In this document: positions 1-64,000 of the stretch, piece after piece | Layout of the letters: the number at the start of each line of letters is the position of its first letter | How positions within the stretch are numbered: position 1 is the stretch's first letter | DNA from: Emcibacter sp. | Lineage (GTDB): Bacteria; Pseudomonadota; Alphaproteobacteria; Sphingomonadales; Emcibacteraceae | Assembly (NCBI GenBank): GCA_021741205.1 | Contig: JAIOYI010000006.1 | Span: 62,001-126,000 of the forward strand | DNA: 64,000 bases | Direction: 5' to 3' | Made by a program: the position numbers and the translations under genes | Notes under the pieces: generated by a model | Database searches by the model: none | Seen by the model: the letters and a program-made list of their open reading frames with translations, nothing else | Told to the model about the DNA's origin: nothing

Positions 1-54
1 GGATTGCGTAATGCAGGCTTTATTGTTCATACAAATCGTGCTTCAGACTTGTAA
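1..54 (+). CDS. 3' end of an unidentified gene (partial)
   Basis: An open frame runs from the window edge to a TAA at 52-54 and gives 17 residues ending NRASDL. It is read in the same direction as motB. Too little is present to name the protein. The tail does not resemble a MotA C-terminus that I recognise, so motA may not directly precede motB here. It could also be a chance open frame. Confidence 0.45.
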   Translation, partial: GLRNAGFIVHTNRASDL

Positions 55-171
55 CTCATTGATAAAATAGGCTAAGATAATCTTGTGTAAGAGGAACTAA
101 CATAATTTTAAACTTACTGATGCATTATCATTCAAGTAAGATGTTGATATTTTTTAACTGGCGGAATAATT

Positions 172-1050
172 ATGGCAGATGAATCGCCCACTATAATTAT
201 AAAGAGAATTAAGAAGGTTTCTGGCGGCCATCATGGTGGCGCATGGAAGGTTGCTTATGCCGACTTTGTAACGGCGATGATGGCATTCTTTTTATTATTA
301 TGGCTCTTAAATTCCACATCAAAAGAACAAAAAGAAGGCTTGGCGGAATATTTTACACCGACATCCGCCTCCACCAATACTCAATCTGGCTCGGGTGATA
401 TATTAGGGGGAGTATCCCTTAATTCCGACGGTGCACAGGATAGCGCAGTAACCGTTTCTATACCTGCAGCAACCACTGAGGAAAAGGCGGAAGATATCGA
501 AAAAGCAAAACAAAAATCTGATGCAGATTTTGAAGATATGATCGCAAAGAAAGAGCAGGATTATTTTGAAAAAATGGCCGAGGATATGAAAACAGCCATA
601 CAAGACAGTCCTGAGCTCTCACAGCTGAAGGATCAGGTATTAATTGATATAACAGAAGAAGGCATGCGCATTCAATTGGTTGACAAAGATAATCGATCTT
701 TATTTAAACCTGGAACCGCCATTTTATACAATTATGCTGAAAAAATGATCCGTAAAATAGCTACGGTAATTGTTAAAATGCCAAACCGTATATCCATTAC
801 GGGTCATACAGATGCTTTGCCTTTTAAGGGCAGAGATAACTATTCTAACTGGGAATTAAGTTCAGATCGTGCTAATGCAAGTCGGCGAGTTTTGGATAAT
901 TCTGGTGTCACTACCAATAGAATTGCAGAAGTTCTTGGTAAAGCGGCTACAGAGCCTTTACTGCCTGACCGCCCATTACGGGCTGAAAATAGGCGAGTGA
1001 CAATATTAATGTTAAGAGAATCTCCTACATTGCCTCCTAACTTTATGTAA
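172..1050 (+). CDS. motB: Flagellar motor stator protein MotB
   Basis: The 292-residue product is the peptidoglycan-anchored half of the MotA/MotB proton-driven stator of the flagellar motor. The N-terminus has the SGGHHGGAWKVAYADFVTAMM signature leading into a single membrane helix. Asp31 in the YADF motif matches the conserved proton-binding aspartate. Residues of about 85-140 form a charged periplasmic linker, and the last 120 or so residues are an OmpA/MotB peptidoglycan-binding domain (ITGHTDALPF, then SSDRANASRRVL). A GGCGG-like ribosome site lies just before the ATG. MotA is not in the window. Confidence 0.95.
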   Translation: MADESPTIIIKRIKKVSGGHHGGAWKVAYADFVTAMMAFFLLLWLLNSTSKEQKEGLAEYFTPTSASTNTQSGSGDILGGVSLNSDGAQDSAVTVSIPAATTEEKAEDIEKAKQKSDADFEDMIAKKEQDYFEKMAEDMKTAIQDSPELSQLKDQVLIDITEEGMRIQLVDKDNRSLFKPGTAILYNYAEKMIRKIATVIVKMPNRISITGHTDALPFKGRDNYSNWELSSDRANASRRVLDNSGVTTNRIAEVLGKAATEPLLPDRPLRAENRRVTILMLRESPTLPPNFM

Positions 1051-1171
1051 CCTGTTACTGTTTTGATTTTTTCAAAGACAAGATTATTTTACTCTGATAT
1101 TATGTTAAAAATACTTTAACTACACCTAAATATTGTATTTATTATTAACCTCTCATTTAGGAAAAATATCT

Positions 1172-3028
1172 ATGGAACTTGTGCATTATCCTATCCAGAT
1201 GTGGTTAACTTTTGGAATAATTATGGGGGCAATCATCTTTTATGCCCTAGATAATATTCCTATGGAAATTACTTCTCTTGGTGCTGTTTCCTTACTACTC
1301 ATTTTGTTTCATTTTATTCCGATCATTGATGATACTGGTACTAATATTCTGAACTTTAAAAATTTACTCGCAGGCTTTTCTGACCCTGCCCTTATTACTG
1401 TTTTGGCTTTGCTTGTTATTGGGCAGGGTATGGTTCAAACAGGTGCCCTTGAAAAACCTGTTCAAATTATTGTTAAACATGGGTTGAATTATCCCAGAAG
1501 AGTTATTTTCGCCTGTTTTATATTGGTGATGATCATTAGTGCATTACTCAATAATACGCCCGTGGTTGTAATATTTATCCCAATTTTTATTACGCTTATG
1601 GATAAAATGGATAAATCGGCGGGTCTTGTGCTTATGCCACTTAGTTTTGTGTCTATATTAGGGGGTATGACAACATTGATTGGGTCTAGCACAAATCTTC
1701 TTGTGGCTGGTGCCTATAAAAGGCAAACGGGTTTGGATATTGGATTTTTTGATATTACTATTCCAGGACTTTTTCTCGCAACGCTTGGACTTCTCTATAT
1801 TATCATAATAGCGCCGTTGATTCTTCCCAAAAAACTTTCCCAGAGTGATGGCAATACCGTAAATATTACAGGCAAACAATTTATTGTGCAGTTAAATCTG
1901 GTTGAGGGTAATTCACTCATCGGAAAAAAATCCATAGCTGGTATGTTCCCAGACTTATCTCGGATGACGGTGCGACTTGTTCAAAGAGGCTATAAAGAAT
2001 ATTTGCCACCTTTTGATGATATTGTATTTCAGGAAGGGGATTGTATAATTCTTGCCACGACAAGAGCCATTCTAACGGATAAAATTTCCAAAGATCCTGA
2101 TCTTCTTAAGGGTATATTAACCGCATCAAACATGGATGATGATGCGGTTGAACAAATTCAGACCACCACGCGAGGTCAAAAAATTGCGGAGGTTATTATA
2201 GCCCCAGCATCCCGTCTTGATGGTCGCACATTGGATCAAATTGGGTATCATATCCAAGGAGGATGTAAAGTTCTTGGTATACAAAGACGATCTCGCATGG
2301 TTCGCACCTCACTAGATGACGTACGTTTGGAGGCGGGGGATATTTTGCTTGTTGTTGGGTCTTCCGCTCAAATTAATGCCATAAGAATGAACAAGGATGT
2401 ATTATTGATGGAATGGGCGACCCGCGAAGTGCCTATTCGGTCTGACAGCTGGAAAGCGCTTGGTATTTTTACTGCCGTTGTAGCATTTGCGGCAAGTAAC
2501 ACAATTCCTATTCCTGTTACGGCGACTTGTGGTGCCTTTTTAATGGTGGCTCTTGGATGCCTTAATATCAGACAGGCAAGCCGTGCCGTAGATCGGCGTA
2601 TCTTTTTGCTTATTGGTGCCGCACTTGCTATGGGGGTGTCACTCCAATCAACGGGTGGAGCATTTTATCTTGCCGAAAAAATGCTTCATATACTAGATGG
2701 CGCAAGCGTCAGTATCATAATGTCTGCATTCTTTCTTTTAATTGCCATTCTAACCAATGTGTTAAGCAACAATGCTACAGCTGTTCTCTTTACCCCTATT
2801 GCTATCAATATTGCCCATAATTTAGAAGTAGACCCCATGATTTTTATTATGACAGTAATTTTTGCAGCAAATTGTTCTTTTGCCACACCAATGAGTTACC
2901 AAACAAATTTATTGGTCATGGCTCCGGGAAATTATAAATTTAATGATTTTATAAAGGTTGGAATACCATTGATATTGATTTTGTGGTTGGCCTATACATT
3001 TTTTGCACCATGGTATTTTGGATTATAG
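1172..3028 (+). CDS. SLC13-family permease with two RCK_C (TrkA_C) domains
   Basis: This is a predicted inner-membrane anion or dicarboxylate/sulfate symporter of the divalent-anion:Na+ superfamily. Two hydrophobic halves, each with SNT-like signatures (NNTPVVVIF and GSSTNLLVAG in the first, SNNATAVLF and SYQTNLLVM in the second), flank a soluble insert of about 190 residues. The insert holds two TrkA_C-type domains, as in the YfbS/SAC1-like subgroup. The frame is open from a TTG at 1133, but the ATG at 1172 has an AGGA about 9 bases upstream, so I start there (618 residues). The substrate cannot be read from sequence. An inverted repeat, GTTAAA-N5-TTTAAC, lies at 1104-1120 in the upstream gap. 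Confidence 0.88.
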   Translation: MELVHYPIQMWLTFGIIMGAIIFYALDNIPMEITSLGAVSLLLILFHFIPIIDDTGTNILNFKNLLAGFSDPALITVLALLVIGQGMVQTGALEKPVQIIVKHGLNYPRRVIFACFILVMIISALLNNTPVVVIFIPIFITLMDKMDKSAGLVLMPLSFVSILGGMTTLIGSSTNLLVAGAYKRQTGLDIGFFDITIPGLFLATLGLLYIIIIAPLILPKKLSQSDGNTVNITGKQFIVQLNLVEGNSLIGKKSIAGMFPDLSRMTVRLVQRGYKEYLPPFDDIVFQEGDCIILATTRAILTDKISKDPDLLKGILTASNMDDDAVEQIQTTTRGQKIAEVIIAPASRLDGRTLDQIGYHIQGGCKVLGIQRRSRMVRTSLDDVRLEAGDILLVVGSSAQINAIRMNKDVLLMEWATREVPIRSDSWKALGIFTAVVAFAASNTIPIPVTATCGAFLMVALGCLNIRQASRAVDRRIFLLIGAALAMGVSLQSTGGAFYLAEKMLHILDGASVSIIMSAFFLLIAILTNVLSNNATAVLFTPIAINIAHNLEVDPMIFIMTVIFAANCSFATPMSYQTNLLVMAPGNYKFNDFIKVGIPLILILWLAYTFFAPWYFGL

Positions 3029-3112
3029 ACATTTTAAAATTTAAGATTTGTTTACCTTTAATTAATATAATGAACTTGGATATCATAAACTTATCTACAG
3101 AAGGTAGAAAAA

Positions 3113-3856
3113 TTGACTAATCAACCCTCACAATTTCCCCGTTTTTATGTCACTTCTCCGACCATTTGTCCCTATTTAGTCGGTAAAATGGAACGAAAAG
3201 TTTTTACAGAACTCAAGGATAAAAACGCTGAAGGACTACATGAATCAATGGCAAAAATTGGTTTTCGCCGTAGTCAGGATATTGCCTATCGACCCAGTTG
3301 TGAGGATTGTTCCCAATGTAAATCCGTTAGAGTTCCTGTCAATGATTTTAGACCAAACAAAACACAGAAACGTCTTATCAAGATTAATTCTGATATTATA
3401 ACGAGAAAAAAAGATAATATTGCAACGGAAGAGCATTACGAACTTTTAAGTGCCTATCTCGCAAATCGTCATAGTGACGGTGGCATGGCAAATATGACAT
3501 TTGATGAATATGTCAACATGGTTGAAATGAGCACAATTAACACCTGTCTTTTTGAATATAGATTACCTTCCATAAATAATAAAATTGGAAAACTTATAGG
3601 ATTAACACTCACAGACATTATGACGGATAGCATTTCCATGGTATATAGCTTCTATGATGTAGGTGATGAATGTAAAAAAAGAAGTCTTGGAACCTATATT
3701 ATTCTTGATCATATTGCATGGGCGCGCCTCAGTGAACTGAACCATGTCTATCTAGGATACTGGGTGGAAAATAGCGCTAAAATGTCCTATAAAAAGAATT
3801 TTCACCCTCTGGAAATCCTTGAGCCTGATGGATGGTTCTTAAGAAAAAATTTATAA
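3113..3856 (+). CDS. bpt: Aspartate/glutamate leucyltransferase (Bpt)
   Basis: The 247-residue product transfers leucine from Leu-tRNA to proteins with N-terminal Asp or Glu, marking them for ClpS/ClpAP degradation in the bacterial N-end rule pathway. Family signatures are the N-terminal CPYLVGKMERKVF segment, the cysteine cluster CEDCSQCKSVRVPV, YLANRHSDGGM, and the C-terminal GYWVENSAKMSYKKNF block. The start is a TTG with an AGAAGGT ribosome site 8-14 bases upstream, and no ATG fits the conserved N-terminus. The gene stands alone between the permease and the TRAP operon. Confidence 0.93.
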   Translation: MTNQPSQFPRFYVTSPTICPYLVGKMERKVFTELKDKNAEGLHESMAKIGFRRSQDIAYRPSCEDCSQCKSVRVPVNDFRPNKTQKRLIKINSDIITRKKDNIATEEHYELLSAYLANRHSDGGMANMTFDEYVNMVEMSTINTCLFEYRLPSINNKIGKLIGLTLTDIMTDSISMVYSFYDVGDECKKRSLGTYIILDHIAWARLSELNHVYLGYWVENSAKMSYKKNFHPLEILEPDGWFLRKNL

Positions 3857-3960
3857 TATTAAAATAACCCCTTTATGAATTTCCCTCTCTATTGCCTTAC
3901 TTCTCTGACTAGTATATTAATATTTCTATAAATTAGGGATATAAAAGATAGGGAATTTTT

Positions 3961-5067
3961 ATGAAACGGCGTGCTTTTCTAAAATCTACAGCAACAGCAG
4001 GTATCGGTGCTGTAGCAGGCGCAAACCTATCTGCACCAGCCTATGCAACGGGTAAAAGAAAATTAAAAATGGTCACTACTTGGCCTAAAAAATTTCCAGG
4101 ACTTGGCACCCGTGCTGAACAATTTGCCCAAGACATAGAAGATTCAACAGACGGTAGGATTTCCATAAAAGTTTATGCGGGAAATGAATTGGTTCCTGCT
4201 CTTGGTGCCTTTGATGCCGTTCGCAGCGGCAAAGCAGACATTTACCATGGCTCTGAATATTATTGGCAAGGATTACATAAGGCATTTTCTTTCTTTACCG
4301 CCATTCCCTTTGGTTTGACGGCTATGGAACAAGATCAGTGGATATTCTATGGCGGCGGTCAAGAATTATGGGATGAATTATCTGGTCAATTCAACATAAA
4401 ATCACTTGTGTGTTGTAACAGTGGTGTTCAAATGGGCGGGTGGTTTAAAAAAGAGATTAACAGCCTAGAAGATTTTAAGGGATTAAGGATTCGTATCCCG
4501 GGTCTAGGTGGAGAAGTTCTAAAACGTCTTGGTGCAACCCCCATCACCAAGGCAGGCGGAGAAATATATCTTGCCCTAAGCCAAGGTAATATAGATGCCT
4601 CTGAATGGGTTGGACCATGGAATGATCTTGCGTTTGGATTTCATAATATTACAAAATACTATTATACCTCCGCCTTTCAAGAGCCAGGAGCGGCCATTGT
4701 TGCGGGCTTTAACAAAGATGTCTGGAACAGTTTTAGTAAATCAGATCAAACAATCATCAAGGCTGTGGCTGGAAGCAATACTCAAAAATCTCTTGCAGAG
4801 TTCAATGCCCGCAATGCCGCCTCGCTTAAAGTTTTGGTTGAAAAGCACGACGTTATCCTCAAAAAATTTTCAGATGAAATTTTGGTTGCTCTACAGCGTA
4901 CCTCTGACGAAGTTTTACAGGAACTTGCCCTTAACGATGATCTGACAAAAAAAATTTATAACAGCTATATGGATACCCGTCGTTCGGCTATGGAATGGAG
5001 CAATGTGGCGGATGAACCTTATTTAAGATCACGCCGACTATATAAAGACTTTGGTAAGAAATTGTAA
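3961..5067 (+). CDS. TRAP transporter substrate-binding protein, TakP/FcbT1-like
   Basis: This is the periplasmic solute receptor of a tripartite ATP-independent transporter (368 residues). The N-terminus has a twin-arginine signal (RRAFLK at residues 3-8, AYA cleavage site near residue 29), so export in folded form is likely. The body has the DctP-family arginine segment FKGLRIRIPG and the motif ASEWVGPWNDLAFG, typical of the subfamily that binds 2-oxo acids or other organic acids (TakP, FcbT1). It is the first gene of a three-gene operon, with 5 bases to the next start. The exact ligand is not determinable; a 2-oxo or hydroxy acid is an inference from family. Confidence 0.9.
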   Translation: MKRRAFLKSTATAGIGAVAGANLSAPAYATGKRKLKMVTTWPKKFPGLGTRAEQFAQDIEDSTDGRISIKVYAGNELVPALGAFDAVRSGKADIYHGSEYYWQGLHKAFSFFTAIPFGLTAMEQDQWIFYGGGQELWDELSGQFNIKSLVCCNSGVQMGGWFKKEINSLEDFKGLRIRIPGLGGEVLKRLGATPITKAGGEIYLALSQGNIDASEWVGPWNDLAFGFHNITKYYYTSAFQEPGAAIVAGFNKDVWNSFSKSDQTIIKAVAGSNTQKSLAEFNARNAASLKVLVEKHDVILKKFSDEILVALQRTSDEVLQELALNDDLTKKIYNSYMDTRRSAMEWSNVADEPYLRSRRLYKDFGKKL

Positions 5068-5072
5068 AATCC

Positions 5073-5615
5073 GTGATTGAAATAATAAAAAAAATTGCAG
5101 TAGGTATAGACCAGTTTAGCGAATGGACTGGACGACTGATATCGTGGCTCACATTATGTCTTGTTCTTATGCAGTTTATCATTGTTTTAGGGCATTATAT
5201 TTTTCGTGTGGGTGAAATATATCTTCAGGAGAGCCTGCTTTATATGCATAGCATGATATTTTTAGGAGCCTCTGCCTATGCTTTGCTACATAACGGACAT
5301 GTTAGAGTAGATGTTTTTTACAGCAGATTTAGCGAAAAGAACAAGGCATTGGTCAACTTTTTAGGATGTCTATTTTTTCTTTTTCCTGTGATTATCCTTA
5401 TATTATGGATGGCATGGCCTTATGTATTATCCTCGTGGGAATCACTTGAGGGTTCTATTGAAACCAGCGGGATTCAGGCTGTTTATCTGTTGAAAAGCAT
5501 GATTTTATTATTTGCCTGTACTATGTTCTTGCAAGCTATTTCTTTATTACTTCATTCGTGGCTTACCTTATTTAATATTGAACATCCGACCGAAGAAAAA
5601 CCGGAGCTTTTGTGA
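5073..5615 (+). CDS. TRAP transporter small permease subunit (DctQ type)
   Basis: The 180-residue protein has four predicted membrane helices and is the small membrane subunit that pairs with the large DctM-type permease. It starts with GTG 5 bases after the receptor gene. Its stop codon overlaps the ATG of the next gene by one base (TGATG). Length and helix spacing fit the FcbT2/TakQ subgroup. Confidence 0.9.
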   Translation: MIEIIKKIAVGIDQFSEWTGRLISWLTLCLVLMQFIIVLGHYIFRVGEIYLQESLLYMHSMIFLGASAYALLHNGHVRVDVFYSRFSEKNKALVNFLGCLFFLFPVIILILWMAWPYVLSSWESLEGSIETSGIQAVYLLKSMILLFACTMFLQAISLLLHSWLTLFNIEHPTEEKPELL

Positions 5616-7183
5616 TGGAAATCAATATTATTTTAGACCTATTAATGTTTCTTTCTGTCATAATTTTTTTAATGGCAGGATTTCCAGTTGCCTTTACCCT
5701 TGGCGGAATAGCCATTATTTTTGTAGGAATTGGTCTATATTTCGGGGAAATAGATAGTGATTTTATTGGCCTAATTCCTGAACGTATTTATGGCACAATG
5801 ACCAATGATGTGCTTCTTGCCGTTCCCCTTTTTATTTTTATGGGCGTTATGCTAGAAAGATCAAAAATAGCTGAAGATTTACTGGACAGCATGGCAAAAC
5901 TTATGGGTCGATTGCCTGGTGGCCTTGGCATTTCGGTGACGATCGTTGGTGCCTTGCTTGCGGCATCAACGGGGATCGTGGGGGCAACTGTTGTTACAAT
6001 GGGATTATTAAGTTTGCCTACCATGTTAAAGAGGGGATATAATCCAGCCCTAGCATGTGGTTCTATTGCATCCTCAGGAACCTTAGGGCAAATTATCCCA
6101 CCGTCCATTGTTCTTGTTTTGCTTGGAGACCAGCTTTCATCAGCATGGCAAACCGCACAATTAAATTTAGGCAATTGGGCACCAGAGCCTTTATCGGTTG
6201 GCGATTTATTTGCAGGCGCCCTTATCCCTGGGATTTGTCTGGTATTTCTCTATATTATTTATCAAATCATTATTGCCATTTTTATGCCTAAAATGTCGCC
6301 TTCTTATATAGCGGAGGATGAGGATGTCTCTATTCCAACAAAACAACTCATCATGATATTTTTACCGCCCATTTTTCTTATCATTGCCGTACTTGGATCA
6401 ATCATAAGTGGGATTGCAACTCCCACCGAGGCCGCCGCCGTGGGGGCCATTGGAGCCATACTTATGGCGGGATATAAACTGTCTCCTGAAAAGCCTACAA
6501 TGATCTTTGCCGCAGGTTATTCTATGGCAGGACTTATTGTTCTGACCAATATTTTTGATTTAAGACTGGGCAGGGACGAAATTGCCATAACAGATTATAT
6601 AGGCATTTTTCTTGCTGTTATTTTAACATTATGTGTTCTTTGGGGAATTGGCGTAGCCGTTTATAGGACTTATATTGAAAAAACATTGCATATTGTCATG
6701 CAATCCACCACCCGTATCTCGGCCATGATTTTTATGATATTAATCGGAGCCGCTATGTTCTCTCTGGTCTTTAAGGGGTTCGAAGGCGATATATTCATTC
6801 ATGAATTTCTAAGTGATTTACCCGGTGGAAAATTAAGTGCCCTCATCCTTGTCATGTTGGTCATGTTTGTTCTGGGCTTTTTTCTGGACTTTATAGAGAT
6901 TGTTTTTGTGGTTGTCCCCATTGTCGCCCCTGTTCTGCTCATGATGGATATAAATCCCATATGGCTTGGTATTATGATGGCGATGAATTTACAAACTAGC
7001 TTTCTCACACCACCTTTTGGGTTTGCGCTTTTCTATCTACGGGGCGTTGCGCCAGAGTCCGTCAGCACAATGCAGATATATAAAGGTGTTCTACCTTTTG
7101 TTCTCATACAAATATTCATGCTCTGCATCCTGTGGGAATTCCCTGAACTCACCACATGGCTACCCAGTGTGTTATTTAAATAA
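5615..7183 (+). CDS. TRAP transporter large permease subunit (DctM type)
   Basis: This 522-residue polytopic membrane protein is the transport channel of the TRAP system, driving Na+-coupled uptake with the receptor. It has the family blocks ASTGIVGATVVTMG, ASSGTLGQIIPPSIVLVLLG and GIATPTEAAAVGAIGA. It is longer than typical 430-residue DctM proteins. An extra segment of about 80 residues with added helices around residues 300-370 is characteristic of the FcbT3/TakM subgroup and matches the receptor type. The ATG at 5615 overlaps the dctQ stop; an in-frame GTG at 5612 is less likely. No regulator gene adjoins the operon. Confidence 0.93.
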   Translation: MEINIILDLLMFLSVIIFLMAGFPVAFTLGGIAIIFVGIGLYFGEIDSDFIGLIPERIYGTMTNDVLLAVPLFIFMGVMLERSKIAEDLLDSMAKLMGRLPGGLGISVTIVGALLAASTGIVGATVVTMGLLSLPTMLKRGYNPALACGSIASSGTLGQIIPPSIVLVLLGDQLSSAWQTAQLNLGNWAPEPLSVGDLFAGALIPGICLVFLYIIYQIIIAIFMPKMSPSYIAEDEDVSIPTKQLIMIFLPPIFLIIAVLGSIISGIATPTEAAAVGAIGAILMAGYKLSPEKPTMIFAAGYSMAGLIVLTNIFDLRLGRDEIAITDYIGIFLAVILTLCVLWGIGVAVYRTYIEKTLHIVMQSTTRISAMIFMILIGAAMFSLVFKGFEGDIFIHEFLSDLPGGKLSALILVMLVMFVLGFFLDFIEIVFVVVPIVAPVLLMMDINPIWLGIMMAMNLQTSFLTPPFGFALFYLRGVAPESVSTMQIYKGVLPFVLIQIFMLCILWEFPELTTWLPSVLFK

Positions 7184-7206
7184 TCCCGATATTCAAATCT
7201 TTTTCA

Positions 7207-9444
7207 TTAAGAAAAACGATTTGTTGTGGGAAAGCCGTGGGGTGGCATACGTCCCACAGAACCACGTCGCCCGATCCAAGTGGTCAAGTCCGTTTCCGTT
7301 CTTGTTTTACTGCCCTTCATCGGCCAGCTAAGTCCTGCCTCTGCCGTAAAGGAAATAATATCCCCCATATGAGCCCCCTTATATTTTTGAAGAACGGCTC
7401 CCCTACCCTTATTCATTTTGGGCATATCATCAAGGGTAAAGACGAGCATTTTACGGTTCGTTCCGATGATGGCTATATGATCATGGCTATCATCAATGGT
7501 TGTACAGACAGCAACTTTATTTTTGCCGTCCTCCACATTCATGATTTGCTTACCATTTTTGGTGCTTGCGATAACATTATCACAATCGAGCATAAAACCT
7601 CGTCCAGAGATAGAGGCCAATAATAATTTTTTACCAGGTTGATACACGAAAAGAGCAATGATTTCTTCTTCGTTGGGAAGATCAATCATTAATCGTACTG
7701 GTTCACCGTGTCCCCGACCACTGGGCAGCTTATCACAGCCTAGCGTATAAAAACGTCCATTGCTTGCGACCAGAATCAATTTATCAGTGGTAAAGGCCGT
7801 AAAGGCAAATTTTGGTTTATCGCCCTCTTTGTATTTTATCTTATCATCAATTGCAACATGGCCCTTAAGCGCCCGAACCCAACCCTTATCAGAACATATA
7901 ACTGTTATGGCTTCTTTTTCGATCATGGCCTCAACGGGAATGATATCAATAACGGGGGCATCAGAAAACAGAGACCTTCGGGCGCCAATATCTGTATTCG
8001 CACCAAATTTTGTTCTTATTTCCTTAATTTCATTGGCAATATTCTGCCATCTTAAATCTTCACTTTTTAACAACTCGAGAAGGGTTGCTTTTTCCTCTTC
8101 CAAGGCCGCATATTCTGAGCGAATCTCCATTTCTTCAAGTTTACGTAAAGAACGTAATCGCATATTTAGAATGGCCTCGGCCTGCACATCGGTAAGAGAG
8201 AATTTATTTATAAGGAATGGCTTAACCTCGTCCTCTTCACGGATAATGCGAATAACTTCATCCAAATTAAGATAGGCAATGAGGTAACCTGCAAGCACTT
8301 CTAAGCGATGTTCAATTTTATCAAGACGATATTGTGATCTTCGTACCAAGACCACTTGTCTGTGATCCAAAAAGGCCTGCAATACTTCCCGTAAATTCAT
8401 CACACGGGGCAGTTTCCCACCCTCTAATACATTCATATTAAGGGAAATACGTGTTTCAAGCTCACATAAACGAAATAAACTTTCCATCAAAACTTCTGGT
8501 GCGACGGTGCGAGATTTAGGCTCCAAAACAATACGGATGTCTTCGCTAGATTCGTCCCTTACATCATCCAATATAGGCAGTTTCTTTTGAAACATCAGAT
8601 CAGCGATATGCTCAATGAGCTTTGATTTTTGCACCTGATAGGGAATTTCCGTAACCACAATGTGATATGTGCCACGTCCCGTATCTTCAACTTCCCATTT
8701 TGCCCGAAGCCGAAAGCTCCCCCGTCCTGTTTCATAGGATTTAATGATGCTTTCCCGAGATTCCACAATCAAACCACCTGTGGGAAAATCAGGACCATTC
8801 ATGAAGGTAACCAATTTTTCAATAGACGCATTAGGAAATTTAATTAGATGAAGTAAGGCATTACAAATTTCACCCGCATTATGAGGTGGAATATTGGTTG
8901 CCATGCCGACCGCAATGCCGCTTGCCCCATTGGCGAGCAAATTAGGAAAATTTGCCGGCATAACAACGGGTTCTTCTTCTTCCCCGTCATAAGTTTCGCG
9001 AAAATCAACCGCATCTTCATCAAGCCCGTCCATCAGAGCCATCGCAACAGCCGTCATGCGGGCTTCGGTATAACGCATAGCAGCCGCATTATCACCGTCA
9101 ATATTACCAAAATTCCCCTGCCCATCCACAAGCGGATAGCGCACGGCAAATTCTTGAGCGAGACGCACCATGGCATCATAAACCGATTGATCACCATGAG
9201 GGTGATATTTACCGATAACATCCCCCACAACACGGGCGCATTTTTTGAAACCAGTCTCTGGATTGAGTTTTAACTGCCGCATTGCAAATAAAAGTCGCCT
9301 ATGCACGGGTTTCAAACCGTCACGAACGTCAGGCAAAGACCGAGACATAATGGTTGACAAGGCATAGGAAAGATAACGATCCCCCAGAGTATCACCGAGG
9401 GTTACGTCCAGTATATTTTCAACTGTATCAAGTTTATTATTCAT
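7207..9444 (-). CDS. parC: DNA topoisomerase IV subunit A (ParC)
   Basis: The 745-residue product is the breakage-reunion subunit of topoisomerase IV, which decatenates replicated chromosomes with ParE (also in this window). The catalytic tyrosine is Tyr125 in AMRYTEAR. The N-terminal winged-helix region includes [14 protein letters not shown], and the tower and coiled-coil domains follow to about residue 490. The C-terminus has a reduced beta-pinwheel ([24 protein letters not shown]), shorter than in GyrA, and no GyrA box is evident. The position of the quinolone-contact serine of E. coli ParC is Gln86 here. It is convergent with the TRAP operon, with 23 bases between the stops. Confidence 0.96.
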
Positions 9445-9511
9445 GAACCAACTATAGCAAAAAAAAAATCTTACACCACAAGATATAGAAATTTATGTGT
9501 TTTTTTTAATT

Positions 9512-11179
9512 TCAGGCAATTTCTTTCAGAACCATTTTCCCACGCGAATTTTTGTCCAACATTTCGCCCTGTTTTTTATCCAGCATCAATTCTCTTGCCT
9601 TGGCATAGGAGGGATCTTGCCAGAAAATCAAACAGCCATTACAGCCCCTGCCACAACATCCCTCAACACCAATGCGGGGCGTCTTAAATTTCCGTTCCGC
9701 ATTGGCCTCATCTAAGCTTACCGCCAAAGCATCTCGCTTCTTTTCATAAAGCATCGCGGAGCCATGCCCCTGCTCTATCTTACTGGATTCTTTATCCAGT
9801 TTCAGACGATTCCATTGTTCACGGGTCAGCGCACGTTCTTTACGGATTATCGTCATTTCAGGGTAAGAAGTGCGAAGTTCTTCCAAATCTTCCCGATCAA
9901 ATAATGAAAAAGGCACCCGAATAAATGGCTTTTGCCCTGCATTGACCGCATCGGTGACTTTTTCAGTTCTGTTGTCAATAAATTCATAAATTCGTAGAAA
10001 AATAGTATTGCGACTAACCGGCGATACAAATTCAAGGACATCACCTGATTCTATACGATTTTTAACCTCAACAATAAAGGCATCATTCTCTACCTTATTG
10101 ACAAGTCCCGCAAATTCCCATTCCGCAATGGTTGACGTATTTTCGTAATTATGGGCATGATTTGTAAGCCGCCCTTCATGAAAGGCCAAGGTATAACCCC
10201 GACTTTGTACGGTATCCAGTTCCGCCATATATTTCTCAGGAGACCAGTTTTCTCTGTCTTCATACCAGTCATCTATTGCCATGCGGTAGGCTCTTGCCAC
10301 AAGAGCCACATAATATTGGCTTTTGTTACGGCCTTCTACTTTTAAACTATCAACACCAATGCGCAAATAATCATCAAGTTTTGGCATCAAACATAAGTCT
10401 TTGGAATTCAGAATATAAGAGCCCCGTTCATCTTCTTCTATAGGCATCAATTCACCTTCACGTACACCTTCTTCAAGTAAGAACTCAAACAAACCCAAAG
10501 TATGTTCATTAAGCTCTAACTCTTTGATTGTGCCGTCTTTTAGACGCATATGCACTTTATAATTCCAACGACAGCTATTGGCGCAATTCCCCTGATTTGC
10601 ACCCCGTTCCGACATATAATTGCTGAGCAGGCAACGTCCGCTATAGGTCATGCACATGGCACCGTGGACAAATGCTTCTAATTTTATATCTGGGCATTTT
10701 TCTCTGATCTCAACAAGTTCCGCATAAGAGACTTCCCGGGCAAGAACCGCAAGACTTGCCCCTTGCTCCTGCCAAAATTTTACACTAAGCCAGCTACAGA
10801 TATTTGCCTGTGTGGACACGTGAAGTTCCAGATCAGGCGCCATATCTTTCACATACTGAAACACGCCGGGGTCTGCAATGATCACACCATCAGGCTTTAC
10901 CTTGCGCACTGTTTTCACATATTGCTCAAGTTTTGGAATGTCCTTGTTATGAGAAAAAAGATTAAGCGTAAGGTAAACTCTTTTGCCATATTTATGAGCA
11001 AATTCAACACCTTCCACCACATCTTCTAAGGTAAACTCTGATTTCGTTCTTAAGGACATATCAGGGGTGCCAAGATAAATGGCATCAGCCCCATAAAGCA
11101 CCGCCATTTTTAACTTTTGGAGATCGCCTGCGGGCATTAAAAGTTCCGAGCGTTCGGGACGTTTGGCTAAAACTACCAT
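9512..11179 (-). CDS. trhP: U32 family protein, TrhP (YegQ)-like, with Cys-rich C-terminal extension
   Basis: The core matches the U32 peptidase-related family member TrhP/YegQ, which is needed for 5-hydroxyuridine formation in tRNA anticodon loops. A proteolytic role is unlikely. Four conserved cysteines (176, 183, 199, 203) lie in CMTYSGRCLLSNYM and GNCANSCRW and probably hold an Fe-S cluster. At 555 residues it is about 100 longer than E. coli TrhP. The extra C-terminus carries four more cysteines (508, 509, 513, 516) in GCCGRGCNGCLIFWQDP. The ATG at 11179 has an AGGAA ribosome site. The symbol is by family resemblance; RlhA-type U32 proteins are the alternative. Confidence 0.85.
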   Translation of the reverse strand: MVVLAKRPERSELLMPAGDLQKLKMAVLYGADAIYLGTPDMSLRTKSEFTLEDVVEGVEFAHKYGKRVYLTLNLFSHNKDIPKLEQYVKTVRKVKPDGVIIADPGVFQYVKDMAPDLELHVSTQANICSWLSVKFWQEQGASLAVLAREVSYAELVEIREKCPDIKLEAFVHGAMCMTYSGRCLLSNYMSERGANQGNCANSCRWNYKVHMRLKDGTIKELELNEHTLGLFEFLLEEGVREGELMPIEEDERGSYILNSKDLCLMPKLDDYLRIGVDSLKVEGRNKSQYYVALVARAYRMAIDDWYEDRENWSPEKYMAELDTVQSRGYTLAFHEGRLTNHAHNYENTSTIAEWEFAGLVNKVENDAFIVEVKNRIESGDVLEFVSPVSRNTIFLRIYEFIDNRTEKVTDAVNAGQKPFIRVPFSLFDREDLEELRTSYPEMTIIRKERALTREQWNRLKLDKESSKIEQGHGSAMLYEKKRDALAVSLDEANAERKFKTPRIGVEGCCGRGCNGCLIFWQDPSYAKARELMLDKKQGEMLDKNSRGKMVLKEIA

Positions 11180-11247
11180 TATATTTCCTGTATCAGCATG
11201 AATTTATTTGTCTGCTATATCTTTTATCATGTAAAAAGTAAATTAAA

Positions 11248-11973
11248 TCAGTTCAAAAAATCCAACAACATTCGCCGTGCTTGCGGAATTTTCTTATTAT
11301 GGGGATGGAGAACATAGCGTTCGAGAAAAAATTCACTTAAAGCGAGGCCTTCTCTTACATTGTCCTCTGTTACCTTGCCACCTTTAAATAAAAAAGGAGG
11401 CAGAGCAAATAATTTCTCATGATAAGGTAGCCCCGCCTCACGGCTTACCGCCCGCCCCGATTTTGGTGAGACATAAATCAAGTCATCCGTAACACCCGTT
11501 GCGGCACAACAACTGAGGTCAAGACCAAAACCAAGTTCGGATAAAAGCCCAATTTCCCAACGTACCAATAAGGCACCCCAATTTTCTGCTTGATGATCCA
11601 CATGCTCCAAGGCATCAAGCAATAATTGAAGCCCAAGGTATAATTTAGGATGTTGTTCTTTTTCCGCCAAACACACGGACAGAATGGCGCAAACACTGTT
11701 TAAAACGCCAAGTTTTGAGGGATAATCCAAAAAAGAAGCCGAGCGAGCATTGTGCAGTTCAACACTGTAGGTTCCCAGTTGGCTTTCCAATCGACCCCGC
11801 CACTGCAATATAACTTCATTACCAGGCTGAAGCGTCCCCCGTTGGCGTTTACCGATACCGCCCTTGACCAGTCCCGCATGACGCCCATGTTCAGCCGTCA
11901 TGACATCAATCACTGCATCAAATTCGCCGTATTTTCGAAGAGAAATAATTATGCCCTGATCTTGAAATTCCAT
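11248..11973 (-). CDS. recO: DNA repair protein RecO
   Basis: RecO (241 residues) works with RecF and RecR to load RecA on SSB-coated single-stranded DNA in gap repair. The N-terminal OB fold (DQGIIISLRKYGEFDAVIDVMTAEHGR) and the helical C-terminus with the usual GLDLSCCAATG segment are clear. Of the usual zinc-site cysteines only the CC pair is retained, as in other alphaproteobacteria. Length fits the family. Confidence 0.93.
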   Translation of the reverse strand: MEFQDQGIIISLRKYGEFDAVIDVMTAEHGRHAGLVKGGIGKRQRGTLQPGNEVILQWRGRLESQLGTYSVELHNARSASFLDYPSKLGVLNSVCAILSVCLAEKEQHPKLYLGLQLLLDALEHVDHQAENWGALLVRWEIGLLSELGFGLDLSCCAATGVTDDLIYVSPKSGRAVSREAGLPYHEKLFALPPFLFKGGKVTEDNVREGLALSEFFLERYVLHPHNKKIPQARRMLLDFLN

Positions 11974-11994
11974 TTATTATGTCATCTGTTAAAA

Positions 11995-14697
11995 CTATTT
12001 CATAGCCTCAAGACGCGCTATACCCTCCTTGATTTTATCGGCTTTTTGTTCTGCATCAAAGAGATTATTACGATTTTCCATCACAATATTTTCTGGTGCA
12101 TTGCTCATGAATTTTTCATTATTCAAGCGTCCTGAAATACCATTTATTTCTTTAAGTAATTTATCTAGATTTTTTTGCAATCTATCCTTTTCAGCATCAA
12201 TATCAATGGCTCCTGCAAGGGGGAGAAAATAGCTGGCCTCACCCACCACAACTTGAAGCGCACCCTTTGGAGCGGCTCCCTCATGCAATGTTATATTCTC
12301 AAGTCTTGCAAGACGTTTCAACATATCAACCTGTGAAAGAATAGAAGCTTGTGTGACATTTGCCGCACCCTTGACCAGAAGATCAAGTTTTGCGCCCGCA
12401 GGAACATTCATTTCTGATCGGGCCGTACGGATAGCCGAAATAAGTTGAATAAGCCATTCCATCTCTGCAATTGCCGCTTGATCAATCAATTTTTCATCAT
12501 AAATTGGCCAGTCCGCAATGATAATATCCGTTGTGCGGTCTGCGCGCAAACTTCCCCATATTTCTTCTGTGATAAAGGGCATAAAGGGGTGCAATGTTTT
12601 TAAAATCTGATCCATGACCCATGCGGCACAATTACGGGTTTCGAACTTTTCCTGCTCATTTTCACCGAAGAATTGTGGTTTAATCAATTCCACATACCAA
12701 TCACAGAATTTTCCCCATGTGAAATGGTAAATAGCCGCCGAGGCATCATTATACCGATAGGATTCCAATGATTTTGTTACCTCATCCGTTGCCTTAACCA
12801 CCTCACCAATAATCCATTTATTGACAGAAAGCGTCACGTGACTTGGATCAAAATTTTGGTCAATATTGTCAAAACAGCCATTCATATCGCAAAAACGGGC
12901 AGCATTCCAAAGTTTCGTACCAAAGTTACGGTTACCTTCCACCCGCTTTTCAGACATTTTAATGTCCCGTCCCTGCGCCTCCATCGAGGCCAAGGTAAAG
13001 CGCAAAGCATCCGCTCCAAATTGATCGGCAAGTTCCAACGGATCAATGACATTGCCCTTGGATTTTGACATTTTGGCACCATGCTCGTCCCTGACAAGGG
13101 CATGAACATAAACTGTATGAAAGGGAACCTCTGGCTTTCCGTCATCATCATTCATGAAATGCAGCCCGTCCATCATCATACGTGCCACCCAAAAGAAAAT
13201 AATATCAAAGCCCGTAACCAACACATCGGTCTTATAATGTTTTTTCAGTTCAGGCGTCTCATCAGGCCAGCCAAGGGTACCAAAGGGCCAAAGAGCCGAT
13301 GAAAACCATGTATCCAGAACGTCGGGATCACGGGTCAGTTTCTTTTTCTCACCGTAATGCTGATAAGCTTGATTTTCGGCCTCTTCCTCATTGATTGCCA
13401 CAAAAATTTCACCATCTGGGCCGTACCATGCGGGAATTTGATGTCCCCACCACAGTTGACGGGATATGCACCATGGTTCAATATTTCGCATCCATTCAAA
13501 ATAGGTTTTTTCCCAATTTTTCGGAACAAATTTTGTCGCCCCACTTTCAACGGCCTCAATGGGAGTGCGCGCCATAACCTCCGCATTGACATACCATTGA
13601 TCGGTAAGCCAAGGTTCAATCACCACGCCCGACCTATCGCCGTAGGGTACCATATGAACAGTATCTTCGATTTTATCCAACAGACCCAAAGATTCCATGT
13701 CGGAGACAACCATTTTACGCACTTCAAAGCGGTCCAAATAACGGTATTTTTCAGGAACCTGATCGTTGGTTTTGGCCTCATGATCAAAAATATTGATTTC
13801 TTCTAGATTATGGCGTTTACCCACCATATTATCATCAAAGTCATGGGCCGGCGTAATTTTCACGGCGCCCGACCCTTTTTCAGGATCAGCATGATCATCC
13901 GACACCACAATAAGTGTGCGCCCAACCAAGGGCAGCGTCAGTGTTTTTCCGATTAAATCCTTATAGCGGTCATCCTTTGGGTTAACCGCCACCGCCACAT
14001 CGCCGAGCATGGTTTCAGGGCGTGTGGTCGCAACGGTAAGAAAACGTCCCTTTTCACCGTCCACAGGATATTTAAAATGCCAATAATGGCCATTGACCTC
14101 TTTTTGTTCCACCTCAAGATCGGAAATGGCTGTTTTAAGTTTGGGATCCCAGTTAACCAGCCGTTTATCTTTATAAATTAAGTCCTGCTTGTAAAGTTCC
14201 ACAAAAACCTTGAGCACCGCATTGGCAAAGCCCTCATCCATGGTAAAACGGCTGCGGCTCCAATCACAGGATTGACCAAGACGGCGCATCTGGTTAAAAA
14301 TCATGCCACCTGATTTTTCTTTCCATTCCCATACCCGTTCAATGAATTTTTCCCGTCCCAAATCATGACGTGATATACCCTCGGCATCAAGTTGACGCTC
14401 GACGACCATCTGAGTTGCAATACCCGCATGGTCCATACCTGGCTGCCACAAAACATCCTTGCCCCGCATCCGTTCAAAACGGATTAAGATATCCTGCAAT
14501 GTATGGTTCAGTGCATGACCAATATGAAGGCTACCCGTGACATTGGGCGGGGGCAAAACAATGGTATAGGGCTCGGCATCCACTCTTCCAGCTTTAAAGG
14601 CACCCTTATTATCCCATTTATCATAAATTCGTGTTTCGGCCTCTTGATAATCAAAATTTTTTGACAGTTTTTCTGCTGTTTCCTGATTTTCGGACAT
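11995..14697 (-). CDS. valS: Valine--tRNA ligase
   Basis: Class I aminoacyl-tRNA synthetase that charges tRNA-Val, with an editing domain against threonine. The HIGH-type motif is PPPNVTGSLHIGHALN and the KMSKS motif is KMSKSKGNVIDP. The last 65 or so residues form the ValS C-terminal coiled coil (DIDAEKDRLQKNLDKLLKEI). The frame is open 22 codons further upstream, but the ATG at 14697 begins the conserved N-terminus and has AGGA upstream, giving 900 residues. It lies downstream of popZ with a 117-base gap that holds an imperfect GC-rich hairpin near 14754-14774. Confidence 0.97.
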   Translation of the reverse strand: MSENQETAEKLSKNFDYQEAETRIYDKWDNKGAFKAGRVDAEPYTIVLPPPNVTGSLHIGHALNHTLQDILIRFERMRGKDVLWQPGMDHAGIATQMVVERQLDAEGISRHDLGREKFIERVWEWKEKSGGMIFNQMRRLGQSCDWSRSRFTMDEGFANAVLKVFVELYKQDLIYKDKRLVNWDPKLKTAISDLEVEQKEVNGHYWHFKYPVDGEKGRFLTVATTRPETMLGDVAVAVNPKDDRYKDLIGKTLTLPLVGRTLIVVSDDHADPEKGSGAVKITPAHDFDDNMVGKRHNLEEINIFDHEAKTNDQVPEKYRYLDRFEVRKMVVSDMESLGLLDKIEDTVHMVPYGDRSGVVIEPWLTDQWYVNAEVMARTPIEAVESGATKFVPKNWEKTYFEWMRNIEPWCISRQLWWGHQIPAWYGPDGEIFVAINEEEAENQAYQHYGEKKKLTRDPDVLDTWFSSALWPFGTLGWPDETPELKKHYKTDVLVTGFDIIFFWVARMMMDGLHFMNDDDGKPEVPFHTVYVHALVRDEHGAKMSKSKGNVIDPLELADQFGADALRFTLASMEAQGRDIKMSEKRVEGNRNFGTKLWNAARFCDMNGCFDNIDQNFDPSHVTLSVNKWIIGEVVKATDEVTKSLESYRYNDASAAIYHFTWGKFCDWYVELIKPQFFGENEQEKFETRNCAAWVMDQILKTLHPFMPFITEEIWGSLRADRTTDIIIADWPIYDEKLIDQAAIAEMEWLIQLISAIRTARSEMNVPAGAKLDLLVKGAANVTQASILSQVDMLKRLARLENITLHEGAAPKGALQVVVGEASYFLPLAGAIDIDAEKDRLQKNLDKLLKEINGISGRLNNEKFMSNAPENIVMENRNNLFDAEQKADKIKEGIARLEAMK

Positions 14698-14814
14698 TGC
14701 AGTTTTTTTCCTATAACTTAAATGTGAATAATATTTAGTGCTTAAATGAGAGAAGAGCCCCAAGGAGGCCCTTCATAATATGATATATGTAAAACTATTT
14801 CCCAAATAATAAAG

Positions 14815-15399
14815 CTATGGCTTTTTGGTTCGAGCAAGTCGGGCAATTTCTTTAGCTATCATTCTCTCTACAATTGGCGGCAAATTTTTGTCTAACCAGT
14901 TTTTCAACATGGGTTTTAACATTTCCCTCACCAGATCTTCTAATGTATTACCTGCTCCCTGATATCCTGTTGTGAGCAAATCAGATAAAATACCAAATTG
15001 ATCCATGGTGAAATTTGATTGTTCCTCGGACATCAATATATCCTTATCGCTAGCGGGATCAACATCATCAATAGGAAAGTCCATATCAATATCAACATCT
15101 TCTTCAGGTTCAACTTCAGGTTCTTCTTCGGGTTCTTCTTCGGGTTCTTCTTCGGGTTCTTCTAAAAATTCGACTTCTGGCTCGACTATGGGTTCTGGTT
15201 CTGGCTCTGGCTCTACCATTTCCGTTAGCTCAAGCACCTCTTCCTCAACAAGTTCTATTTCAGATTCAGGTTCTGGCTCCGGTTCAACAAAGTCATCAGC
15301 AGGTTTATTCTCATCCACATCATCTTCGGAAATAATTTTCCGAATTGATGCAAGAATTTCTTCCATTGTCGGCTCTTCCTGACCTTCCGCTTTGCTCAT
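14815..15399 (-). CDS. popZ: Polar organizing protein PopZ (DUF2497)
   Basis: PopZ forms the polymeric polar matrix that anchors ParB-bound chromosome origins and cell-cycle regulators at the poles of alphaproteobacteria. The 194-residue protein has the N-terminal hub helix (EEPTMEEILASIRKIISED, residues 8-26). A disordered Glu/Pro-rich linker of about 65 residues follows (39-103, with four-residue EEPE-type repeats), then the C-terminal oligomerisation helices (LEDLVREMLKPMLKNWLD then LPPIVERMIAKEIARLAR, residues 153-190). The position next to valS and tolC is a common alphaproteobacterial order. Confidence 0.92.
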   Translation of the reverse strand: MSKAEGQEEPTMEEILASIRKIISEDDVDENKPADDFVEPEPEPESEIELVEEEVLELTEMVEPEPEPEPIVEPEVEFLEEPEEEPEEEPEEEPEVEPEEDVDIDMDFPIDDVDPASDKDILMSEEQSNFTMDQFGILSDLLTTGYQGAGNTLEDLVREMLKPMLKNWLDKNLPPIVERMIAKEIARLARTKKP

Positions 15400-15486
15400 T
15401 ATATCATTACCTCGCCCTGTTAAGTGCTATCCCTCTTATTATAAACACTAAAATCAGCGTTAATTATATTAATATCTAACATATAT

Positions 15487-15536
15487 AAAAAAAAAAGACC
15501 TTTTAAAACTAAAATATCCCTATTTCTTTTAAAAAG
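15487..15536 (-). terminator. Possible rho-independent terminator after tolC
   Basis: On the minus strand, 20 bases past the tolC stop, an AU-rich stem (arms 15527-15536 and 15499-15508, one mismatch) is followed after GTC by ten consecutive T residues (complement of 15487-15496). The stem is weak because it is almost all A-T, so this is a candidate only. Confidence 0.45.
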
Positions 15537-15556
15537 AATAAAAACTTACACTGTAT

Positions 15557-16912
15557 TTACTCAATATCCCATCCAAAAAACTTATTATCCACCTTTTTAG
15601 AATTAGCACTAGGATCATAAAGAGTTACATCAAGTTGCATTTCATTAGCCGTAAGCTTACCAGCAACAGATAATAGATTATAAGCTGCAATATATTGATC
15701 ACCCTGTGCTCTTACTAAACTTACTCTAGAATCAAGTAGTTCCTGTTCGGCATCCAAGACATCCAAAGTTGTTCTTGAGCCAACTTCAGATTCCTGACGA
15801 ACACCTTCAAGTGCAATGTCATTTGCGATGATCTGATCTTCTGAGGAGGCGATACGGGCCGTTGCCTCACGATATCCTTCCCAAGCATTACGAACCTGTT
15901 CGGTAACGTCACGCTCTACGGCGATGGATTCTAAGCGACGTTGGTTTTCAACTTGACGGGCTTGGCGAATATTAGATGATACCGAACCACTTTGATAAAG
16001 GGGTATAGTCATTTCAGCAACAATTTCTTTCGCTGTAGACGTGTCTGTTTGGCTAAAATTTTCCCAACTTTTGCTTAACCTTGCCACCACATCCACACTG
16101 GGTCCAAGGTTACCAAATTGTCTTTTCACATTATAACCTGCGGCATTTTCAATATATTCCGCCGCCCGTAATTTTGGATTGTTATTGCGTGCCATCTCTA
16201 GGGCAGCTTCTTCTGAGGCGGGCATGGCGGGTAAACTTGCCGGTCTTTCAATATCGGCGGGGGCATTACCCACTGTTTTCATATAGGCTGCCCTACTTGC
16301 GGTTAATGCTGACTCAGCCTTTATTTTCTCTGATAGTGAACGTGACAATCGCGCTTTTGATTGTGCCACATCTGTCCGAGTTATTTCGCCAACCCTAAAT
16401 CTATCTTCGCTAGCCTCTAACTGACGTTTTAGGACAGCAACATTGCTTTTGGTTAAATCAAGCACCGCCATATCCCGCAAAACATTGATATAGGCGGTTA
16501 CAGAATCAAGTAATATTTTCTGCTCGACACCCATCAATTCTTCACGGGCAGCGTTTACCTGACTACGTGCCTCATTGACCGTATTAACCGTCTTCATACT
16601 TTTAAAAACAGGTTGTCTGACCTCAAGCGATAAATTTCGAGGGTTTGTATTGCCACTTGATGCAAATGTTGCGACGCTTTCTGAATGTTTATAACCATAG
16701 CGACCAGATCCAACCACCGAAGGACGCCACCCTGATTTTGCCTGACTAACGGTTTCATCGATTGCCCGAACTGATGCTCGCTTGGCCTGTAAAGTGGGAT
16801 TATTCAGATATGCGGCTGCCATTGCCTCTTTTAAGGTTTCAGAATGAGCGGGCGAATATAAAGCTGTTACGGCAAGGCAAGATAAGGTTGCTTGATATAG
16901 TTTTTTTTTCAT
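15557..16912 (-). CDS. tolC: TolC-family outer membrane efflux channel
   Basis: The 451-residue outer-membrane protein forms the trans-periplasmic exit duct for type I secretion and RND/MFP efflux pumps. A signal peptide (to about residue 24, AHSETLKEAM) precedes two OEP repeats rich in long alpha-helices. The opening LKEAMAAAYLNNPTLQAKRASVRAIDE and the second-repeat TTLDVLDAEQELLDSRVSLVRAQGD are typical. It is 43 bases downstream of pcm and is probably cotranscribed with it. No pump genes adjoin, so it likely serves several systems. Confidence 0.93.
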   Translation of the reverse strand: MKKKLYQATLSCLAVTALYSPAHSETLKEAMAAAYLNNPTLQAKRASVRAIDETVSQAKSGWRPSVVGSGRYGYKHSESVATFASSGNTNPRNLSLEVRQPVFKSMKTVNTVNEARSQVNAAREELMGVEQKILLDSVTAYINVLRDMAVLDLTKSNVAVLKRQLEASEDRFRVGEITRTDVAQSKARLSRSLSEKIKAESALTASRAAYMKTVGNAPADIERPASLPAMPASEEAALEMARNNNPKLRAAEYIENAAGYNVKRQFGNLGPSVDVVARLSKSWENFSQTDTSTAKEIVAEMTIPLYQSGSVSSNIRQARQVENQRRLESIAVERDVTEQVRNAWEGYREATARIASSEDQIIANDIALEGVRQESEVGSRTTLDVLDAEQELLDSRVSLVRAQGDQYIAAYNLLSVAGKLTANEMQLDVTLYDPSANSKKVDNKFFGWDIE

Positions 16913-16955
16913 TTATTATTACCCAAAATATTAAAATTCCCGCCTATCTTATACT

Positions 16956-17609
16956 TTAAAAGTTAAATTTCTTTATCTTTTTAAAAGCAGCCAAAGACGG
17001 AATAGATGCATCAAATAATATTCGCTTGCCAATAACGCCATCATTACGGGTGACATAGGTAGCCTTGCCGACCCCATTATCATTTATGATGCAAACCAAT
17101 CGGCCATCTTCGGCAAGTTGTTTCAAGATAACATCCGGGATATAATCAATCATACCATTGATAAATATGACATTATAAGGCCCCTGACCAGGCAACCCTT
17201 CAACTAGGGAACCTGTTACAACCGCAACATTATCACATGATTCTTCCGATAGTATCTCTGTGGCAACCTGAACGAGCTCAGCATTCTCCTCAAGGGCAAC
17301 AACGGCGCCAGCTAATCTGCCTAAAATTGCACTGGAATATCCAGTACCGCAGGCAATATCTAAAACCAAATCCGTTTTTTTCACAGCAGCTGCTTCTACA
17401 AGCCGAGAAAAAACCATTGATCCCATAATAATTCTGTCTTTTGCTATAACAATATTATCGTCAATATAGGCAACGCCGCTCATTCTTTTAGGAACGAATT
17501 TTTCACGATTAACAGATTTTATAGCGTTAATAATTTTTTCATTATTAACTTCATTAGGACGCAGTTGATTATCAATCATATGTTGACGTGCAAGTGCCGT
17601 ATCTGACAT
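16956..17609 (-). CDS. pcm: Protein-L-isoaspartate O-methyltransferase family
   Basis: A SAM-dependent methyltransferase (217 residues) of the family that methylates isoaspartyl residues to start their repair. The N-terminal ARQHMIDNQLRPNEVNNEKI and FVPKRMSGVAYIDDN segments and SAM motif I (VLDIACGTGYSSAIL) are clear. The alphaproteobacterial versions next to tolC are divergent from E. coli Pcm, so enzymatic activity is an inference. GGAG lies 7 bases before the ATG. Confidence 0.85.
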   Translation of the reverse strand: MSDTALARQHMIDNQLRPNEVNNEKIINAIKSVNREKFVPKRMSGVAYIDDNIVIAKDRIIMGSMVFSRLVEAAAVKKTDLVLDIACGTGYSSAILGRLAGAVVALEENAELVQVATEILSEESCDNVAVVTGSLVEGLPGQGPYNVIFINGMIDYIPDVILKQLAEDGRLVCIINDNGVGKATYVTRNDGVIGKRILFDASIPSLAAFKKIKKFNF

Positions 17610-17776
17610 TGGGAAACTCCTGAAATATATCGTTTGCTTTGTGTTATTGTATAAAGCTTCACTACAATATTTACAATAAAGTAAATGCTATTGTTGTAAA
17701 ACTCCATAAAAAACTACCCATAAAGATCAAATAGAACATTGACTTCCCAAACAATTGATTTAAAAGACTTGATACT

Positions 17777-17850
17777 GGCGCGGTGGCGGAGTGGCTACGC
17801 AGCGGATTGCAAATCCGTCTATATCGGTTCGATTCCGATCCGCGCCTCCA
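17777..17850 (+). tRNA. tRNA-Cys (GCA)
   Basis: A 74-base cloverleaf with acceptor stem GGCGCGG/CCGCGCC, anticodon stem GCGGA/TCCGT around the loop TTGCAAA (anticodon GCA), and T arm ATCGG-TTCGATT-CCGAT. The 3' discriminator U and the CCA end are genome-encoded. It is the only plus-strand gene between motB/TRAP and ispDF. A TTGACT hexamer about 37 bases upstream may be its -35 box. Confidence 0.96.
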
Positions 17851-17886
17851 ATTTCACAAAATATATTCTGCCTAGACAAAACTGAT

Positions 17887-18705
17887 CTAATTATAGTTGG
17901 GAAAAAGGATTTCTTTTATTTTTATCCAGTGTTCTTCACTATTTGCCGATAACAATCCTTTATATTGATCATGAATTCCATATTCTTCCTGATCAAGTAA
18001 TGACCGTACATATCCTCCTGCTTCTGAGAAAAACAAACTGCCCGGTAGATGATCCCAAGGTAATGTTCTATAATAGGCCGAAAAATTTTTCTCACCTCGC
18101 CCCAAGGAAATATAATCATATCCTGCACAATAGGCTGGCTTATTTTGTTTAAACTGATGAAGATTATGTTTAGCGTCACTCTTTAAATGAACAGGAAAGC
18201 GGCCAATATGAGCGGCTGCTATCATTTCTGATGGGATAAAGTCATGCGGCTTAATTTTTATATTTTGATCATTTAACCAAGCACCAGCCCCTTTTTCTGC
18301 CACCGCCATTTTCTGACTTATGGGTAAATATATCCATGCCCTGCTCACCTCGCCCCTGCGAAGTTCCGTTACCATCACAGCAAATTTTTCATCACCCTTG
18401 ATAAAATTATTGGTTCCATCAACAGGATCAATCAAAAAAGCCCGATCGGCAGCGAATGCAGCATTGATAATTTTTGGCATTAATTCAGCATTTTGTGAAA
18501 TGCTCTCTTCCCCACAAACAAAAGTCATGGGAAAAATGTCTTTTAAGCCAGATGTTAGATTTTTTTCAGCCTCTATATCGGCGATTGTCACCATTTCACC
18601 TTTGGCTTTTTCGGTGATTTCGCTTTGTTTAAGACCATTAAAACGTGGCAAAATATACTGCTCTGCAATCTGAATGATAAGTTGAGAAATCTTGTCTGAT
18701 GTCAT
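17887..18705 (-). CDS. Inositol monophosphatase family protein
   Basis: A Mg2+-dependent, Li+-sensitive type phosphatase fold (272 residues). Metal-site residues are Glu66-Glu67 in CGEES, Asp93 and Asp96 in LIDPVDGTNNF, and the aspartate of PWDHLPG. It could act on inositol phosphates, histidinol phosphate or PAP; the sequence does not settle which. Its ATG overlaps the hflX stop by four bases (ATGA), so it is the last gene of an hfq-hflX-phosphatase operon. Confidence 0.88.
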   Translation of the reverse strand: MTSDKISQLIIQIAEQYILPRFNGLKQSEITEKAKGEMVTIADIEAEKNLTSGLKDIFPMTFVCGEESISQNAELMPKIINAAFAADRAFLIDPVDGTNNFIKGDEKFAVMVTELRRGEVSRAWIYLPISQKMAVAEKGAGAWLNDQNIKIKPHDFIPSEMIAAAHIGRFPVHLKSDAKHNLHQFKQNKPAYCAGYDYISLGRGEKNFSAYYRTLPWDHLPGSLFFSEAGGYVRSLLDQEEYGIHDQYKGLLSANSEEHWIKIKEILFPNYN

Positions 18706-20120
18706 GAAGCAATGATACGCCCGATTAAACGCGGGTCTTTTTCTATGCGACCCAGTAAGGCGCCATTGACATTAACAGTAAGCAATGTTTCTTGTTCCAT
18801 ATTATCCCGTGCAATAACCTCGCCGTGTTTATACATCCATGCCATAAGAGCCCCCTGACTATGGCTGTAGGCAATTTTTAAGGTATGGATATCCTTTGAC
18901 AATATGTCATTCAAGGTGACTAAAAAAGATTCGCAGCCCTCTCCAGTAATGGCCGAGAGCAGGCTAACATTCTTTTTTGTCGTGGCACTATTTTCATATT
19001 TGCTCCGCTGATCGCTATCCAAAAGATCTATTTTGCTCCATACCTCGTGAATAGAGCAATCTGATCCTTCTTCTAGACCTAAAGAACGCAAAATACGCAT
19101 AACATCTTCTTTTTGCGCCTCGGTATCGGGGTGGGAAATATCCCTGACATGAAGAATGAGGTCTGCCTCTACAACCTCTTCCAATGTTGCCTTGAAGGCC
19201 GCAACCAATTGGGTTGGTAATTCAGAGATAAAACCCACGGTATCTGACATAATAGCCTTTTTTCCATTAGCGAGTTCAATTTCACGCATGGTGGGGTCAA
19301 GGGTTGCAAAGAGCAAGTCTTCGGCAAAGACTTTTGCGCCCGTCAAATAATTAAACAATGTTGATTTTCCAGCATTGGTATATCCCACCAATGCTATAAC
19401 GGGATATTGGTTTTTTTTCCGGCCTTCACGGTGGAGTTTGCGAGTTTGGCTCACCTCATCCAGTTGTTTTTCAATCCGGACAATACGATCCCCAATTAAC
19501 CGGCGGTCGGATTCAATTTGCGATTCTCCTGGACCGCCTAGGAATCCAAAGCCCCCTCGTTGTCTTTCTAAGTGGGTCCATGAACGAACGAGTCGACTTT
19601 TCTGATATGTTAGGTGGGCAAGTTCCACCTGAAGCACGCCTTCTTTTGTTTGCGCCCTTTCGCCAAATATTTCAAGAATAAGTCCTGTGCGGTCAATGGC
19701 TTTGCACTTAAGAGACCGTTCAATATTTCTTTGCTGCCCAGAGGTCAGTTCACAATCAAATATAACAAGCTCGATATTTTCTAAGGCGATCATATCTGCA
19801 AGTTCTTCTAATTTACCCTTCCCAATATAGGTTGCAGGGGTATATTTTGATAGGCTCATTAATATTGAATGGACAACATTAAGGTCCAAGGCCTCGCAAA
19901 GGCTGACGGCCTCCTCTAGTCTTGCTTCTGGCGTTCTCGTGAAAGAGGCGTCTTTTGCTTTATTTGAGGTCCGCTTTTTAAGGTATGGATGCAGAACAAT
20001 AGCCGTTGCCTTGGCAATATGGTTTGGAGAAGAATCGCTGTTATCCTGCGACTGTCCCCAATCCATATCTGTTTTCTTCATACGGAATTTAAGGGATTCG
20101 GTATCGGTTTTTTCCGTCAT
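18702..20120 (-). CDS. hflX: GTPase HflX
   Basis: A ribosome-associated GTPase (472 residues) that binds the 50S subunit and can split stalled or hibernating ribosomes. Seen are the HflX N-terminal domain, the linker GGPGESQIESDRR, the G1 P-loop GYTNAGKST, G3 DTVGF followed by ISELPTQLVAAFKATLEEV, and G4 SKID. An N-terminal extension of about 40 residues precedes the conserved core. It lies 36 bases after hfq, in the usual hfq-hflX order. Confidence 0.95.
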   Translation of the reverse strand: MTEKTDTESLKFRMKKTDMDWGQSQDNSDSSPNHIAKATAIVLHPYLKKRTSNKAKDASFTRTPEARLEEAVSLCEALDLNVVHSILMSLSKYTPATYIGKGKLEELADMIALENIELVIFDCELTSGQQRNIERSLKCKAIDRTGLILEIFGERAQTKEGVLQVELAHLTYQKSRLVRSWTHLERQRGGFGFLGGPGESQIESDRRLIGDRIVRIEKQLDEVSQTRKLHREGRKKNQYPVIALVGYTNAGKSTLFNYLTGAKVFAEDLLFATLDPTMREIELANGKKAIMSDTVGFISELPTQLVAAFKATLEEVVEADLILHVRDISHPDTEAQKEDVMRILRSLGLEEGSDCSIHEVWSKIDLLDSDQRSKYENSATTKKNVSLLSAITGEGCESFLVTLNDILSKDIHTLKIAYSHSQGALMAWMYKHGEVIARDNMEQETLLTVNVNGALLGRIEKDPRLIGRIIAS

Positions 20121-20156
20121 GGCCGTGCGGCATTAATAGGATTATCAATACAAAAA

Positions 20157-20405
20157 TTAATCCTGATTTTCAGCATCATCTGCCTCGAACAGGGAAATAG
20201 AACCACCTGGCATAATCGTTGAAATGGCATGCTTATAGACAAGTTGGACACTTGAATCTCTTCGAAGAAGAATACAAAAATTATCAAACCAAGTAACAAT
20301 ACCTTGAAGCTTTACGCCGTTAACAAGAAATACAGTGATGGGAGTTTTATTTTTGCGGATATGGTTTAAGAAAGAGTCTTGTAAATTATGGTTTTTTTCA
20401 GACAT
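20157..20405 (-). CDS. hfq: RNA-binding protein Hfq
   Basis: A small Sm-like hexameric RNA chaperone (82 residues) that pairs small RNAs with mRNAs. The Sm1 region ([19 protein letters not shown]) and the Sm2 signature (VYKHAISTI) are intact, and the acidic C-terminal tail is very short, as usual in alphaproteobacteria. It begins after a 124-base gap from trkH, which may contain its own promoter. A 7-bp inverted repeat with a long loop (AAGAACA and TGTTCTT) lies in that gap. Confidence 0.97.
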
Positions 20406-20529
20406 TTATTTTATCCATTCTCTTATTTATGGTTCATTATTGTTTTTCTAAGAACAAATCACTCGTAAAAGCATTTTATCATAGGCGAACTGTTCTTTAA
20501 ACTAATAGATTGAACTATTTTATAAAATC

Positions 20530-21990
20530 TTAATTTTTCCAGAAAGAAGGCATTAAAAGCACTAATAATGCAATGATCTCAAGTCGTCCTAATATCATAC
20601 AAAATGAGCTTAACCACTTACCTACATAAGGCAAACTATGATAACCAATAAATTCTGGGCTAAATAATGTGATAAGTCCGCCTGCGCTAAATATCCCAGT
20701 CATGCCAAGTCCAAAACTAGTTGTCAAATTATATCCCATAGCGCCAAATAAAATAATAACGATCATTAAGGTTGTTATAAATATAAAAAACAGACTCCAG
20801 ATTGATGTAAGAATAGAAGTTCCAATAACTTGTCCCACAAAAGAAACTGGATTAACCGCACTGGGAAAAATTAGTCTGTTGATTTCCTTATCTGCATGTC
20901 TTTTCATCAAGCTAATCCGCAATATTTTAAAACCACCCGCTGTTGAACCTGTGGTGCCTCCTATAAATAGTAATACCACACAAATTATAACAACAGCCAA
21001 GGGAAGTGATCTCGCATAATCGGGTAAATACCCCGTTGTCGTCATAGTGGATACAGCGGTAAATATTGAAATCCCAATCTTTTTCATCACACCAATATCT
21101 TGCATGTCTGATGAAATAATAAGGGCTAGAAAGATAAAACATATAGCAACAAGCAACAAAAAGAAGAAATTAAAGATTTCAGGATCCTGCCGATATATAC
21201 TCGCTCTACCTCTTTTGATGAAGGCCCAATGAAACGTCATATTAGTTGCAGCAAAAATCATAAAAGGGATCAAGATAAATTCTGTAATACCATTCATAGT
21301 GTTTTCATTAGAAACACCATGGTTAATAAATCCACCGCTTGATAAGGTTGCCATCGCCGTAAGCATGGCATCAAATCCTCCCATGCCAGAAATAAAGAGT
21401 AAGACAGCACAAATCACCGTTACAGCCGTGTAGATACGAAAAACTGGTGTAAAAGCATATCTCATACGGGCGAATAAATCATCACCCTCTCCATGCGGTA
21501 GAACACTACGGAAAAGCTCTAAGCCCCCGATAGAGGATAAGGGTAAAATAGCAATAGCCATAACAAATACCATAATACCGCCAATCCACTGCAATAAAGA
21601 CCGCCAAAAAAGGATTGTCGCAGGGATGAGGTCAAGATTAATAGCTAGACTTGCTCCTGTTGTTGTTAATGCGGAAGTTGCCTCAAAATAGGCATCCGTA
21701 AATTTAGTCAAAAAACCTGTAATCATAAAGGGTAAAGAGGCAAATAATGGTATTCCAAACCAAACAACCACCATCAACAAGATAATTTCATGTTGTGTCG
21801 CCCTATTCTGTGGACTTTGAAACGAAATATATAATGCACCGCCCGCAAAGATCGTAAAAAGAGAACTGATAAAAAAGGGTAATATCAGGCTTGTTTCATT
21901 ACTTAACAGGGCAACAATAATTGGGATCAATTCACAAAACCCCAAAACCATTAATGCAAAGCCAATAATATTACCAATTCTCGCTACCAT
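20530..21990 (-). CDS. trkH: Trk potassium uptake protein TrkH
   Basis: The membrane K+-translocating subunit (486 residues) with multiple helices and the four pore-loop repeats of the TrkH/KtrB superfamily, for example ATSALTTTGASL, TLSSGGFINHG, AVSTMTTTGYL and GMTGIFSAGGL. Its ATG overlaps the trkA stop by one base (TAATG), so the two are translationally coupled. Confidence 0.95.
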   Translation of the reverse strand: MVARIGNIIGFALMVLGFCELIPIIVALLSNETSLILPFFISSLFTIFAGGALYISFQSPQNRATQHEIILLMVVVWFGIPLFASLPFMITGFLTKFTDAYFEATSALTTTGASLAINLDLIPATILFWRSLLQWIGGIMVFVMAIAILPLSSIGGLELFRSVLPHGEGDDLFARMRYAFTPVFRIYTAVTVICAVLLFISGMGGFDAMLTAMATLSSGGFINHGVSNENTMNGITEFILIPFMIFAATNMTFHWAFIKRGRASIYRQDPEIFNFFFLLLVAICFIFLALIISSDMQDIGVMKKIGISIFTAVSTMTTTGYLPDYARSLPLAVVIICVVLLFIGGTTGSTAGGFKILRISLMKRHADKEINRLIFPSAVNPVSFVGQVIGTSILTSIWSLFFIFITTLMIVIILFGAMGYNLTTSFGLGMTGIFSAGGLITLFSPEFIGYHSLPYVGKWLSSFCMILGRLEIIALLVLLMPSFWKN

Positions 21991-23366
21991 TAAAAATATT
22001 CCAGCCGAACAGAAAAAAGTTCTTCAACTTTTTTAATCATTTCAAGTCTTGTGAACACTACAACAATATCATCAGGCTTAATGATTGTTCCACCCTTTGG
22101 CACAATAACCTCTCCGTCTCGAACGACAGATCCTATGATAATTCCAGCGGGTAGTCTTATGTCTCTTAGAGGCTTGCCAACCAAAGGTGATGTTTCAAGG
22201 GCAACAGCCTCGAGAACTTCCGCCGCGCCGCCCGCAAGATTCTGTAGTGACCTAATTCTTCCTCGACGCATATGTTGTAAAATACTTGACACCGTTGTCT
22301 GGCGTGGATCCACAAAGGCATCAATTCCAACAGAATAGGTCATCGGTCCAAAACTGTTATTATTAATAAGTGAAATCGCTCTTGAACATCCCGCCTGCTT
22401 TGCCAATAACGATGATAAGATATTCACTTTATCATCGTTGGTCACCGCAATAATGGTTTCTGCGGCCTTTACGTTGGCCTCTTTTTGAATGTCAACATCC
22501 AAAGCATCCCCATGAAGTACGATAGCCTTTGGAATATCTTTGGCAACGGCTTGGGCCTTTTCATCATCCATTTCAATGATTTTTATCTGAATTTTTGGAT
22601 CATTTGCAATCAATTTTTCTGCAATAAAAGAGCCTATATTTCCACCGCCCACTATAATAATTCTTCTTGCTTCTTCTTCATCTCGGCCAAAAACACTTAA
22701 GGCTCTTGCCACATGACTTTTTGCAGAAACAAAATAAATATTGTCCCCAACCAAAAGCTGATCATCACCAGATGGAATAATAAGTTTTCCGTTTCTCATA
22801 ATGCTTGTTACAACGATATTTAGATCGGGGAATAATTCCGTTAACTGTCGAAGTGGTGTGTTAACCACAGGACAATCCTCTCTTAATATAACACCTACGG
22901 CTCTCACTAGATCATCACAAAATGTTACCATATCAAAGGCACCGGGAACCTCAAGACGTCTGATTACAGCTTCTGCTACCTCGACTTCCGGTGAAATGAT
23001 AACATCAATAGGCATATGATCCCGACTAAAAAGATCTCGCCATATGGGATTTAGGTAATTTTGTGCTCTGACGCGGGCTATTTTTTTTGGAACATCAAAC
23101 AGGGAATGCGCCACCTGACAGGCCACCATATTAACCTCATCAAATAAGGTCACTGCAATAATCATATCAGCATCCCGGGCTCCTGCCCGCTCTAATAAAT
23201 CAGGATGGGATGCATAGCCAATAAGAGCTTGTACATCAAGGGAGTTTTGCACTTTTGCAATCAATTCCGGTGATCGGTCAATGACGGTTACATCATGTTG
23301 TTCGCTCGCCAGATGTCTGGCAATGTTAAAGCCGACTTGTCCCGCTCCACAGATAATAACTTTCAT
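21990..23366 (-). CDS. trkA: Trk system regulatory subunit TrkA
   Basis: A cytoplasmic NAD(H)- and nucleotide-binding regulator of TrkH (458 residues) with two RCK_N-RCK_C tandems. Rossmann motifs are IICGAGQVGFNIARHLA at the N-terminus and IIVGGGNIGSFIAEKL near residue 233. Each is followed by a TrkA_C domain. It lies 27 bases after ntrX in the ntr block, an order known in other alphaproteobacteria. Confidence 0.96.
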   Translation of the reverse strand: MKVIICGAGQVGFNIARHLASEQHDVTVIDRSPELIAKVQNSLDVQALIGYASHPDLLERAGARDADMIIAVTLFDEVNMVACQVAHSLFDVPKKIARVRAQNYLNPIWRDLFSRDHMPIDVIISPEVEVAEAVIRRLEVPGAFDMVTFCDDLVRAVGVILREDCPVVNTPLRQLTELFPDLNIVVTSIMRNGKLIIPSGDDQLLVGDNIYFVSAKSHVARALSVFGRDEEEARRIIIVGGGNIGSFIAEKLIANDPKIQIKIIEMDDEKAQAVAKDIPKAIVLHGDALDVDIQKEANVKAAETIIAVTNDDKVNILSSLLAKQAGCSRAISLINNNSFGPMTYSVGIDAFVDPRQTTVSSILQHMRRGRIRSLQNLAGGAAEVLEAVALETSPLVGKPLRDIRLPAGIIIGSVVRDGEVIVPKGGTIIKPDDIVVVFTRLEMIKKVEELFSVRLEYF

Positions 23367-23393
23367 CTTTGCCTCACACTCATTGTTTGTATT

Positions 23394-24770
23394 TTAAGCA
23401 TTGTTTTTTTCATTTCCTGCAAGTCCTAGACTTTTCAATTTTCTGTGCAATGCTGATCGTTCCATACCAACATATTCAGCCGTACGTGATATATTTCCGT
23501 TAAATCGGCTTACCTGTACCTTAAGATATTCTCTTTCAAATTTCTCTCTCGCATCACGGAGCGGTAGTAACATAATATTATTATTCATACTTGGGCGAAC
23601 AATTGAGGTATCAGATATTATTTCCGACGGCAATATATCAACGTTTATTGTTTCGCTATCAGATGACATAATCATCAAGCGTTCCACCACATTACGGAGC
23701 TGACGGACGTTACCTGGCCAATCATGAGACTGCAAAGCCTTTATAGCAGCATCATCAATATTTTTTGGCGCTATTCCCGTTGCAACAGATAATTGATTCA
23801 TAATTTGATGCACAAGAGCCGGAATATCGTCACGTCTTTGAATAAGCGGCGGCACATTTATAGGCACAACGCTTAAACGATGAAAAAGATCTTCTCTAAA
23901 AAGATTGTTGTTAATCTGCTCTCTCAAATCACGGCTTGTGGCGCTGATCACCCGTACATTCACCAATACCTTTTTATTACCGCCCACTCTTTCAAAGGTT
24001 TGATCTGTTAATATTCTTAAAATCTTAGCTTGGGTATTTTGTGGCATATCGGCCACCTCATCAATGAATAAAGTCCCTCCGTGAGCCTGTTCAAATACAC
24101 CTGTTTTTTTAATGTCACCCTCTTCTTCTACGCCGAATAATTCATTTTCCATATTATTGGCGGAAATGCTTGCGGCATTAATGACGATGAAGGCACCTCT
24201 TGCCCTTTTGGATTGTTTATGGATAAGACGGGCAACGACCTCTTTTCCAGAGCCCGCTGGTCCAGAAATAAGAACTCTACTGCCACTTTGAGCGACCTTA
24301 TCAATCATGTGGCGTACCAAATTAATGGCCGATGATGTTCCTGTAAGGCCCACATCAAAACCCATTTTCTCTTTAAGCTCGTTATTTTCTCGGCGTAATT
24401 TTTCAACCTCTGTGGCTCTTTCCACAAGAATAAGTAATTTATCTGTCTCAAAGGGTTTGCTGATAAAATCATAGGCACCAAGTTTAATCGCCGACACTGC
24501 CGTTTCAATATTGCCATGTCCACTGATAATAACAACAGGAAGATCAGGATGCCTTTTTTTAATGATTTCAAGAATTTCAAGACCATCAAGACGACTGCCG
24601 TGCAGCCAGATATCCAAAATGATCAAAGACGGGCGACGGGACTCTATTTCTAACAATGCCTCGTCACTATCCTTTGCAACTCGCGTTTCGTAACCTTCAT
24701 CGTTTAGAATACCAGAAATCAAGTCACGAATATCGGCCTCATCATCAACAATCAGTATATCAAGAGCCAT
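23394..24770 (-). CDS. ntrX: Response regulator NtrX
   Basis: A response regulator with receiver, AAA+ and Fis-type helix-turn-helix domains (458 residues), partner of NtrY in nitrogen and redox signalling. The phospho-acceptor is Asp53 (ILDIWLHG). The Walker A is GPAGSGKE, and the C-terminal HTH is NISRTAEYVGMERSALHRKL. The GAFTGA loop that contacts sigma-54 is absent: the ELFG...FEQAHGG region reads GVEEEGDIKKTG. This is typical of NtrX and means it probably works with the housekeeping sigma factor. The start overlaps ntrY by 11 bases. Confidence 0.94.
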   Translation of the reverse strand: MALDILIVDDEADIRDLISGILNDEGYETRVAKDSDEALLEIESRRPSLIILDIWLHGSRLDGLEILEIIKKRHPDLPVVIISGHGNIETAVSAIKLGAYDFISKPFETDKLLILVERATEVEKLRRENNELKEKMGFDVGLTGTSSAINLVRHMIDKVAQSGSRVLISGPAGSGKEVVARLIHKQSKRARGAFIVINAASISANNMENELFGVEEEGDIKKTGVFEQAHGGTLFIDEVADMPQNTQAKILRILTDQTFERVGGNKKVLVNVRVISATSRDLREQINNNLFREDLFHRLSVVPINVPPLIQRRDDIPALVHQIMNQLSVATGIAPKNIDDAAIKALQSHDWPGNVRQLRNVVERLMIMSSDSETINVDILPSEIISDTSIVRPSMNNNIMLLPLRDAREKFEREYLKVQVSRFNGNISRTAEYVGMERSALHRKLKSLGLAGNEKNNA

Positions 24771-27015
24771 AATCCATCCTCACAATATTATCAGGGGTAT
24801 TTTTCAAAAGTTCAACATTCTTATAGAAGATAAGCGTTGCTGACGCACCACCATCTGGATTATTTTCCAATAAAAGATCTCCATCATGATCCGTCATAAT
24901 TTTTTTCACAATAGCCAAACCAAGTCCCGTACCTTTCGATCTGGTCGTAATATAAGGTTCTGTTAATTTATCCATCAAATGTTCCGGTAATCCCATGCCA
25001 TTGTCTGACACTTTAACTCTAATTTCACCTTCATTATTCTGGAAAGAAATATTTATTTTTCCTTGGTATCCCGTATTATTTTTTGAGTTTGAATTTTCTA
25101 CAGCAAAAATGGACTCTGTCGCATTTTTAATGAGATTGATCAGCGCTTGACCAATTTGACCTGCATCACACTCAATATTCAAAGTATCTTGCACATCATT
25201 CATTTCAAACTTTATCGTATTATTGGCCACCTCTTGTAAAAAATAGGCTTGTTTTACAATATCCAATAAATTTTCTCTTTGAATTTTTGGCGATGGCATA
25301 CGGGCAAATGAAGAGAATTCGTCAACCATATGTCGCAGATCACCAACCTGTCTTACAATGGTGTCCGTACATTGAATGAATACCGAAGGATCACTGGTGA
25401 TTTCCTTTAAATATTTACGTTTTAATCTTTCCGCTGAAAGCTGTATCGGTGTAAGAGGATTCTTAATTTCATGGGCTATTCTTTGCGCAATATCAGACCA
25501 AGCAGCATTTCTTTGTGCGGCCACCTGCTCTGTTATATCATCAAAGGCAATCACAAAGCCCTGAATTTCACCTTTTTTGGTTTCTGCGGTAATTCTCACC
25601 ATAAGATTAAGATTTATATCGTCTCGTCCAATTACTATTTGGCCTTGGATTGAGGGATTTTGTGTTAATTGTATTTTGTTAAACAAAATTTTCACTTCGG
25701 GCATGATATCCAAAATATCACTATCCTGCAATTGTCCCATTTCAAGATGCAACATATTTGCAGCCGATTTATTCGGCAGGGTCACTTTTCCATTAGGATC
25801 CAACCCCATAATACCCGCCGATACTCCTGATAAAACGGCTTCCATAAAACGGTGCCGTTCTTCTAATTTCAGATTGGCCTGAGAAATATCTTTTTGTTGT
25901 TGATCCAATTGTCTGGTCATTTTGTTAAAGGCACGGGTCAAGCCCCCAAGATCATCATAACTTTTTCTGATCGGTGCTCTCGCTGTAAAGTCTCCTCGTC
26001 CCACTTTTTCCGAGGCGTCCACCAAATTGGTGATAGGGATCATAAGCTTTCGCGCAAATCCAATGCCAAGCCATATGGCAGCAAAAAGAATGAGAAAGGC
26101 AATGATGATATAGGTTAGATTAAACCAAAGTCTGTATCGTGACTGATCATTCAGAGCCGCCATATAATCCGATCTAGCATCCTTTGTATTTTTAACCAGC
26201 GCCAATGCCTTAGGGTCAACAAAGCGACTAATATAAAGAAATTGGTCCAAAAAACCATCTAAAGCAACCAGTACGCGGACACGGTTATCATTATCGCCGC
26301 CAATAATGGGGACAATATTACCCTTAGCCGCAAGATCAAGTGCCGCAAGAGGAAAAGAATCTCCAAGTAAACTCAATGTCGTTTTGGCACGTGCCCTAAC
26401 TTGACCATTTCGGTCAAAAACAATGGCTTCAGAAAGAGCCAAAAACTGTGCCTGTACCGATAAAGCTTGCTCCAAAAGCTGCACGTCTTGTGATAAGGGC
26501 AATGCCTGAGAATTTAAATCACGTACAATTCCCAAAACATCTGCCTGAATGGCTTTTTTATGTTCTTCAATATAAGCCTCTGCCACGGCCTGCGAGCTAT
26601 CAAGTGCGGTGCGCACCTTATCACTAAACCAACTTTGCAAACCAAATTCAAAAAACATACCCGACACAATAGCAACAATTATTGTGGGTGTTATGGCAAC
26701 AATACTAAATAATGTCACAATGCGCCGATGTAACCTGGAACTTCCCGCAGAAGATTTTTGTGATGTCCATATTTGAAGAATTTGTTGTGCAACCAAGGCG
26801 CCCAAAAAAAGCATTATGGAAAGATTAATGGTTAAAAGAATAAAAAGTGTCGTAGATGTGGGAAGAAATGGCCCAATATTTGAAAATGTTGCAAATGTCG
26901 CAAGTACAGATAAAACGGCTCCTATAGCGAGGCCATAAGATAATTTTTTAGCCAAGTTCACCCTGACAGCCCAAGATTTAAACTTGCGCAGGAATTTTGA
27001 TTTTCTTTTATGCAT
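24760..27015 (-). CDS. ntrY: Sensor histidine kinase NtrY
   Basis: A 751-residue membrane sensor kinase. Two N-terminal helices, a third near residue 98 and a long extracytoplasmic sensor region (about 125-300) precede another helix. HAMP (GFARKLMIPITNLVDASEKVGRGD), PAS and HisKA ([21 protein letters not shown]) domains follow, then HATPase_c (DNGMGLPEHLMDKL, TGLGLAIVKKI). It phosphorylates NtrX. The gap before it holds a perfect 18-bp palindrome, so it may have its own promoter. Confidence 0.94.
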   Translation of the reverse strand: MHKRKSKFLRKFKSWAVRVNLAKKLSYGLAIGAVLSVLATFATFSNIGPFLPTSTTLFILLTINLSIMLFLGALVAQQILQIWTSQKSSAGSSRLHRRIVTLFSIVAITPTIIVAIVSGMFFEFGLQSWFSDKVRTALDSSQAVAEAYIEEHKKAIQADVLGIVRDLNSQALPLSQDVQLLEQALSVQAQFLALSEAIVFDRNGQVRARAKTTLSLLGDSFPLAALDLAAKGNIVPIIGGDNDNRVRVLVALDGFLDQFLYISRFVDPKALALVKNTKDARSDYMAALNDQSRYRLWFNLTYIIIAFLILFAAIWLGIGFARKLMIPITNLVDASEKVGRGDFTARAPIRKSYDDLGGLTRAFNKMTRQLDQQQKDISQANLKLEERHRFMEAVLSGVSAGIMGLDPNGKVTLPNKSAANMLHLEMGQLQDSDILDIMPEVKILFNKIQLTQNPSIQGQIVIGRDDINLNLMVRITAETKKGEIQGFVIAFDDITEQVAAQRNAAWSDIAQRIAHEIKNPLTPIQLSAERLKRKYLKEITSDPSVFIQCTDTIVRQVGDLRHMVDEFSSFARMPSPKIQRENLLDIVKQAYFLQEVANNTIKFEMNDVQDTLNIECDAGQIGQALINLIKNATESIFAVENSNSKNNTGYQGKINISFQNNEGEIRVKVSDNGMGLPEHLMDKLTEPYITTRSKGTGLGLAIVKKIMTDHDGDLLLENNPDGGASATLIFYKNVELLKNTPDNIVRMDYGS

Positions 27016-27064
27016 ATAGATCGCAATCCGCTATGAATAATATCTAATTCTTAGAATATCACAT

Positions 27065-27108
27065 TGTTGCAATTGTGCAACAGTTAATAGAGCTATCCAA
27101 TTGCAAAT
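27065..27108 (-). promoter_or_regulatory. Inverted repeats in the ntrC-ntrY gap
   Basis: The 104-base gap upstream of ntrY contains a perfect palindrome with arms TGTTGCA and TGCAACA around ATTG (27065-27082). An AATTGCAAAT decamer (27099-27108) follows, and it recurs upstream of dusB at 30680-30689. The palindromes overlap CAATTG-type half-sites. Binding by NtrX or NtrC is plausible but not shown by sequence alone. Confidence 0.45.
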
Positions 27109-27119
27109 TAGATCATCAA

Positions 27120-28568
27120 TTATTTTTTGCGAACATCTATATCGAGTTCATTGATTTTTTTACGTAACGTATTGCGATTTAACCCAAGCAAGTCAGCCGC
27201 CTTTATTTGATTGCCACGGGTTGCAGAAAGCGTATTTTCAATCAGTGGTTTTTCAAATTCTCGCAAAAGGCGATTATATAACCCAGGTGGTGGCAAATCA
27301 TGGGGAAGATGGGCCTCAAAATACCGCTTCAGATGACGATTAATAGAATCTTGCAACGTCTCGTTTGCAATAATACCATTTTCTTCTGACGGGCCACCAA
27401 TGGAAATAGGCACCATTTCTGATTCCACAATATCAAGGGTAATCGTGTCCTCACTATAAAGGGCTGCGATACGCTGACAAAGATTTTCCAATTCCCTGAC
27501 ATTACCCGGCCAATCATGACTTTTAAGGTAATCTAAGGCCTGATTATCAATGAGTTTTGGTGTTTGATTATTTTCTTGTGCATAGCTATTTAAAAAATGG
27601 CGCATAAGATCATGAATATCTTCAACGCGCTCTCTTAAGGAAGGCAATCTTAACGGCACCACATTTAACCGGTAGTATAAATCTTCTCTAAATAATCCCT
27701 GACTAATAAGTGACTTAAGGTCACGGTGCGTTGCACATATAATTCTAACATTAGATTTGATCACTCTTTTGCCGCCAACGGCTGTATATTCACCCTCCTG
27801 CAAAACCCTAAGAAGACGTGTTTGTGCTTCAAGAGGCATATCACCAATTTCATCTAAAAATAGAGATCCCCCCTGCGCTTGTTCAAAACGTCCTGAACTT
27901 CTGCTTTCAGCCCCGGTAAAGGCTCCTTTTTCATGACCAAATAATTCGCTTTCAATCAATTCCCGAGGAATTGCAGCCATATTCAAAGCTACGAAAGGGC
28001 TGTTTTTCCGCTTGCCAAAATCATGCAAAGCTTTTGCAACAAGCTCTTTTCCTGTGCCACTTTCTCCAGCGATTGTGACCGTTAAATCCGTTGTCATGAG
28101 CCGTGCCATCACCCGATAAACATTCTGCATGGCAGATGATCGACCGATCAGGGGCAATTCTTCCGTTTCATTATCCATATTATTTACAGCAATAGCATTT
28201 GGCTTTAAGGTTAACGCCTTGCGCACAATGGATTTTAATTCATTAAGATCAAAAGGTTTTGGAAGATATTCATAAGCCCCACGTTCCGTCGCCTTAACCG
28301 CCGTCATCAATGTATTTTGTGCCGACATAATAATCACGGGAAGATCAGGTCGTATCTTTTTGATTTTAGGGAGTAAATCAAGACCATTTTCATCGGGCAT
28401 TACCACATCAGAAATGACCAGATCACCCTCACCGTGAGAAACCCAATGCCAAAGGGTTGCCGCATTACCCGTAAGTTTTACGGTATAACCTTCTCTTTCA
28501 AGTGCTTTTGATAATACGGTTCGAATGGCTTTATCATCATCTGCAATGAGCAGGGTCTTAACCGTCAT
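27120..28568 (-). CDS. ntrC: Nitrogen regulation response regulator NtrC
   Basis: A sigma-54-dependent activator of nitrogen assimilation genes (482 residues) with receiver (Asp54 in [12 protein letters not shown]), AAA+ and Fis HTH ([20 protein letters not shown]) domains. Walker A is GESGTGKE and the sigma-54 contact loop GAFTGA is intact. The frame is open upstream to 28658, but the ATG at 28568 begins the receiver fold and overlaps the ntrB stop by 11 bases, the usual coupling. Confidence 0.96.
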
Positions 28569-29664
28569 AATTTTGCTCTCCAAAACTCGGCAGTAATATT
28601 CTAAAGATTGTATTTGATTCTGTGCTATCGCATTCAATAATCCCACCGTGATCGGCAACTATTTTTGCCACAAGTGGTAAGCCAAGCCCTGTTCCCGTAA
28701 GCTTTGTGGTGACAAAGGGATCAAATAAAAAAGGTTTAAGATCTTCAGAAATTCCTGCGCCGTTATCAATCACACAGATTTCCAAAGGCAAATGTATACG
28801 TTCCCGAGAGCCTGGCACAAAAACTCTTACACCATGACGAAAGGCTGTCGTTAACCTCACTTCACCAGTATTTTGAGGCACAGCCTCCACGGCATTTTTG
28901 ATCAAATTCAGAAATACCTGAATCAACTGCCCTTTATCCCCTCTTGCCGAAGGAATAGAGGGGTCATAATTTTCTTTAAATTTGACATGACTGCCAAAAC
29001 CATTCTGCGCTAACTTACGGACATGGTCTAACACCTGATGAATATTGATATTTTCAGGTTTAATAGGTTTATTATTTGAAAAAATTTCCATTCGGTCCAC
29101 AAGGGCGCAAATTCTGTCCGTTTCCTCACAGATAAGCCGAGTGAGCACAAGATCATTCTCATTGGCGTCTTGCTCTAATAATTGTGCAGATCCTCGAATG
29201 CCAGACAGCGGATTTTTAATTTCATGCGCCAAAACAGCCGCCATTCCTGCTACTGAACGTGCCGCTCCACGATGACTTAACTGTTGGCTTATTTTTCGGG
29301 CGATGCTTCTTTCCTGCAACTGTATAACCATAGAACCATTGCCATCAATAAGAGGCGACACATGAATATCAACCCGTTTATCCGTATGTCTTGGGTTGGG
29401 AAGGACAATATCATATTCGGATATAATGGTTTTGGTTTCACGGGATTGATTGACAATGGCCACAAGCGGACTGTCAAAGGGTACGATATCCTCTAATTTA
29501 TGTCTCAGCAGCAGCTTTTCACCAGAAGAAAATAATTGTTCTGCGGCGTTATTAACATATGTGATCTGATTGTCATGGTTCACGGTTAGTATGCTATCAG
29601 ACAAAGAATTTAAAATTAAATCTTTACTGTTTTCCACAGGATTGTTGGAAATTTTCGCCTTCAA
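28558..29664 (-). CDS. ntrB: Nitrogen regulation sensor kinase NtrB
   Basis: A cytoplasmic histidine kinase/phosphatase (368 residues) that controls NtrC in response to PII and nitrogen status. An N-terminal PAS domain (about 10-120) is followed by the H-box with His147 ([19 protein letters not shown]), the N box ([14 protein letters not shown]) and the G boxes ([15 protein letters not shown]). Its start overlaps the dusB stop by four bases. Confidence 0.95.
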
Positions 29665-30647
29665 GCGGCTATCTCCTGAATGAGGGGGTCAAAAAAAGCA
29701 TCAATCATGCGGCGAACCTGTGTGGCATCGCTCATGCGATTAACCTCTTGTCGGAACATTGAGCTATCCCGCAGTCCCTTTGTGTACCAAGAAATATGTT
29801 TACGAGCGATTTTCTTACCCGCATCTTCGCCGTAATGATCCAGCATGGCCTGATAGTGATCTTGCATAATTTGTTTTAATTCGATCAAATCAGGATCAGG
29901 GAGCTTCTCACCCGTTTTTAAGTAATGAATAACCTGAGCGATAAACCACGGCCTGCCGTATATGCCGCGTCCAATCATAACGCCGTCAGCACCAGATTGT
30001 CTCAAAGCCTCAACCGCATCTTCACATGTAACGATATCACCATTGGCAATAACGGGAATAGACACGGAATTTTTGACCTGTCTGATAAATGTCCAGTCTG
30101 ATTTTCCCTTATACATCTGATTGCGGGTGCGGCCATGAACGGTAACCATCTTGATCCCCTCACCCTCGGCTATTTTTGCCAATTCTGGCGCATTACGGTT
30201 TACAATATCCCAACCCGTTCTCATCTTTAAGGTCACAGGAACGCTAACGGCGCCCACAACCGCCTTGATAATCTTTTGCGCCTCATCAAGATTTTGCATC
30301 AAAGCAGAACCCGCATAGCCATTGACAATTTTTTTTGCAGGACAACCCATATTAATATCAATAATCTGTGCGCCCTTGTCCTCGTTCATCTTCGCTGCCA
30401 AGGCCATCATATCAGGGTCACAGCCCGCAAGTTGCACCGACATCAGATATTCATCGCTTTCCGCATAGGCCATTTTATGGGTGCGGTCATGGTCACGGAT
30501 CATGGCCTGACTTGCAATCATTTCAGAGGTGACAAGCCCCGCACCAAAGCGTTTGACGAGCCGACGAAAGGGCAAATCCGTTACCCCCGCCATGGGGCTG
30601 AGCAATACGGGGTCTTCAATTTCTATGGAACCAATTTTTATTGTCAT
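29661..30647 (-). CDS. dusB: tRNA-dihydrouridine synthase DusB (NifR3)
   Basis: A flavin enzyme that reduces uridines in tRNA (328 residues). The FMN-barrel start (SPMAGVTDLPFRRL) and the catalytic Cys102 in NMGCPAKKIVNGYAG are clear, along with MIGRGIYGRPW. The frame is open to a TTG at 30659. I chose the ATG at 30647 because it begins the conserved region, although neither start has a clear ribosome site. It is the first gene of the dusB-ntrBC operon, the classical nifR3-ntrB-ntrC arrangement. Confidence 0.94.
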   Translation of the reverse strand: MTIKIGSIEIEDPVLLSPMAGVTDLPFRRLVKRFGAGLVTSEMIASQAMIRDHDRTHKMAYAESDEYLMSVQLAGCDPDMMALAAKMNEDKGAQIIDINMGCPAKKIVNGYAGSALMQNLDEAQKIIKAVVGAVSVPVTLKMRTGWDIVNRNAPELAKIAEGEGIKMVTVHGRTRNQMYKGKSDWTFIRQVKNSVSIPVIANGDIVTCEDAVEALRQSGADGVMIGRGIYGRPWFIAQVIHYLKTGEKLPDPDLIELKQIMQDHYQAMLDHYGEDAGKKIARKHISWYTKGLRDSSMFRQEVNRMSDATQVRRMIDAFFDPLIQEIAA

Positions 30648-30674
30648 ATCGTGTCGCAAATGTCAAAAATTTAA

Positions 30675-30704
30675 GCAATAATTGCAAATGATTAAATATT
30701 AATC
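30675..30704 (-). promoter_or_regulatory. Two palindromes upstream of dusB-ntrBC
   Basis: Two perfect inverted repeats lie next to each other 28-57 bases before the dusB start: GCAAT-A-ATTGC (30675-30685) and GATTAA-ATA-TTAATC (30690-30704). The AATTGCAAAT decamer that also occurs before ntrY spans 30680-30689. The position fits an operator overlapping the dusB promoter. The factor is unknown. Confidence 0.45.
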
Positions 30705-30847
30705 AAAATCCGCCGCAATATACAAGAAAACATCCTTTTGGTCAAAGAAGATTTTCATTAAAAAAAGTCGTAAATTATATTGATTTCCTGTAATTTAAAG
30801 ATCAATCACTTTATAAAATATAAAATGTTTCAAAATCGGGAAAATAG

Positions 30848-32008
30848 ATGAAGATTGCCGCATTAATTGTTGCCGCAGGCCGAGGCCACAGAGCAGGTGG
30901 CGATTTGCCAAAACAATATATCTCGCTTTGCGGGAAGGCTATAGTTCGTCACACTATCGAGGCTTTCTTAAATGTTCCCTATGTTGATTTTATTCAAACG
31001 GTTATTCATCCTGATGATCTTGATCTTTTTGATAAGGCCACGGAGGGACTTGACCTGTTGCCACCCATAAATGGTGGTGATAGCCGTCAACAATCGGTTA
31101 TGAAAGGATTGCAAAGTCTTGCTCTCCATGAGCCGGACCTTGTATTAATTCATGATGCCGCCCGCCCCTTTATCACCGCCGATCTCATTGAGGACATTAT
31201 TATCAGAGCCGCGGAATATGGTGCGGTTATCCCTGTTTTGCCCTTAAATGATACGATTAAACATATGGAGGGCGATAAGATCCAGCATACCGTTGACCGC
31301 ACAAAGCTTGTTCGGGCGCAAACGCCACAAGCCTTTCGCTATAAATTGATTTATATGGCCCACAAAAGAATGGAGGGCAAGGAAATGACTGATGATTCCG
31401 CTATTGCAGAGGGTTGCGGTATTCATGTGCTTAGCATTATGGGCGATGAAAGTAATTTTAAAATCACCACAAGTGACGATCTCAAAAAGGCAGAACAGAT
31501 GATACAACAAAATTGCACGGATATCCGAACGGGAATGGGTTTTGATGTGCATGCCTTTGAGCAGGGTGACAATGTTATTTTGGGCGGCATCACCATTCCC
31601 CATGATAAAAAATTAAAGGGTCATTCCGATGCGGATGTGGCACTTCATGCACTGACGGACGCCATACTTGGGTCAATTGGGGCGGGCGATATTGGCACCC
31701 ATTTCCCGCCAAGTGATCAGCAGTGGAAAGATAAAAGTTCAAGTATATTCTTAAAACATGCGAATAACCTATTAAAAAACAAGGGTGGATTTATTTCAAA
31801 TATAGATTTAACCCTTATTTGCGAAGCACCAAAAATCATGCCCCATACCCATGCCATGCGTGACAATATCGCAAAGATAATTGATCTTGCCCCCACACGG
31901 ATCAGCATCAAAGCCACCACCACAGAAAAGCTTGGTTTCACTGGTCGTGGTGAGGGCATCGCCGCACAGGCCATCGTTACGGTTCGTTTACCAGAAGTGA
32001 AAGAATAA
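30848..32008 (+). CDS. ispDF: Bifunctional IspD/IspF (MEP isoprenoid pathway)
   Basis: A fusion enzyme (386 residues) for two steps of the non-mevalonate pathway: CDP-ME synthesis from MEP and CTP, and cyclisation to MEcPP. The IspD half (1-215) shows IVAAGRGHRAGGDLPKQY and IHDAARPFI. The IspF half (about 228-386) shows GMGFDVHAFEQGD, GHSDADVALHALTDA, GDIGTHFPPSD and TTTEKLGFTGRGEGIAAQA. The intermediate step by IspE is not encoded here. The fusion is characteristic of alphaproteobacteria and epsilonproteobacteria. The operon continues into pgpA and cinA. Confidence 0.97.
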   Translation: MKIAALIVAAGRGHRAGGDLPKQYISLCGKAIVRHTIEAFLNVPYVDFIQTVIHPDDLDLFDKATEGLDLLPPINGGDSRQQSVMKGLQSLALHEPDLVLIHDAARPFITADLIEDIIIRAAEYGAVIPVLPLNDTIKHMEGDKIQHTVDRTKLVRAQTPQAFRYKLIYMAHKRMEGKEMTDDSAIAEGCGIHVLSIMGDESNFKITTSDDLKKAEQMIQQNCTDIRTGMGFDVHAFEQGDNVILGGITIPHDKKLKGHSDADVALHALTDAILGSIGAGDIGTHFPPSDQQWKDKSSSIFLKHANNLLKNKGGFISNIDLTLICEAPKIMPHTHAMRDNIAKIIDLAPTRISIKATTTEKLGFTGRGEGIAAQAIVTVRLPEVKE

Positions 32009-32010
32009 TC

Positions 32011-32511
32011 ATGTTTGTTGAAAAATGGACAAAGTCTCCCCTTCATCCCGCCTTGCTTCTGGTCACATGGTTTTATTCGGGACTTTTTCCCAAAGCCCCC
32101 GGCACTATGGGGTCACTGGCAGCATTGCCCTTTGCTTGGGTTATTATTTTACGCTTTGGGGCTGTGGGGTTATGTCTTTCCATTGTACTTGTGTTTTTTT
32201 TGGGTCTTTGGGCCTCAAAAATCTATATGACAGAAACGGGTAAGACTGATCCCGGTGAAATTGTTATTGATGAGGTGGCGGGACAATGGATAGCCTGCCT
32301 GCCCATTGCCGCCATGACGCCAATGCTCCCTTTGTCCCCTGGCCCCTTTATACTGGCCTTTGCGGCATTTCGTGTTTTTGATATCTATAAACCTTGGCCG
32401 ATTCGAATTTTTGATGAACGCCATGATGCCTATGGGGTGATGATGGATGATGTGATTGCGGGATTTTTTGCCTCAATCATTCTAATAGGATTTTATCTTT
32501 ATGTTCTCTGA
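32011..32511 (+). CDS. pgpA: Phosphatidylglycerophosphatase A
   Basis: A membrane enzyme (166 residues) that removes phosphate from PGP to make phosphatidylglycerol. Signatures are GLFPKAPGTMGSLAALP near the N-terminus and DPGEIVIDEVAGQWIA with the metal-binding acidic residues, followed by FRVFDIYKPWPIR. Three or four membrane helices. It starts 2 bases after ispDF and its end overlaps cinA by 11 bases. Confidence 0.94.
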   Translation: MFVEKWTKSPLHPALLLVTWFYSGLFPKAPGTMGSLAALPFAWVIILRFGAVGLCLSIVLVFFLGLWASKIYMTETGKTDPGEIVIDEVAGQWIACLPIAAMTPMLPLSPGPFILAFAAFRVFDIYKPWPIRIFDERHDAYGVMMDDVIAGFFASIILIGFYLYVL

Positions 32512-32992
32512 TGAAATAGTAACGCTTGCCACACAAACACTGCAAATGGCACGGGATAAGGGGTTACACCTTGCGACTGCCGAATCCTGCACAGGCGGGC
32601 TTATTATGGGGGCATTAACAGAAATTGCGGGGTCGTCTGATGTGGTGGATCGGGGCTTTATCACCTATACCAACCGCGCTAAAATGGACATGTTGGGCGT
32701 TACGGCGGAAACCTTGCGCTTGGGCGGTGCCGTCACCCGTGAAACCGCTATTGCCATGGCGGTCGGCGCCTTAAAAAATTCATCGTCCAACATTGCCGTC
32801 TCCGTCACAGGCATCGCAGGCCCCACAGGCGGCAGCGAGGAAAAACCCGTCGGCCTTGTCCATATGGCGGCAGCTATGCGGGACGGCAAGATATTGCATG
32901 AAAAACACCTGTTTGGAGATGTGGGACGCTCCGAAGTCAGAGAAGCCACCGTCATTGCGGCCTTAAAGTTATTTATGCGGGCAATGAGCTGA
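32501..32992 (+). CDS. cinA: CinA C-terminal family protein (NMN deamidase, PncC type)
   Basis: A stand-alone CinA C-terminal domain (163 residues), the family with nicotinamide-mononucleotide deamidase activity in pyridine-nucleotide salvage. Motifs are TAESCTGGLIMGALTE, GSSDVVDRGFITYTN and SVTGIAGPTGGSEEKPVGLV. The N-terminal MoaB-like domain of full-length CinA is absent, as is common in proteobacteria. Its last codons are part of repeat copy A, and a decayed second copy of these codons lies 1.7 kb downstream. Confidence 0.93.
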   Translation: MFSDEIVTLATQTLQMARDKGLHLATAESCTGGLIMGALTEIAGSSDVVDRGFITYTNRAKMDMLGVTAETLRLGGAVTRETAIAMAVGALKNSSSNIAVSVTGIAGPTGGSEEKPVGLVHMAAAMRDGKILHEKHLFGDVGRSEVREATVIAALKLFMRAMS

Positions 32993-33044
32993 CCGTCCCT
33001 GTCATGACTTGTCCAAATAACAAAATCCATCAACCCATTAATTT
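32953..33044 (+). repeat. 92-bp direct repeat, copy A
   Basis: This copy spans the last 13 codons and stop of cinA and 52 bases beyond. It matches 34665-34756 in 84 of 92 positions without gaps. The longest identical stretch covers the CTGTCATGACTTGTCC region and the following bases through AAAAT. Together the copies flank the frameshifted EAL-like gene. Confidence 0.93.
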
Positions 33045-33125
33045 ATAATAATAAAAAAACTATTGGCAGTAATGTTCTTCTGTGTTTATCTTAAAACAGA
33101 ATGTCGTTGATTTAATATTATATTT

Positions 33126-33221
33126 ATGAAAATAACACTGCACAAAACTTGGCAAAAGTTAATGTGTCAAGCCTATTATGAGCATTATTTGGAAAGTGAC
33201 AAAACGGCACTGGAATTATGA
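33126..33221 (+). CDS. Possible small ORF of 31 residues
   Basis: An ATG-to-TGA frame encodes 31 residues beginning MKITLHKTWQK and ending DKTALEL, in the otherwise featureless gap between repeat copy A and the EAL-like gene. It has no clear ribosome site and no family I recognise. Apart from this frame, the gap 33045-33289 is AT-rich and shows nothing I can assign. Confidence 0.22.
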   Translation: MKITLHKTWQKLMCQAYYEHYLESDKTALEL

Positions 33222-33289
33222 TTTATTAAATATATGGTAATAAATATTGTATATTTTTAACATAGGTTTTTTTGAAATGGACTGTGCGC

Positions 33290-34632
33290 ATGAGTAAAAT
33301 AATCGATATAATTACAAGGGTTGCTTTTGGAGAGCAAAAGCAACCCTCTGTAAAAACCAATCAACTGCGCAGAAAAAAACATTTTCAGAAAAACAGAATA
33401 AATCTTTCCTAAGTGGTGATACTGCGGCTAAGCTTGAGAAAATTCTATCCAGCGATAATCTCGTAGATACTGGGCGGATCAAGCTGTTGGGGTTGGAGAT
33501 CATCAAGAAGAAACTTGACAAAAATTGGCCCATATTACTTGAAAATATCCATGAATCTATGATCTTAATTACGGAAAGTCTCATTAGTGATAAAGATATT
33601 TTTTTTAAAAAATCCGATGATGAATTTATTATTGTTTTTGCCTCAACTACGGATGAGAGAGCCAAGTTAATTTCCGCAAAAATTTTGCAAAAATTGACGG
33701 AAAAATTTATTGGATCAGTGGAAACTAAGGATATTATTGTCAAAACTGCCGTAAATAAAGTTGATGGCGCGATAATGTTTCAATCAGAAGATCTCCAATG
33801 TATACTTAATCATAGCCAAAATGAGATTGTAAATCGGCATCTACATGATTTTCAAAATATTAACAGCCCTGTGGATACTTTAAAAGAAGAACCTTTTCTA
33901 TTTGGATACCGTCCGGTATGGGATTCTATTCATGAGGTTATTACAACTTTCATCGTAAAGCCCTGTGTATATACCTCAAGAAATATTAATAACAATTCAA
34001 GACCGAAGAAAATTGGCTATGACGTATTGGAAGATCCGGATTCCAAGCAAGCCAGAATCGATCTTGATTTGTTGACATTAACTTCCAGTATCGAAACACT
34101 TGAAGAACTCTATCAAAATAATTTCCGATCAATTTTTAATATATCTATTTGTTATGAGACCGTCTTTAATATAGAATTGCTTATGGAGTATATATCGCAT
34201 TGCAAGAATATTTCGCCTTCTCTTAAAAAATATATTGTTTTTCATTTAGTCGATTTTCCAGAAGGCATTCCAACTCCAAAATTACATTTCATCGTATCGA
34301 CGCTTAAAAAATACAGCAGTGCTGTGATGCTACTCACATCGACAAGTAGCTTGCATCTAGAAAAATATTTTGACTGTGGCATAAAAGTTATTGGGACTAA
34401 TATTTTAGATCACGGTCCTTCAACAGAAAAAACATGGCAAAAAATAGCTCTCTTTATTGAAAATTGTCATAAATACAAAATTAAGGTTGCACTCCTTGAC
34501 GTCAATACCTTAGAAGATCTGATTATAGCCCAGACAAAAGGTGTTGATTACATATCTGGTTTAACCATAGGAGATTATAAGGACACTTCTTGGCATATGA
34601 AGAGAAAGCCATGGAAAAATTTCCTGAAATAA
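33290..34632 (+). CDS. Degenerate GGDEF/EAL-like protein, frame broken at an A7 run
   Basis: The ATG at 33290 opens a 40-codon frame that ends in TAA at 33410-33412. A second frame, lacking any ATG or GTG upstream of 33487, runs through to 34632. Joining them by a -1 shift at the seven A residues 33373-33379 gives one 447-residue protein without loss of sequence. Its middle (about residues 60-170) resembles a worn GGDEF fold (KKSDDEFIIVFAS). The C-terminal 240 or so residues resemble an EAL barrel (FGYRPVWDSIHEV, SIFNISICYET, GVDYISGLTIGD). VKP replaces EAL and the usual metal-binding acids are not evident, so c-di-GMP hydrolysis is unlikely. It could be a pseudogene, a slippage-regulated gene or a sequencing error. 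A TTG at 33272 with AGG upstream is an alternative start. Confidence 0.65.
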
Positions 34633-34664
34633 TTTGTTAACAACTGTATCTTTAAATTATTTTC

Positions 34665-34756
34665 CATTACGGCCATATAGTTATTTATGCGGGCAGTGGG
34701 CTGAACGCCCCTGTCATGACTTGTCCAAATAACAAAATCTATCAACCCATTAATTT
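34665..34756 (+). repeat. 92-bp direct repeat, copy B
   Basis: Second copy of the repeat at 32953-33044, starting 32 bases after the EAL-like stop. It includes a decayed version of the cinA 3' end: the LFMRA codons and a TGA are still readable, but an in-frame TAG has appeared. The copy therefore derives from the cinA end and not the reverse. Thirteen bases (CGCCCCTGTCATG, 34706-34718) recur at 36992-37004 after the kinase gene. Confidence 0.93.
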
Positions 34757-34794
34757 CTATGTCATTATATTAATCTTAGTAATCTTCACCTAAT

Positions 34795-36960
34795 ATGTTA
34801 TTGTATTTTGTAAATTTTATAGTTAGGAAATGCACTATTGTGGGAGATATATCTGATACTCTAGCCCCCCTATCCGTTGCATCTGAGCGGGCAAAACAAA
34901 AATCGAAAGAAGAGTTGGTAGCCGAAATTTTTCGATTGCATAAACTTATCGAAAGCACGCAATATCAAACGAAAACGGCTTACTGGGAATATGTTATAGA
35001 AACCCAAGACATAACCTTTTCCGAATATGCCTATAAACTTGTTGGCTTAGAGCCATATTCCATTAAATTGACAAACGAAATTTTTGATGAACTTATTCAT
35101 CCAGATGATCGTGATATGTTTGTGGCAATGCGCAACAAACTTGCTTCGGAGGGCATACCAGACGGCTTTGAATATCGCCTTCTTGTCAATGGTAAAACGA
35201 AACATATCAAGTTGACTTCCGTACTTGAGAAAAACGAAAATGGCGTCGGCATCAGAGTAATGGGTGCAACACAAGATATCACCGACCTTAAATATAATGA
35301 AGGCCGGTTACGTAAAATAAATTTATTTGCTCAAGATCTCATGACCCTACATTCGGAACAGGATCTCATATGGTATGTTGTAAAGCAAGTTGTCAGTGAA
35401 CTTGACCTTGAGGATTGTGTCATCTATCTGCTCGACAAAAATACCAATGAATTGGTTCAATCTGCGACCTATGGATTAAAATCTGGTGGTGACAGAGTGA
35501 TCAATAATAAACTCCGCATAAAAGTTGGAGAAGGCATTACTGGGCATGTTGCGATGACAAAAACTCCACTTATTATAGATGATATTACAAAGGATGATCG
35601 CTATATCGCCGATATTCCCGGTATGGGATCCGAAATTTGTGTGCCCATCATACATGAGGGGCAGCTTTTCGGCGTAATTGACAGTGAACATTCTGAAATA
35701 AATTATTTTACGGAAAATGACCAAAATCTTCTCAATACCATTGCCACACTTCTCGCGGCTAAACTTGGTCAATGGGATAATCTAGAAAAAATTAAGACCA
35801 GTGAGGCCCAATATCGTGAAGCACAAAGAATTGCTCACTTTGGCAGTTGGGATTGGGATCTGAAAAATAATATTATAAAACTCTCGAATGAGACATATCT
35901 CATCATGGGGCTAATACCTCAGGAGAAAGCTATTGATTTTAAGCAGTTTAGAAAATGCCTTCACCCCGATGATGTGGAGGCATTGACTACGACAGTAGAG
36001 CAAATGACACATATCCATAATGATTTTGATGCGAATTTTCGTATTGTCCGGCCCGATGGTGAAATACGTCACATACAATCCACTGGAGAAGCTTTTTTTG
36101 ACGACAATAATTCCGCCTTCAGAATGAGCGGAAGCATGTTGGATATCACAAAAATTAAAATAGCAGAAGATGCCTTAATGCGACATAAAGAAAATCTTGA
36201 AATGTTGGTAGAAGAGCGTACCGCCAGCATGAAATCCGCCCGTGATGAGGCGGAACAAGCCAATAAAGCAAAATCAGAATTTCTGTCACAGATGAGCCAT
36301 GAATTAAGAACACCCTTAAATGCTATTCTCGGATTTGGGCAACTTCTTAAGTTGGATTCTGATCTATTAAACGAAATACAGCAAGATAACGTGGAGGAAA
36401 TTTTATCCGCAGGAAGTCATCTATTAGAATTAATCAATGACATTTTGGATTTGACAAAAATTGAAACAAGAAAACTGAAAATCTCAATAAGTAAAATTCA
36501 CATTGATGAGATCATTCCGCAATGCCTTACTTTAATAGCGGCACCGGCAAACGAACGGCATCTCAATATTACAACGAATATTAAAAACACAGGGCATGTT
36601 ATCATGTCCGATGGCACAAGATTTAGGCAAGTTATGCTTAATCTTCTGTCTAATGCGGTTAAATACAACCGAGACTATGGCGACATCACACTAGATTATA
36701 AGATTATGGATGAAAACCATCTTCGAATATATGTAACAGACACGGGGATGGGACTATCAGAAAATGAAATCGCTAATTTATACACCCCATTCGAGCGTTT
36801 TAATAAAACCATTAATGTTGAAGGCACAGGCATTGGCTTGGTGATCACCAAAACGTTGGTTGAGTTAATGGGCGGAACGATGGGTGTCGAGAGTATTGTG
36901 GGCAAAGGCTGTTCATTTTGGGTGGAGTTTTTACGCTCTGATCCTGCATCGATGACATAA
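34795..36960 (+). CDS. Orphan PAS-GAF-PAS sensor histidine kinase
   Basis: A soluble sensor kinase of 721 residues. Domains in order are PAS (about 60-165, ending GATQDITDLK), GAF (about 175-325, VGEGITGHVAM and SEICVPI), PAS/PAC (about 335-460, GSWDWDLK and HPDDVEAL), HisKA with His502 in SQMSHELRTPLNAILGFGQ, and HATPase_c (LNLLSNAVKYN, DTGMGLSENE, GTGIGLVITKTLVELMGG). It has no receiver domain and no response regulator adjoins it. The ATG at 34795 lacks a ribosome site. A GTG at 34840, with AGGA 11 bases upstream, is a reasonable alternative that would remove 15 poorly conserved residues. Confidence 0.9.
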   Translation: MLLYFVNFIVRKCTIVGDISDTLAPLSVASERAKQKSKEELVAEIFRLHKLIESTQYQTKTAYWEYVIETQDITFSEYAYKLVGLEPYSIKLTNEIFDELIHPDDRDMFVAMRNKLASEGIPDGFEYRLLVNGKTKHIKLTSVLEKNENGVGIRVMGATQDITDLKYNEGRLRKINLFAQDLMTLHSEQDLIWYVVKQVVSELDLEDCVIYLLDKNTNELVQSATYGLKSGGDRVINNKLRIKVGEGITGHVAMTKTPLIIDDITKDDRYIADIPGMGSEICVPIIHEGQLFGVIDSEHSEINYFTENDQNLLNTIATLLAAKLGQWDNLEKIKTSEAQYREAQRIAHFGSWDWDLKNNIIKLSNETYLIMGLIPQEKAIDFKQFRKCLHPDDVEALTTTVEQMTHIHNDFDANFRIVRPDGEIRHIQSTGEAFFDDNNSAFRMSGSMLDITKIKIAEDALMRHKENLEMLVEERTASMKSARDEAEQANKAKSEFLSQMSHELRTPLNAILGFGQLLKLDSDLLNEIQQDNVEEILSAGSHLLELINDILDLTKIETRKLKISISKIHIDEIIPQCLTLIAAPANERHLNITTNIKNTGHVIMSDGTRFRQVMLNLLSNAVKYNRDYGDITLDYKIMDENHLRIYVTDTGMGLSENEIANLYTPFERFNKTINVEGTGIGLVITKTLVELMGGTMGVESIVGKGCSFWVEFLRSDPASMT

Positions 36961-37016
36961 CCATTAATAAAATACATGACAATGGACAGACCGCCCCTGT
37001 CATGCCCATCCCTTTT

Positions 37017-37128
37017 CGTCACTCCTGCGAAGGCAGGAGTCTAGCCCCTAGAAGATAATGACATCGAAGATGACGTTATTTGTCGAAATTGGATTCCTGT
37101 CCTTTTAAAGTTTGGCTAAGGAGGGACG
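37017..37128. repeat. Degraded palindromic repeat element with hairpin end
   Basis: The left end carries a perfect hairpin, ACTCCTGC-GAAG-GCAGGAGT (37021-37040), preceded by CGTC. The right end, read in reverse complement, starts CGTCCCTCCT and contains AAGGACAGGAATCC, so the two ends are imperfect inverted copies. This is the layout of the short palindromic intergenic repeats (BIME/MITE-like) seen in many proteobacteria. It may also terminate the kinase transcript. No transposase is present. Confidence 0.5.
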
Positions 37129-37138
37129 ACAGAAATGT

Positions 37139-37366
37139 TTACTGCTGGCGTTTTTGTTTTTTTCGCGTATTGCGGGTTTTTGCCACGTCGATTTTTAACG
37201 CCGTCAATGTTTTGATTTCATCCGCTATATGCGCCAATTTTTCCGTTATAATTTCCGAAAAATTGCCCTTCTCTGCCAAAGCCATAATCTCCGTCAAGAG
37301 GTCTTTTCTTATGGTTAGATGAAGGATAGTGTCTTTCAAGCTCGGTTTATGTTTATTGTGATCCAT
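37139..37366 (-). CDS. Small protein, possible ribbon-helix-helix regulator
   Basis: A 75-residue basic protein of unknown function. The segment LHLTIRKDLLTEIMALAEKG followed by NFSEIITEKL resembles a ribbon-helix-helix fold (beta strand, helix, turn, helix), as in antitoxins and small repressors. A Lys/Arg-rich C-terminus (KTRNTRKKQKRQQ) follows. No toxin-like partner adjoins it and no strong ribosome site is visible. It lies between the repeat element and the methyltransferase, all within the accessory stretch. Confidence 0.5.
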   Translation of the reverse strand: MDHNKHKPSLKDTILHLTIRKDLLTEIMALAEKGNFSEIITEKLAHIADEIKTLTALKIDVAKTRNTRKKQKRQQ

Positions 37367-37436
37367 GATGCATACATTCTATGATGATATTATTTCAGTG
37401 GATCACTGTATCACACACACTGGGCAGCATTAGCAA

Positions 37437-38150
37437 TCATTTTTCCAACAAAAAGGTTGCCTTGGTATGGGGTTTAATATTGCCGTGATGAAGAATGACG
37501 GATTTTTCGCTCAGGCCTTTCTCCGCAAAATATTTTTGCCAGCCCTTAAAGCTTCGAAAGGTAAAGGGAAGCGGCATGCCCCAGATACCCTTGCCCTCTA
37601 AGCCCTTGACGATTTTCACGGTTCCGACCGCCATATTGGAATAAAAATCATTCCACACCGTAAAGGCCCATTGCCACGGCGAGAAATAAGTATCCTCATA
37701 AACGATAATGCCTCTGCGGGAACAACGAATGGCCTCAGAAAAGATTTTATCCTGATGTTTCACATGATGCAGCATAAAAGCCATAACAATCACATCAAAG
37801 CTATTGTCCTCAAAGGGCAAAACATACCCATCATAAAAATCAATGGGAATGGTTGCGTTGGCATAATTCACCACATCAACGCCCCGCACGTCCCCATTGT
37901 ATTTTTTGGCAATAGCCTCCCCAAAGCGACCATTGCCGCAACCAACGTCCAGAACCCTGTCCCCATTCTGAATAAAATCACCAATATCCGACAGTCGCCA
38001 TGCCCGCTCATTTTCCGCAGATTTTGTCTGAATTTCAATATATTTACCTTTTGGAATCAAGAGGTTAATTATAAAAAGCGGAAAAGATAATAAAAAATAA
38101 AATATCCCCAAGGGAAGATATAAAATATTACGAATTGGTGTTATAGACAT
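37437..38150 (-). CDS. Class I SAM-dependent methyltransferase with N-terminal membrane helix
   Basis: A methyltransferase of 238 residues. A hydrophobic segment (ILYLPLGIFYFLLSFPLFI, residues 8-26) probably anchors it to the membrane. SAM motif I is VLDVGCGNGRFGEAIA and the later motif is SFDVIVMAFMLHHV, as in Methyltransf_11 proteins. The substrate is unknown; a lipid or quinone is an inference from the anchor. The ATG at 38150 has GGAAG 5 bases upstream and overlaps the end of coq10 by 23 bases, so it is coupled to coq10. Longer in-frame starts at 38162 and 38192 are less likely. Confidence 0.82.
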   Translation of the reverse strand: MSITPIRNILYLPLGIFYFLLSFPLFIINLLIPKGKYIEIQTKSAENERAWRLSDIGDFIQNGDRVLDVGCGNGRFGEAIAKKYNGDVRGVDVVNYANATIPIDFYDGYVLPFEDNSFDVIVMAFMLHHVKHQDKIFSEAIRCSRRGIIVYEDTYFSPWQWAFTVWNDFYSNMAVGTVKIVKGLEGKGIWGMPLPFTFRSFKGWQKYFAEKGLSEKSVILHHGNIKPHTKATFLLEK

Positions 38151-38583
38151 CGGCACTTCCATAAAGTTTATTCGCCCGTCCCTCAAAGGCATAGATCATG
38201 CGGCTTACGGCTTCGGTAAAAAATCCGCCAATCATTTTTTCAAATAGCTTATTTTTAAACTCAAAATCCACCAAAAAATCAACCGTGCAACCGCCCGCCT
38301 TATTTTCGGTAAATTGCCAATGATTATGAAGATATTTAAGCGGCCCCTTGATATAGTCAACCTCGATACGATTGTCCATTAATTTTACCGACGAGGTAAA
38401 GCGTTCCCGAAACATTTTAAAGCCAATAATAAGATCCGCATGAAGGGTTTTCTCTGTACGATTATAAACACGCGCCCCAATGCACCACGGCAAAAACTCT
38501 GGATAGGATTCTATATCGCCGACCATCTCATACATTTGGGCGGCGGAATAGGGAAAATTCTTGACGTCTGTAAATTTCGGCAT
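38128..38583 (-). CDS. Coq10/RatA-family START-domain protein
   Basis: A polyketide-cyclase/START-fold protein (151 residues) of the COQ10 family, thought to bind ubiquinone and support respiration; the E. coli member is called RatA. The opening FPYSAAQMYEMVGDIESYPEFLPWC and the closing helix are typical. In alphaproteobacteria it usually follows lipA and faces cinA, as here. The toxin label of RatA is not implied. Confidence 0.9.
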   Translation of the reverse strand: MPKFTDVKNFPYSAAQMYEMVGDIESYPEFLPWCIGARVYNRTEKTLHADLIIGFKMFRERFTSSVKLMDNRIEVDYIKGPLKYLHNHWQFTENKAGGCTVDFLVDFEFKNKLFEKMIGGFFTEAVSRMIYAFEGRANKLYGSADVYNTNS

Positions 38584-38592
38584 AGAGCGTTA

Positions 38593-39564
38593 TTAATCCT
38601 CGTTTAGGGGATTTAACTTTACCATTTCCTCTATGTCAATGGGGGCATCCATTTTTGTTTGGCTTTTGGCGATTTTACCTGCTCTGGCCGCTTTTAGGGC
38701 ATCGAAATCTTCGCCCGCATGATGCGATGAACGGGTGAGCGGCGATGAAGCCACATGAAGAAAACCCTTGGATTTTGCCCGCTTTGCATATTTATCAAAC
38801 TGTTCTGGGGTTATAAAATCCACAAGCGCCACATGTTTCTTTGTGGGTTGAAGATATTGACCAATGGTCATAAAATCAATATCCGCAGAGCGCATATCAT
38901 CCATGACCTGTAATACTTCGGCCTCGGTTTCGCCAAGACCCACCATGATTCCTGATTTTGTGAAAATGGTGGGGTCAATTTCTTTTACCCTGTCAAGCAG
39001 ACGCAGCGAATGAAAATATCTGGCGCCCGGGCGAATGTTATTATAAAGCCTCGGCACAGTTTCCAAATTATGATTAAAGACATCGGGCTTTGCCGCAACT
39101 ACTTTTTCTAACGCCCCTGGTTTATTGCGAAAATCAGGGGTTAAAATTTCAATGGTAGTGTTTGGGGCATGCAGCCTAAGCTTCTCAATAACCTTAACAA
39201 ATTGATCCGCCCCGCCGTCCTTTAAATCGTCCCGATCCACGGAGGTTATCACAATATGGTTAAGCCCCATCTTACCCGCCGCAATAGCCACATTATCAGG
39301 CTCCATCGGGTCAACGGGGTTGCCCTTGCCCGTCTTTATATTGCAAAAACGACAGGCACGGGTGCAGGTGTCGCCCAAAATCATAACGGTGGCATGTTTT
39401 TTTTGCCAACATTCGCCGATATTGGGGCAAGCCGCCTCCTCACATACGGTATTGAGATTGAGTTCCCGCATCATCCGGAATGTTTCTTGATAGCCTTTTG
39501 ACACGGGGGCCTTTACTCGGATCCAGTCGGGCTTGCGTCGGTATTTTTCAGTCTCTGTCGTCAT
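38593..39564 (-). CDS. lipA: Lipoyl synthase
   Basis: A radical-SAM enzyme (323 residues) that inserts two sulfurs into octanoyl groups on E2-type lipoyl domains. The auxiliary-cluster cysteines are Cys41, Cys46 and Cys52 ([12 protein letters not shown]), the radical-SAM cluster cysteines are Cys67, Cys71 and Cys74 (CTRACRFC), and the C-terminal RSSHHAGE serine is present. It sits 12 bases after lpdA, placing cofactor synthesis beside its pyruvate dehydrogenase target. Confidence 0.97.
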
Positions 39565-39576
39565 TAAAGTACCTTG

Positions 39577-40998
39577 CTAAAAATGTATTACCTTGCCAAA
39601 GGCATCCAAAACACTTTCATGCATCATTTCAGAAAGTGTCGGATGAGGAAATACCGTATGCATCAATTCCGTCTCTGTGGTTTCAAGGGTGCGGGCAATG
39701 GTATAGCCTTGTATCATTTCTGTTACTTCAGCCCCCACCATATGGGCGCCCAGCAACTCACCTGTTTTAGCATCAAATACAGTCTTTACAAGTCCTTCTG
39801 CTTCGCCAAGGGCAATGGCCTTACCATTTCCCATGAAGGGGAAACGACCAACCTTGATATCTATATTCTTATCACGGGCGGCCTGTTCGGTCATACCCAC
39901 GCTTGCCACTTGCGGTCTGCAATAGGTGCAACCCGGAATATTTCCCTTATCAATGGGGTGTAAGTCTTTGATTTCCTTGTTTCCCTTGTCACGGGCGATT
40001 TTTTCAATAACGATAACGCCTTCATGGCTCGCCTTATGGGCAAGCCACGGTGGCCCCGTCAAATCACCAATGGCATGAACACCCTTGACCCCTGTATGAC
40101 CCCATTCGTCCGCCACAATATGGCCACGGTCAACTTTAATACCATTTTCTTCAAGACCAATACTTTCCACATTGCCTGTGATGCCAATGGCGACAATAAC
40201 TCGGTCAACCTCGATGGTATCCGTCTTACCTTTGTTATCTTCAATGGTGCAAATAACCGAATCTTTTTTCTTGTCGAGCTTTGTAACCGAAGCGGAAGTG
40301 ATCACTTTTAAGCCTTGTGCCTTAAAAGATTTAAGGGCAAAGGCGGAAATTTCTGCATCTTCCACGGGCAGTACCCGAGACAGGGTTTCAACAACTGTCA
40401 CATCCGCCCCAAGTTCATTATAGAAGCTCGCAAATTCAATACCAATGGCCCCAGAGCCAATGACCAGTAATTTTTTAGGCATCACATTGGGTACAAGGGC
40501 ATGGCGGTAAGTCCATATAAGATTTCCGTCTGCCTTAAGGTGAGGCAATTCCCGTGCCCTCGCCCCCGTGGCAAGAATAATATCCGTGGCCTCCACATCG
40601 GCAACCTTCTTACCGTTCTTTGTAACACTCAACAGATTATTTTTAACAAGCTTGCCCTCGCCTTCGATGACTGTGATTTTGTTTTTCTTCATCAAATGGG
40701 CAATGCCGCCACTGAGCTGTGCGGCGATGCCACGACTGCGGCTAACGACCTTATCCAGATCAAAACCCAATTCCTTGGCCACAAGGCCATAATCGGCAGC
40801 ATGTTTCATATTGTGATAAACTTCGGCCGAACGAAGCAACGCCTTGGTCGGGATACAGCCCCAATTAAGACAGATACCGCCAAGATTTTCCCGCTCAATC
40901 ACTGCCGTCTTAAAACCAAGCTGTGCCGCCCGAATGGCGGCCACATAGCCACCCGGCCCGCCGCCTAAAACTACAATATCAAATTTTTGCAATGTCAT
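39577..40998 (-). CDS. lpdA: Dihydrolipoyl dehydrogenase (E3)
   Basis: The flavoprotein (473 residues) that reoxidises dihydrolipoamide in the pyruvate dehydrogenase complex. The FAD motif GGGPGGYVAAIRAAQLG, the redox disulfide Cys43/Cys48 (GGICLNWGCIPTK), the NAD motif IGSGAIGIEFASFY and the C-terminal HAHPTLSE-like segment (HTVFPHPTLSEMMHES) are present. It is 11 bases downstream of pdhC. Confidence 0.96.
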   Translation of the reverse strand: MTLQKFDIVVLGGGPGGYVAAIRAAQLGFKTAVIERENLGGICLNWGCIPTKALLRSAEVYHNMKHAADYGLVAKELGFDLDKVVSRSRGIAAQLSGGIAHLMKKNKITVIEGEGKLVKNNLLSVTKNGKKVADVEATDIILATGARARELPHLKADGNLIWTYRHALVPNVMPKKLLVIGSGAIGIEFASFYNELGADVTVVETLSRVLPVEDAEISAFALKSFKAQGLKVITSASVTKLDKKKDSVICTIEDNKGKTDTIEVDRVIVAIGITGNVESIGLEENGIKVDRGHIVADEWGHTGVKGVHAIGDLTGPPWLAHKASHEGVIVIEKIARDKGNKEIKDLHPIDKGNIPGCTYCRPQVASVGMTEQAARDKNIDIKVGRFPFMGNGKAIALGEAEGLVKTVFDAKTGELLGAHMVGAEVTEMIQGYTIARTLETTETELMHTVFPHPTLSEMMHESVLDAFGKVIHF

Positions 40999-41009
40999 GT
41001 CTTAAATCC

Positions 41010-42275
41010 TCACAGAAGCATTGTTGATGGATACTCAAGGTAAGTCTTTATAGCAGAAAGAAATTCTGCACCAACTGCCCCATCAATAGCCCGATGATCA
41101 CAGGCAAGATTTATGGACATAACGGTCGCAACCATCATGTTTCCGTCCTTTACAATGACCCGCTGTTCCCCACTTCCAACGGCAAGGATGGCCGCTTGGG
41201 GTGGATTAATGACCGCTTGAAATTGCTTGATCCCCATCATGCCAAGGTTCGATATGGAAAAAGTGCCGCCCTGATATTCTTCTGGGGCAAGTTTTCCTTC
41301 CCGTGCCTTTTTGGCAAGTGCCTTTGCCTCTTCTGAAATCTGACGCAAACCTTTATGTTCAGCCCCTTTGATCACGGGCGTAATAAGTCCCCCCTCAATA
41401 GCAACCGCCATAGAAATATCAGAACGGCTATAGTGGCGCATCACGTCGCCGCCAAATTGTACATTAGCCGCTGGCACCTTTTTTAAGGCCAAAGCGCAAG
41501 CCCGAATGATAAAGTCATTAACCGATATTTTATAATCGTCCGACATATTATTCAGTTCTTTGCGGGCGGCGAGCAGATTATCCAGATTAATATCAACCCC
41601 AAGATAGAAATGCGGCACGGTTTGCTTTGATTCTGTTAGTCTTTTTGCAATGGTTTTACGCATATTGCTGAGCTTGATTTCTTCATAAGGGGCATCCCCC
41701 TCCGCTGAGATAACAACGGTTTGAGTAGAAGCCTTCCCAGTAACAGGGATAAAGTTCTCCACATCGCTTTTCACCACCCGTCCCTTTGGACCAGTTCCCA
41801 TTATGTCCGCCACATTAACACCCTTTTGTTCCGCCAAACGCCGCGCCAAAGGCGATGAAAAAACACGCCCCCCTGCCACAGATTTGGTCAAAGGCGGAGC
41901 AGATAGCGGGGCAGAAGATGGTGCAGGAGAAGATGGGGTGGAAATGGCTTTCTTTTCCGCCTTAACGGGCGCTATAGTAGCGGCTTTGGTAACCGTTGCG
42001 GATGTCATCTTATCAAGGGCTGATTTATCTTCGCCGTCCTCTAGCAAAATGGCAATAAGTGTTCCCACGGCCACATCTTCGCTACCTTCGGCCACTAAAA
42101 TTTTGCCAACAACACCCTCATCAATGCTTTCATATTCCATGGTTGCCTTATCGGTTTCAATTTCGGCAATTATCGTGCCGCTTTCAACGCTATCGCCTTC
42201 TTTGACTTTCCATTTTGCCAAAGTTCCCTTTTCCATGGTGGGTGATAAGGCCGGCATAAATAATTCTATACTCAT
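41010..42275 (-). CDS. pdhC: Pyruvate dehydrogenase E2 (dihydrolipoamide acetyltransferase)
   Basis: The core acetyltransferase (421 residues). One lipoyl domain (lipoylated Lys43 in [13 protein letters not shown]), an Ala/Pro/Ser-rich linker, a peripheral-subunit-binding domain ([19 protein letters not shown], about 137-173), then the catalytic domain with His394 in DHRAIDG. The start overlaps the pdhB stop by four bases. A further in-frame run of prolines, serines and alanines at about 108-130 forms the flexible swinging-arm linker. Confidence 0.96.
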
Positions 42276-43642
42276 CTTGATGCTCCCTCTTTATAGCAAA
42301 CCTTTTTAGCAGCCTCGACCACCTGATCGCTATTTACCACAGCAAGTTTTTCAAGGTTCGCCGCATAAGGCATCGGAACGTCTGCATTGGTGACACGGAG
42401 AACAGGGGCATCCAAATAATCAAAGGCATCCTCCATAAGCCGTGCAGAAATTTCAGAACTAATGGAACAACTTACCCAACCTTCTTCTACGCAAACAACA
42501 CGGTTGGTTTTTTGCACAGATTTTATCACCGTATCCATATCAAGAGGCCGCAAAGTTCTGAGGTCGATGACCTCGGCACTAATACCCTCTGTGCTAAGCT
42601 TTTCCGCAGCCTCTAGGGCAAATTTCACCCCAATGGAATAGGATATCAGGGTAACATCACTACCTTCTCTGACAATTTTGGCCTTACCTAAGGGAACCGT
42701 ATAATCCTCGATATTGGGAACCTCAAAGCTTTGACCATAGATCATTTCATTTTCAAGAAAGATAACGGGATTTGGGTTTTTAATGGCGGATTTCAATAAC
42801 CCCTTGGCATCGGCTGCACTATAAGGTGATACGACAATCAATCCCGGTACATGGGCATACCAAGAAGCATAATTCTGGCTATGCTGTGCGCCAACCCGAC
42901 TTGCCGCCCCATTAGGTCCCCGAAAAACGATAGGACATCTGATCTGACCACCAGACATATAATTTGTCTTAGCCGCAGAATTTATAATATGATCAATAGC
43001 CTGCATGGCAAAGTTAAAGGTCATAAATTCAACAATGGGTCGAAGCCCCGCCATGGAAGCACCAACGCCAAGACCCGCAAAACCATGTTCTGTAATAGGG
43101 GTGTCAATGACCCGTCTGTTGCCAAACTCCTCATGCAAACCTTGGGTTACTTTATAAGCTCCCTGATATTCTGCCACTTCCTCACCCATAATGAAAACAT
43201 TATCATCAAGGCGCATTTCTTCGGCCATGGCATCCCGAAGAGCTTCCCGTACCGTCATTGTAGTAAATGTCGTGCCCTCGGGTAAGTTTTCTTCAATAAC
43301 TGCTTTTGCTGTTGGTTCTTCGATGGTCATAACATCAATAATTTTATCTTTTATTGGGGCGGATGAGACAGGAGTATTTGCAATATTTGAAGTGTCCTCA
43401 CCGTCTTCCAGAATAATCGCAATAACGGTTCCCACGGTGATACCCTCACTACCTGCGGGGATGATTATTTTTCCAATCACGCCCTCTTCATCGGTCTCAA
43501 GTTCCATGGTTGCTTTATCGGTTTCAATCTCAGCAACAATAGTGCCAGCAGTTACTTTATCACCTTCTTTTACATTCCATTTGGCAATATTGCCTTCTGT
43601 CATGGTTGGTGACATGGCGGGCAGCAGAATTTCTATGGTCAT
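42272..43642 (-). CDS. pdhB: Pyruvate dehydrogenase E1 beta with N-terminal lipoyl domain
   Basis: The beta subunit of the heterotetrameric E1 (456 residues). It carries its own N-terminal lipoyl domain (Lys43 in [13 protein letters not shown]), a feature known mainly from alphaproteobacteria, then a linker of about 50 residues and the transketolase-like body ([44 protein letters not shown]). The lipoyl domain is highly similar to that of pdhC, suggesting duplication or gene conversion. Confidence 0.96.
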
Positions 43643-43653
43643 TTTTTTTTCCT

Positions 43654-44703
43654 TTATTCTGCAACTAAAACATCAGTAAAAAGCTCAGAAGCATCTGGCT
43701 CGGGGCTTTCCTGCGCAAAGCGTGCGGCATCTGCTACGATGGCTTTGATTTCTTTGTCAATGGTCTTGGCATCTTCTTCGCTCATAATATTGTTATCCAA
43801 AAGACGTTTTTTGACCTGATCTATAGGATCATGTTCTGCGCGCATTTTTTGCACTTCTTCCTTGGATCGGTATTTGGCGGGATCGGACATAGAATGTCCT
43901 CGGTAACGATAGGTATTCATTTCAAGCAATATGGGGCCGTTACCTGATCTGCACCATTCAACGGCTCGCAATGCGGCTTCCCGTACGGCCACAACATCCA
44001 TTCCATCAACGGCCTCCCCGATAATACGAAAACTTTCACCGCGTCTGTGAAGCTCCACCTCTGAAGAGGCTCTCTTTACAGCCGTTCCCATGGCATACTG
44101 GTTGTTTTCAATAACAAAAATAACCGGAAGACACCATAACTCCGCCATATTAAATGTTTCATAAATTTGTCCCTGGTTAGAGGCTCCGTCTCCAAAATAG
44201 ACGACTGAAACATTATCCGTTCCCCGATATTTATGGGCAAATCCTAGCCCTGCCCCGATGGGTACCTGTGCGGCTACAATACCATGGCCGCCGTAAAAGC
44301 CATGCTTTACACTAAACATGTGCATAGACCCGCCCTTGCCCTTGGAAATACCCGTCGCACGACCCGTAAGTTCCGCCATAATAACCTTTGGATCAATTTT
44401 ACACGCCAACATATGGGCATGGTCACGGTAGCTGGTTAAAATAGTGTCTCCGTCCTTTAGTGCCGATTGAATACCCGTCACCACGGCCTCTTGTCCAATG
44501 TATAAATGGCAGAAACCGCCAATAAGACCCATACCATACATCTGTCCCGCTTTTTCTTCAAAACGGCGCATCAATAACATTTCTCGATAAAATTCGGTCA
44601 ATTCTTGTGGCGTTATTTGCAATTCTTTAGGTTTAACCGTTTTGCGACGTGCAACAGGTTTACCGCTTTTCGTCATTTTCGGATCAATTATTTTTTTTAC
44701 CAT
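43654..44703 (-). CDS. pdhA: Pyruvate dehydrogenase E1 alpha
   Basis: The thiamine-diphosphate-binding E1 alpha subunit (349 residues). The TPP motif starts at [15 protein letters not shown] and ends ENNQYAMGT. The phosphorylation-loop region [15 protein letters not shown] is present. The frame is open upstream to a TTG at 44724, but the ATG at 44703 gives the usual N-terminus. It is the first gene of pdhABC-lpdA-lipA-coq10, preceded by a 217-base region rich in inverted repeats. Confidence 0.95.
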
Positions 44704-44763
44704 ATTTATCAGCCCATCTTGCAAATTTAGAAAGCAACCAATTATGTATACCCTATAAATATC

Positions 44764-44841
44764 ACTTAAATATTAAGTAATAATGACCAAAAGTCATTGA
44801 AATACAAGAGAAATTTTAAATTAACTTATTTTTGGTTAATT
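44764..44841 (-). promoter_or_regulatory. Cluster of three inverted repeats upstream of pdhA
   Basis: Three perfect inverted repeats lie 61-138 bases before the pdhA start: ACTTAA-ATA-TTAAGT (44764-44778), AATGAC-N5-GTCATT (44782-44798) and AATTAAC-N9-GTTAATT (44819-44841). None is followed by a T-run on the minus strand, so operators or promoter elements are more likely than terminators. The first shares the core TTAAATATTAA with the palindrome upstream of dusB. Confidence 0.4.
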
Positions 44842-44920
44842 CAAACTATTAACCCATTGAGAATTAACATTATGGATAATTATAATAAAATGAGGAAAAT
44901 TGAGAAAAAAGGAAAATACA

Positions 44921-45223
44921 TTATTTATGTAATATGATGATATCGTCTTTATGCATTAACCCAAGCATTTCTCTTGATTTTTCATCCAAAAAATCAGAAT
45001 TGATATGATCTGGCTTCAATAATTCCACATGGCTTTCAATTTCCATCCTACGTTCATGCATGAGGCTATATTCCTGATTTAATACTGAAATTTCATCAAG
45101 AAGATTAGCCTTAGTCTGCATACTACGCATGCCATATACAAAGAAATATACAATGAGCATCGAACAGATCATTGGGATGATCATTTTTTGAAGTCTATTT
45201 TGAATGTCTAATAAATATGTCAT
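44921..45223 (-). CDS. FtsB/DivIC-family septum formation initiator
   Basis: A 100-residue bitopic membrane protein: a short cytoplasmic N-terminus, one helix (MIIPMICSMLIVYFFVYGM, residues 14-32), then a coiled coil (MQTKANLLDEISVLNQEYSLM) and a short C-terminal domain. This matches the FtsB/DivIC cell-division family that links FtsL and FtsQ. The position between eno and pdhA is the standard alphaproteobacterial place. Confidence 0.85.
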   Translation of the reverse strand: MTYLLDIQNRLQKMIIPMICSMLIVYFFVYGMRSMQTKANLLDEISVLNQEYSLMHERRMEIESHVELLKPDHINSDFLDEKSREMLGLMHKDDIIILHK

Positions 45224-45371
45224 AAGGATAGAGAATCATAACTGATTCGCCAGGTCAAGAACTTTTTAATTTTCTTTGAATTAATCTAATGACGATGAAA
45301 CCAAAAAGGCTGACTGTTGCGAATACGGCTCCTCCCTAGAACTTGTCAAACCTGTTTTGGGATCGGGTCCA

Positions 45372-46658
<1,287 letters not shown>

Positions 46659-46671
46659 CTAATATATAATA

Positions 46672-48309
46672 TTAAACAAATCTGGATTGTTTTACCGCCG
46701 CCTCAATAAATGATGCAAATAAAGGGTGAGGCGCAAAGGGTTTGGATTTTAGTTCAGGATGAAACTGAACCCCTATATACCACGGATGATCTTTAATTTC
46801 GACAATTTCAGGGAGTTCACCATCAGGTGACAAACCAGAAAAGAACAATCCCGCATCCTCTAATTGTTTACGATAATTGATATTCACTTCATAACGATGA
46901 CGATGACGTTCTGAAATAGCTTCGCTGCCATAAATTTCGCAAACTTTGCTACCGGCTATTAATTTTGCCTTATAGGTACCAAGACGCATCGTGCCGCCCT
47001 TGTCCCCGTCTTCTGTACGTTTTTGCACCGCACCATCATGTTTCCATTCCGTCATAAGACCAACAATAGGATCAGCACAATCGCCAAATTCAGTGGAGCT
47101 TGCCCCTTTAATGCCTGCCATATTACGGGCAGCCTCAACGCACGCCATCTGCATACCAAAACAAATACCAAAATAAGGAATTTTATGTTCTCGAGCAAAC
47201 TGAGCCGCGGCAATCTTACCTTCTGCGCCTCTCTCTCCAAAACCACCTGGAACCAAAATGCCATTCACATGTTCAAAACGTGCGGCGATGTCTGCGCCCT
47301 CTTCAAATATTTTAGCATTGAACCATTCTATATTAACTTTGACATTATTCGCAAACCCGCCATGAATTAATGCCTCAATCAGAGATTTATAAGCATCCTT
47401 TAATTCAGTATATTTACCGACAACCGCAATCGTCACTTCCCCTTCAGGACTACTTACATGCTCCATAATTTTATGCCAACGGGTAAGGTCAGCATTGGTC
47501 AGGTTTGGATCAATTCCAAAGGATAACAAAACTTCGGCATCCAATCCCTCTGCATGATAATTCAGGGGAACCTCGTAAATACTGCTGGCATCAAGAGCCT
47601 GAATGACCGCTGTTTCGCGAACATTACAGAAAAGTGCTATTTTTCTGCGGTCTGAATCCTCAATATCATGTTCTGAACGACAAACCAGCACATTAGGTTG
47701 AATTCCAATACTGCGCAGTTCCTTAACCGAATGCTGGGTTGGTTTTGTTTTAAGCTCCCCTGCGGCACTCAAATAGGGAACAAGCGTTAAATGGATATAA
47801 CAGACATTCGTTCGTCCAAGATCATTCCCAAGCTGCCGAATAGCCTCCATAAAGGGGAGACTTTCAATATCACCAATTGTTCCGCCAATCTCGCACAAAA
47901 CAAAATCCGTATCGCTATCCACATCAGAGGTCGCAAAAGTTTTTATGGCATTGGTCACATGAGGAATCACTTGAACCGTAGCCCCCAGATAATCTCCCCG
48001 ACGTTCTCGTGCCAGAATGTCGCTGTAAATACGTCCAGAAGAAACGCTATCGCTTTTACGGGATGGCACGCCCGTAAAACGTTCATAATGCCCCAAATCC
48101 AGATCAGTTTCCGCCCCATCATCGGTAACGAATACTTCGCCGTGCTGGTATGGAGACATAGTCCCTGGATCAACATTCAAATAAGGATCAAGCTTTCTAA
48201 GGCGAACGGTGTAACCACGAGATTGAAGTAATGCTCCAAGAGCTGCGGACAGTATGCCCTTCCCCAAAGAAGAAACAACACCGCCAGTAATAAAAATATA
48301 TCGTGTCAT
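46672..48309 (-). CDS. pyrG: CTP synthase
   Basis: A glutamine-dependent enzyme (545 residues) making CTP from UTP. The synthase domain opens with [19 protein letters not shown]. The class I glutaminase domain has the nucleophile in [18 protein letters not shown] and the His/Glu pair in GVQFHPE. The order tpiA-secG-pyrG-eno is conserved in alphaproteobacteria. A 19-bp imperfect palindrome (48342-48360) lies 33 bases upstream of the start. Confidence 0.98.
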
Positions 48310-48421
48310 GGGCAGAAATTATCCCGAACATACATTACCGTCCAATTCCATATGAATCGGACTGCCATTTATAGTATCATATCCGAAACAGACAAAAAAT
48401 CGTTTCAGAATAAATATTACA

Positions 48422-48745
48422 TTATTCAGAATCCGGAATAACAGGTGCTTTATCTTCTGTTACTGTCGGAATATTCTGTTCGATAACCTTCTTGTCAACG
48501 TCAAAAACGGAGATGTCTTCGGATTGTTGTTTGGCAATCACGGCAAGCCCAAGACTTGTCACAAAAAAACCAACCGCCAGAAAGGTTGTAATTCTTGTCA
48601 GTAACGTAGCGGCGCTACGACCCGACATCATTCCTCCCTGACCACCGCCAATACCCAATGCACCACCTGTAGAGCGCTGAAGGAGAACCATCACCACAAG
48701 GCTTATCGTCAAAATCAAATGAATAACAAGAATGACCTCTTGCAT
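48422..48745 (-). CDS. secG: Preprotein translocase subunit SecG
   Basis: The small accessory subunit of the SecYEG channel (107 residues). Two membrane helices (VILVIHLILTISLVVMVLL and ATLLTRITTFLAVGFFVTS) surround the Gly-rich loop ALGIGGGQGGMMSGR that is diagnostic for SecG. An acidic C-terminal tail of about 35 residues follows. Confidence 0.94.
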   Translation of the reverse strand: MQEVILVIHLILTISLVVMVLLQRSTGGALGIGGGQGGMMSGRSAATLLTRITTFLAVGFFVTSLGLAVIAKQQSEDISVFDVDKKVIEQNIPTVTEDKAPVIPDSE

Positions 48746-48852
48746 AACTAAAACTCTTCTATTATCTGCGAAATATAATGATCAAGTTGGCTTTTACTCT
48801 AATCTTGTTCATATGGCTAGTCTAAAATGATCATATAACCAAATTGATTTGT

Positions 48853-49596
48853 CTATGATTGATAAGCCGTTATTATCCCATAAAAATCCTCTGCTTTTAA
48901 ACTTGCCCCTCCAACCAAGGCACCGTTCACATTTGGAACAGCCATCAATTCCTTAGCATTAGAGGCCTTAACAGACCCTCCATACTGAATTCGCACCATA
49001 TTACCGTCTGTACCAAATTTATTTAAGAGCAATGCGCGGATTACAGCATGAACCTCGGCCACATCTTCTGTGGTTGGGGTTTTTCCAGTTCCAATGGCCC
49101 ATACAGGCTCATAGGCAATGACCGTACCCGCTACCGCTGCATCTTCAGGAATAGATCCCATAATTTGAGAGGTCACCACGTCCAGTGTTTCACCATTCTC
49201 TCTTTGCGTATTGGTTTCTCCCACACAAATAATGGCGGTTAATCCCTGCATTTGGGCTGCATGGGCCTTTGCCTTGACCATATCATTGGTTTCAAAATGA
49301 TCAGCACGGCGTTCAGAATGGCCAACAATAACGTAACGGCACCCTAAATCCTTGAGCATTACCGCCGATATATCGCCCGTATGGGCGCCGTTCTGCATCA
49401 TGTGACAATCCTGTGCCCCTATGTCGATTCCTTTTCCCGATAATGCATGAATTAATGTAGCGGGTGGACAGATCAAAACCTCACATCCCGCACCATTTTT
49501 TTCTATCATATTACTTAATGCGTTGATTTCTCTTACGCTTGTCATTAAGCCATTCATTTTCCAATTGCCTGCGACAAGGGCTTTAGGAGTTGTCAT
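48853..49596 (-). CDS. tpiA: Triosephosphate isomerase
   Basis: The glycolytic isomerase of DHAP and glyceraldehyde 3-phosphate (247 residues). The substrate lysine lies in VAGNWKMNG, the catalytic histidine in VIVGHSERR, the catalytic glutamate in [12 protein letters not shown], and the phosphate-binding [12 protein letters not shown] and GALVGGASL loops are intact. It is transcribed away from ppiD. Confidence 0.98.
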
Positions 49597-49621
49597 TTCT
49601 CTTTCCTCTCATTAAAAATCA

Positions 49622-49638
49622 TTCTGTTGCTAACAGAA
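49622..49638 (-). promoter_or_regulatory. Palindrome upstream of tpiA
   Basis: A perfect 17-bp inverted repeat, TTCTGTT-GCT-AACAGAA, lies 26-42 bases before the tpiA start in the tpiA-ppiD divergent gap. Size and position fit an operator. No known regulator can be assigned by eye. Confidence 0.4.
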
Positions 49639-49787
49639 AAGCCTCTACTTTTCCAGATTAACAATGAAAAAAATTTAATCCGATGCCCACTTCAATTTTT
49701 AGCATTATTTTTTTCGGTTGCGATGCATCCAACTGAGCACTATTATGCCACAAAATTTTATAGATTCTAAAACGGATACCAAAATTA

Positions 49788-51695
49788 ATGCTACAATTAT
49801 TCAGAAGCGGCCTTACCTCTTATTTTGCCACTGCATTACTCGGATTACTTATCGCAAGTTTTGCCCTTTGGGGAATTGGTGGCGACATCTTGGGTGGTGC
49901 TTCAAATAATATTGCCCAAATTGGGGATAGTAAATTATCCCGAAATGACTACGCCCGTGAATTTCAAAATAAATATGCAGAAATTCAGCAGCAATCCGAA
50001 GGTGAAATCACCAAGGAAATGGTAGTTGATCAAGGTTATACAAAAAGATGGGTTGCCGATCTTATTCAACGCAAAACCTTTGCTTATACCGCCCATAAAC
50101 TAAATATTAGAATTACGGATGCAGAACTGCGTAAATTCATTATGAGCATAGAGGTATTTCAAGACACCTTTGGTCAATTTAGTAAAGCCAAATTTGAAAG
50201 CATTGCCCGTTACCAAGGCTATAGTGCAACCGAATTTGAAGAAATTTTACGCCGTGATCTTGAACGTCAGTATTTAATGAGTTCAATCGCAAGCAGCATA
50301 TCAGTCCCAAATATTTTACAAGATACGCTCGTCAAATTTCTCCTTGAGGAGAGAACCGCTGAAATCATCACCGTAAAAGCTTCCACTGTTAAAAATATCC
50401 CTACACCAACAGAGGAAGAGCTTATAAAATATTATCAGGATAGTACAGAAAACTACATGGCACCAGAATATCGTGATATCCGGTTTATGACATTGTCCTC
50501 TTCCGACTTTGCAAAAGATATTACTGTAACCGCAGAAGAAGTTGATCAAGCAATAACGGATCAAGCCAATACCAAAGCCGAAAATGAAAAGAGGGATTTT
50601 CAACAAATATTATTTGATAATAAAGAAGCCGCCGATAAAGCCTTTGCTGACCTTGAGAAAGGGCGTTCTTTTAAGGATATTATTCTGGCTTCTGGCGCCT
50701 TAGAAGATGAAGCACTTGTGCGTGACAACACGATGCAGGATTCAACCGACACCTATGGTATTAATGCCGCCGAATTAATTTTTACAACACAAGAGGGACA
50801 ATATACGCACCCCGTAGAAACCGATTTTGGATGGCGTATATTCAATATAACAAAAATTTCCGCAACAACTGTAGATAAAAACACCCTAAGGGTGGAAACA
50901 GAAGAAAAATTAAAGAAAGAAAAAGCTCTCGATCTTTTGTATAATAAAACGGAACTTATTAATGACGAGCTTGCTGCGGGGGCGAGTTTATCTGATATAG
51001 CAGAAAACCTTAATATCAAAATGCACACAGCCCTTGATATGGATGCAACAGGTTACAATTCCAAGGGCGACCTTGTCAAAGAGATACCAACAGATACAGT
51101 CTTTTTAACCAAGGCCTTTAGCAGTATGGAGGGCGATGAACCAGCCCTAGAGGAACTGAGTAATGGGGACTATTTCCTACTTGCTGTGGACAATATAAAA
51201 GGAAGTAGCTTGCGCCCATTTGAGGATGTCAAATCAAGTGTTTTGGATCTGTGGCTTGCCCGTGCCCGTGAAAATACCGCACGCGAAAAAGCCAATGAAT
51301 TATTGATCCTTGCTCAGGAAGGCAAAACACTGGCTGATCTTGCTGCTAAACAAACTGAACTTGCTTTCACCTCTGTCACCTTGGCCAGAAACGATCAAAC
51401 TGGACAGGTAACGCGAACAATTCAAAATAGTATTTTTGATCTTGACGTTAATAGTGCGAAAATTTTGCCGGCTGCCGATGGAAATGGTTTTGTGGTTGTT
51501 AAACTTCTTTCCAAAAAGATATCGGACAAGGCTCTACCCTCCGAGCAAAATGAACAATTAAAGAAAATTCTTGTTCAGGAATATGAACAACGTATTTTGT
51601 CCAATTACTGGATTCATTTAGAGAATGCATTACCTGTTGTCATCAATGAACGGGCTATTAATGCCGTTCACGATCAATTGGTCTCTCGGGAATAA
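49788..51695 (+). CDS. ppiD: PpiD-like periplasmic peptidyl-prolyl isomerase
   Basis: A membrane-anchored periplasmic folding factor (635 residues). The N-terminal helix (YFATALLGLLIASFALWGIGG, about 12-32) anchors it. A SurA-N-like chaperone region (about 35-200) and a central parvulin rotamase domain (about 250-355, FQQILFDNKEAADKAF, QYTHPVETDFGWRIF) follow, then a second chaperone-like half. The parvulin domain is divergent, so isomerase activity is uncertain. Placement between tpiA and trpE is usual for the class. Confidence 0.9.
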   Translation: MLQLFRSGLTSYFATALLGLLIASFALWGIGGDILGGASNNIAQIGDSKLSRNDYAREFQNKYAEIQQQSEGEITKEMVVDQGYTKRWVADLIQRKTFAYTAHKLNIRITDAELRKFIMSIEVFQDTFGQFSKAKFESIARYQGYSATEFEEILRRDLERQYLMSSIASSISVPNILQDTLVKFLLEERTAEIITVKASTVKNIPTPTEEELIKYYQDSTENYMAPEYRDIRFMTLSSSDFAKDITVTAEEVDQAITDQANTKAENEKRDFQQILFDNKEAADKAFADLEKGRSFKDIILASGALEDEALVRDNTMQDSTDTYGINAAELIFTTQEGQYTHPVETDFGWRIFNITKISATTVDKNTLRVETEEKLKKEKALDLLYNKTELINDELAAGASLSDIAENLNIKMHTALDMDATGYNSKGDLVKEIPTDTVFLTKAFSSMEGDEPALEELSNGDYFLLAVDNIKGSSLRPFEDVKSSVLDLWLARARENTAREKANELLILAQEGKTLADLAAKQTELAFTSVTLARNDQTGQVTRTIQNSIFDLDVNSAKILPAADGNGFVVVKLLSKKISDKALPSEQNEQLKKILVQEYEQRILSNYWIHLENALPVVINERAINAVHDQLVSRE

Positions 51696-51697
51696 TA

Positions 51698-53218
51698 ATG
51701 TCTGACACACAAGATTTTCAGACTTTTAAAGAGAAATATGACCAAAACATCCCCCAGATCGTCTGGACGACCCTTGTTGCTGATTTGGAAACGTCAATTT
51801 CAGCCTATCTTAAAATCTGTTCAGATCATGACGAATACTGTTGTTTACTCGAATCCGTAGAGGGCGGAGCCATTCGTGGACGTTATACCTTCATTGGACT
51901 AAAGCCCGATATAATATGGCGGTGTCATGGCCATAAGGCCGAAATCAATCGAGAAGCCTTAAATCGTGCCAAAGATGAAAACGCTTTTCAGCCTCAGAAA
52001 AAAAAATCACTGGATAGCCTTAGAGATTTATTGACAGAATCCCTGATTGATTTACCAGAAAATATGCCCCCGTCCTCTGCTGGGCTCATTGGTTATATGG
52101 GCTATGATACGATCCGTTTAATGGAAAAATTAAACCCCGCAAAAGAAGACAAATTTTCAATTCCAGATGGTATCTTTATGCGACCAACGATTATGGTCGT
52201 TTTTGACTCCGTCACAGATCATTTAACGATTGTAACTCCCGTAAGACCAAATCCCAATATTAACGCCGAAACCGCCTATCTCAGAGCAAAGGAAAGGCTT
52301 TTTGAAATTGAATCGGCTTTGTCAAAGCCTCTTGATGGATCACAGAAAATATCCGATCATATATTCGATCTTTCAGAGGCAGTATCTAATACCTCAAAAG
52401 AAAAATATATTGAGATGGTGGAACGGGCAAAGGAATATATCACCGCAGGCGATATTTTTCAGGTCGTTCTATCACAACGTTTTACCACGAAATTTCCCTT
52501 GCCGCCCTTTTCTCTTTACCGGGCCTTAAGACGCACCAATCCCTCTCCTTTTCTGTATTATTTAAAATTTGGAGAATGGTCAGTTATTGGATCTAGCCCT
52601 GAAATTTTGGTGCGGTTGCGGGATGGAAAAATAACCGTCCGCCCCATAGCAGGCACCCGTCCTCGAGGTGCAACTTCAGAAGAAGATATGCTTTTAGCCG
52701 ATAGCCTTCTGAATGATCCCAAAGAGCTCGCCGAGCATCTCATGTTACTGGATCTTGGACGCAATGATGTTGGTAAGGTTTCCAAAACAGGAACCGTAAA
52801 GCCAACGCAAAAAATGATGATCGAATATTATTCCCATGTCATGCACATTGTATCAGAGGTTGAAGGAGAAATTGACCCGAAATATGATGCCTTAGAGGCC
52901 TTTGCCGCAGGTTTTCCCGCAGGAACCGTAAGCGGCGCACCCAAAGTCCGCGCCATGGAAATTATTGATGAATTGGAATTAGACAAACGGGGCATTTATG
53001 CAGGCGCCGTTGGTTATTTCTCGGCTAACGGCAGTATGGATACCTGTATCGTCCTTAGAACGGCCATTGTAAAGGATGGCTTGATGCATGTTCAGGCGGG
53101 GGCTGGGATCGTAGCAGACAGCGACCCACACTCAGAATATGCAGAATGTAAGGCCAAGGCACGGGCGCTTTTCCGTGCAGCAGAAGAGGCTATAAGCTTT
53201 GCAGGTCAACCCAAATAA
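51698..53218 (+). CDS. trpE: Anthranilate synthase component I
   Basis: The chorismate-binding subunit of anthranilate synthase (506 residues), first step of tryptophan synthesis. Motifs are the N-terminal feedback region around LLESVEGGAIRGRYTFIG, then IAGTRPRGAT, LLDLGRNDVGKV, and the C-terminal GFPAGTVSGAPKVRAMEII. It starts 2 bases after ppiD, leaving no room for a leader-peptide attenuator. No trpG, trpD or trpC follows; the next gene is on the opposite strand. Confidence 0.97.
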   Translation: MSDTQDFQTFKEKYDQNIPQIVWTTLVADLETSISAYLKICSDHDEYCCLLESVEGGAIRGRYTFIGLKPDIIWRCHGHKAEINREALNRAKDENAFQPQKKKSLDSLRDLLTESLIDLPENMPPSSAGLIGYMGYDTIRLMEKLNPAKEDKFSIPDGIFMRPTIMVVFDSVTDHLTIVTPVRPNPNINAETAYLRAKERLFEIESALSKPLDGSQKISDHIFDLSEAVSNTSKEKYIEMVERAKEYITAGDIFQVVLSQRFTTKFPLPPFSLYRALRRTNPSPFLYYLKFGEWSVIGSSPEILVRLRDGKITVRPIAGTRPRGATSEEDMLLADSLLNDPKELAEHLMLLDLGRNDVGKVSKTGTVKPTQKMMIEYYSHVMHIVSEVEGEIDPKYDALEAFAAGFPAGTVSGAPKVRAMEIIDELELDKRGIYAGAVGYFSANGSMDTCIVLRTAIVKDGLMHVQAGAGIVADSDPHSEYAECKAKARALFRAAEEAISFAGQPK

Positions 53219-53228
53219 TCATCCCTAG

Positions 53229-54260
53229 TTAATGGGTTGCAAAATTTTCATCGTTCTTTTTTACCACAAGTATATGATTATACTTTCTTTTAACCAGATG
53301 GGACAAAGGAACGACGGCAATGCCCTTTTTCTGTAAGGTTGGCAACCAATAGGACAAGGCTTCAATGGTTTCTTTATAAGGATGGCCAATAGCAATGGCA
53401 TGGCCGTTTTTATAGGCCATATTTTCAAGTTTTTCCAACTGACCCAAAATATAGGGCAGATTTTGTTCATTATCCAAAAAAAAGTCCCGTGAGATATTAG
53501 GTATATTTTTCTCGGTCGCCATATCAGCCAAAAGCGATTTTCGGGATGTTTTAGAATCAAGCACCAATAATCCTCTATGATGAATTTCTTCTAAGATAAC
53601 ATCTAGGCCTTGACGATATTCTGTAAAAGAGCTTCCCATATGATTGTTAAGCCCCACATAGCCTTCAAACTGGGACAGATTAAAGGTCAAATCTTTCATG
53701 AGTTGTTTTTCTGTAATATTCTTTCGCATGGCATGGGGGCCTGGGTTCATATTGCCTTTTGGTTCCATAGGAAGATGAATCATCAGTTCATGCCCCCGAT
53801 CTTTTGCCATTTGTGTCATATTCGGCAAATTATTGGCGTAAGGGAGGAATGACAGTGTTAAAGGAGCCTTTAAATTTATAATGGAAAGAGTTTTGTTTTG
53901 TAAAAGTCCTAAATCATCAATAACAATAGATATTTGAGGCAGAGTATCAACATAATCTGCAACCTGAACTGCATTAGCTTTCCAAGCATCCAATACGAGT
54001 TTTGCGTTTGTCTGTAAGGGTTCAGTTTCAGGTTCAGGTTCAGGCTCATGATAAGCAATGACCACATCAATAATTTTATGGTCTTCCTCAAAGGCTAAGG
54101 GCGCCATTTTATTTTTATGTGACTCAGAATGATCCTTATAAAATTGCCAAATTGCCCCAAAAGCCACAGCGATCAAAATCAGGTAAATTGTTGAAATCAC
54201 TTCTTTTCTATAATGCCAAAGAGTTATAACGCCGCTATGGTCTTTTTTATTTAATCCCAA
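53229..54260 (-). CDS. Divergent polysaccharide deacetylase family protein (YibQ-like)
   Basis: A membrane-anchored periplasmic protein (343 residues) with one N-terminal helix (ISTIYLILIAVAFGAIW, about 19-35), a Glu/Pro-rich spacer and a deacetylase-like beta/alpha barrel. The sequence has VIDDLGL, LSFLPYA, GHELMIHLPMEP, GLNNHMGS and GHAIAIGHPYKETIEAL, the marks of the DUF610/YibQ family often found near envC and ctpA. The start is a TTG with a GGGA stretch about 8 bases upstream; an in-frame GTG 21 codons later is possible. Enzymatic activity is unproven. Confidence 0.85.
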   Translation of the reverse strand: MGLNKKDHSGVITLWHYRKEVISTIYLILIAVAFGAIWQFYKDHSESHKNKMAPLAFEEDHKIIDVVIAYHEPEPEPETEPLQTNAKLVLDAWKANAVQVADYVDTLPQISIVIDDLGLLQNKTLSIINLKAPLTLSFLPYANNLPNMTQMAKDRGHELMIHLPMEPKGNMNPGPHAMRKNITEKQLMKDLTFNLSQFEGYVGLNNHMGSSFTEYRQGLDVILEEIHHRGLLVLDSKTSRKSLLADMATEKNIPNISRDFFLDNEQNLPYILGQLEKLENMAYKNGHAIAIGHPYKETIEALSYWLPTLQKKGIAVVPLSHLVKRKYNHILVVKKNDENFATH

Positions 54261-54412
54261 TTTTTTATTCCCAAAATTTGTTTCAAACCTTTTTAATATA
54301 AAAAATAAATCTAAGGCAACATGTCTATATTGTTATTTTAAGAAATTCCCTATAGTGTAACGAAAAAACAGTAACCATATTATTAAATTCTGAAGAGATT
54401 CCAATAATTCGT

Positions 54413-56383
54413 ATGACAGATCTATTTGATACCCCCGCAACCACCACAGAATATTCAGCCAAGGATATAGAAGTATTAGAAGGATTAGAACCCGTTCGTC
54501 TACGTCCGGGCATGTATGTGGGCGGAACCGATGAAAGAGCACTCCACCATCTGGTATCCGAAGTTCTGGACAATTCCATGGATGAGGCCGTTGCAGGCCA
54601 CGCCAACAGAATCGAAATTCAAATGCTTGAAAATGGCTCCATCAGCATTTCAGATAATGGACGAGGCATTCCCGTTGATCCCCATCCAAAGTTCAAGGAT
54701 AAGTCAGCACTTGAAATTATCTTAACCACCCTTCATTCTGGTGGTAAATTTAACAGCAAGGCCTACGAAACATCGGGCGGACTTCATGGCGTTGGGGTTT
54801 CTGTGGTTAATGCTCTGTCTGAATGGCTTGTGGTCGAGGTTGCACGGGATAAAAATGTTTGGCAACAAAGTTTCTCTCGGGGAAAGCCCACCTCAAAACT
54901 TGAAAACATCGGCATAACCAACAACAGACGGGGAACCAAGGTTACCTTTTTTCCCGATCATGAAATTTTTGGCAAGGATGCTAAGTTCAAGCCCGCAAAA
55001 CTTTATCAGCTTGCAAAATCAAAGGCTTATTTGTTTAGGGGTGTTGAAATACGTTGGCAATGCGCTCCCGAATTAATAAAATCTACTGATGAAGTTCTTG
55101 AAAAGGACTGTTTCCATTTTCCGGGAGGGTTAAATGATTATCTGACCACGGCTATGGAAAAGAGAAGCTGTGTTACGGAAGAAAATTTTCACGGTATCTC
55201 GCCACTAGCCGATAATATGGGGCGAGTCGAATGGGCCGTTAGCTGGCCTGAATATGGGGACGGCAACATTCGCTCCTATTGCAACACGGTTCCAACTCCC
55301 ATCGGTGGCACCCATGAAACGGGCATTCGTACAGCACTGCTGAAAGGCATCAAGGCTTACGGCGAATTGATCGGCAATAAAAAGGCCGCAAACATCACTG
55401 GTGAAGATTTTTTCGTCAACAGTTGCAGCCTAATTTCTGTCTTTATTAAAAACCCACAATTTCAGGGCCAAACAAAGGACAAACTCACCAACCCAGAGGC
55501 CGCAAGATTGGTAGAAAATGCCATACGAGATCATTTTGACCATTGGTTAAGTGGCTCTCCTGCCATGGCCAATGATCTACTTGCTTGGGCACTTGAACGT
55601 GCGGAAGAACGCATGCGGCGACGGGAAGAAAAGGACGTTAAACGCCAAACCGCCACCAACAAACGAAAACTGAGACTTCCAGGGAAACTTGCCGATTGTA
55701 GTCAAGATGCCGCCGAAGGTACTGAAATTTATATTGTCGAGGGCGATAGTGCTGGCGGATCTGCAAAACAGGCCAGAGACCGTAAAACACAGGCTATTTT
55801 GCCTATTCGGGGTAAAATCCTTAATGTGGCAAGTGCAACACGGGATAAAATTCGTGGTAATCAGGAAATAGCTGATATCACCCTTGCCCTTGGTTGCGGA
55901 ACTGGTGATAAATATGACGAGGATGCACTTCGCTATGAAAAGGTCGTCATTATGACCGATGCGGACGTGGACGGCGCCCATATTGCAACCCTTCTTATCA
56001 CTTTATTTTATCAGGAAATGCCAGAACTTATTAAAAATGGTCATCTTTATCTCGCACAACCACCCCTATATCGCATCGCCCAAGGCGGAACGGTATTTTA
56101 TGCCCGTGATGATCAACATAAGGACGAACTTATGGCGCGGGAATTTAAGGGACGCGGCAAGATCGAAATAAGCCGTTTTAAAGGCCTTGGCGAGATGCCC
56201 GCAGCCCAACTCAAAGAAACCACCATGAAGAAAGATAAACGCACCCTGCTTCGGGTTATTATTGCAGAAGGCACCAGACTTGAAACTGCAGAACGGGTGA
56301 ACCAGCTCATGGGAAAAAAACCGGAACTGCGCTTTCAATTCATTCAGGAAAATGCTGATAAGGTGAGTGAACTGGACATTTAA
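54413..56383 (+). CDS. parE: DNA topoisomerase IV subunit B (ParE)
   Basis: The ATPase subunit of topoisomerase IV (656 residues). The GHKL ATP site shows EVLDNSMDEAVAGHA, DNGRGIPVD and GGLHGVGVSVVNALS. The TOPRIM domain shows VEGDSAGGSAKQARDRK and MTDADVDGAHI, and the C-terminus GRGKIEISRFKGLGEMPAAQL. EGDSAGGSAKQ with ARDRKTQA favours ParE over GyrB, in line with the length, which lacks the GyrB insertion. It is 40 kb from parC, so the two are not in one operon. Confidence 0.96.
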   Translation: MTDLFDTPATTTEYSAKDIEVLEGLEPVRLRPGMYVGGTDERALHHLVSEVLDNSMDEAVAGHANRIEIQMLENGSISISDNGRGIPVDPHPKFKDKSALEIILTTLHSGGKFNSKAYETSGGLHGVGVSVVNALSEWLVVEVARDKNVWQQSFSRGKPTSKLENIGITNNRRGTKVTFFPDHEIFGKDAKFKPAKLYQLAKSKAYLFRGVEIRWQCAPELIKSTDEVLEKDCFHFPGGLNDYLTTAMEKRSCVTEENFHGISPLADNMGRVEWAVSWPEYGDGNIRSYCNTVPTPIGGTHETGIRTALLKGIKAYGELIGNKKAANITGEDFFVNSCSLISVFIKNPQFQGQTKDKLTNPEAARLVENAIRDHFDHWLSGSPAMANDLLAWALERAEERMRRREEKDVKRQTATNKRKLRLPGKLADCSQDAAEGTEIYIVEGDSAGGSAKQARDRKTQAILPIRGKILNVASATRDKIRGNQEIADITLALGCGTGDKYDEDALRYEKVVIMTDADVDGAHIATLLITLFYQEMPELIKNGHLYLAQPPLYRIAQGGTVFYARDDQHKDELMAREFKGRGKIEISRFKGLGEMPAAQLKETTMKKDKRTLLRVIIAEGTRLETAERVNQLMGKKPELRFQFIQENADKVSELDI

Positions 56384-56421
56384 GGAAATGGTCTATTCAG
56401 ATTTATCGCATAATACGTTGC

Positions 56422-57684
56422 TTAGGCCTTGAAACGATCAGCAATTTTGTCATAATCTTCAAGGTGTGATAACGGCCCAACCGCGGCAAGCGACAATCTA
56501 TTATTGTTCAGCATTCTATCCATATAACGCATGATGGCAACATCATCCACCTTATCAATATTATCAATTATTTCAGAATGCGGAACAACACGGCCAAAAA
56601 TCATCATTTGACGGCCCAGTTGCTCCATACGGCTAGTGGTGCTTTCCATGGACATCATAAGACCCGCCTTCATTTGGGTACGGGCTCGGTTCAACTCTTG
56701 TGCTGTAATGCTATGTGATAATTTATACATTTCATCGGCTATAACGGGGATAAGTTCCCTCACCTGTGTCTCACCCGTTCCTGCATGAATGGCAAAACTT
56801 CCCCCATCCACATAGGACTGCATGAAACTATAAATAGAATAAACCAATCCCCGATTTTCGCGCACCTCTTGAAATAGACGAGATGACATGCCGCCGCCCA
56901 AAATAGATGACATAACTTGCGCCGCATAAAAGTCAGGATCATCATAGGAAATACCGTCAAATCCTATGAGAAGATTGACCTGATCTAGGTCACGCTCTTC
57001 CAACTCTATGCCGCCGCTATAGACTGCCGTTTCATTTTTTATACTTCGGGCATGGCCAAGGGTGGAAAATTTTTGCTCTACCTCAGCAATAAAATGCTCC
57101 GCATCAAAATTACCACTGGCCACAACAACCATTTGCTCAGCTCTATAATGATCAGCCATATATCCCGAAAGCTCTGTTTGGCTGAAACTATTCACAAGAT
57201 CCACAGTACCAAGAATAGGACGACCTACGGATTGTTTTGGGAATGCAGCTTCTTGAAAATAATCAAAAACAATGTCATCGGGCGTATCATTGGCCTGACC
57301 GATTTCCTGAATGATAACACCGCGCTCTCTCTCAAGCTCATTTTTATCAAAAGTCGAATTCTGCAAAATATCCGCAAGCACATCAAGGCCAAGGGATACA
57401 TCATCCCGCAAAAGACGCGCATAATAGGTGGTATGTTCACGGGAGGTATAGGCATTAAGATAGCCGCCCACGTCTTCAATAACCTCTGCTATATCTCGGG
57501 CGGAACGGCGTTTTGTACCCTTAAAGGCCATATGCTCCAACATATGAGACAGGCCATTTTGCGCTGCTGTCTCATGGCGACTACCCACATCCGTCCAGAC
57601 ACCAACGGTTGCGGTTTCAATATGGGACATCACATCGGTTACAATCCGAAGGCCATTCCTCAAAGTTGTGACCTTTGCCCTCAT
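56422..57684 (-). CDS. M16 family metallopeptidase (mitochondrial-processing-peptidase-like)
   Basis: A zinc protease of the pitrilysin family (420 residues), the bacterial relative of the MPP beta subunit. The inverted zinc motif HxxEH is His47-Met-Leu-Glu50-His51 (SHMLEHMAFKGT), with the downstream glutamates in ERERGVIIQEI. The ATP-independent fold repeats in the C-terminal half (GGGMSSRLFQEVRENRGLVYSI). Its start overlaps the thrC stop by four bases, the usual alphaproteobacterial pair. Confidence 0.93.
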   Translation of the reverse strand: MRAKVTTLRNGLRIVTDVMSHIETATVGVWTDVGSRHETAAQNGLSHMLEHMAFKGTKRRSARDIAEVIEDVGGYLNAYTSREHTTYYARLLRDDVSLGLDVLADILQNSTFDKNELERERGVIIQEIGQANDTPDDIVFDYFQEAAFPKQSVGRPILGTVDLVNSFSQTELSGYMADHYRAEQMVVVASGNFDAEHFIAEVEQKFSTLGHARSIKNETAVYSGGIELEERDLDQVNLLIGFDGISYDDPDFYAAQVMSSILGGGMSSRLFQEVRENRGLVYSIYSFMQSYVDGGSFAIHAGTGETQVRELIPVIADEMYKLSHSITAQELNRARTQMKAGLMMSMESTTSRMEQLGRQMMIFGRVVPHSEIIDNIDKVDDVAIMRYMDRMLNNNRLSLAAVGPLSHLEDYDKIADRFKA

Positions 57685-59069
57685 CTATTTAACCGAATAT
57701 AAGACTTTAAAGCATCCAGATCATGGTCAAGAAAATCATATTTTTCTTCACGGTCAAACAAATCCGCCATATGAGGCGGTAAGGCTGGATGCTGTCCTGT
57801 TACCTTTTTCACAGCATCAGGAAATTTAGCGGGATGGGCCGTGCTTAACGTCACCATTGGGGTATTTATGTCAGAATTCTTAATGCGAGCTGCCTTTATA
57901 CCTACCGCCGTATGCGGATCAATCAACATACAGTTATCCTCGAAAATAGTCTTTATTGTGGCTTCGGTATCATTCTCGCTGACTTGAAAGGCATCAAAAA
58001 TGCTCTGCGCCCTATCAAGCTGTGGCCCGTCAATGGTAAAGTTTTTGGATTGGTTTAAATTATCCATGAGACGACGTATCTCGCTACCCTCACCATCATA
58101 AAGATCAAAAAGAAGCCGTTCAAAATTGCTCGACACCTGAATATCCATGCTTGGGCTGATAGTTGGGCTGACGCTGCCGATGGTATAATCACCAGTGGTG
58201 AGAACCCGGGTTAAAATATCATTGCGATTTGTTGCCACTACAAGCTGGCGAATAGGAAGTCCCATTTGGCGCGCCACATAGCCTGCATAGATATCCCCAA
58301 AGTTGCCCGTGGGAACCGTATAGGATATTTCCCGATCTGGGGCACCCAAAGCCACGGCAGAGGTAAAATAATATACGATCTGTGCCATAACACGAGCCCA
58401 GTTGATGCTATTTACCGCAGAAAGCGTAATCTCATCCCGAAAGGAAAGGTCATTAAACAAGGCCTTCACCATGGCCTGACAATCATCAAAATTACCCTCA
58501 ACGGCCAAATTGTGCACATTGGGGGACATAACGGTTGTCATTTGCTTGCGTTGCACATCGGACACTCTACCCTTTGGATGCAACATGAATATTTCGGCAC
58601 AGGCTCTGTCCCGAACACATTCAATCGCCGCCGAGCCCGTATCACCAGACGTTGCCCCAACGATGGTGACTTTACGTCCCCGCTTCGTCAAAACATGGTC
58701 AAATAAATGTCCAAGTAATTGTAAAGCAACATCCTTAAAGGCAAGTGTTGGTCCATGGAACAGTTCCAAAATCCATTCATTGCTGTCAAGTTGCGCCAAT
58801 GGGGTCACGGCCTTATGACGAAATGTACTATATGCTTTCTCAATGATATCTTTAAAATCCGTTTCAGAAATTTCAGGACAAACAAAGGGTTTCATCACAC
58901 GGAAGGCCACATCCTGATAGGACATACCCCGAAAAGATTTAATATCATTTTTACTAAAAGTCGGAAAGAATGAAGGGACATAAAGTCCACCGTCCCGTGC
59001 AAGCCCCGTAAGCAGAACATCTTCAAAACCAAGCGATGGTGCTTGCCCTCTGGTACTGATGTATTTCAC
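57681..59069 (-). CDS. thrC: Threonine synthase
   Basis: The PLP enzyme (462 residues) that converts O-phosphohomoserine to threonine. The PLP lysine is Lys112 in HGPTLAFKDVALQLLG. The N-terminal STRGQAPSLGFEDVLLTGLARDGGLY and the phosphate-binding VGATSGDTGSAAIE loop are present. It follows the cta cluster after a 105-base gap containing a short hairpin (CCGAA...TTCGG, 59102-59120). Confidence 0.97.
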   Translation of the reverse strand: MKYISTRGQAPSLGFEDVLLTGLARDGGLYVPSFFPTFSKNDIKSFRGMSYQDVAFRVMKPFVCPEISETDFKDIIEKAYSTFRHKAVTPLAQLDSNEWILELFHGPTLAFKDVALQLLGHLFDHVLTKRGRKVTIVGATSGDTGSAAIECVRDRACAEIFMLHPKGRVSDVQRKQMTTVMSPNVHNLAVEGNFDDCQAMVKALFNDLSFRDEITLSAVNSINWARVMAQIVYYFTSAVALGAPDREISYTVPTGNFGDIYAGYVARQMGLPIRQLVVATNRNDILTRVLTTGDYTIGSVSPTISPSMDIQVSSNFERLLFDLYDGEGSEIRRLMDNLNQSKNFTIDGPQLDRAQSIFDAFQVSENDTEATIKTIFEDNCMLIDPHTAVGIKAARIKNSDINTPMVTLSTAHPAKFPDAVKKVTGQHPALPPHMADLFDREEKYDFLDHDLDALKSYIRLNR

Positions 59070-59174
59070 ACATAATCCTTATTTTCGTACATTTAATTCA
59101 CACCGAATCATTCGATTTCGGCTGCAAATCCTATCATTTTTCACTATTGTTGCAAGTTAGAAGTTATTCGGTCG

Positions 59175-59885
59175 TCAATCAACTTTTCTAATATTAAAAA
59201 TAAGATAAATAACAAACAAAACAAGAGCAAGGCCATACCAAGTCATCGCATAATCAAGGTGATTATTAACAAGGTTAAGTCGTGTCCGTCCCCCAATTGG
59301 ATAATCCCCCTCGTTGCTGGATTTGTCCACATATAAAAACATAGGATACACATCATCCAAATTTTTGGCCTTTGCCATAGCCTCTAAATCACCAAAATAC
59401 CATAAATTTCGAGCAATATCATTTTCAGGGGCAAATTTTTCTCTTATCCAGTCCTTACGCAAAACGCCCGTAAGTGTAATCTCTTGTGATTTTATGGTAT
59501 CTGGTCGTGAAATTTGATCTTTTAAATCTTCTGGTACCCAACCTCGATTAACAATCAAGGACACACCATTATTGGTTAAAAAGGGCGTAAAGAGATCATA
59601 ACCAGGCTTTCCTGTGGGACCTACGCTGTAAAGAGGCATCTCACTGACATAGAAAAAACGTCCCGAAACCGTTACATGACGATATTCCCAGTTATCAATA
59701 TTTTGAAGAGCTACAGGAAGGTTAACCGCTGGCATTCCGTAACGGTCTTCTAATTTCTGAATAATATCCAATTTCCAGTGAAGCCGTTCAACCTGCCAAT
59801 TTCCAAGCCAGCATAAAATAACAATCATGGGAACAGTCATGATTGTGGGCCATAGTCTTGGGCGAAAATAATACTTACTGATCAA
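59175..59885 (-). CDS. Surf1 family cytochrome oxidase assembly protein
   Basis: An inner-membrane factor (236 residues) that helps insert heme a into oxidase subunit I. Two terminal membrane helices flank a periplasmic domain. Signatures are the WQVERLHWK start, NWEYRHVTVSGRF, GYDLFTPFL, LIVNRGWVP and HLDYAMTWYGLA. Longer in-frame starts exist, but the TTG at 59885 is preceded by GAGGAAGG with 5 bases between. That site lies inside the end of the DUF983 gene, giving an 11-base overlap. Confidence 0.88.
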   Translation of the reverse strand: MISKYYFRPRLWPTIMTVPMIVILCWLGNWQVERLHWKLDIIQKLEDRYGMPAVNLPVALQNIDNWEYRHVTVSGRFFYVSEMPLYSVGPTGKPGYDLFTPFLTNNGVSLIVNRGWVPEDLKDQISRPDTIKSQEITLTGVLRKDWIREKFAPENDIARNLWYFGDLEAMAKAKNLDDVYPMFLYVDKSSNEGDYPIGGRTRLNLVNNHLDYAMTWYGLALVLFVIYLIFNIRKVD

Positions 59886-60258
59886 GTTTACCTTCCTCGG
59901 CATTAAAATGATATTGTATCGCCACCATAAGAGCCTTAGCAGGCCGTAGCAGCAATAATGAACCACCCATAATAGTCGGTATCCAAAGCAGTAAATGAAC
60001 CCATAAAGGGGGACTGAATTTTACCTCTATGATAAGAGCAAGTCCTACGACAAAAAAACCAAGGAATAAAATGATAAAAACGGCAGGACCGTCACCAGAA
60101 TCAAATCGGCTATAATCAAGCCCACAATGCGAGCATTTATCCGAAAATTGAAGAAACCCCTTATAAAGTTTCCCCACGCCACATTTCGGGCATTTACACG
60201 ACAGCCCCGCCCGAAGGGGCGAGACTGTAATTTTTGAAGAATTGTTATTCATACTCAT
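59875..60258 (-). CDS. DUF983 zinc-ribbon membrane protein
   Basis: A protein of 127 residues with a cytoplasmic zinc ribbon (CKCPKCGVGKLYKGFL, then CSHCGLDY) and two membrane helices (FIILFLGFFVVGLALII and WVHLLLWIPTIMGGSLLL). DUF983 proteins accompany cta genes in alphaproteobacteria and are presumed assembly factors; the function is not established. I chose the ATG at 60258, just after the ctaE stop; ATG at 60252 is also possible. Confidence 0.85.
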   Translation of the reverse strand: MSMNNNSSKITVSPLRAGLSCKCPKCGVGKLYKGFLQFSDKCSHCGLDYSRFDSGDGPAVFIILFLGFFVVGLALIIEVKFSPPLWVHLLLWIPTIMGGSLLLLRPAKALMVAIQYHFNAEEGKLDQ

Positions 60259-60262
60259 CAAG

Positions 60263-61102
60263 TTAATGAGTAGCGATGGTTCCAGCACCACCAATATAGA
60301 TGCTCACAAAAAGAATCAACCAAACCACATCAACAAAATGCCAATACCAAGCGGCGGCTTCAAAACCAAAATGATGATCTGGCTTAAAATGACCTTTTAA
60401 TCCCCGTATCAAACATATGGTGAGAAAAATTGTTCCAATCAAAACATGGGCACCATGGAAACCTGTCGCCATATAGAATGTGGAACTATAGATATTCTGA
60501 TCAAAAGAAAATGTTGCATGAACATATTCATAGGCCTGAATACCAGTGAATGATGCACCAAGCAGGATCGTAAACAACAACATATTAATAAATGTTTTGC
60601 GGTCGCCATGTTGTAACGCATGGTGCGCCCATGTAACCGTTGTTCCAGATGTGAGCAATATCAAAGTGTTGATAAAGGGCAGATGCCATGGATCAAGAGT
60701 TTGAATATCTTGTGGTGGCCATACATGACCGATGGCTTCTGTTGGAAATATGCTGGCATTAAAGTAAGCCCAGAACCACGCCACGAAAAACATGACTTCT
60801 GAAACAATAAACAAGAACATTCCGTACCGTAGGCCAAGCTGTACGATTGCCGTATGATGGCCCTCATGTTCGCCTTCCTTAACCACATCACTCCACCAGC
60901 TGTAGGCACCATAAAGAACAATAATAACACCCACATAAAATAGGGCGCTATATGATCCTGGCATACTAGAAATGAGGGGAATTTCGTGCATATACATCAT
61001 GGCACCAACGGCCAAAATAAATGCACCTAATGAGCAGACAATCGGCCATGGGCTTGGGTCTACGAGGTGGTAATCATGTTTTTTTGCATGTGAATCTGAC
61101 AT
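60263..61102 (-). CDS. ctaE: Cytochrome c oxidase subunit III
   Basis: The 279-residue subunit III of the aa3 oxidase, with seven membrane helices. It has HDYHLVDPSPWPIVCSLGAF at the N-terminus, EVMFFVAWFWAYFN, LLTSGTTVTWAHHAL, FYMATGFHGAHVLIGTIFL and FEAAAWYWHFVDVVWLILF. It supports stable proton pumping by subunit I. The upstream 75-base gap to ctaG holds a 7-bp inverted repeat (GATTATT and AATAATC, 61144-61171). Confidence 0.97.
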   Translation of the reverse strand: MSDSHAKKHDYHLVDPSPWPIVCSLGAFILAVGAMMYMHEIPLISSMPGSYSALFYVGVIIVLYGAYSWWSDVVKEGEHEGHHTAIVQLGLRYGMFLFIVSEVMFFVAWFWAYFNASIFPTEAIGHVWPPQDIQTLDPWHLPFINTLILLTSGTTVTWAHHALQHGDRKTFINMLLFTILLGASFTGIQAYEYVHATFSFDQNIYSSTFYMATGFHGAHVLIGTIFLTICLIRGLKGHFKPDHHFGFEAAAWYWHFVDVVWLILFVSIYIGGAGTIATH

Positions 61103-61177
61103 TTTGATCCCTTATAGCTTGTTATAAATATTATACTTGAACCGATTATTTCTTCTTAAAGAATAATAATCAATTCC

Positions 61178-61729
61178 CTACTCCTCTTTTTCGGCCCTGA
61201 AAAAAGTATAGGAAAGCGTTATTTCCTTGACCTCTTCCAGACGTTTATCCTTAGCCAATTCAGGATCAATGAAGAAGGTAACAGGCATGTCAACCTCTTC
61301 GCCTGGGGCTAAGGTTTGTTCTATAAAACAAAAACATTCGATCTTATTAAAATATTGTGCCGCCTTAAATGGTGTCACGTTAAAAGTCGCCGTGCCCGTT
61401 ATGGTTTCACGGCTGTTATTCACGGCCCGATAGAAAATCAAAGCCTCTTCCCCAATTTTTACCTTAACAGAACGTTGAACAGGCTTAAAAATCCACGGTA
61501 AACTACTATTAACATCCGAATTAAACCTTATGGTCATTTCACGTGTTAAGATAGTTCCATCTGTGCTTTCTGCTTTTTGTGTTGTCCCACCATAACCTGT
61601 TACTTGACAAAAAAGTCTATAAAGCGGGACTGAGGCCACAACTAGTCCAACCATAACCGAAAGCAGCAACAACAACCAGATTAAGGTTTTGATATTGTTC
61701 TTTTTATGAGACAGCGCATAGGTGTTCAT
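61178..61729 (-). CDS. ctaG: Cytochrome c oxidase assembly protein CtaG (Cox11)
   Basis: A copper chaperone (183 residues) that delivers copper to the CuB site of subunit I. One N-terminal helix (about 15-37), the VPLYRLFCQVTGYGG segment, and the copper-binding CFC motif (Cys132 and Cys134 in KIECFCFIEQTL) are all present, followed by the MPVTFFIDPEL signature. Confidence 0.95.
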   Translation of the reverse strand: MNTYALSHKKNNIKTLIWLLLLLSVMVGLVVASVPLYRLFCQVTGYGGTTQKAESTDGTILTREMTIRFNSDVNSSLPWIFKPVQRSVKVKIGEEALIFYRAVNNSRETITGTATFNVTPFKAAQYFNKIECFCFIEQTLAPGEEVDMPVTFFIDPELAKDKRLEEVKEITLSYTFFRAEKEE

Positions 61730-61733
61730 GAAT

Positions 61734-61853
61734 TTAAATCACGTTCAGCTTTACAAGCGTTACAACAAAAAACAGCACAATTAATGTAACCAATATACCT
61801 GCTAATGCATAATTCCGGCCAGCCCGCTTTTTATGTTCTTCGTGTAATGGCAT
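61734..61853 (-). CDS. CoxF-like single-helix small protein, 39 residues
   Basis: A 39-residue frame fills the space between ctaB and ctaG. The basic N-terminus (MPLHEEHKKRAGRNYALA) leads into one hydrophobic helix (GILVTLIVLFFVVTLVKL). Its ATG overlaps the ctaB stop by one base (TGATG) and it ends 4 bases before ctaG. The GGGAGA in the ctaB end serves as ribosome site. Tiny membrane proteins are annotated as CoxF at this place in other alphaproteobacteria; the role is presumed to be oxidase assembly. Confidence 0.8.
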   Translation of the reverse strand: MPLHEEHKKRAGRNYALAGILVTLIVLFFVVTLVKLNVI

Positions 61854-62767
61854 CAGATCAATCTCCCTATCATCACTTCACCACCCATGACTGCAAACAA
61901 AATAAACAGATAAAATATGGAGTAGAAAAAATTTTTCTTGGCGGTTTTTACATCTTTCTTTCTAAATAAAGAGAAAGAAAGTCCTATAAAAACAATACCT
62001 AAAATAGCTGAGGTAAAGCCGTAATAAGGCCCTGCAAAACCCATGAGAAAGGGCAGAATAGTGACAGGAACCATAATTAAAGTATAAAGCAAGATTTGTT
62101 TTCTGGTTTCATCCTCGCCCGATACCACAGGCAACATAGGAATACCTGCTGCCTTATAATCCTTACAAGAAAATAAAGCTAAAGACCAGAAATGCGGCGG
62201 TGTCCACATAAAAATTATGCCAAATAATACGATAGATTCAAGGCTTACATTTCCCGTAACGGATGCCCAAGCGATCATTGGAGGAAACGCACCCGCAGCG
62301 CCTCCAATCACGATATTCATTGAGGTACGGCGTTTTAACCACACTGTATAAATCAAGACATAAAACAAGATTGTCATTAAGAGCAAGGCGCCTGCCACAT
62401 AATTAACCATAAGTCCCATTACGAGAACAGAGGCCACAGAAAGAGCCACACCAAAATGAAGTGCCGTCTGGCGATCAATTCGGCCAGAAGGAATAGGACG
62501 ACCCGATGTTCTCTTCATACAAGAATCCAGATCGACCTCATACCACATATTAAGACAACCAGACGCCCCTGCCCCAACAGCTATACATAATATGGCAACA
62601 AAGCCGATCACAGGGTGAATATGCCCCGGCGCCATCATCATGCCAATAAAAGCTGTAAAAATCACCAAGGACATAACACGTGGTTTCAAAAGTGCAAAAA
62701 AATCACCAACCCCTGGAAGATAATCTTCACGGATTCTCTGATCTGCTATTGAAACAACTGGTTGCAT
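61853..62767 (-). CDS. ctaB: Protoheme IX farnesyltransferase (heme O synthase)
   Basis: A polytopic prenyltransferase (304 residues) that adds a farnesyl group to heme B, the first step to heme A. The first Asp-rich motif NMWYEVDLDSCMKRTSGRP and the second region WTPPHFWSLALFSCKDYKAAGIPM are intact, with eight or so membrane helices. Heme A synthase (ctaA) is not in the window. Confidence 0.96.
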   Translation of the reverse strand: MQPVVSIADQRIREDYLPGVGDFFALLKPRVMSLVIFTAFIGMMMAPGHIHPVIGFVAILCIAVGAGASGCLNMWYEVDLDSCMKRTSGRPIPSGRIDRQTALHFGVALSVASVLVMGLMVNYVAGALLLMTILFYVLIYTVWLKRRTSMNIVIGGAAGAFPPMIAWASVTGNVSLESIVLFGIIFMWTPPHFWSLALFSCKDYKAAGIPMLPVVSGEDETRKQILLYTLIMVPVTILPFLMGFAGPYYGFTSAILGIVFIGLSFSLFRKKDVKTAKKNFFYSIFYLFILFAVMGGEVMIGRLI

Positions 62768-62807
62768 ATTTGACCTTTTAGAAATGTGGTTCGTTGATAA
62801 TTTAAAT

Positions 62808-62846
62808 TAAGGACCAGATGTCTAAGACAAAACTCTGGTCCTTAAA
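62808..62846 (-). terminator. Strong hairpin between ctaD and ctaB
   Basis: A perfect 12-bp stem, TTAAGGACCAGA and TCTGGTCCTTAA, with a 15-base loop that itself holds GTCT-A-AGAC. It begins 2 bases after the ctaD stop. The T-rich tract that follows on the minus strand is short (TTAATTTAAATT), so it may be a partial terminator or an mRNA 3'-end stabiliser that sets ctaD above the assembly genes. Confidence 0.7.
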
Positions 62847-62848
62847 TA

Positions 62849-64000
<1,152 letters not shown>

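Follow-up and report, generated by a model that had tools for sequence, protein, structure and literature searches.

How did the end of a housekeeping gene, cinA, come to lie on both sides of a 1.6-kb insert that holds a single gene in a marine bacterium? In the window (the whole stretch of 64,000 nucleotides that was analysed), cinA (competence-damaged family; 32501..32992, forward strand; Pfam CinA, 7.4e-50) was intact and followed ispDF and pgpA, an order kept within the genus. A preliminary description had reported two 92-bp direct repeats carrying the cinA tail, copy A (32953-33044) and copy B (34665-34756). Their gapless match in 84 of 92 bases was recovered here as part of a homology of 95 bp (A, 32953-33047; B, 34665-34759; both forward strand; 86/95 identical). 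The similarity ended sharply on both sides, and gapped alignment of the flanks gave a chance-level result on the left and a borderline result on the right (P = 0.05). In the whole assembly (2,568,931 bases, 18 contigs), the repeat was present as A and B only (E = 1e-79 and 8e-32; next match, E = 0.016). It had no match in viral contigs or plasmids, and none in phages beyond one of 24 bp at E = 0.3. No tandem repeats were found, Rfam gave chance-level matches only, and neither copy formed a stable fold that could serve as an RNA hairpin or terminator.

The first 40 bp of copy A are the end of cinA with its stop codon, and the other 55 bp are 3′ flank. By sequence comparison, it is the working cinA end followed by its native flank, because the 3′ flank of cinA in species G002 can be aligned with it. 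Copy B is a detached tail. The copies differed at nine positions, five of them within the cinA part, and all five were replacements (A to T, L to I, K to stop, M to V, and S to G). The change of K to stop (AAG to TAG) is the new in-frame TAG that the preliminary description had given for copy B. Since five of five coding differences altered the protein, and since G002 agreed with A rather than B at the positions where it was informative, copy B is dead and diverged after coding had ceased. An allelic origin of the A-B divergence was considered and dropped, all five coding changes being replacements; the differences at cinA itself are decay, hence they are no evidence of import. The A-B divergence of approximately 9% indicates that the event is old.

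The insert between A and B held one gene, and no integrase or recombinase gene was present in the scanned neighborhood (approximately 28.5-41 kb), both as described before. The only mobile-element machinery in the insert was a dead, internally deleted IS6-family relic (33062..33173, reverse strand), which had been overlooked. Its left end with the terminal repeat (33101-33173) was fused to a 3′ piece of the transposase gene (33062-33110), its right end was missing, and its middle had been lost between the near-identical 10-bp repeats TCATCGACAT and TCAACGACAT. The relic matched IS6 copies in G010 and G012 (E = 1.6e-10 and 2.2e-8), and the transposase of the matching element was NCBIfam transpos_IS6. 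Full or partial copies occurred in relatives, and decayed copies occurred elsewhere in the source genome. The element does not explain the cinA repeats, because a single copy of its terminal repeat is present in the window. An IS6 composite or translocatable unit was rejected (single relic, no direct IS copies at both borders), and IS6 transposition as the cause was ranked low. Excision of the insert by recombination between the repeats, as proposed earlier, is possible but should be rare, given their divergence and a longest identical run of 31 bp, which contains the palindrome GTCATGAC. By length, this run would suffice for rare homologous deletion and is not suggestive of an active element. 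There was no sign of current mobility at the cinA locus.

The gene in the insert (cargo 1; 33290..34632, forward strand) encodes a degenerate GGDEF-EAL protein. Its Pfam domains fell below the cut-offs. The AlphaFold model (pLDDT 84) had a tandem GGDEF-EAL fold, with LapD (3pjw) as the best structure match (E = 1.2e-12) and other GGDEF-EAL structures also matching. Because the GGDEF site reads SDDEF and an EAL motif is not evident, the protein is likely to be catalytically degenerate, and sequence and model would suit a c-di-GMP sensor or adaptor like LapD or FimX rather than an enzyme. The frame is open from 33412 on, and the N-terminal part is out of frame near a run of seven A (33373-33379); this frame change may be a sequencing error, a young lesion, or recoding. 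If copy B is taken as the measure of neutral change, 406 codons free of stops would be expected in approximately 3% of cases at 9.5% change and in 25% at 3.6%. Cargo 1 has therefore probably been under selection for much of its stay.

The affinity of cargo 1 is foreign, as judged from its phylogeny. It grouped (support 100/99) with genes of another genus at three unrelated loci (G023, G042, and G047), apart from the rpsI-linked genes of its own genus. Members of the family lie between rpsI and argC in G010, G011, G016, and G017; the same interval of the source genome lacked a GGDEF-EAL gene and held a hemerythrin-like gene. At 0.335, the GC content of cargo 1 is lower than that of the window (0.416), as would suit a foreign or relaxed sequence. 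The named records that cargo 1 matched were Alphaproteobacteria and Kordiimonadaceae metagenome-assembled genomes (MAGs), and the relatives were marine alphaproteobacteria. No convincing flanking direct repeats were found around the homologous genes in G023, G042, G047, G010, and G011; a large repeat in L115 was rejected as a flanking repeat, being two neighboring paralogous genes. Within the bacterial family, degenerate GGDEF-EAL genes have a conserved position behind rpsI (L087, L092, L059, and L065), where two paralogues sometimes occur; some genomes have none there. The G023 gene (L064:6713-8060), the closest relative of cargo 1, contains two in-frame stops (TGA and TAA) and is pseudogene-like.

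Relatives were compared using one genome per species. The genus layout is dusB, ispDF, pgpA, and cinA, facing ratA and lipA. In the window, the conserved far side of the junction is a ratA-like gene (polyketide cyclase family; 38128..38583, reverse strand), next to a methyltransferase gene (37437..38192, reverse strand) that was found at the cinA-ratA junction of G008 as well. The interval varied by species, measuring 67 bp in G015 and 333 bp in G013 and holding approximately 7.5 kb of other genes in G010. A GGDEF-EAL gene at this junction was absent from every relative examined, as was the repeat; their cinA 3′ flanks differed, and none of the 13 relatives with enough downstream sequence showed a cinA-tail duplication. 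The two outcomes named beforehand as contrary to an insertion, a dispersed repeat and an arrangement fixed among relatives, were thus not observed.

Behind copy B lies a histidine kinase gene with PAS, GAF, HisKA, and HATPase domains by Pfam (cargo 2; 34795..36960, forward strand). Its homologues in the genus were partial or of lower identity only, and none was at the cinA locus. Directly 3′ of it we observed a third, short core of the cinA tail that had also been overlooked (copy C, CAATGGACAGACCGCCCCTGTCATG; 36980..37004, forward strand), identical to A and to B at 21 of 25 positions each. When the downstream 3.8 kb was shuffled 300 times, chance matches reached at most 19/25, and the next best match to copy C in 840 kb of other sequence was 18/25. 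A 16-mer from copy C (≤1 mismatch), picked after the match had been seen, occurred three times in the genome, always at the cinA locus and in the same orientation. A REP-like palindromic element (CGTCACTCCTGCGAAGGCAGGAGTC; 37017..37041, forward strand), with relatives across the genus that often form inverted pairs, adjoins copy C, starting approximately 12 bp beyond it; it may explain the last few bases of copy C but not the first 18. Judged by these matches, copy C is probably an older cinA tail. The order of the locus is cinA, A, cargo 1, B, kinase, and C, and because decay increases outward along it, this order suggests two successive insertions with the oldest tail outermost. Against this, copy C is short and abuts the REP-like element.

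Of the 2.57-Mb genome, 1.26 Mb was surveyed for close direct repeats lying outside genes, and the same plan came up elsewhere. Apart from one pair at IS6 relics on contig C15, all loci found had a repeat copy covering a gene's 3′ end, with the other copy detached farther downstream and cargo separating the two; these loci were cinA, a CYTH gene, and a Y-family polymerase gene. The CYTH tail repeat (C9:228705-228842 and 228077-228214; L171:8077-8842) was 138 bp long and 98.6% identical around a glyoxalase-like gene, and its two differences were both synonymous (42 of 42 residues kept). The CYTH locus could be a recent insertion or a join of two strains in the assembly. The polymerase tail repeat (C16:183955-184143 and 181833-182024; L195:1833-4143) was 193 bp long and 91.7% identical around two cargo genes; its three coding substitutions were all at third positions and were accompanied by an A-run indel and by changes in the flank. 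The polymerase insert also held the orphan end of a foreign cinA (DKVREATVIAALRLFKNAIT*; near C16:182985-183048), whose 44-bp match to G011 cinA was 86% identical. Because the copy differences at CYTH and polymerase are coding-constrained, they suggest that both copies were working alleles while diverging and that one arrived from a related genome, although two synonymous differences at CYTH are few. In 400 kb of G013, no tail-flanked case was found. Three cases are too few to prove a preference for 3′ ends, because insertions that spare genes are those that selection keeps.

These data bear differently on the ways in which such a structure could arise. The repeats could be an assembly artefact, two strain haplotypes with and without cargo having been joined in one contig. 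A metagenomic origin of the assembly is possible, since the named relatives are MAGs, and the CYTH copies resemble two alleles, so that an artefact stays possible for that case. However, the surveyed 1.26 Mb contained no N, complete genes separate the repeats, and the dead cinA copy B (stop, five replacements) is no working allele; we consider this explanation very improbable. An internal tandem duplication of cinA tail plus cargo, with later loss of the second cargo copy by deletion, would give the same arrangement in the end without foreign DNA at that step, and deletions between short repeats do occur here, as in the IS6 relic. Yet it requires two events per case and the same outcome in three cases, no cargo remnant follows copy B, and the constrained synonymous differences at CYTH better suit allelic import. 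We therefore regard it as unlikely. A linear fragment could also have been captured where a break was staggered, with fill-in duplicating the target directly; this needs a single step and would surround unrelated cargo with direct repeats that vary in length. Such capture is rendered improbable by the failure to find a Ku gene (genome 94% complete), by the length of a 193-bp stagger, and by the coding-constrained copy differences, which it leaves unexplained.

Genomic islands that enter gene 3′ ends by means of a tyrosine recombinase are bordered on either side by directly repeated copies of the target gene's end, and in this respect the present loci resemble them. Site-specific integration at the cinA 3′ end, with A and B as attL and attR of elements that lacked or had lost an integrase, would agree with the 3′-end target, the restored gene end, the serial accretion, and the single-gene cargo, all of which are island-like or cassette-like, and with the palindrome in the identical run. 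Unlike such islands, the present insertions have no integrase (for cinA, none in the scanned neighborhood) and a cargo of only one or two genes. The three repeats (95, 138, and 193 bp) lie at differing offsets from the stop and share no common core; in addition, a cinA-tail duplication was seen in no other member of the genus examined, and the repeat is unmatched in phages, plasmids, and viral contigs. Integration of this kind is hardly to be expected here, and of the earlier proposal the part that stands is a past insertion with a duplicated cinA end, which the relatives lacking gene and repeat and the differing junction contents support, whereas a site-specific or readily excisable element is not supported.

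The explanation that we favor, at a probability of roughly 0.55, is that the 3′ end of cinA bears the scar of an old insertion with long target duplication, probably of two in succession, most likely by homology-anchored import combined with illegitimate joining; the four alternatives above all rank lower. We infer the following donor, order of events, and joining step. The donor would be a relative whose cinA already had a new gene behind it, and its DNA would pair by homology with the resident cinA. The far end of the import would be joined illegitimately into the resident cinA, approximately 40 bp before the gene end. The gene would stay complete thanks to the incoming cinA end (A); the end of the resident copy (B) would be stranded past the cargo and then decay. 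In an earlier round, the histidine kinase gene would have been brought in and copy C stranded. The right end of a repeat would mark the point beyond which the 3′ flanks of donor and resident differ, and its left end would be the illegitimate junction, so that repeat lengths and offsets would vary from case to case.

Homology-facilitated illegitimate recombination (HFIR), in which one end is joined by homology and the other illegitimately, would leave such a footprint (PMC3240628), and the A-B footprint at cinA fits it. It is a laboratory mechanism with experimental precedent in a few species (PMC3240628; discussed in PMC2884548), whereas here the footprint alone is seen, in a bacterial family other than those of the demonstrations. 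Insertion with long target duplication is described from Helicobacter pylori, mainly for restriction-modification genes and with duplications in the order of 100 bp (Nobusato et al. 2000, as cited in PMC3874152, PMC3031569, and PMC1643837; see also PMC4978471). As far as these accounts describe it, the likeness is a gene without a mobile element between target direct repeats of variable length, and the repeats of 95 (cinA), 138 (CYTH), and 193 bp (polymerase) are of that order. From the H. pylori cases in the same accounts, the present ones differ in their signaling and metabolic cargo, their position at gene 3′ ends, and the serial copies behind cinA. Entry of new DNA behind a fixed anchor, with older 3′ pieces pushed downstream, resembles the immunity arrays of type VI secretion systems (T6SS; PMC5361080) and the orphan 3′ ends of Rhs genes (PMC2935791, PMC3150448). 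There, the displaced tails are parts of immunity or toxin genes; here, they are non-functional cinA ends behind a housekeeping anchor. Reports of cinA serving as a site of integration were sought in the literature, and none was found. The phenomenon is known; what the present loci add is cargo other than restriction genes, serial accretion with a housekeeping gene as anchor, and several cases in the same genome.

The data point to a recurrent but basically known route of gene gain. Most bacterial accessory genes have no visible mobile vehicle. Tail-flanked insertions leave a datable footprint in which the stranded tail serves as a neutral clock, and differences in that tail can separate import from internal duplication. 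With three cases of differing age in one genome, one of them apparently serial, comparing strains would allow both the rate and the mechanism of such gene gain to be measured. A bolder proposal, which we hold to be doubtful, is that the lineage has a favored route of gene gain at chromosomal gene 3′ ends, in which the host tail is duplicated and the process can be repeated in place, forming a cassette-like array without a recombinase. If true, it would explain why, away from genes and IS relics, tail-flanked insertions account for all the close direct repeats found in this genome, and also the presence of a foreign cinA tail inside the polymerase insert.

In 400 kb of G028, which belongs to another family, several intergenic repeats were found, one of which reaches 2 bp into the end of a gene. 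Between approximately 42.3 and 65.2 kb of its contig C1 (L222-L223), spaced intergenic direct repeats, one of them starting from the stop of a gene, look like a separate array.

Follow-up and report, generated by a model that had tools for sequence, protein, structure and literature searches.

Positions 33290–34632 of the window, the whole 64,000-nucleotide stretch of Emcibacter sp. DNA that was analysed, hold what reading frames and homologues indicate is one gene, split by a length change of a single base where its relatives keep an intact frame. The break is very probably not programmed, decay and assembly error being taken together. Our preferred explanation, on which we are evenly balanced, is a real and recent inactivation, which would make the gene an early pseudogene.

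Reading frames and homologues across the break

The frame-0 head of the gene runs on the plus strand from an ATG at 33290 through 40 codons to a TAA stop at 33410–33412. The −1 frame opens after a TAA at 33295–33297 and stays open from 33298 to its stop at 34630–34632, with no other stop inside; its body (33379–34632, plus strand), predicted to encode a degenerate GGDEF-EAL-like protein, comprises 417 codons and the stop. An A7 run (33373–33379, plus strand), with G (33372) on its 5′ side and C (33380) on its 3′ side, is read in the ATG 33290 frame as CGC AGA AAA AAA CAT, which gives it the A AAA AAA phase of the −1 type, upstream of the frame-0 stop. Recalculation returned the coordinates, the stop at 33410, the CGC AGA AAA AAA reading and the heptamer phase given by the first-pass annotation, as well as its 447 residues for head and body joined. 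The annotation had also reported that the −1 frame contains no ATG or GTG before 33487, which is true and understated: the earliest usable start is a TTG (33487–33489, plus strand), and the earliest ATG or GTG is at 33559. It had placed the break exactly at the A7 run. The frame break is real, but the switch could lie anywhere within 33298–33409, and the run is its likely rather than its proven site. A coding-potential scan that was blind to this finding and covered 817,967 bases (32% of the assembly, 625 coding segments) also flagged the gene, with a coding signal from 33388, as one of six segments in which the coding signal starts far 5′ of a usable start codon.

The −1 frame (417 residues) was matched in 15 of the 60 genomes searched, its own genome counted. 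All 14 homologues in our alignment, which omits L003 (in-frame stops), the order-level matches L013–L015 (n = 3) and the fragment L016, extend upstream of residue 37, the position of the TTG at 33487. The homologues have one open frame through the break site, which continues upstream into an N-terminal stretch, and none has an A7 or other run at the place of the break; this frame break occurs in no genome but its own. The closest homologue, L003, carries a matching N-terminus in-frame with its conserved domain, without an A7 run. When the frame-0 peptide (MSKIIDIITRVAF...) was compared with the N-terminus of L003, 21 of 2000 shuffles scored as well; the corresponding numbers were 18 of 2000 for L005, whose N-terminus and body share one frame, and 17 of 2000 for L018, where the match spans only 13 residues. 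For five of the eight homologues tested (L004, L006, L007, L022 and L008), no significant similarity to the frame-0 peptide was found. It is the in-frame N-terminus of L003, together with the beginning of all 14 aligned homologues upstream of 33487, that leads us to read the two frames as parts of a single broken gene. Homologues naturally starting near 33487, which the first-pass annotation had named as evidence against a split gene, do not occur among those aligned. An internal start at 33487 giving a natural short protein was ruled out, as the domain conserved in the family already begins before this position. In the structural model, a product begun at this TTG would start beyond the first helix and first strand of the first domain; such a product would probably be non-functional.

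Beyond these genomes, plasmid homologues were limited to two Azospirillum records with 23–24% identity. A search of genome contigs with the window protein as the query gave no match, and with A2 as the query it gave four metagenome-assembled genomes, one of them of Kordiimonadaceae. A literature search joining ‘EAL domain’ and ‘Kordiimonadaceae’ returned no paper, which is no proof of absence.

The predicted protein

For the −1 frame body, AlphaFold predicts a tandem GGDEF and EAL fold (mean pLDDT 83.4, pTM 0.58). The best Foldseek matches of this model are GGDEF-EAL dual-domain proteins, including LapD (3pjw, E 7.8e-14), and comparison with the EAL domains of FimX and LapD gave a VIA-align Z of about 22. 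GGDEF and ExLxR are the signature motifs of the GGDEF-EAL family. A Pfam search with the −1 frame body did not reach the cut-offs, and an EAL match was obtained for 6 of the 15 family members (best E 9.8e-05). In weak profile alignments to DosC and Lmo0131, the signature residues are replaced: an SDDEF-like sequence stands at the GGDEF place, and the EAL motif lacks its E in an EAL alignment that is itself weak. The ‘EAL-like’ label of the first-pass annotation is thus justified by the fold, but not by the signature motifs. We read the protein as a degenerate, probably non-catalytic GGDEF-EAL relative. It resembles degenerate proteins of the LapD/FimX type in its predicted fold, whereas it differs from them in falling below the Pfam cut-offs and in its replaced signature residues, and binding of c-di-GMP by the window protein is only putative.

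Recoding, slippage and the upstream hairpin

For programmed −1 ribosomal frameshifting, which would yield two products from the gene, the heptamer A AAA AAA stands in the right phase. However, the 3′ side shows no notable structure in a test of pseudoknot-free folds (z +0.82 for 61 nt and +0.61 for 115 nt), and the two-frame layout is not conserved, the homologues being in one frame through the site. Moreover, the heptamer is common: in a sample of 417,967 bases, 258 intact ORFs other than this gene contain 137 runs of A7 or longer, of which 58 are in-phase A_AAA_AAA. We therefore rejected a programmed shift, for which stimulator and conservation are both missing, and regard it as very improbable.

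Phase variation, in which the length of the A run would differ within the population, could draw on the fact that the run lies close to the 5′ end in a signalling-like gene. Against it, A7 is ordinary in this genome (the same 258 ORFs contain 110 A7, 24 A8 and 3 A9 runs) and short for such switching, and the homologues have no run at the corresponding position; we consider phase variation hardly credible.

The coding head also contains a perfect 13-bp inverted repeat with a 5-nt loop (33317–33347, plus strand), 25 nt 5′ of the A7 run. This hairpin (z −4.78) has no second copy in the genome when two mismatches are allowed, and no other sampled run of A7 or longer has a fold beside it as strong as that of the hairpin's 100-nt context (1 of 298, itself). 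The folded 5′ regions of 14 homologues gave z values of −2.71 to +0.56 and no hairpin of comparable kind, and an Rfam search found no family with an E value of 1 or lower. On these two grounds, we rejected the hairpin as a conserved RNA element. A more extended fold brings an outer arm up to the A7 run, but 151 of 2000 shuffles and 8 of 297 other runs were as good, and it does not exceed chance. A scan for promoters and terminators found nothing above chance.

In a further alternative, the polymerase, or at a low level the ribosome, would slip at A7, so that some full-length protein is still made and the gene is partly expressed. Excerpted results in PMC3812077 describe the bypass of frame-shifting indels in homonucleotide repeats of 3–8 bases, 8A above all, in an experimental gene, with functional protein as the outcome. 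In the excerpt of PMC4256274, tssM is rescued by slippage on 11 A. The conserved body of the gene and the unusual strength of the hairpin 5′ of the run are also in line with rescue. Yet PMC5574713 reports transcription insertions climbing exponentially with run length, and the run here has only seven bases, short of the 9 or more in dnaX (PMC5009743, in excerpt) as well as of the 11 in tssM. The hairpin lies 25 nt from the run, whereas the stem-loop is adjacent in a case that the same excerpted review describes, and the stem-loop-assisted cases given there use other motifs than A7. The fold that does reach the run stays within chance, and no homologue has this layout. We consider rescue by slippage unlikely.

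The closest parallel is tssM of Citrobacter rodentium, in which, as described in the same excerpt (PMC4256274), an A run likewise stands just before the interrupting stop and the intact form is known from relatives. That gene has A11, whereas the window gene has A7 and is known from sequence alone. In a stronger form of this alternative, A7 would serve as an expression control: slippage of RNA polymerase, aided by the hairpin in the nascent RNA and possibly by the outer arm that reaches the run, would put a fraction of the messages in frame and set a low, tuned level of the degenerate GGDEF-EAL protein. This form appears decidedly unlikely to us.

Recent decay or assembly error

In the explanation that we prefer, recent decay, replication slippage in the real chromosome, most probably at A7, would have produced the single-base break in a patchily distributed gene that would be dispensable. 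Translation from the ATG at 33290 ends after 40 residues. We infer both the presence of the break in the chromosome itself and the loss of the protein. Homopolymers are the usual place for such slips, according to the excerpt of PMC3812077, and intact homologues span the lesion. The gene occurs in 13 of 32 genomes of the family and in 3 of 16 genomes of the same genus, its own genome counted. The closest homologue (L003, G022; 1492–2739) is broken as well, by an in-frame TAA and an in-frame TGA, the latter at a family-invariant glycine; these lesions are substitutions and independent of the break in the window. The G+C content of the gene is 33.5%, and among 181 ORFs in the sample with 300 codons or more only 3 are lower; 7 of them have a lower coding score. 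Homopolymer-indel pseudogenes are similar in their single-base break at a homopolymer, the patchy gene and the broken closest homologue, but differ in that the window copy shows no second lesion so far.

The gene sits in a stretch that is missing from the cinA–ratA interval of L031, L032, L036 and L040, the relatives in which both cinA and ratA were seen. A 95-nt direct repeat, of which the genome contains these two copies only, lies on each side of the broken gene: copy 1 (32953–33047, plus strand) covers the 3′ end of cinA and bases downstream of it, and copy 2 (34665–34759, plus strand), 91% identical, stands beyond the gene. Since only these two copies exist and they flank the broken gene, the segment may have come in together with a duplicated end of cinA. 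Both the hairpin and the 95-nt repeats are real, and neither changes the verdict on the break. A gene for a PAS-GAF-PAS histidine kinase (34795–36960) also lies within the cinA–ratA stretch; the cinA and homologue loci searched in relatives did not contain it.

Against long decay, the body of the gene keeps 40 of 43 family-conserved columns. Because of these columns, and with no other stop in the body, decay, if real, must be very young. The same conservation speaks for a sequencing or assembly error, in which the chromosomal frame would be intact and the gene functional. This is the main rival to recent decay and a serious, if tentative, possibility. The break falls on a homopolymer, and the assembly (18 contigs, 94.44% completeness) is perhaps metagenomic. 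The same assembly also has a second single-base break in an otherwise clean acyl-CoA dehydrogenase gene (L060 on G000 contig C1, minus strand, about 5697–5850 in the numbering of that strand), next to a G5 run. Its two parts, read in different frames, match positions 6–53 and 54–113 of PF02771, and this break is unrelated to that of the GGDEF-EAL-like gene. Against decay alone, this second break fits scattered assembly errors as well as it fits pseudogenes.

In favour of a correct assembly, 340 A or T runs of seven or more in 497 sampled ORFs are read through, a partly circular count that includes intact ORFs only. No further frame break was flagged at such a run, which is a weak bound, as the scan rule caught 50 of 340 simulated single-base losses. 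In addition, L003 was broken independently, by substitutions. On the same sensitivity of the scan rule, the true number of breaks in the assembly could be several times larger. Inspection of the six segments flagged in the wider scan identified two frame breaks (that of the gene at 33290–34632 included), two TTG starts (L056 and L099), one probable CTG start (L057) and one ambiguous case (L098). A first scan (417,967 bases) had given 39 places where one frame passes directly into another, all with the look of normal borders between genes. In L057 (minus strand, about 9978–10140 on that strand), the coding signal lies upstream of any ATG, GTG or TTG; the gene, taken for thiL by eye, possibly starts at a CTG that follows an AGGAG-like site.

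Among the four options offered by the first-pass annotation (programmed frameshifting, transcriptional slippage, phase variation, and error or decay), error or decay fits best, and programmed frameshifting is unsupported, given the missing 3′ stimulator, the missing conservation and the common heptamer. The frame break is real, and its explanation appears to be an ordinary one, with no programmed switch. Should the slippage reading hold, known control by transcriptional slippage would be extended to a run shorter than the A11 of tssM and to a stem-loop that is not adjacent. The comparison with intact ORFs serves as a calibration: the in-phase A AAA AAA is everyday sequence in this genome (window G+C content 41.6%), and because the heptamer is so common, a frame break at A AAA AAA is by itself no sign of recoding.
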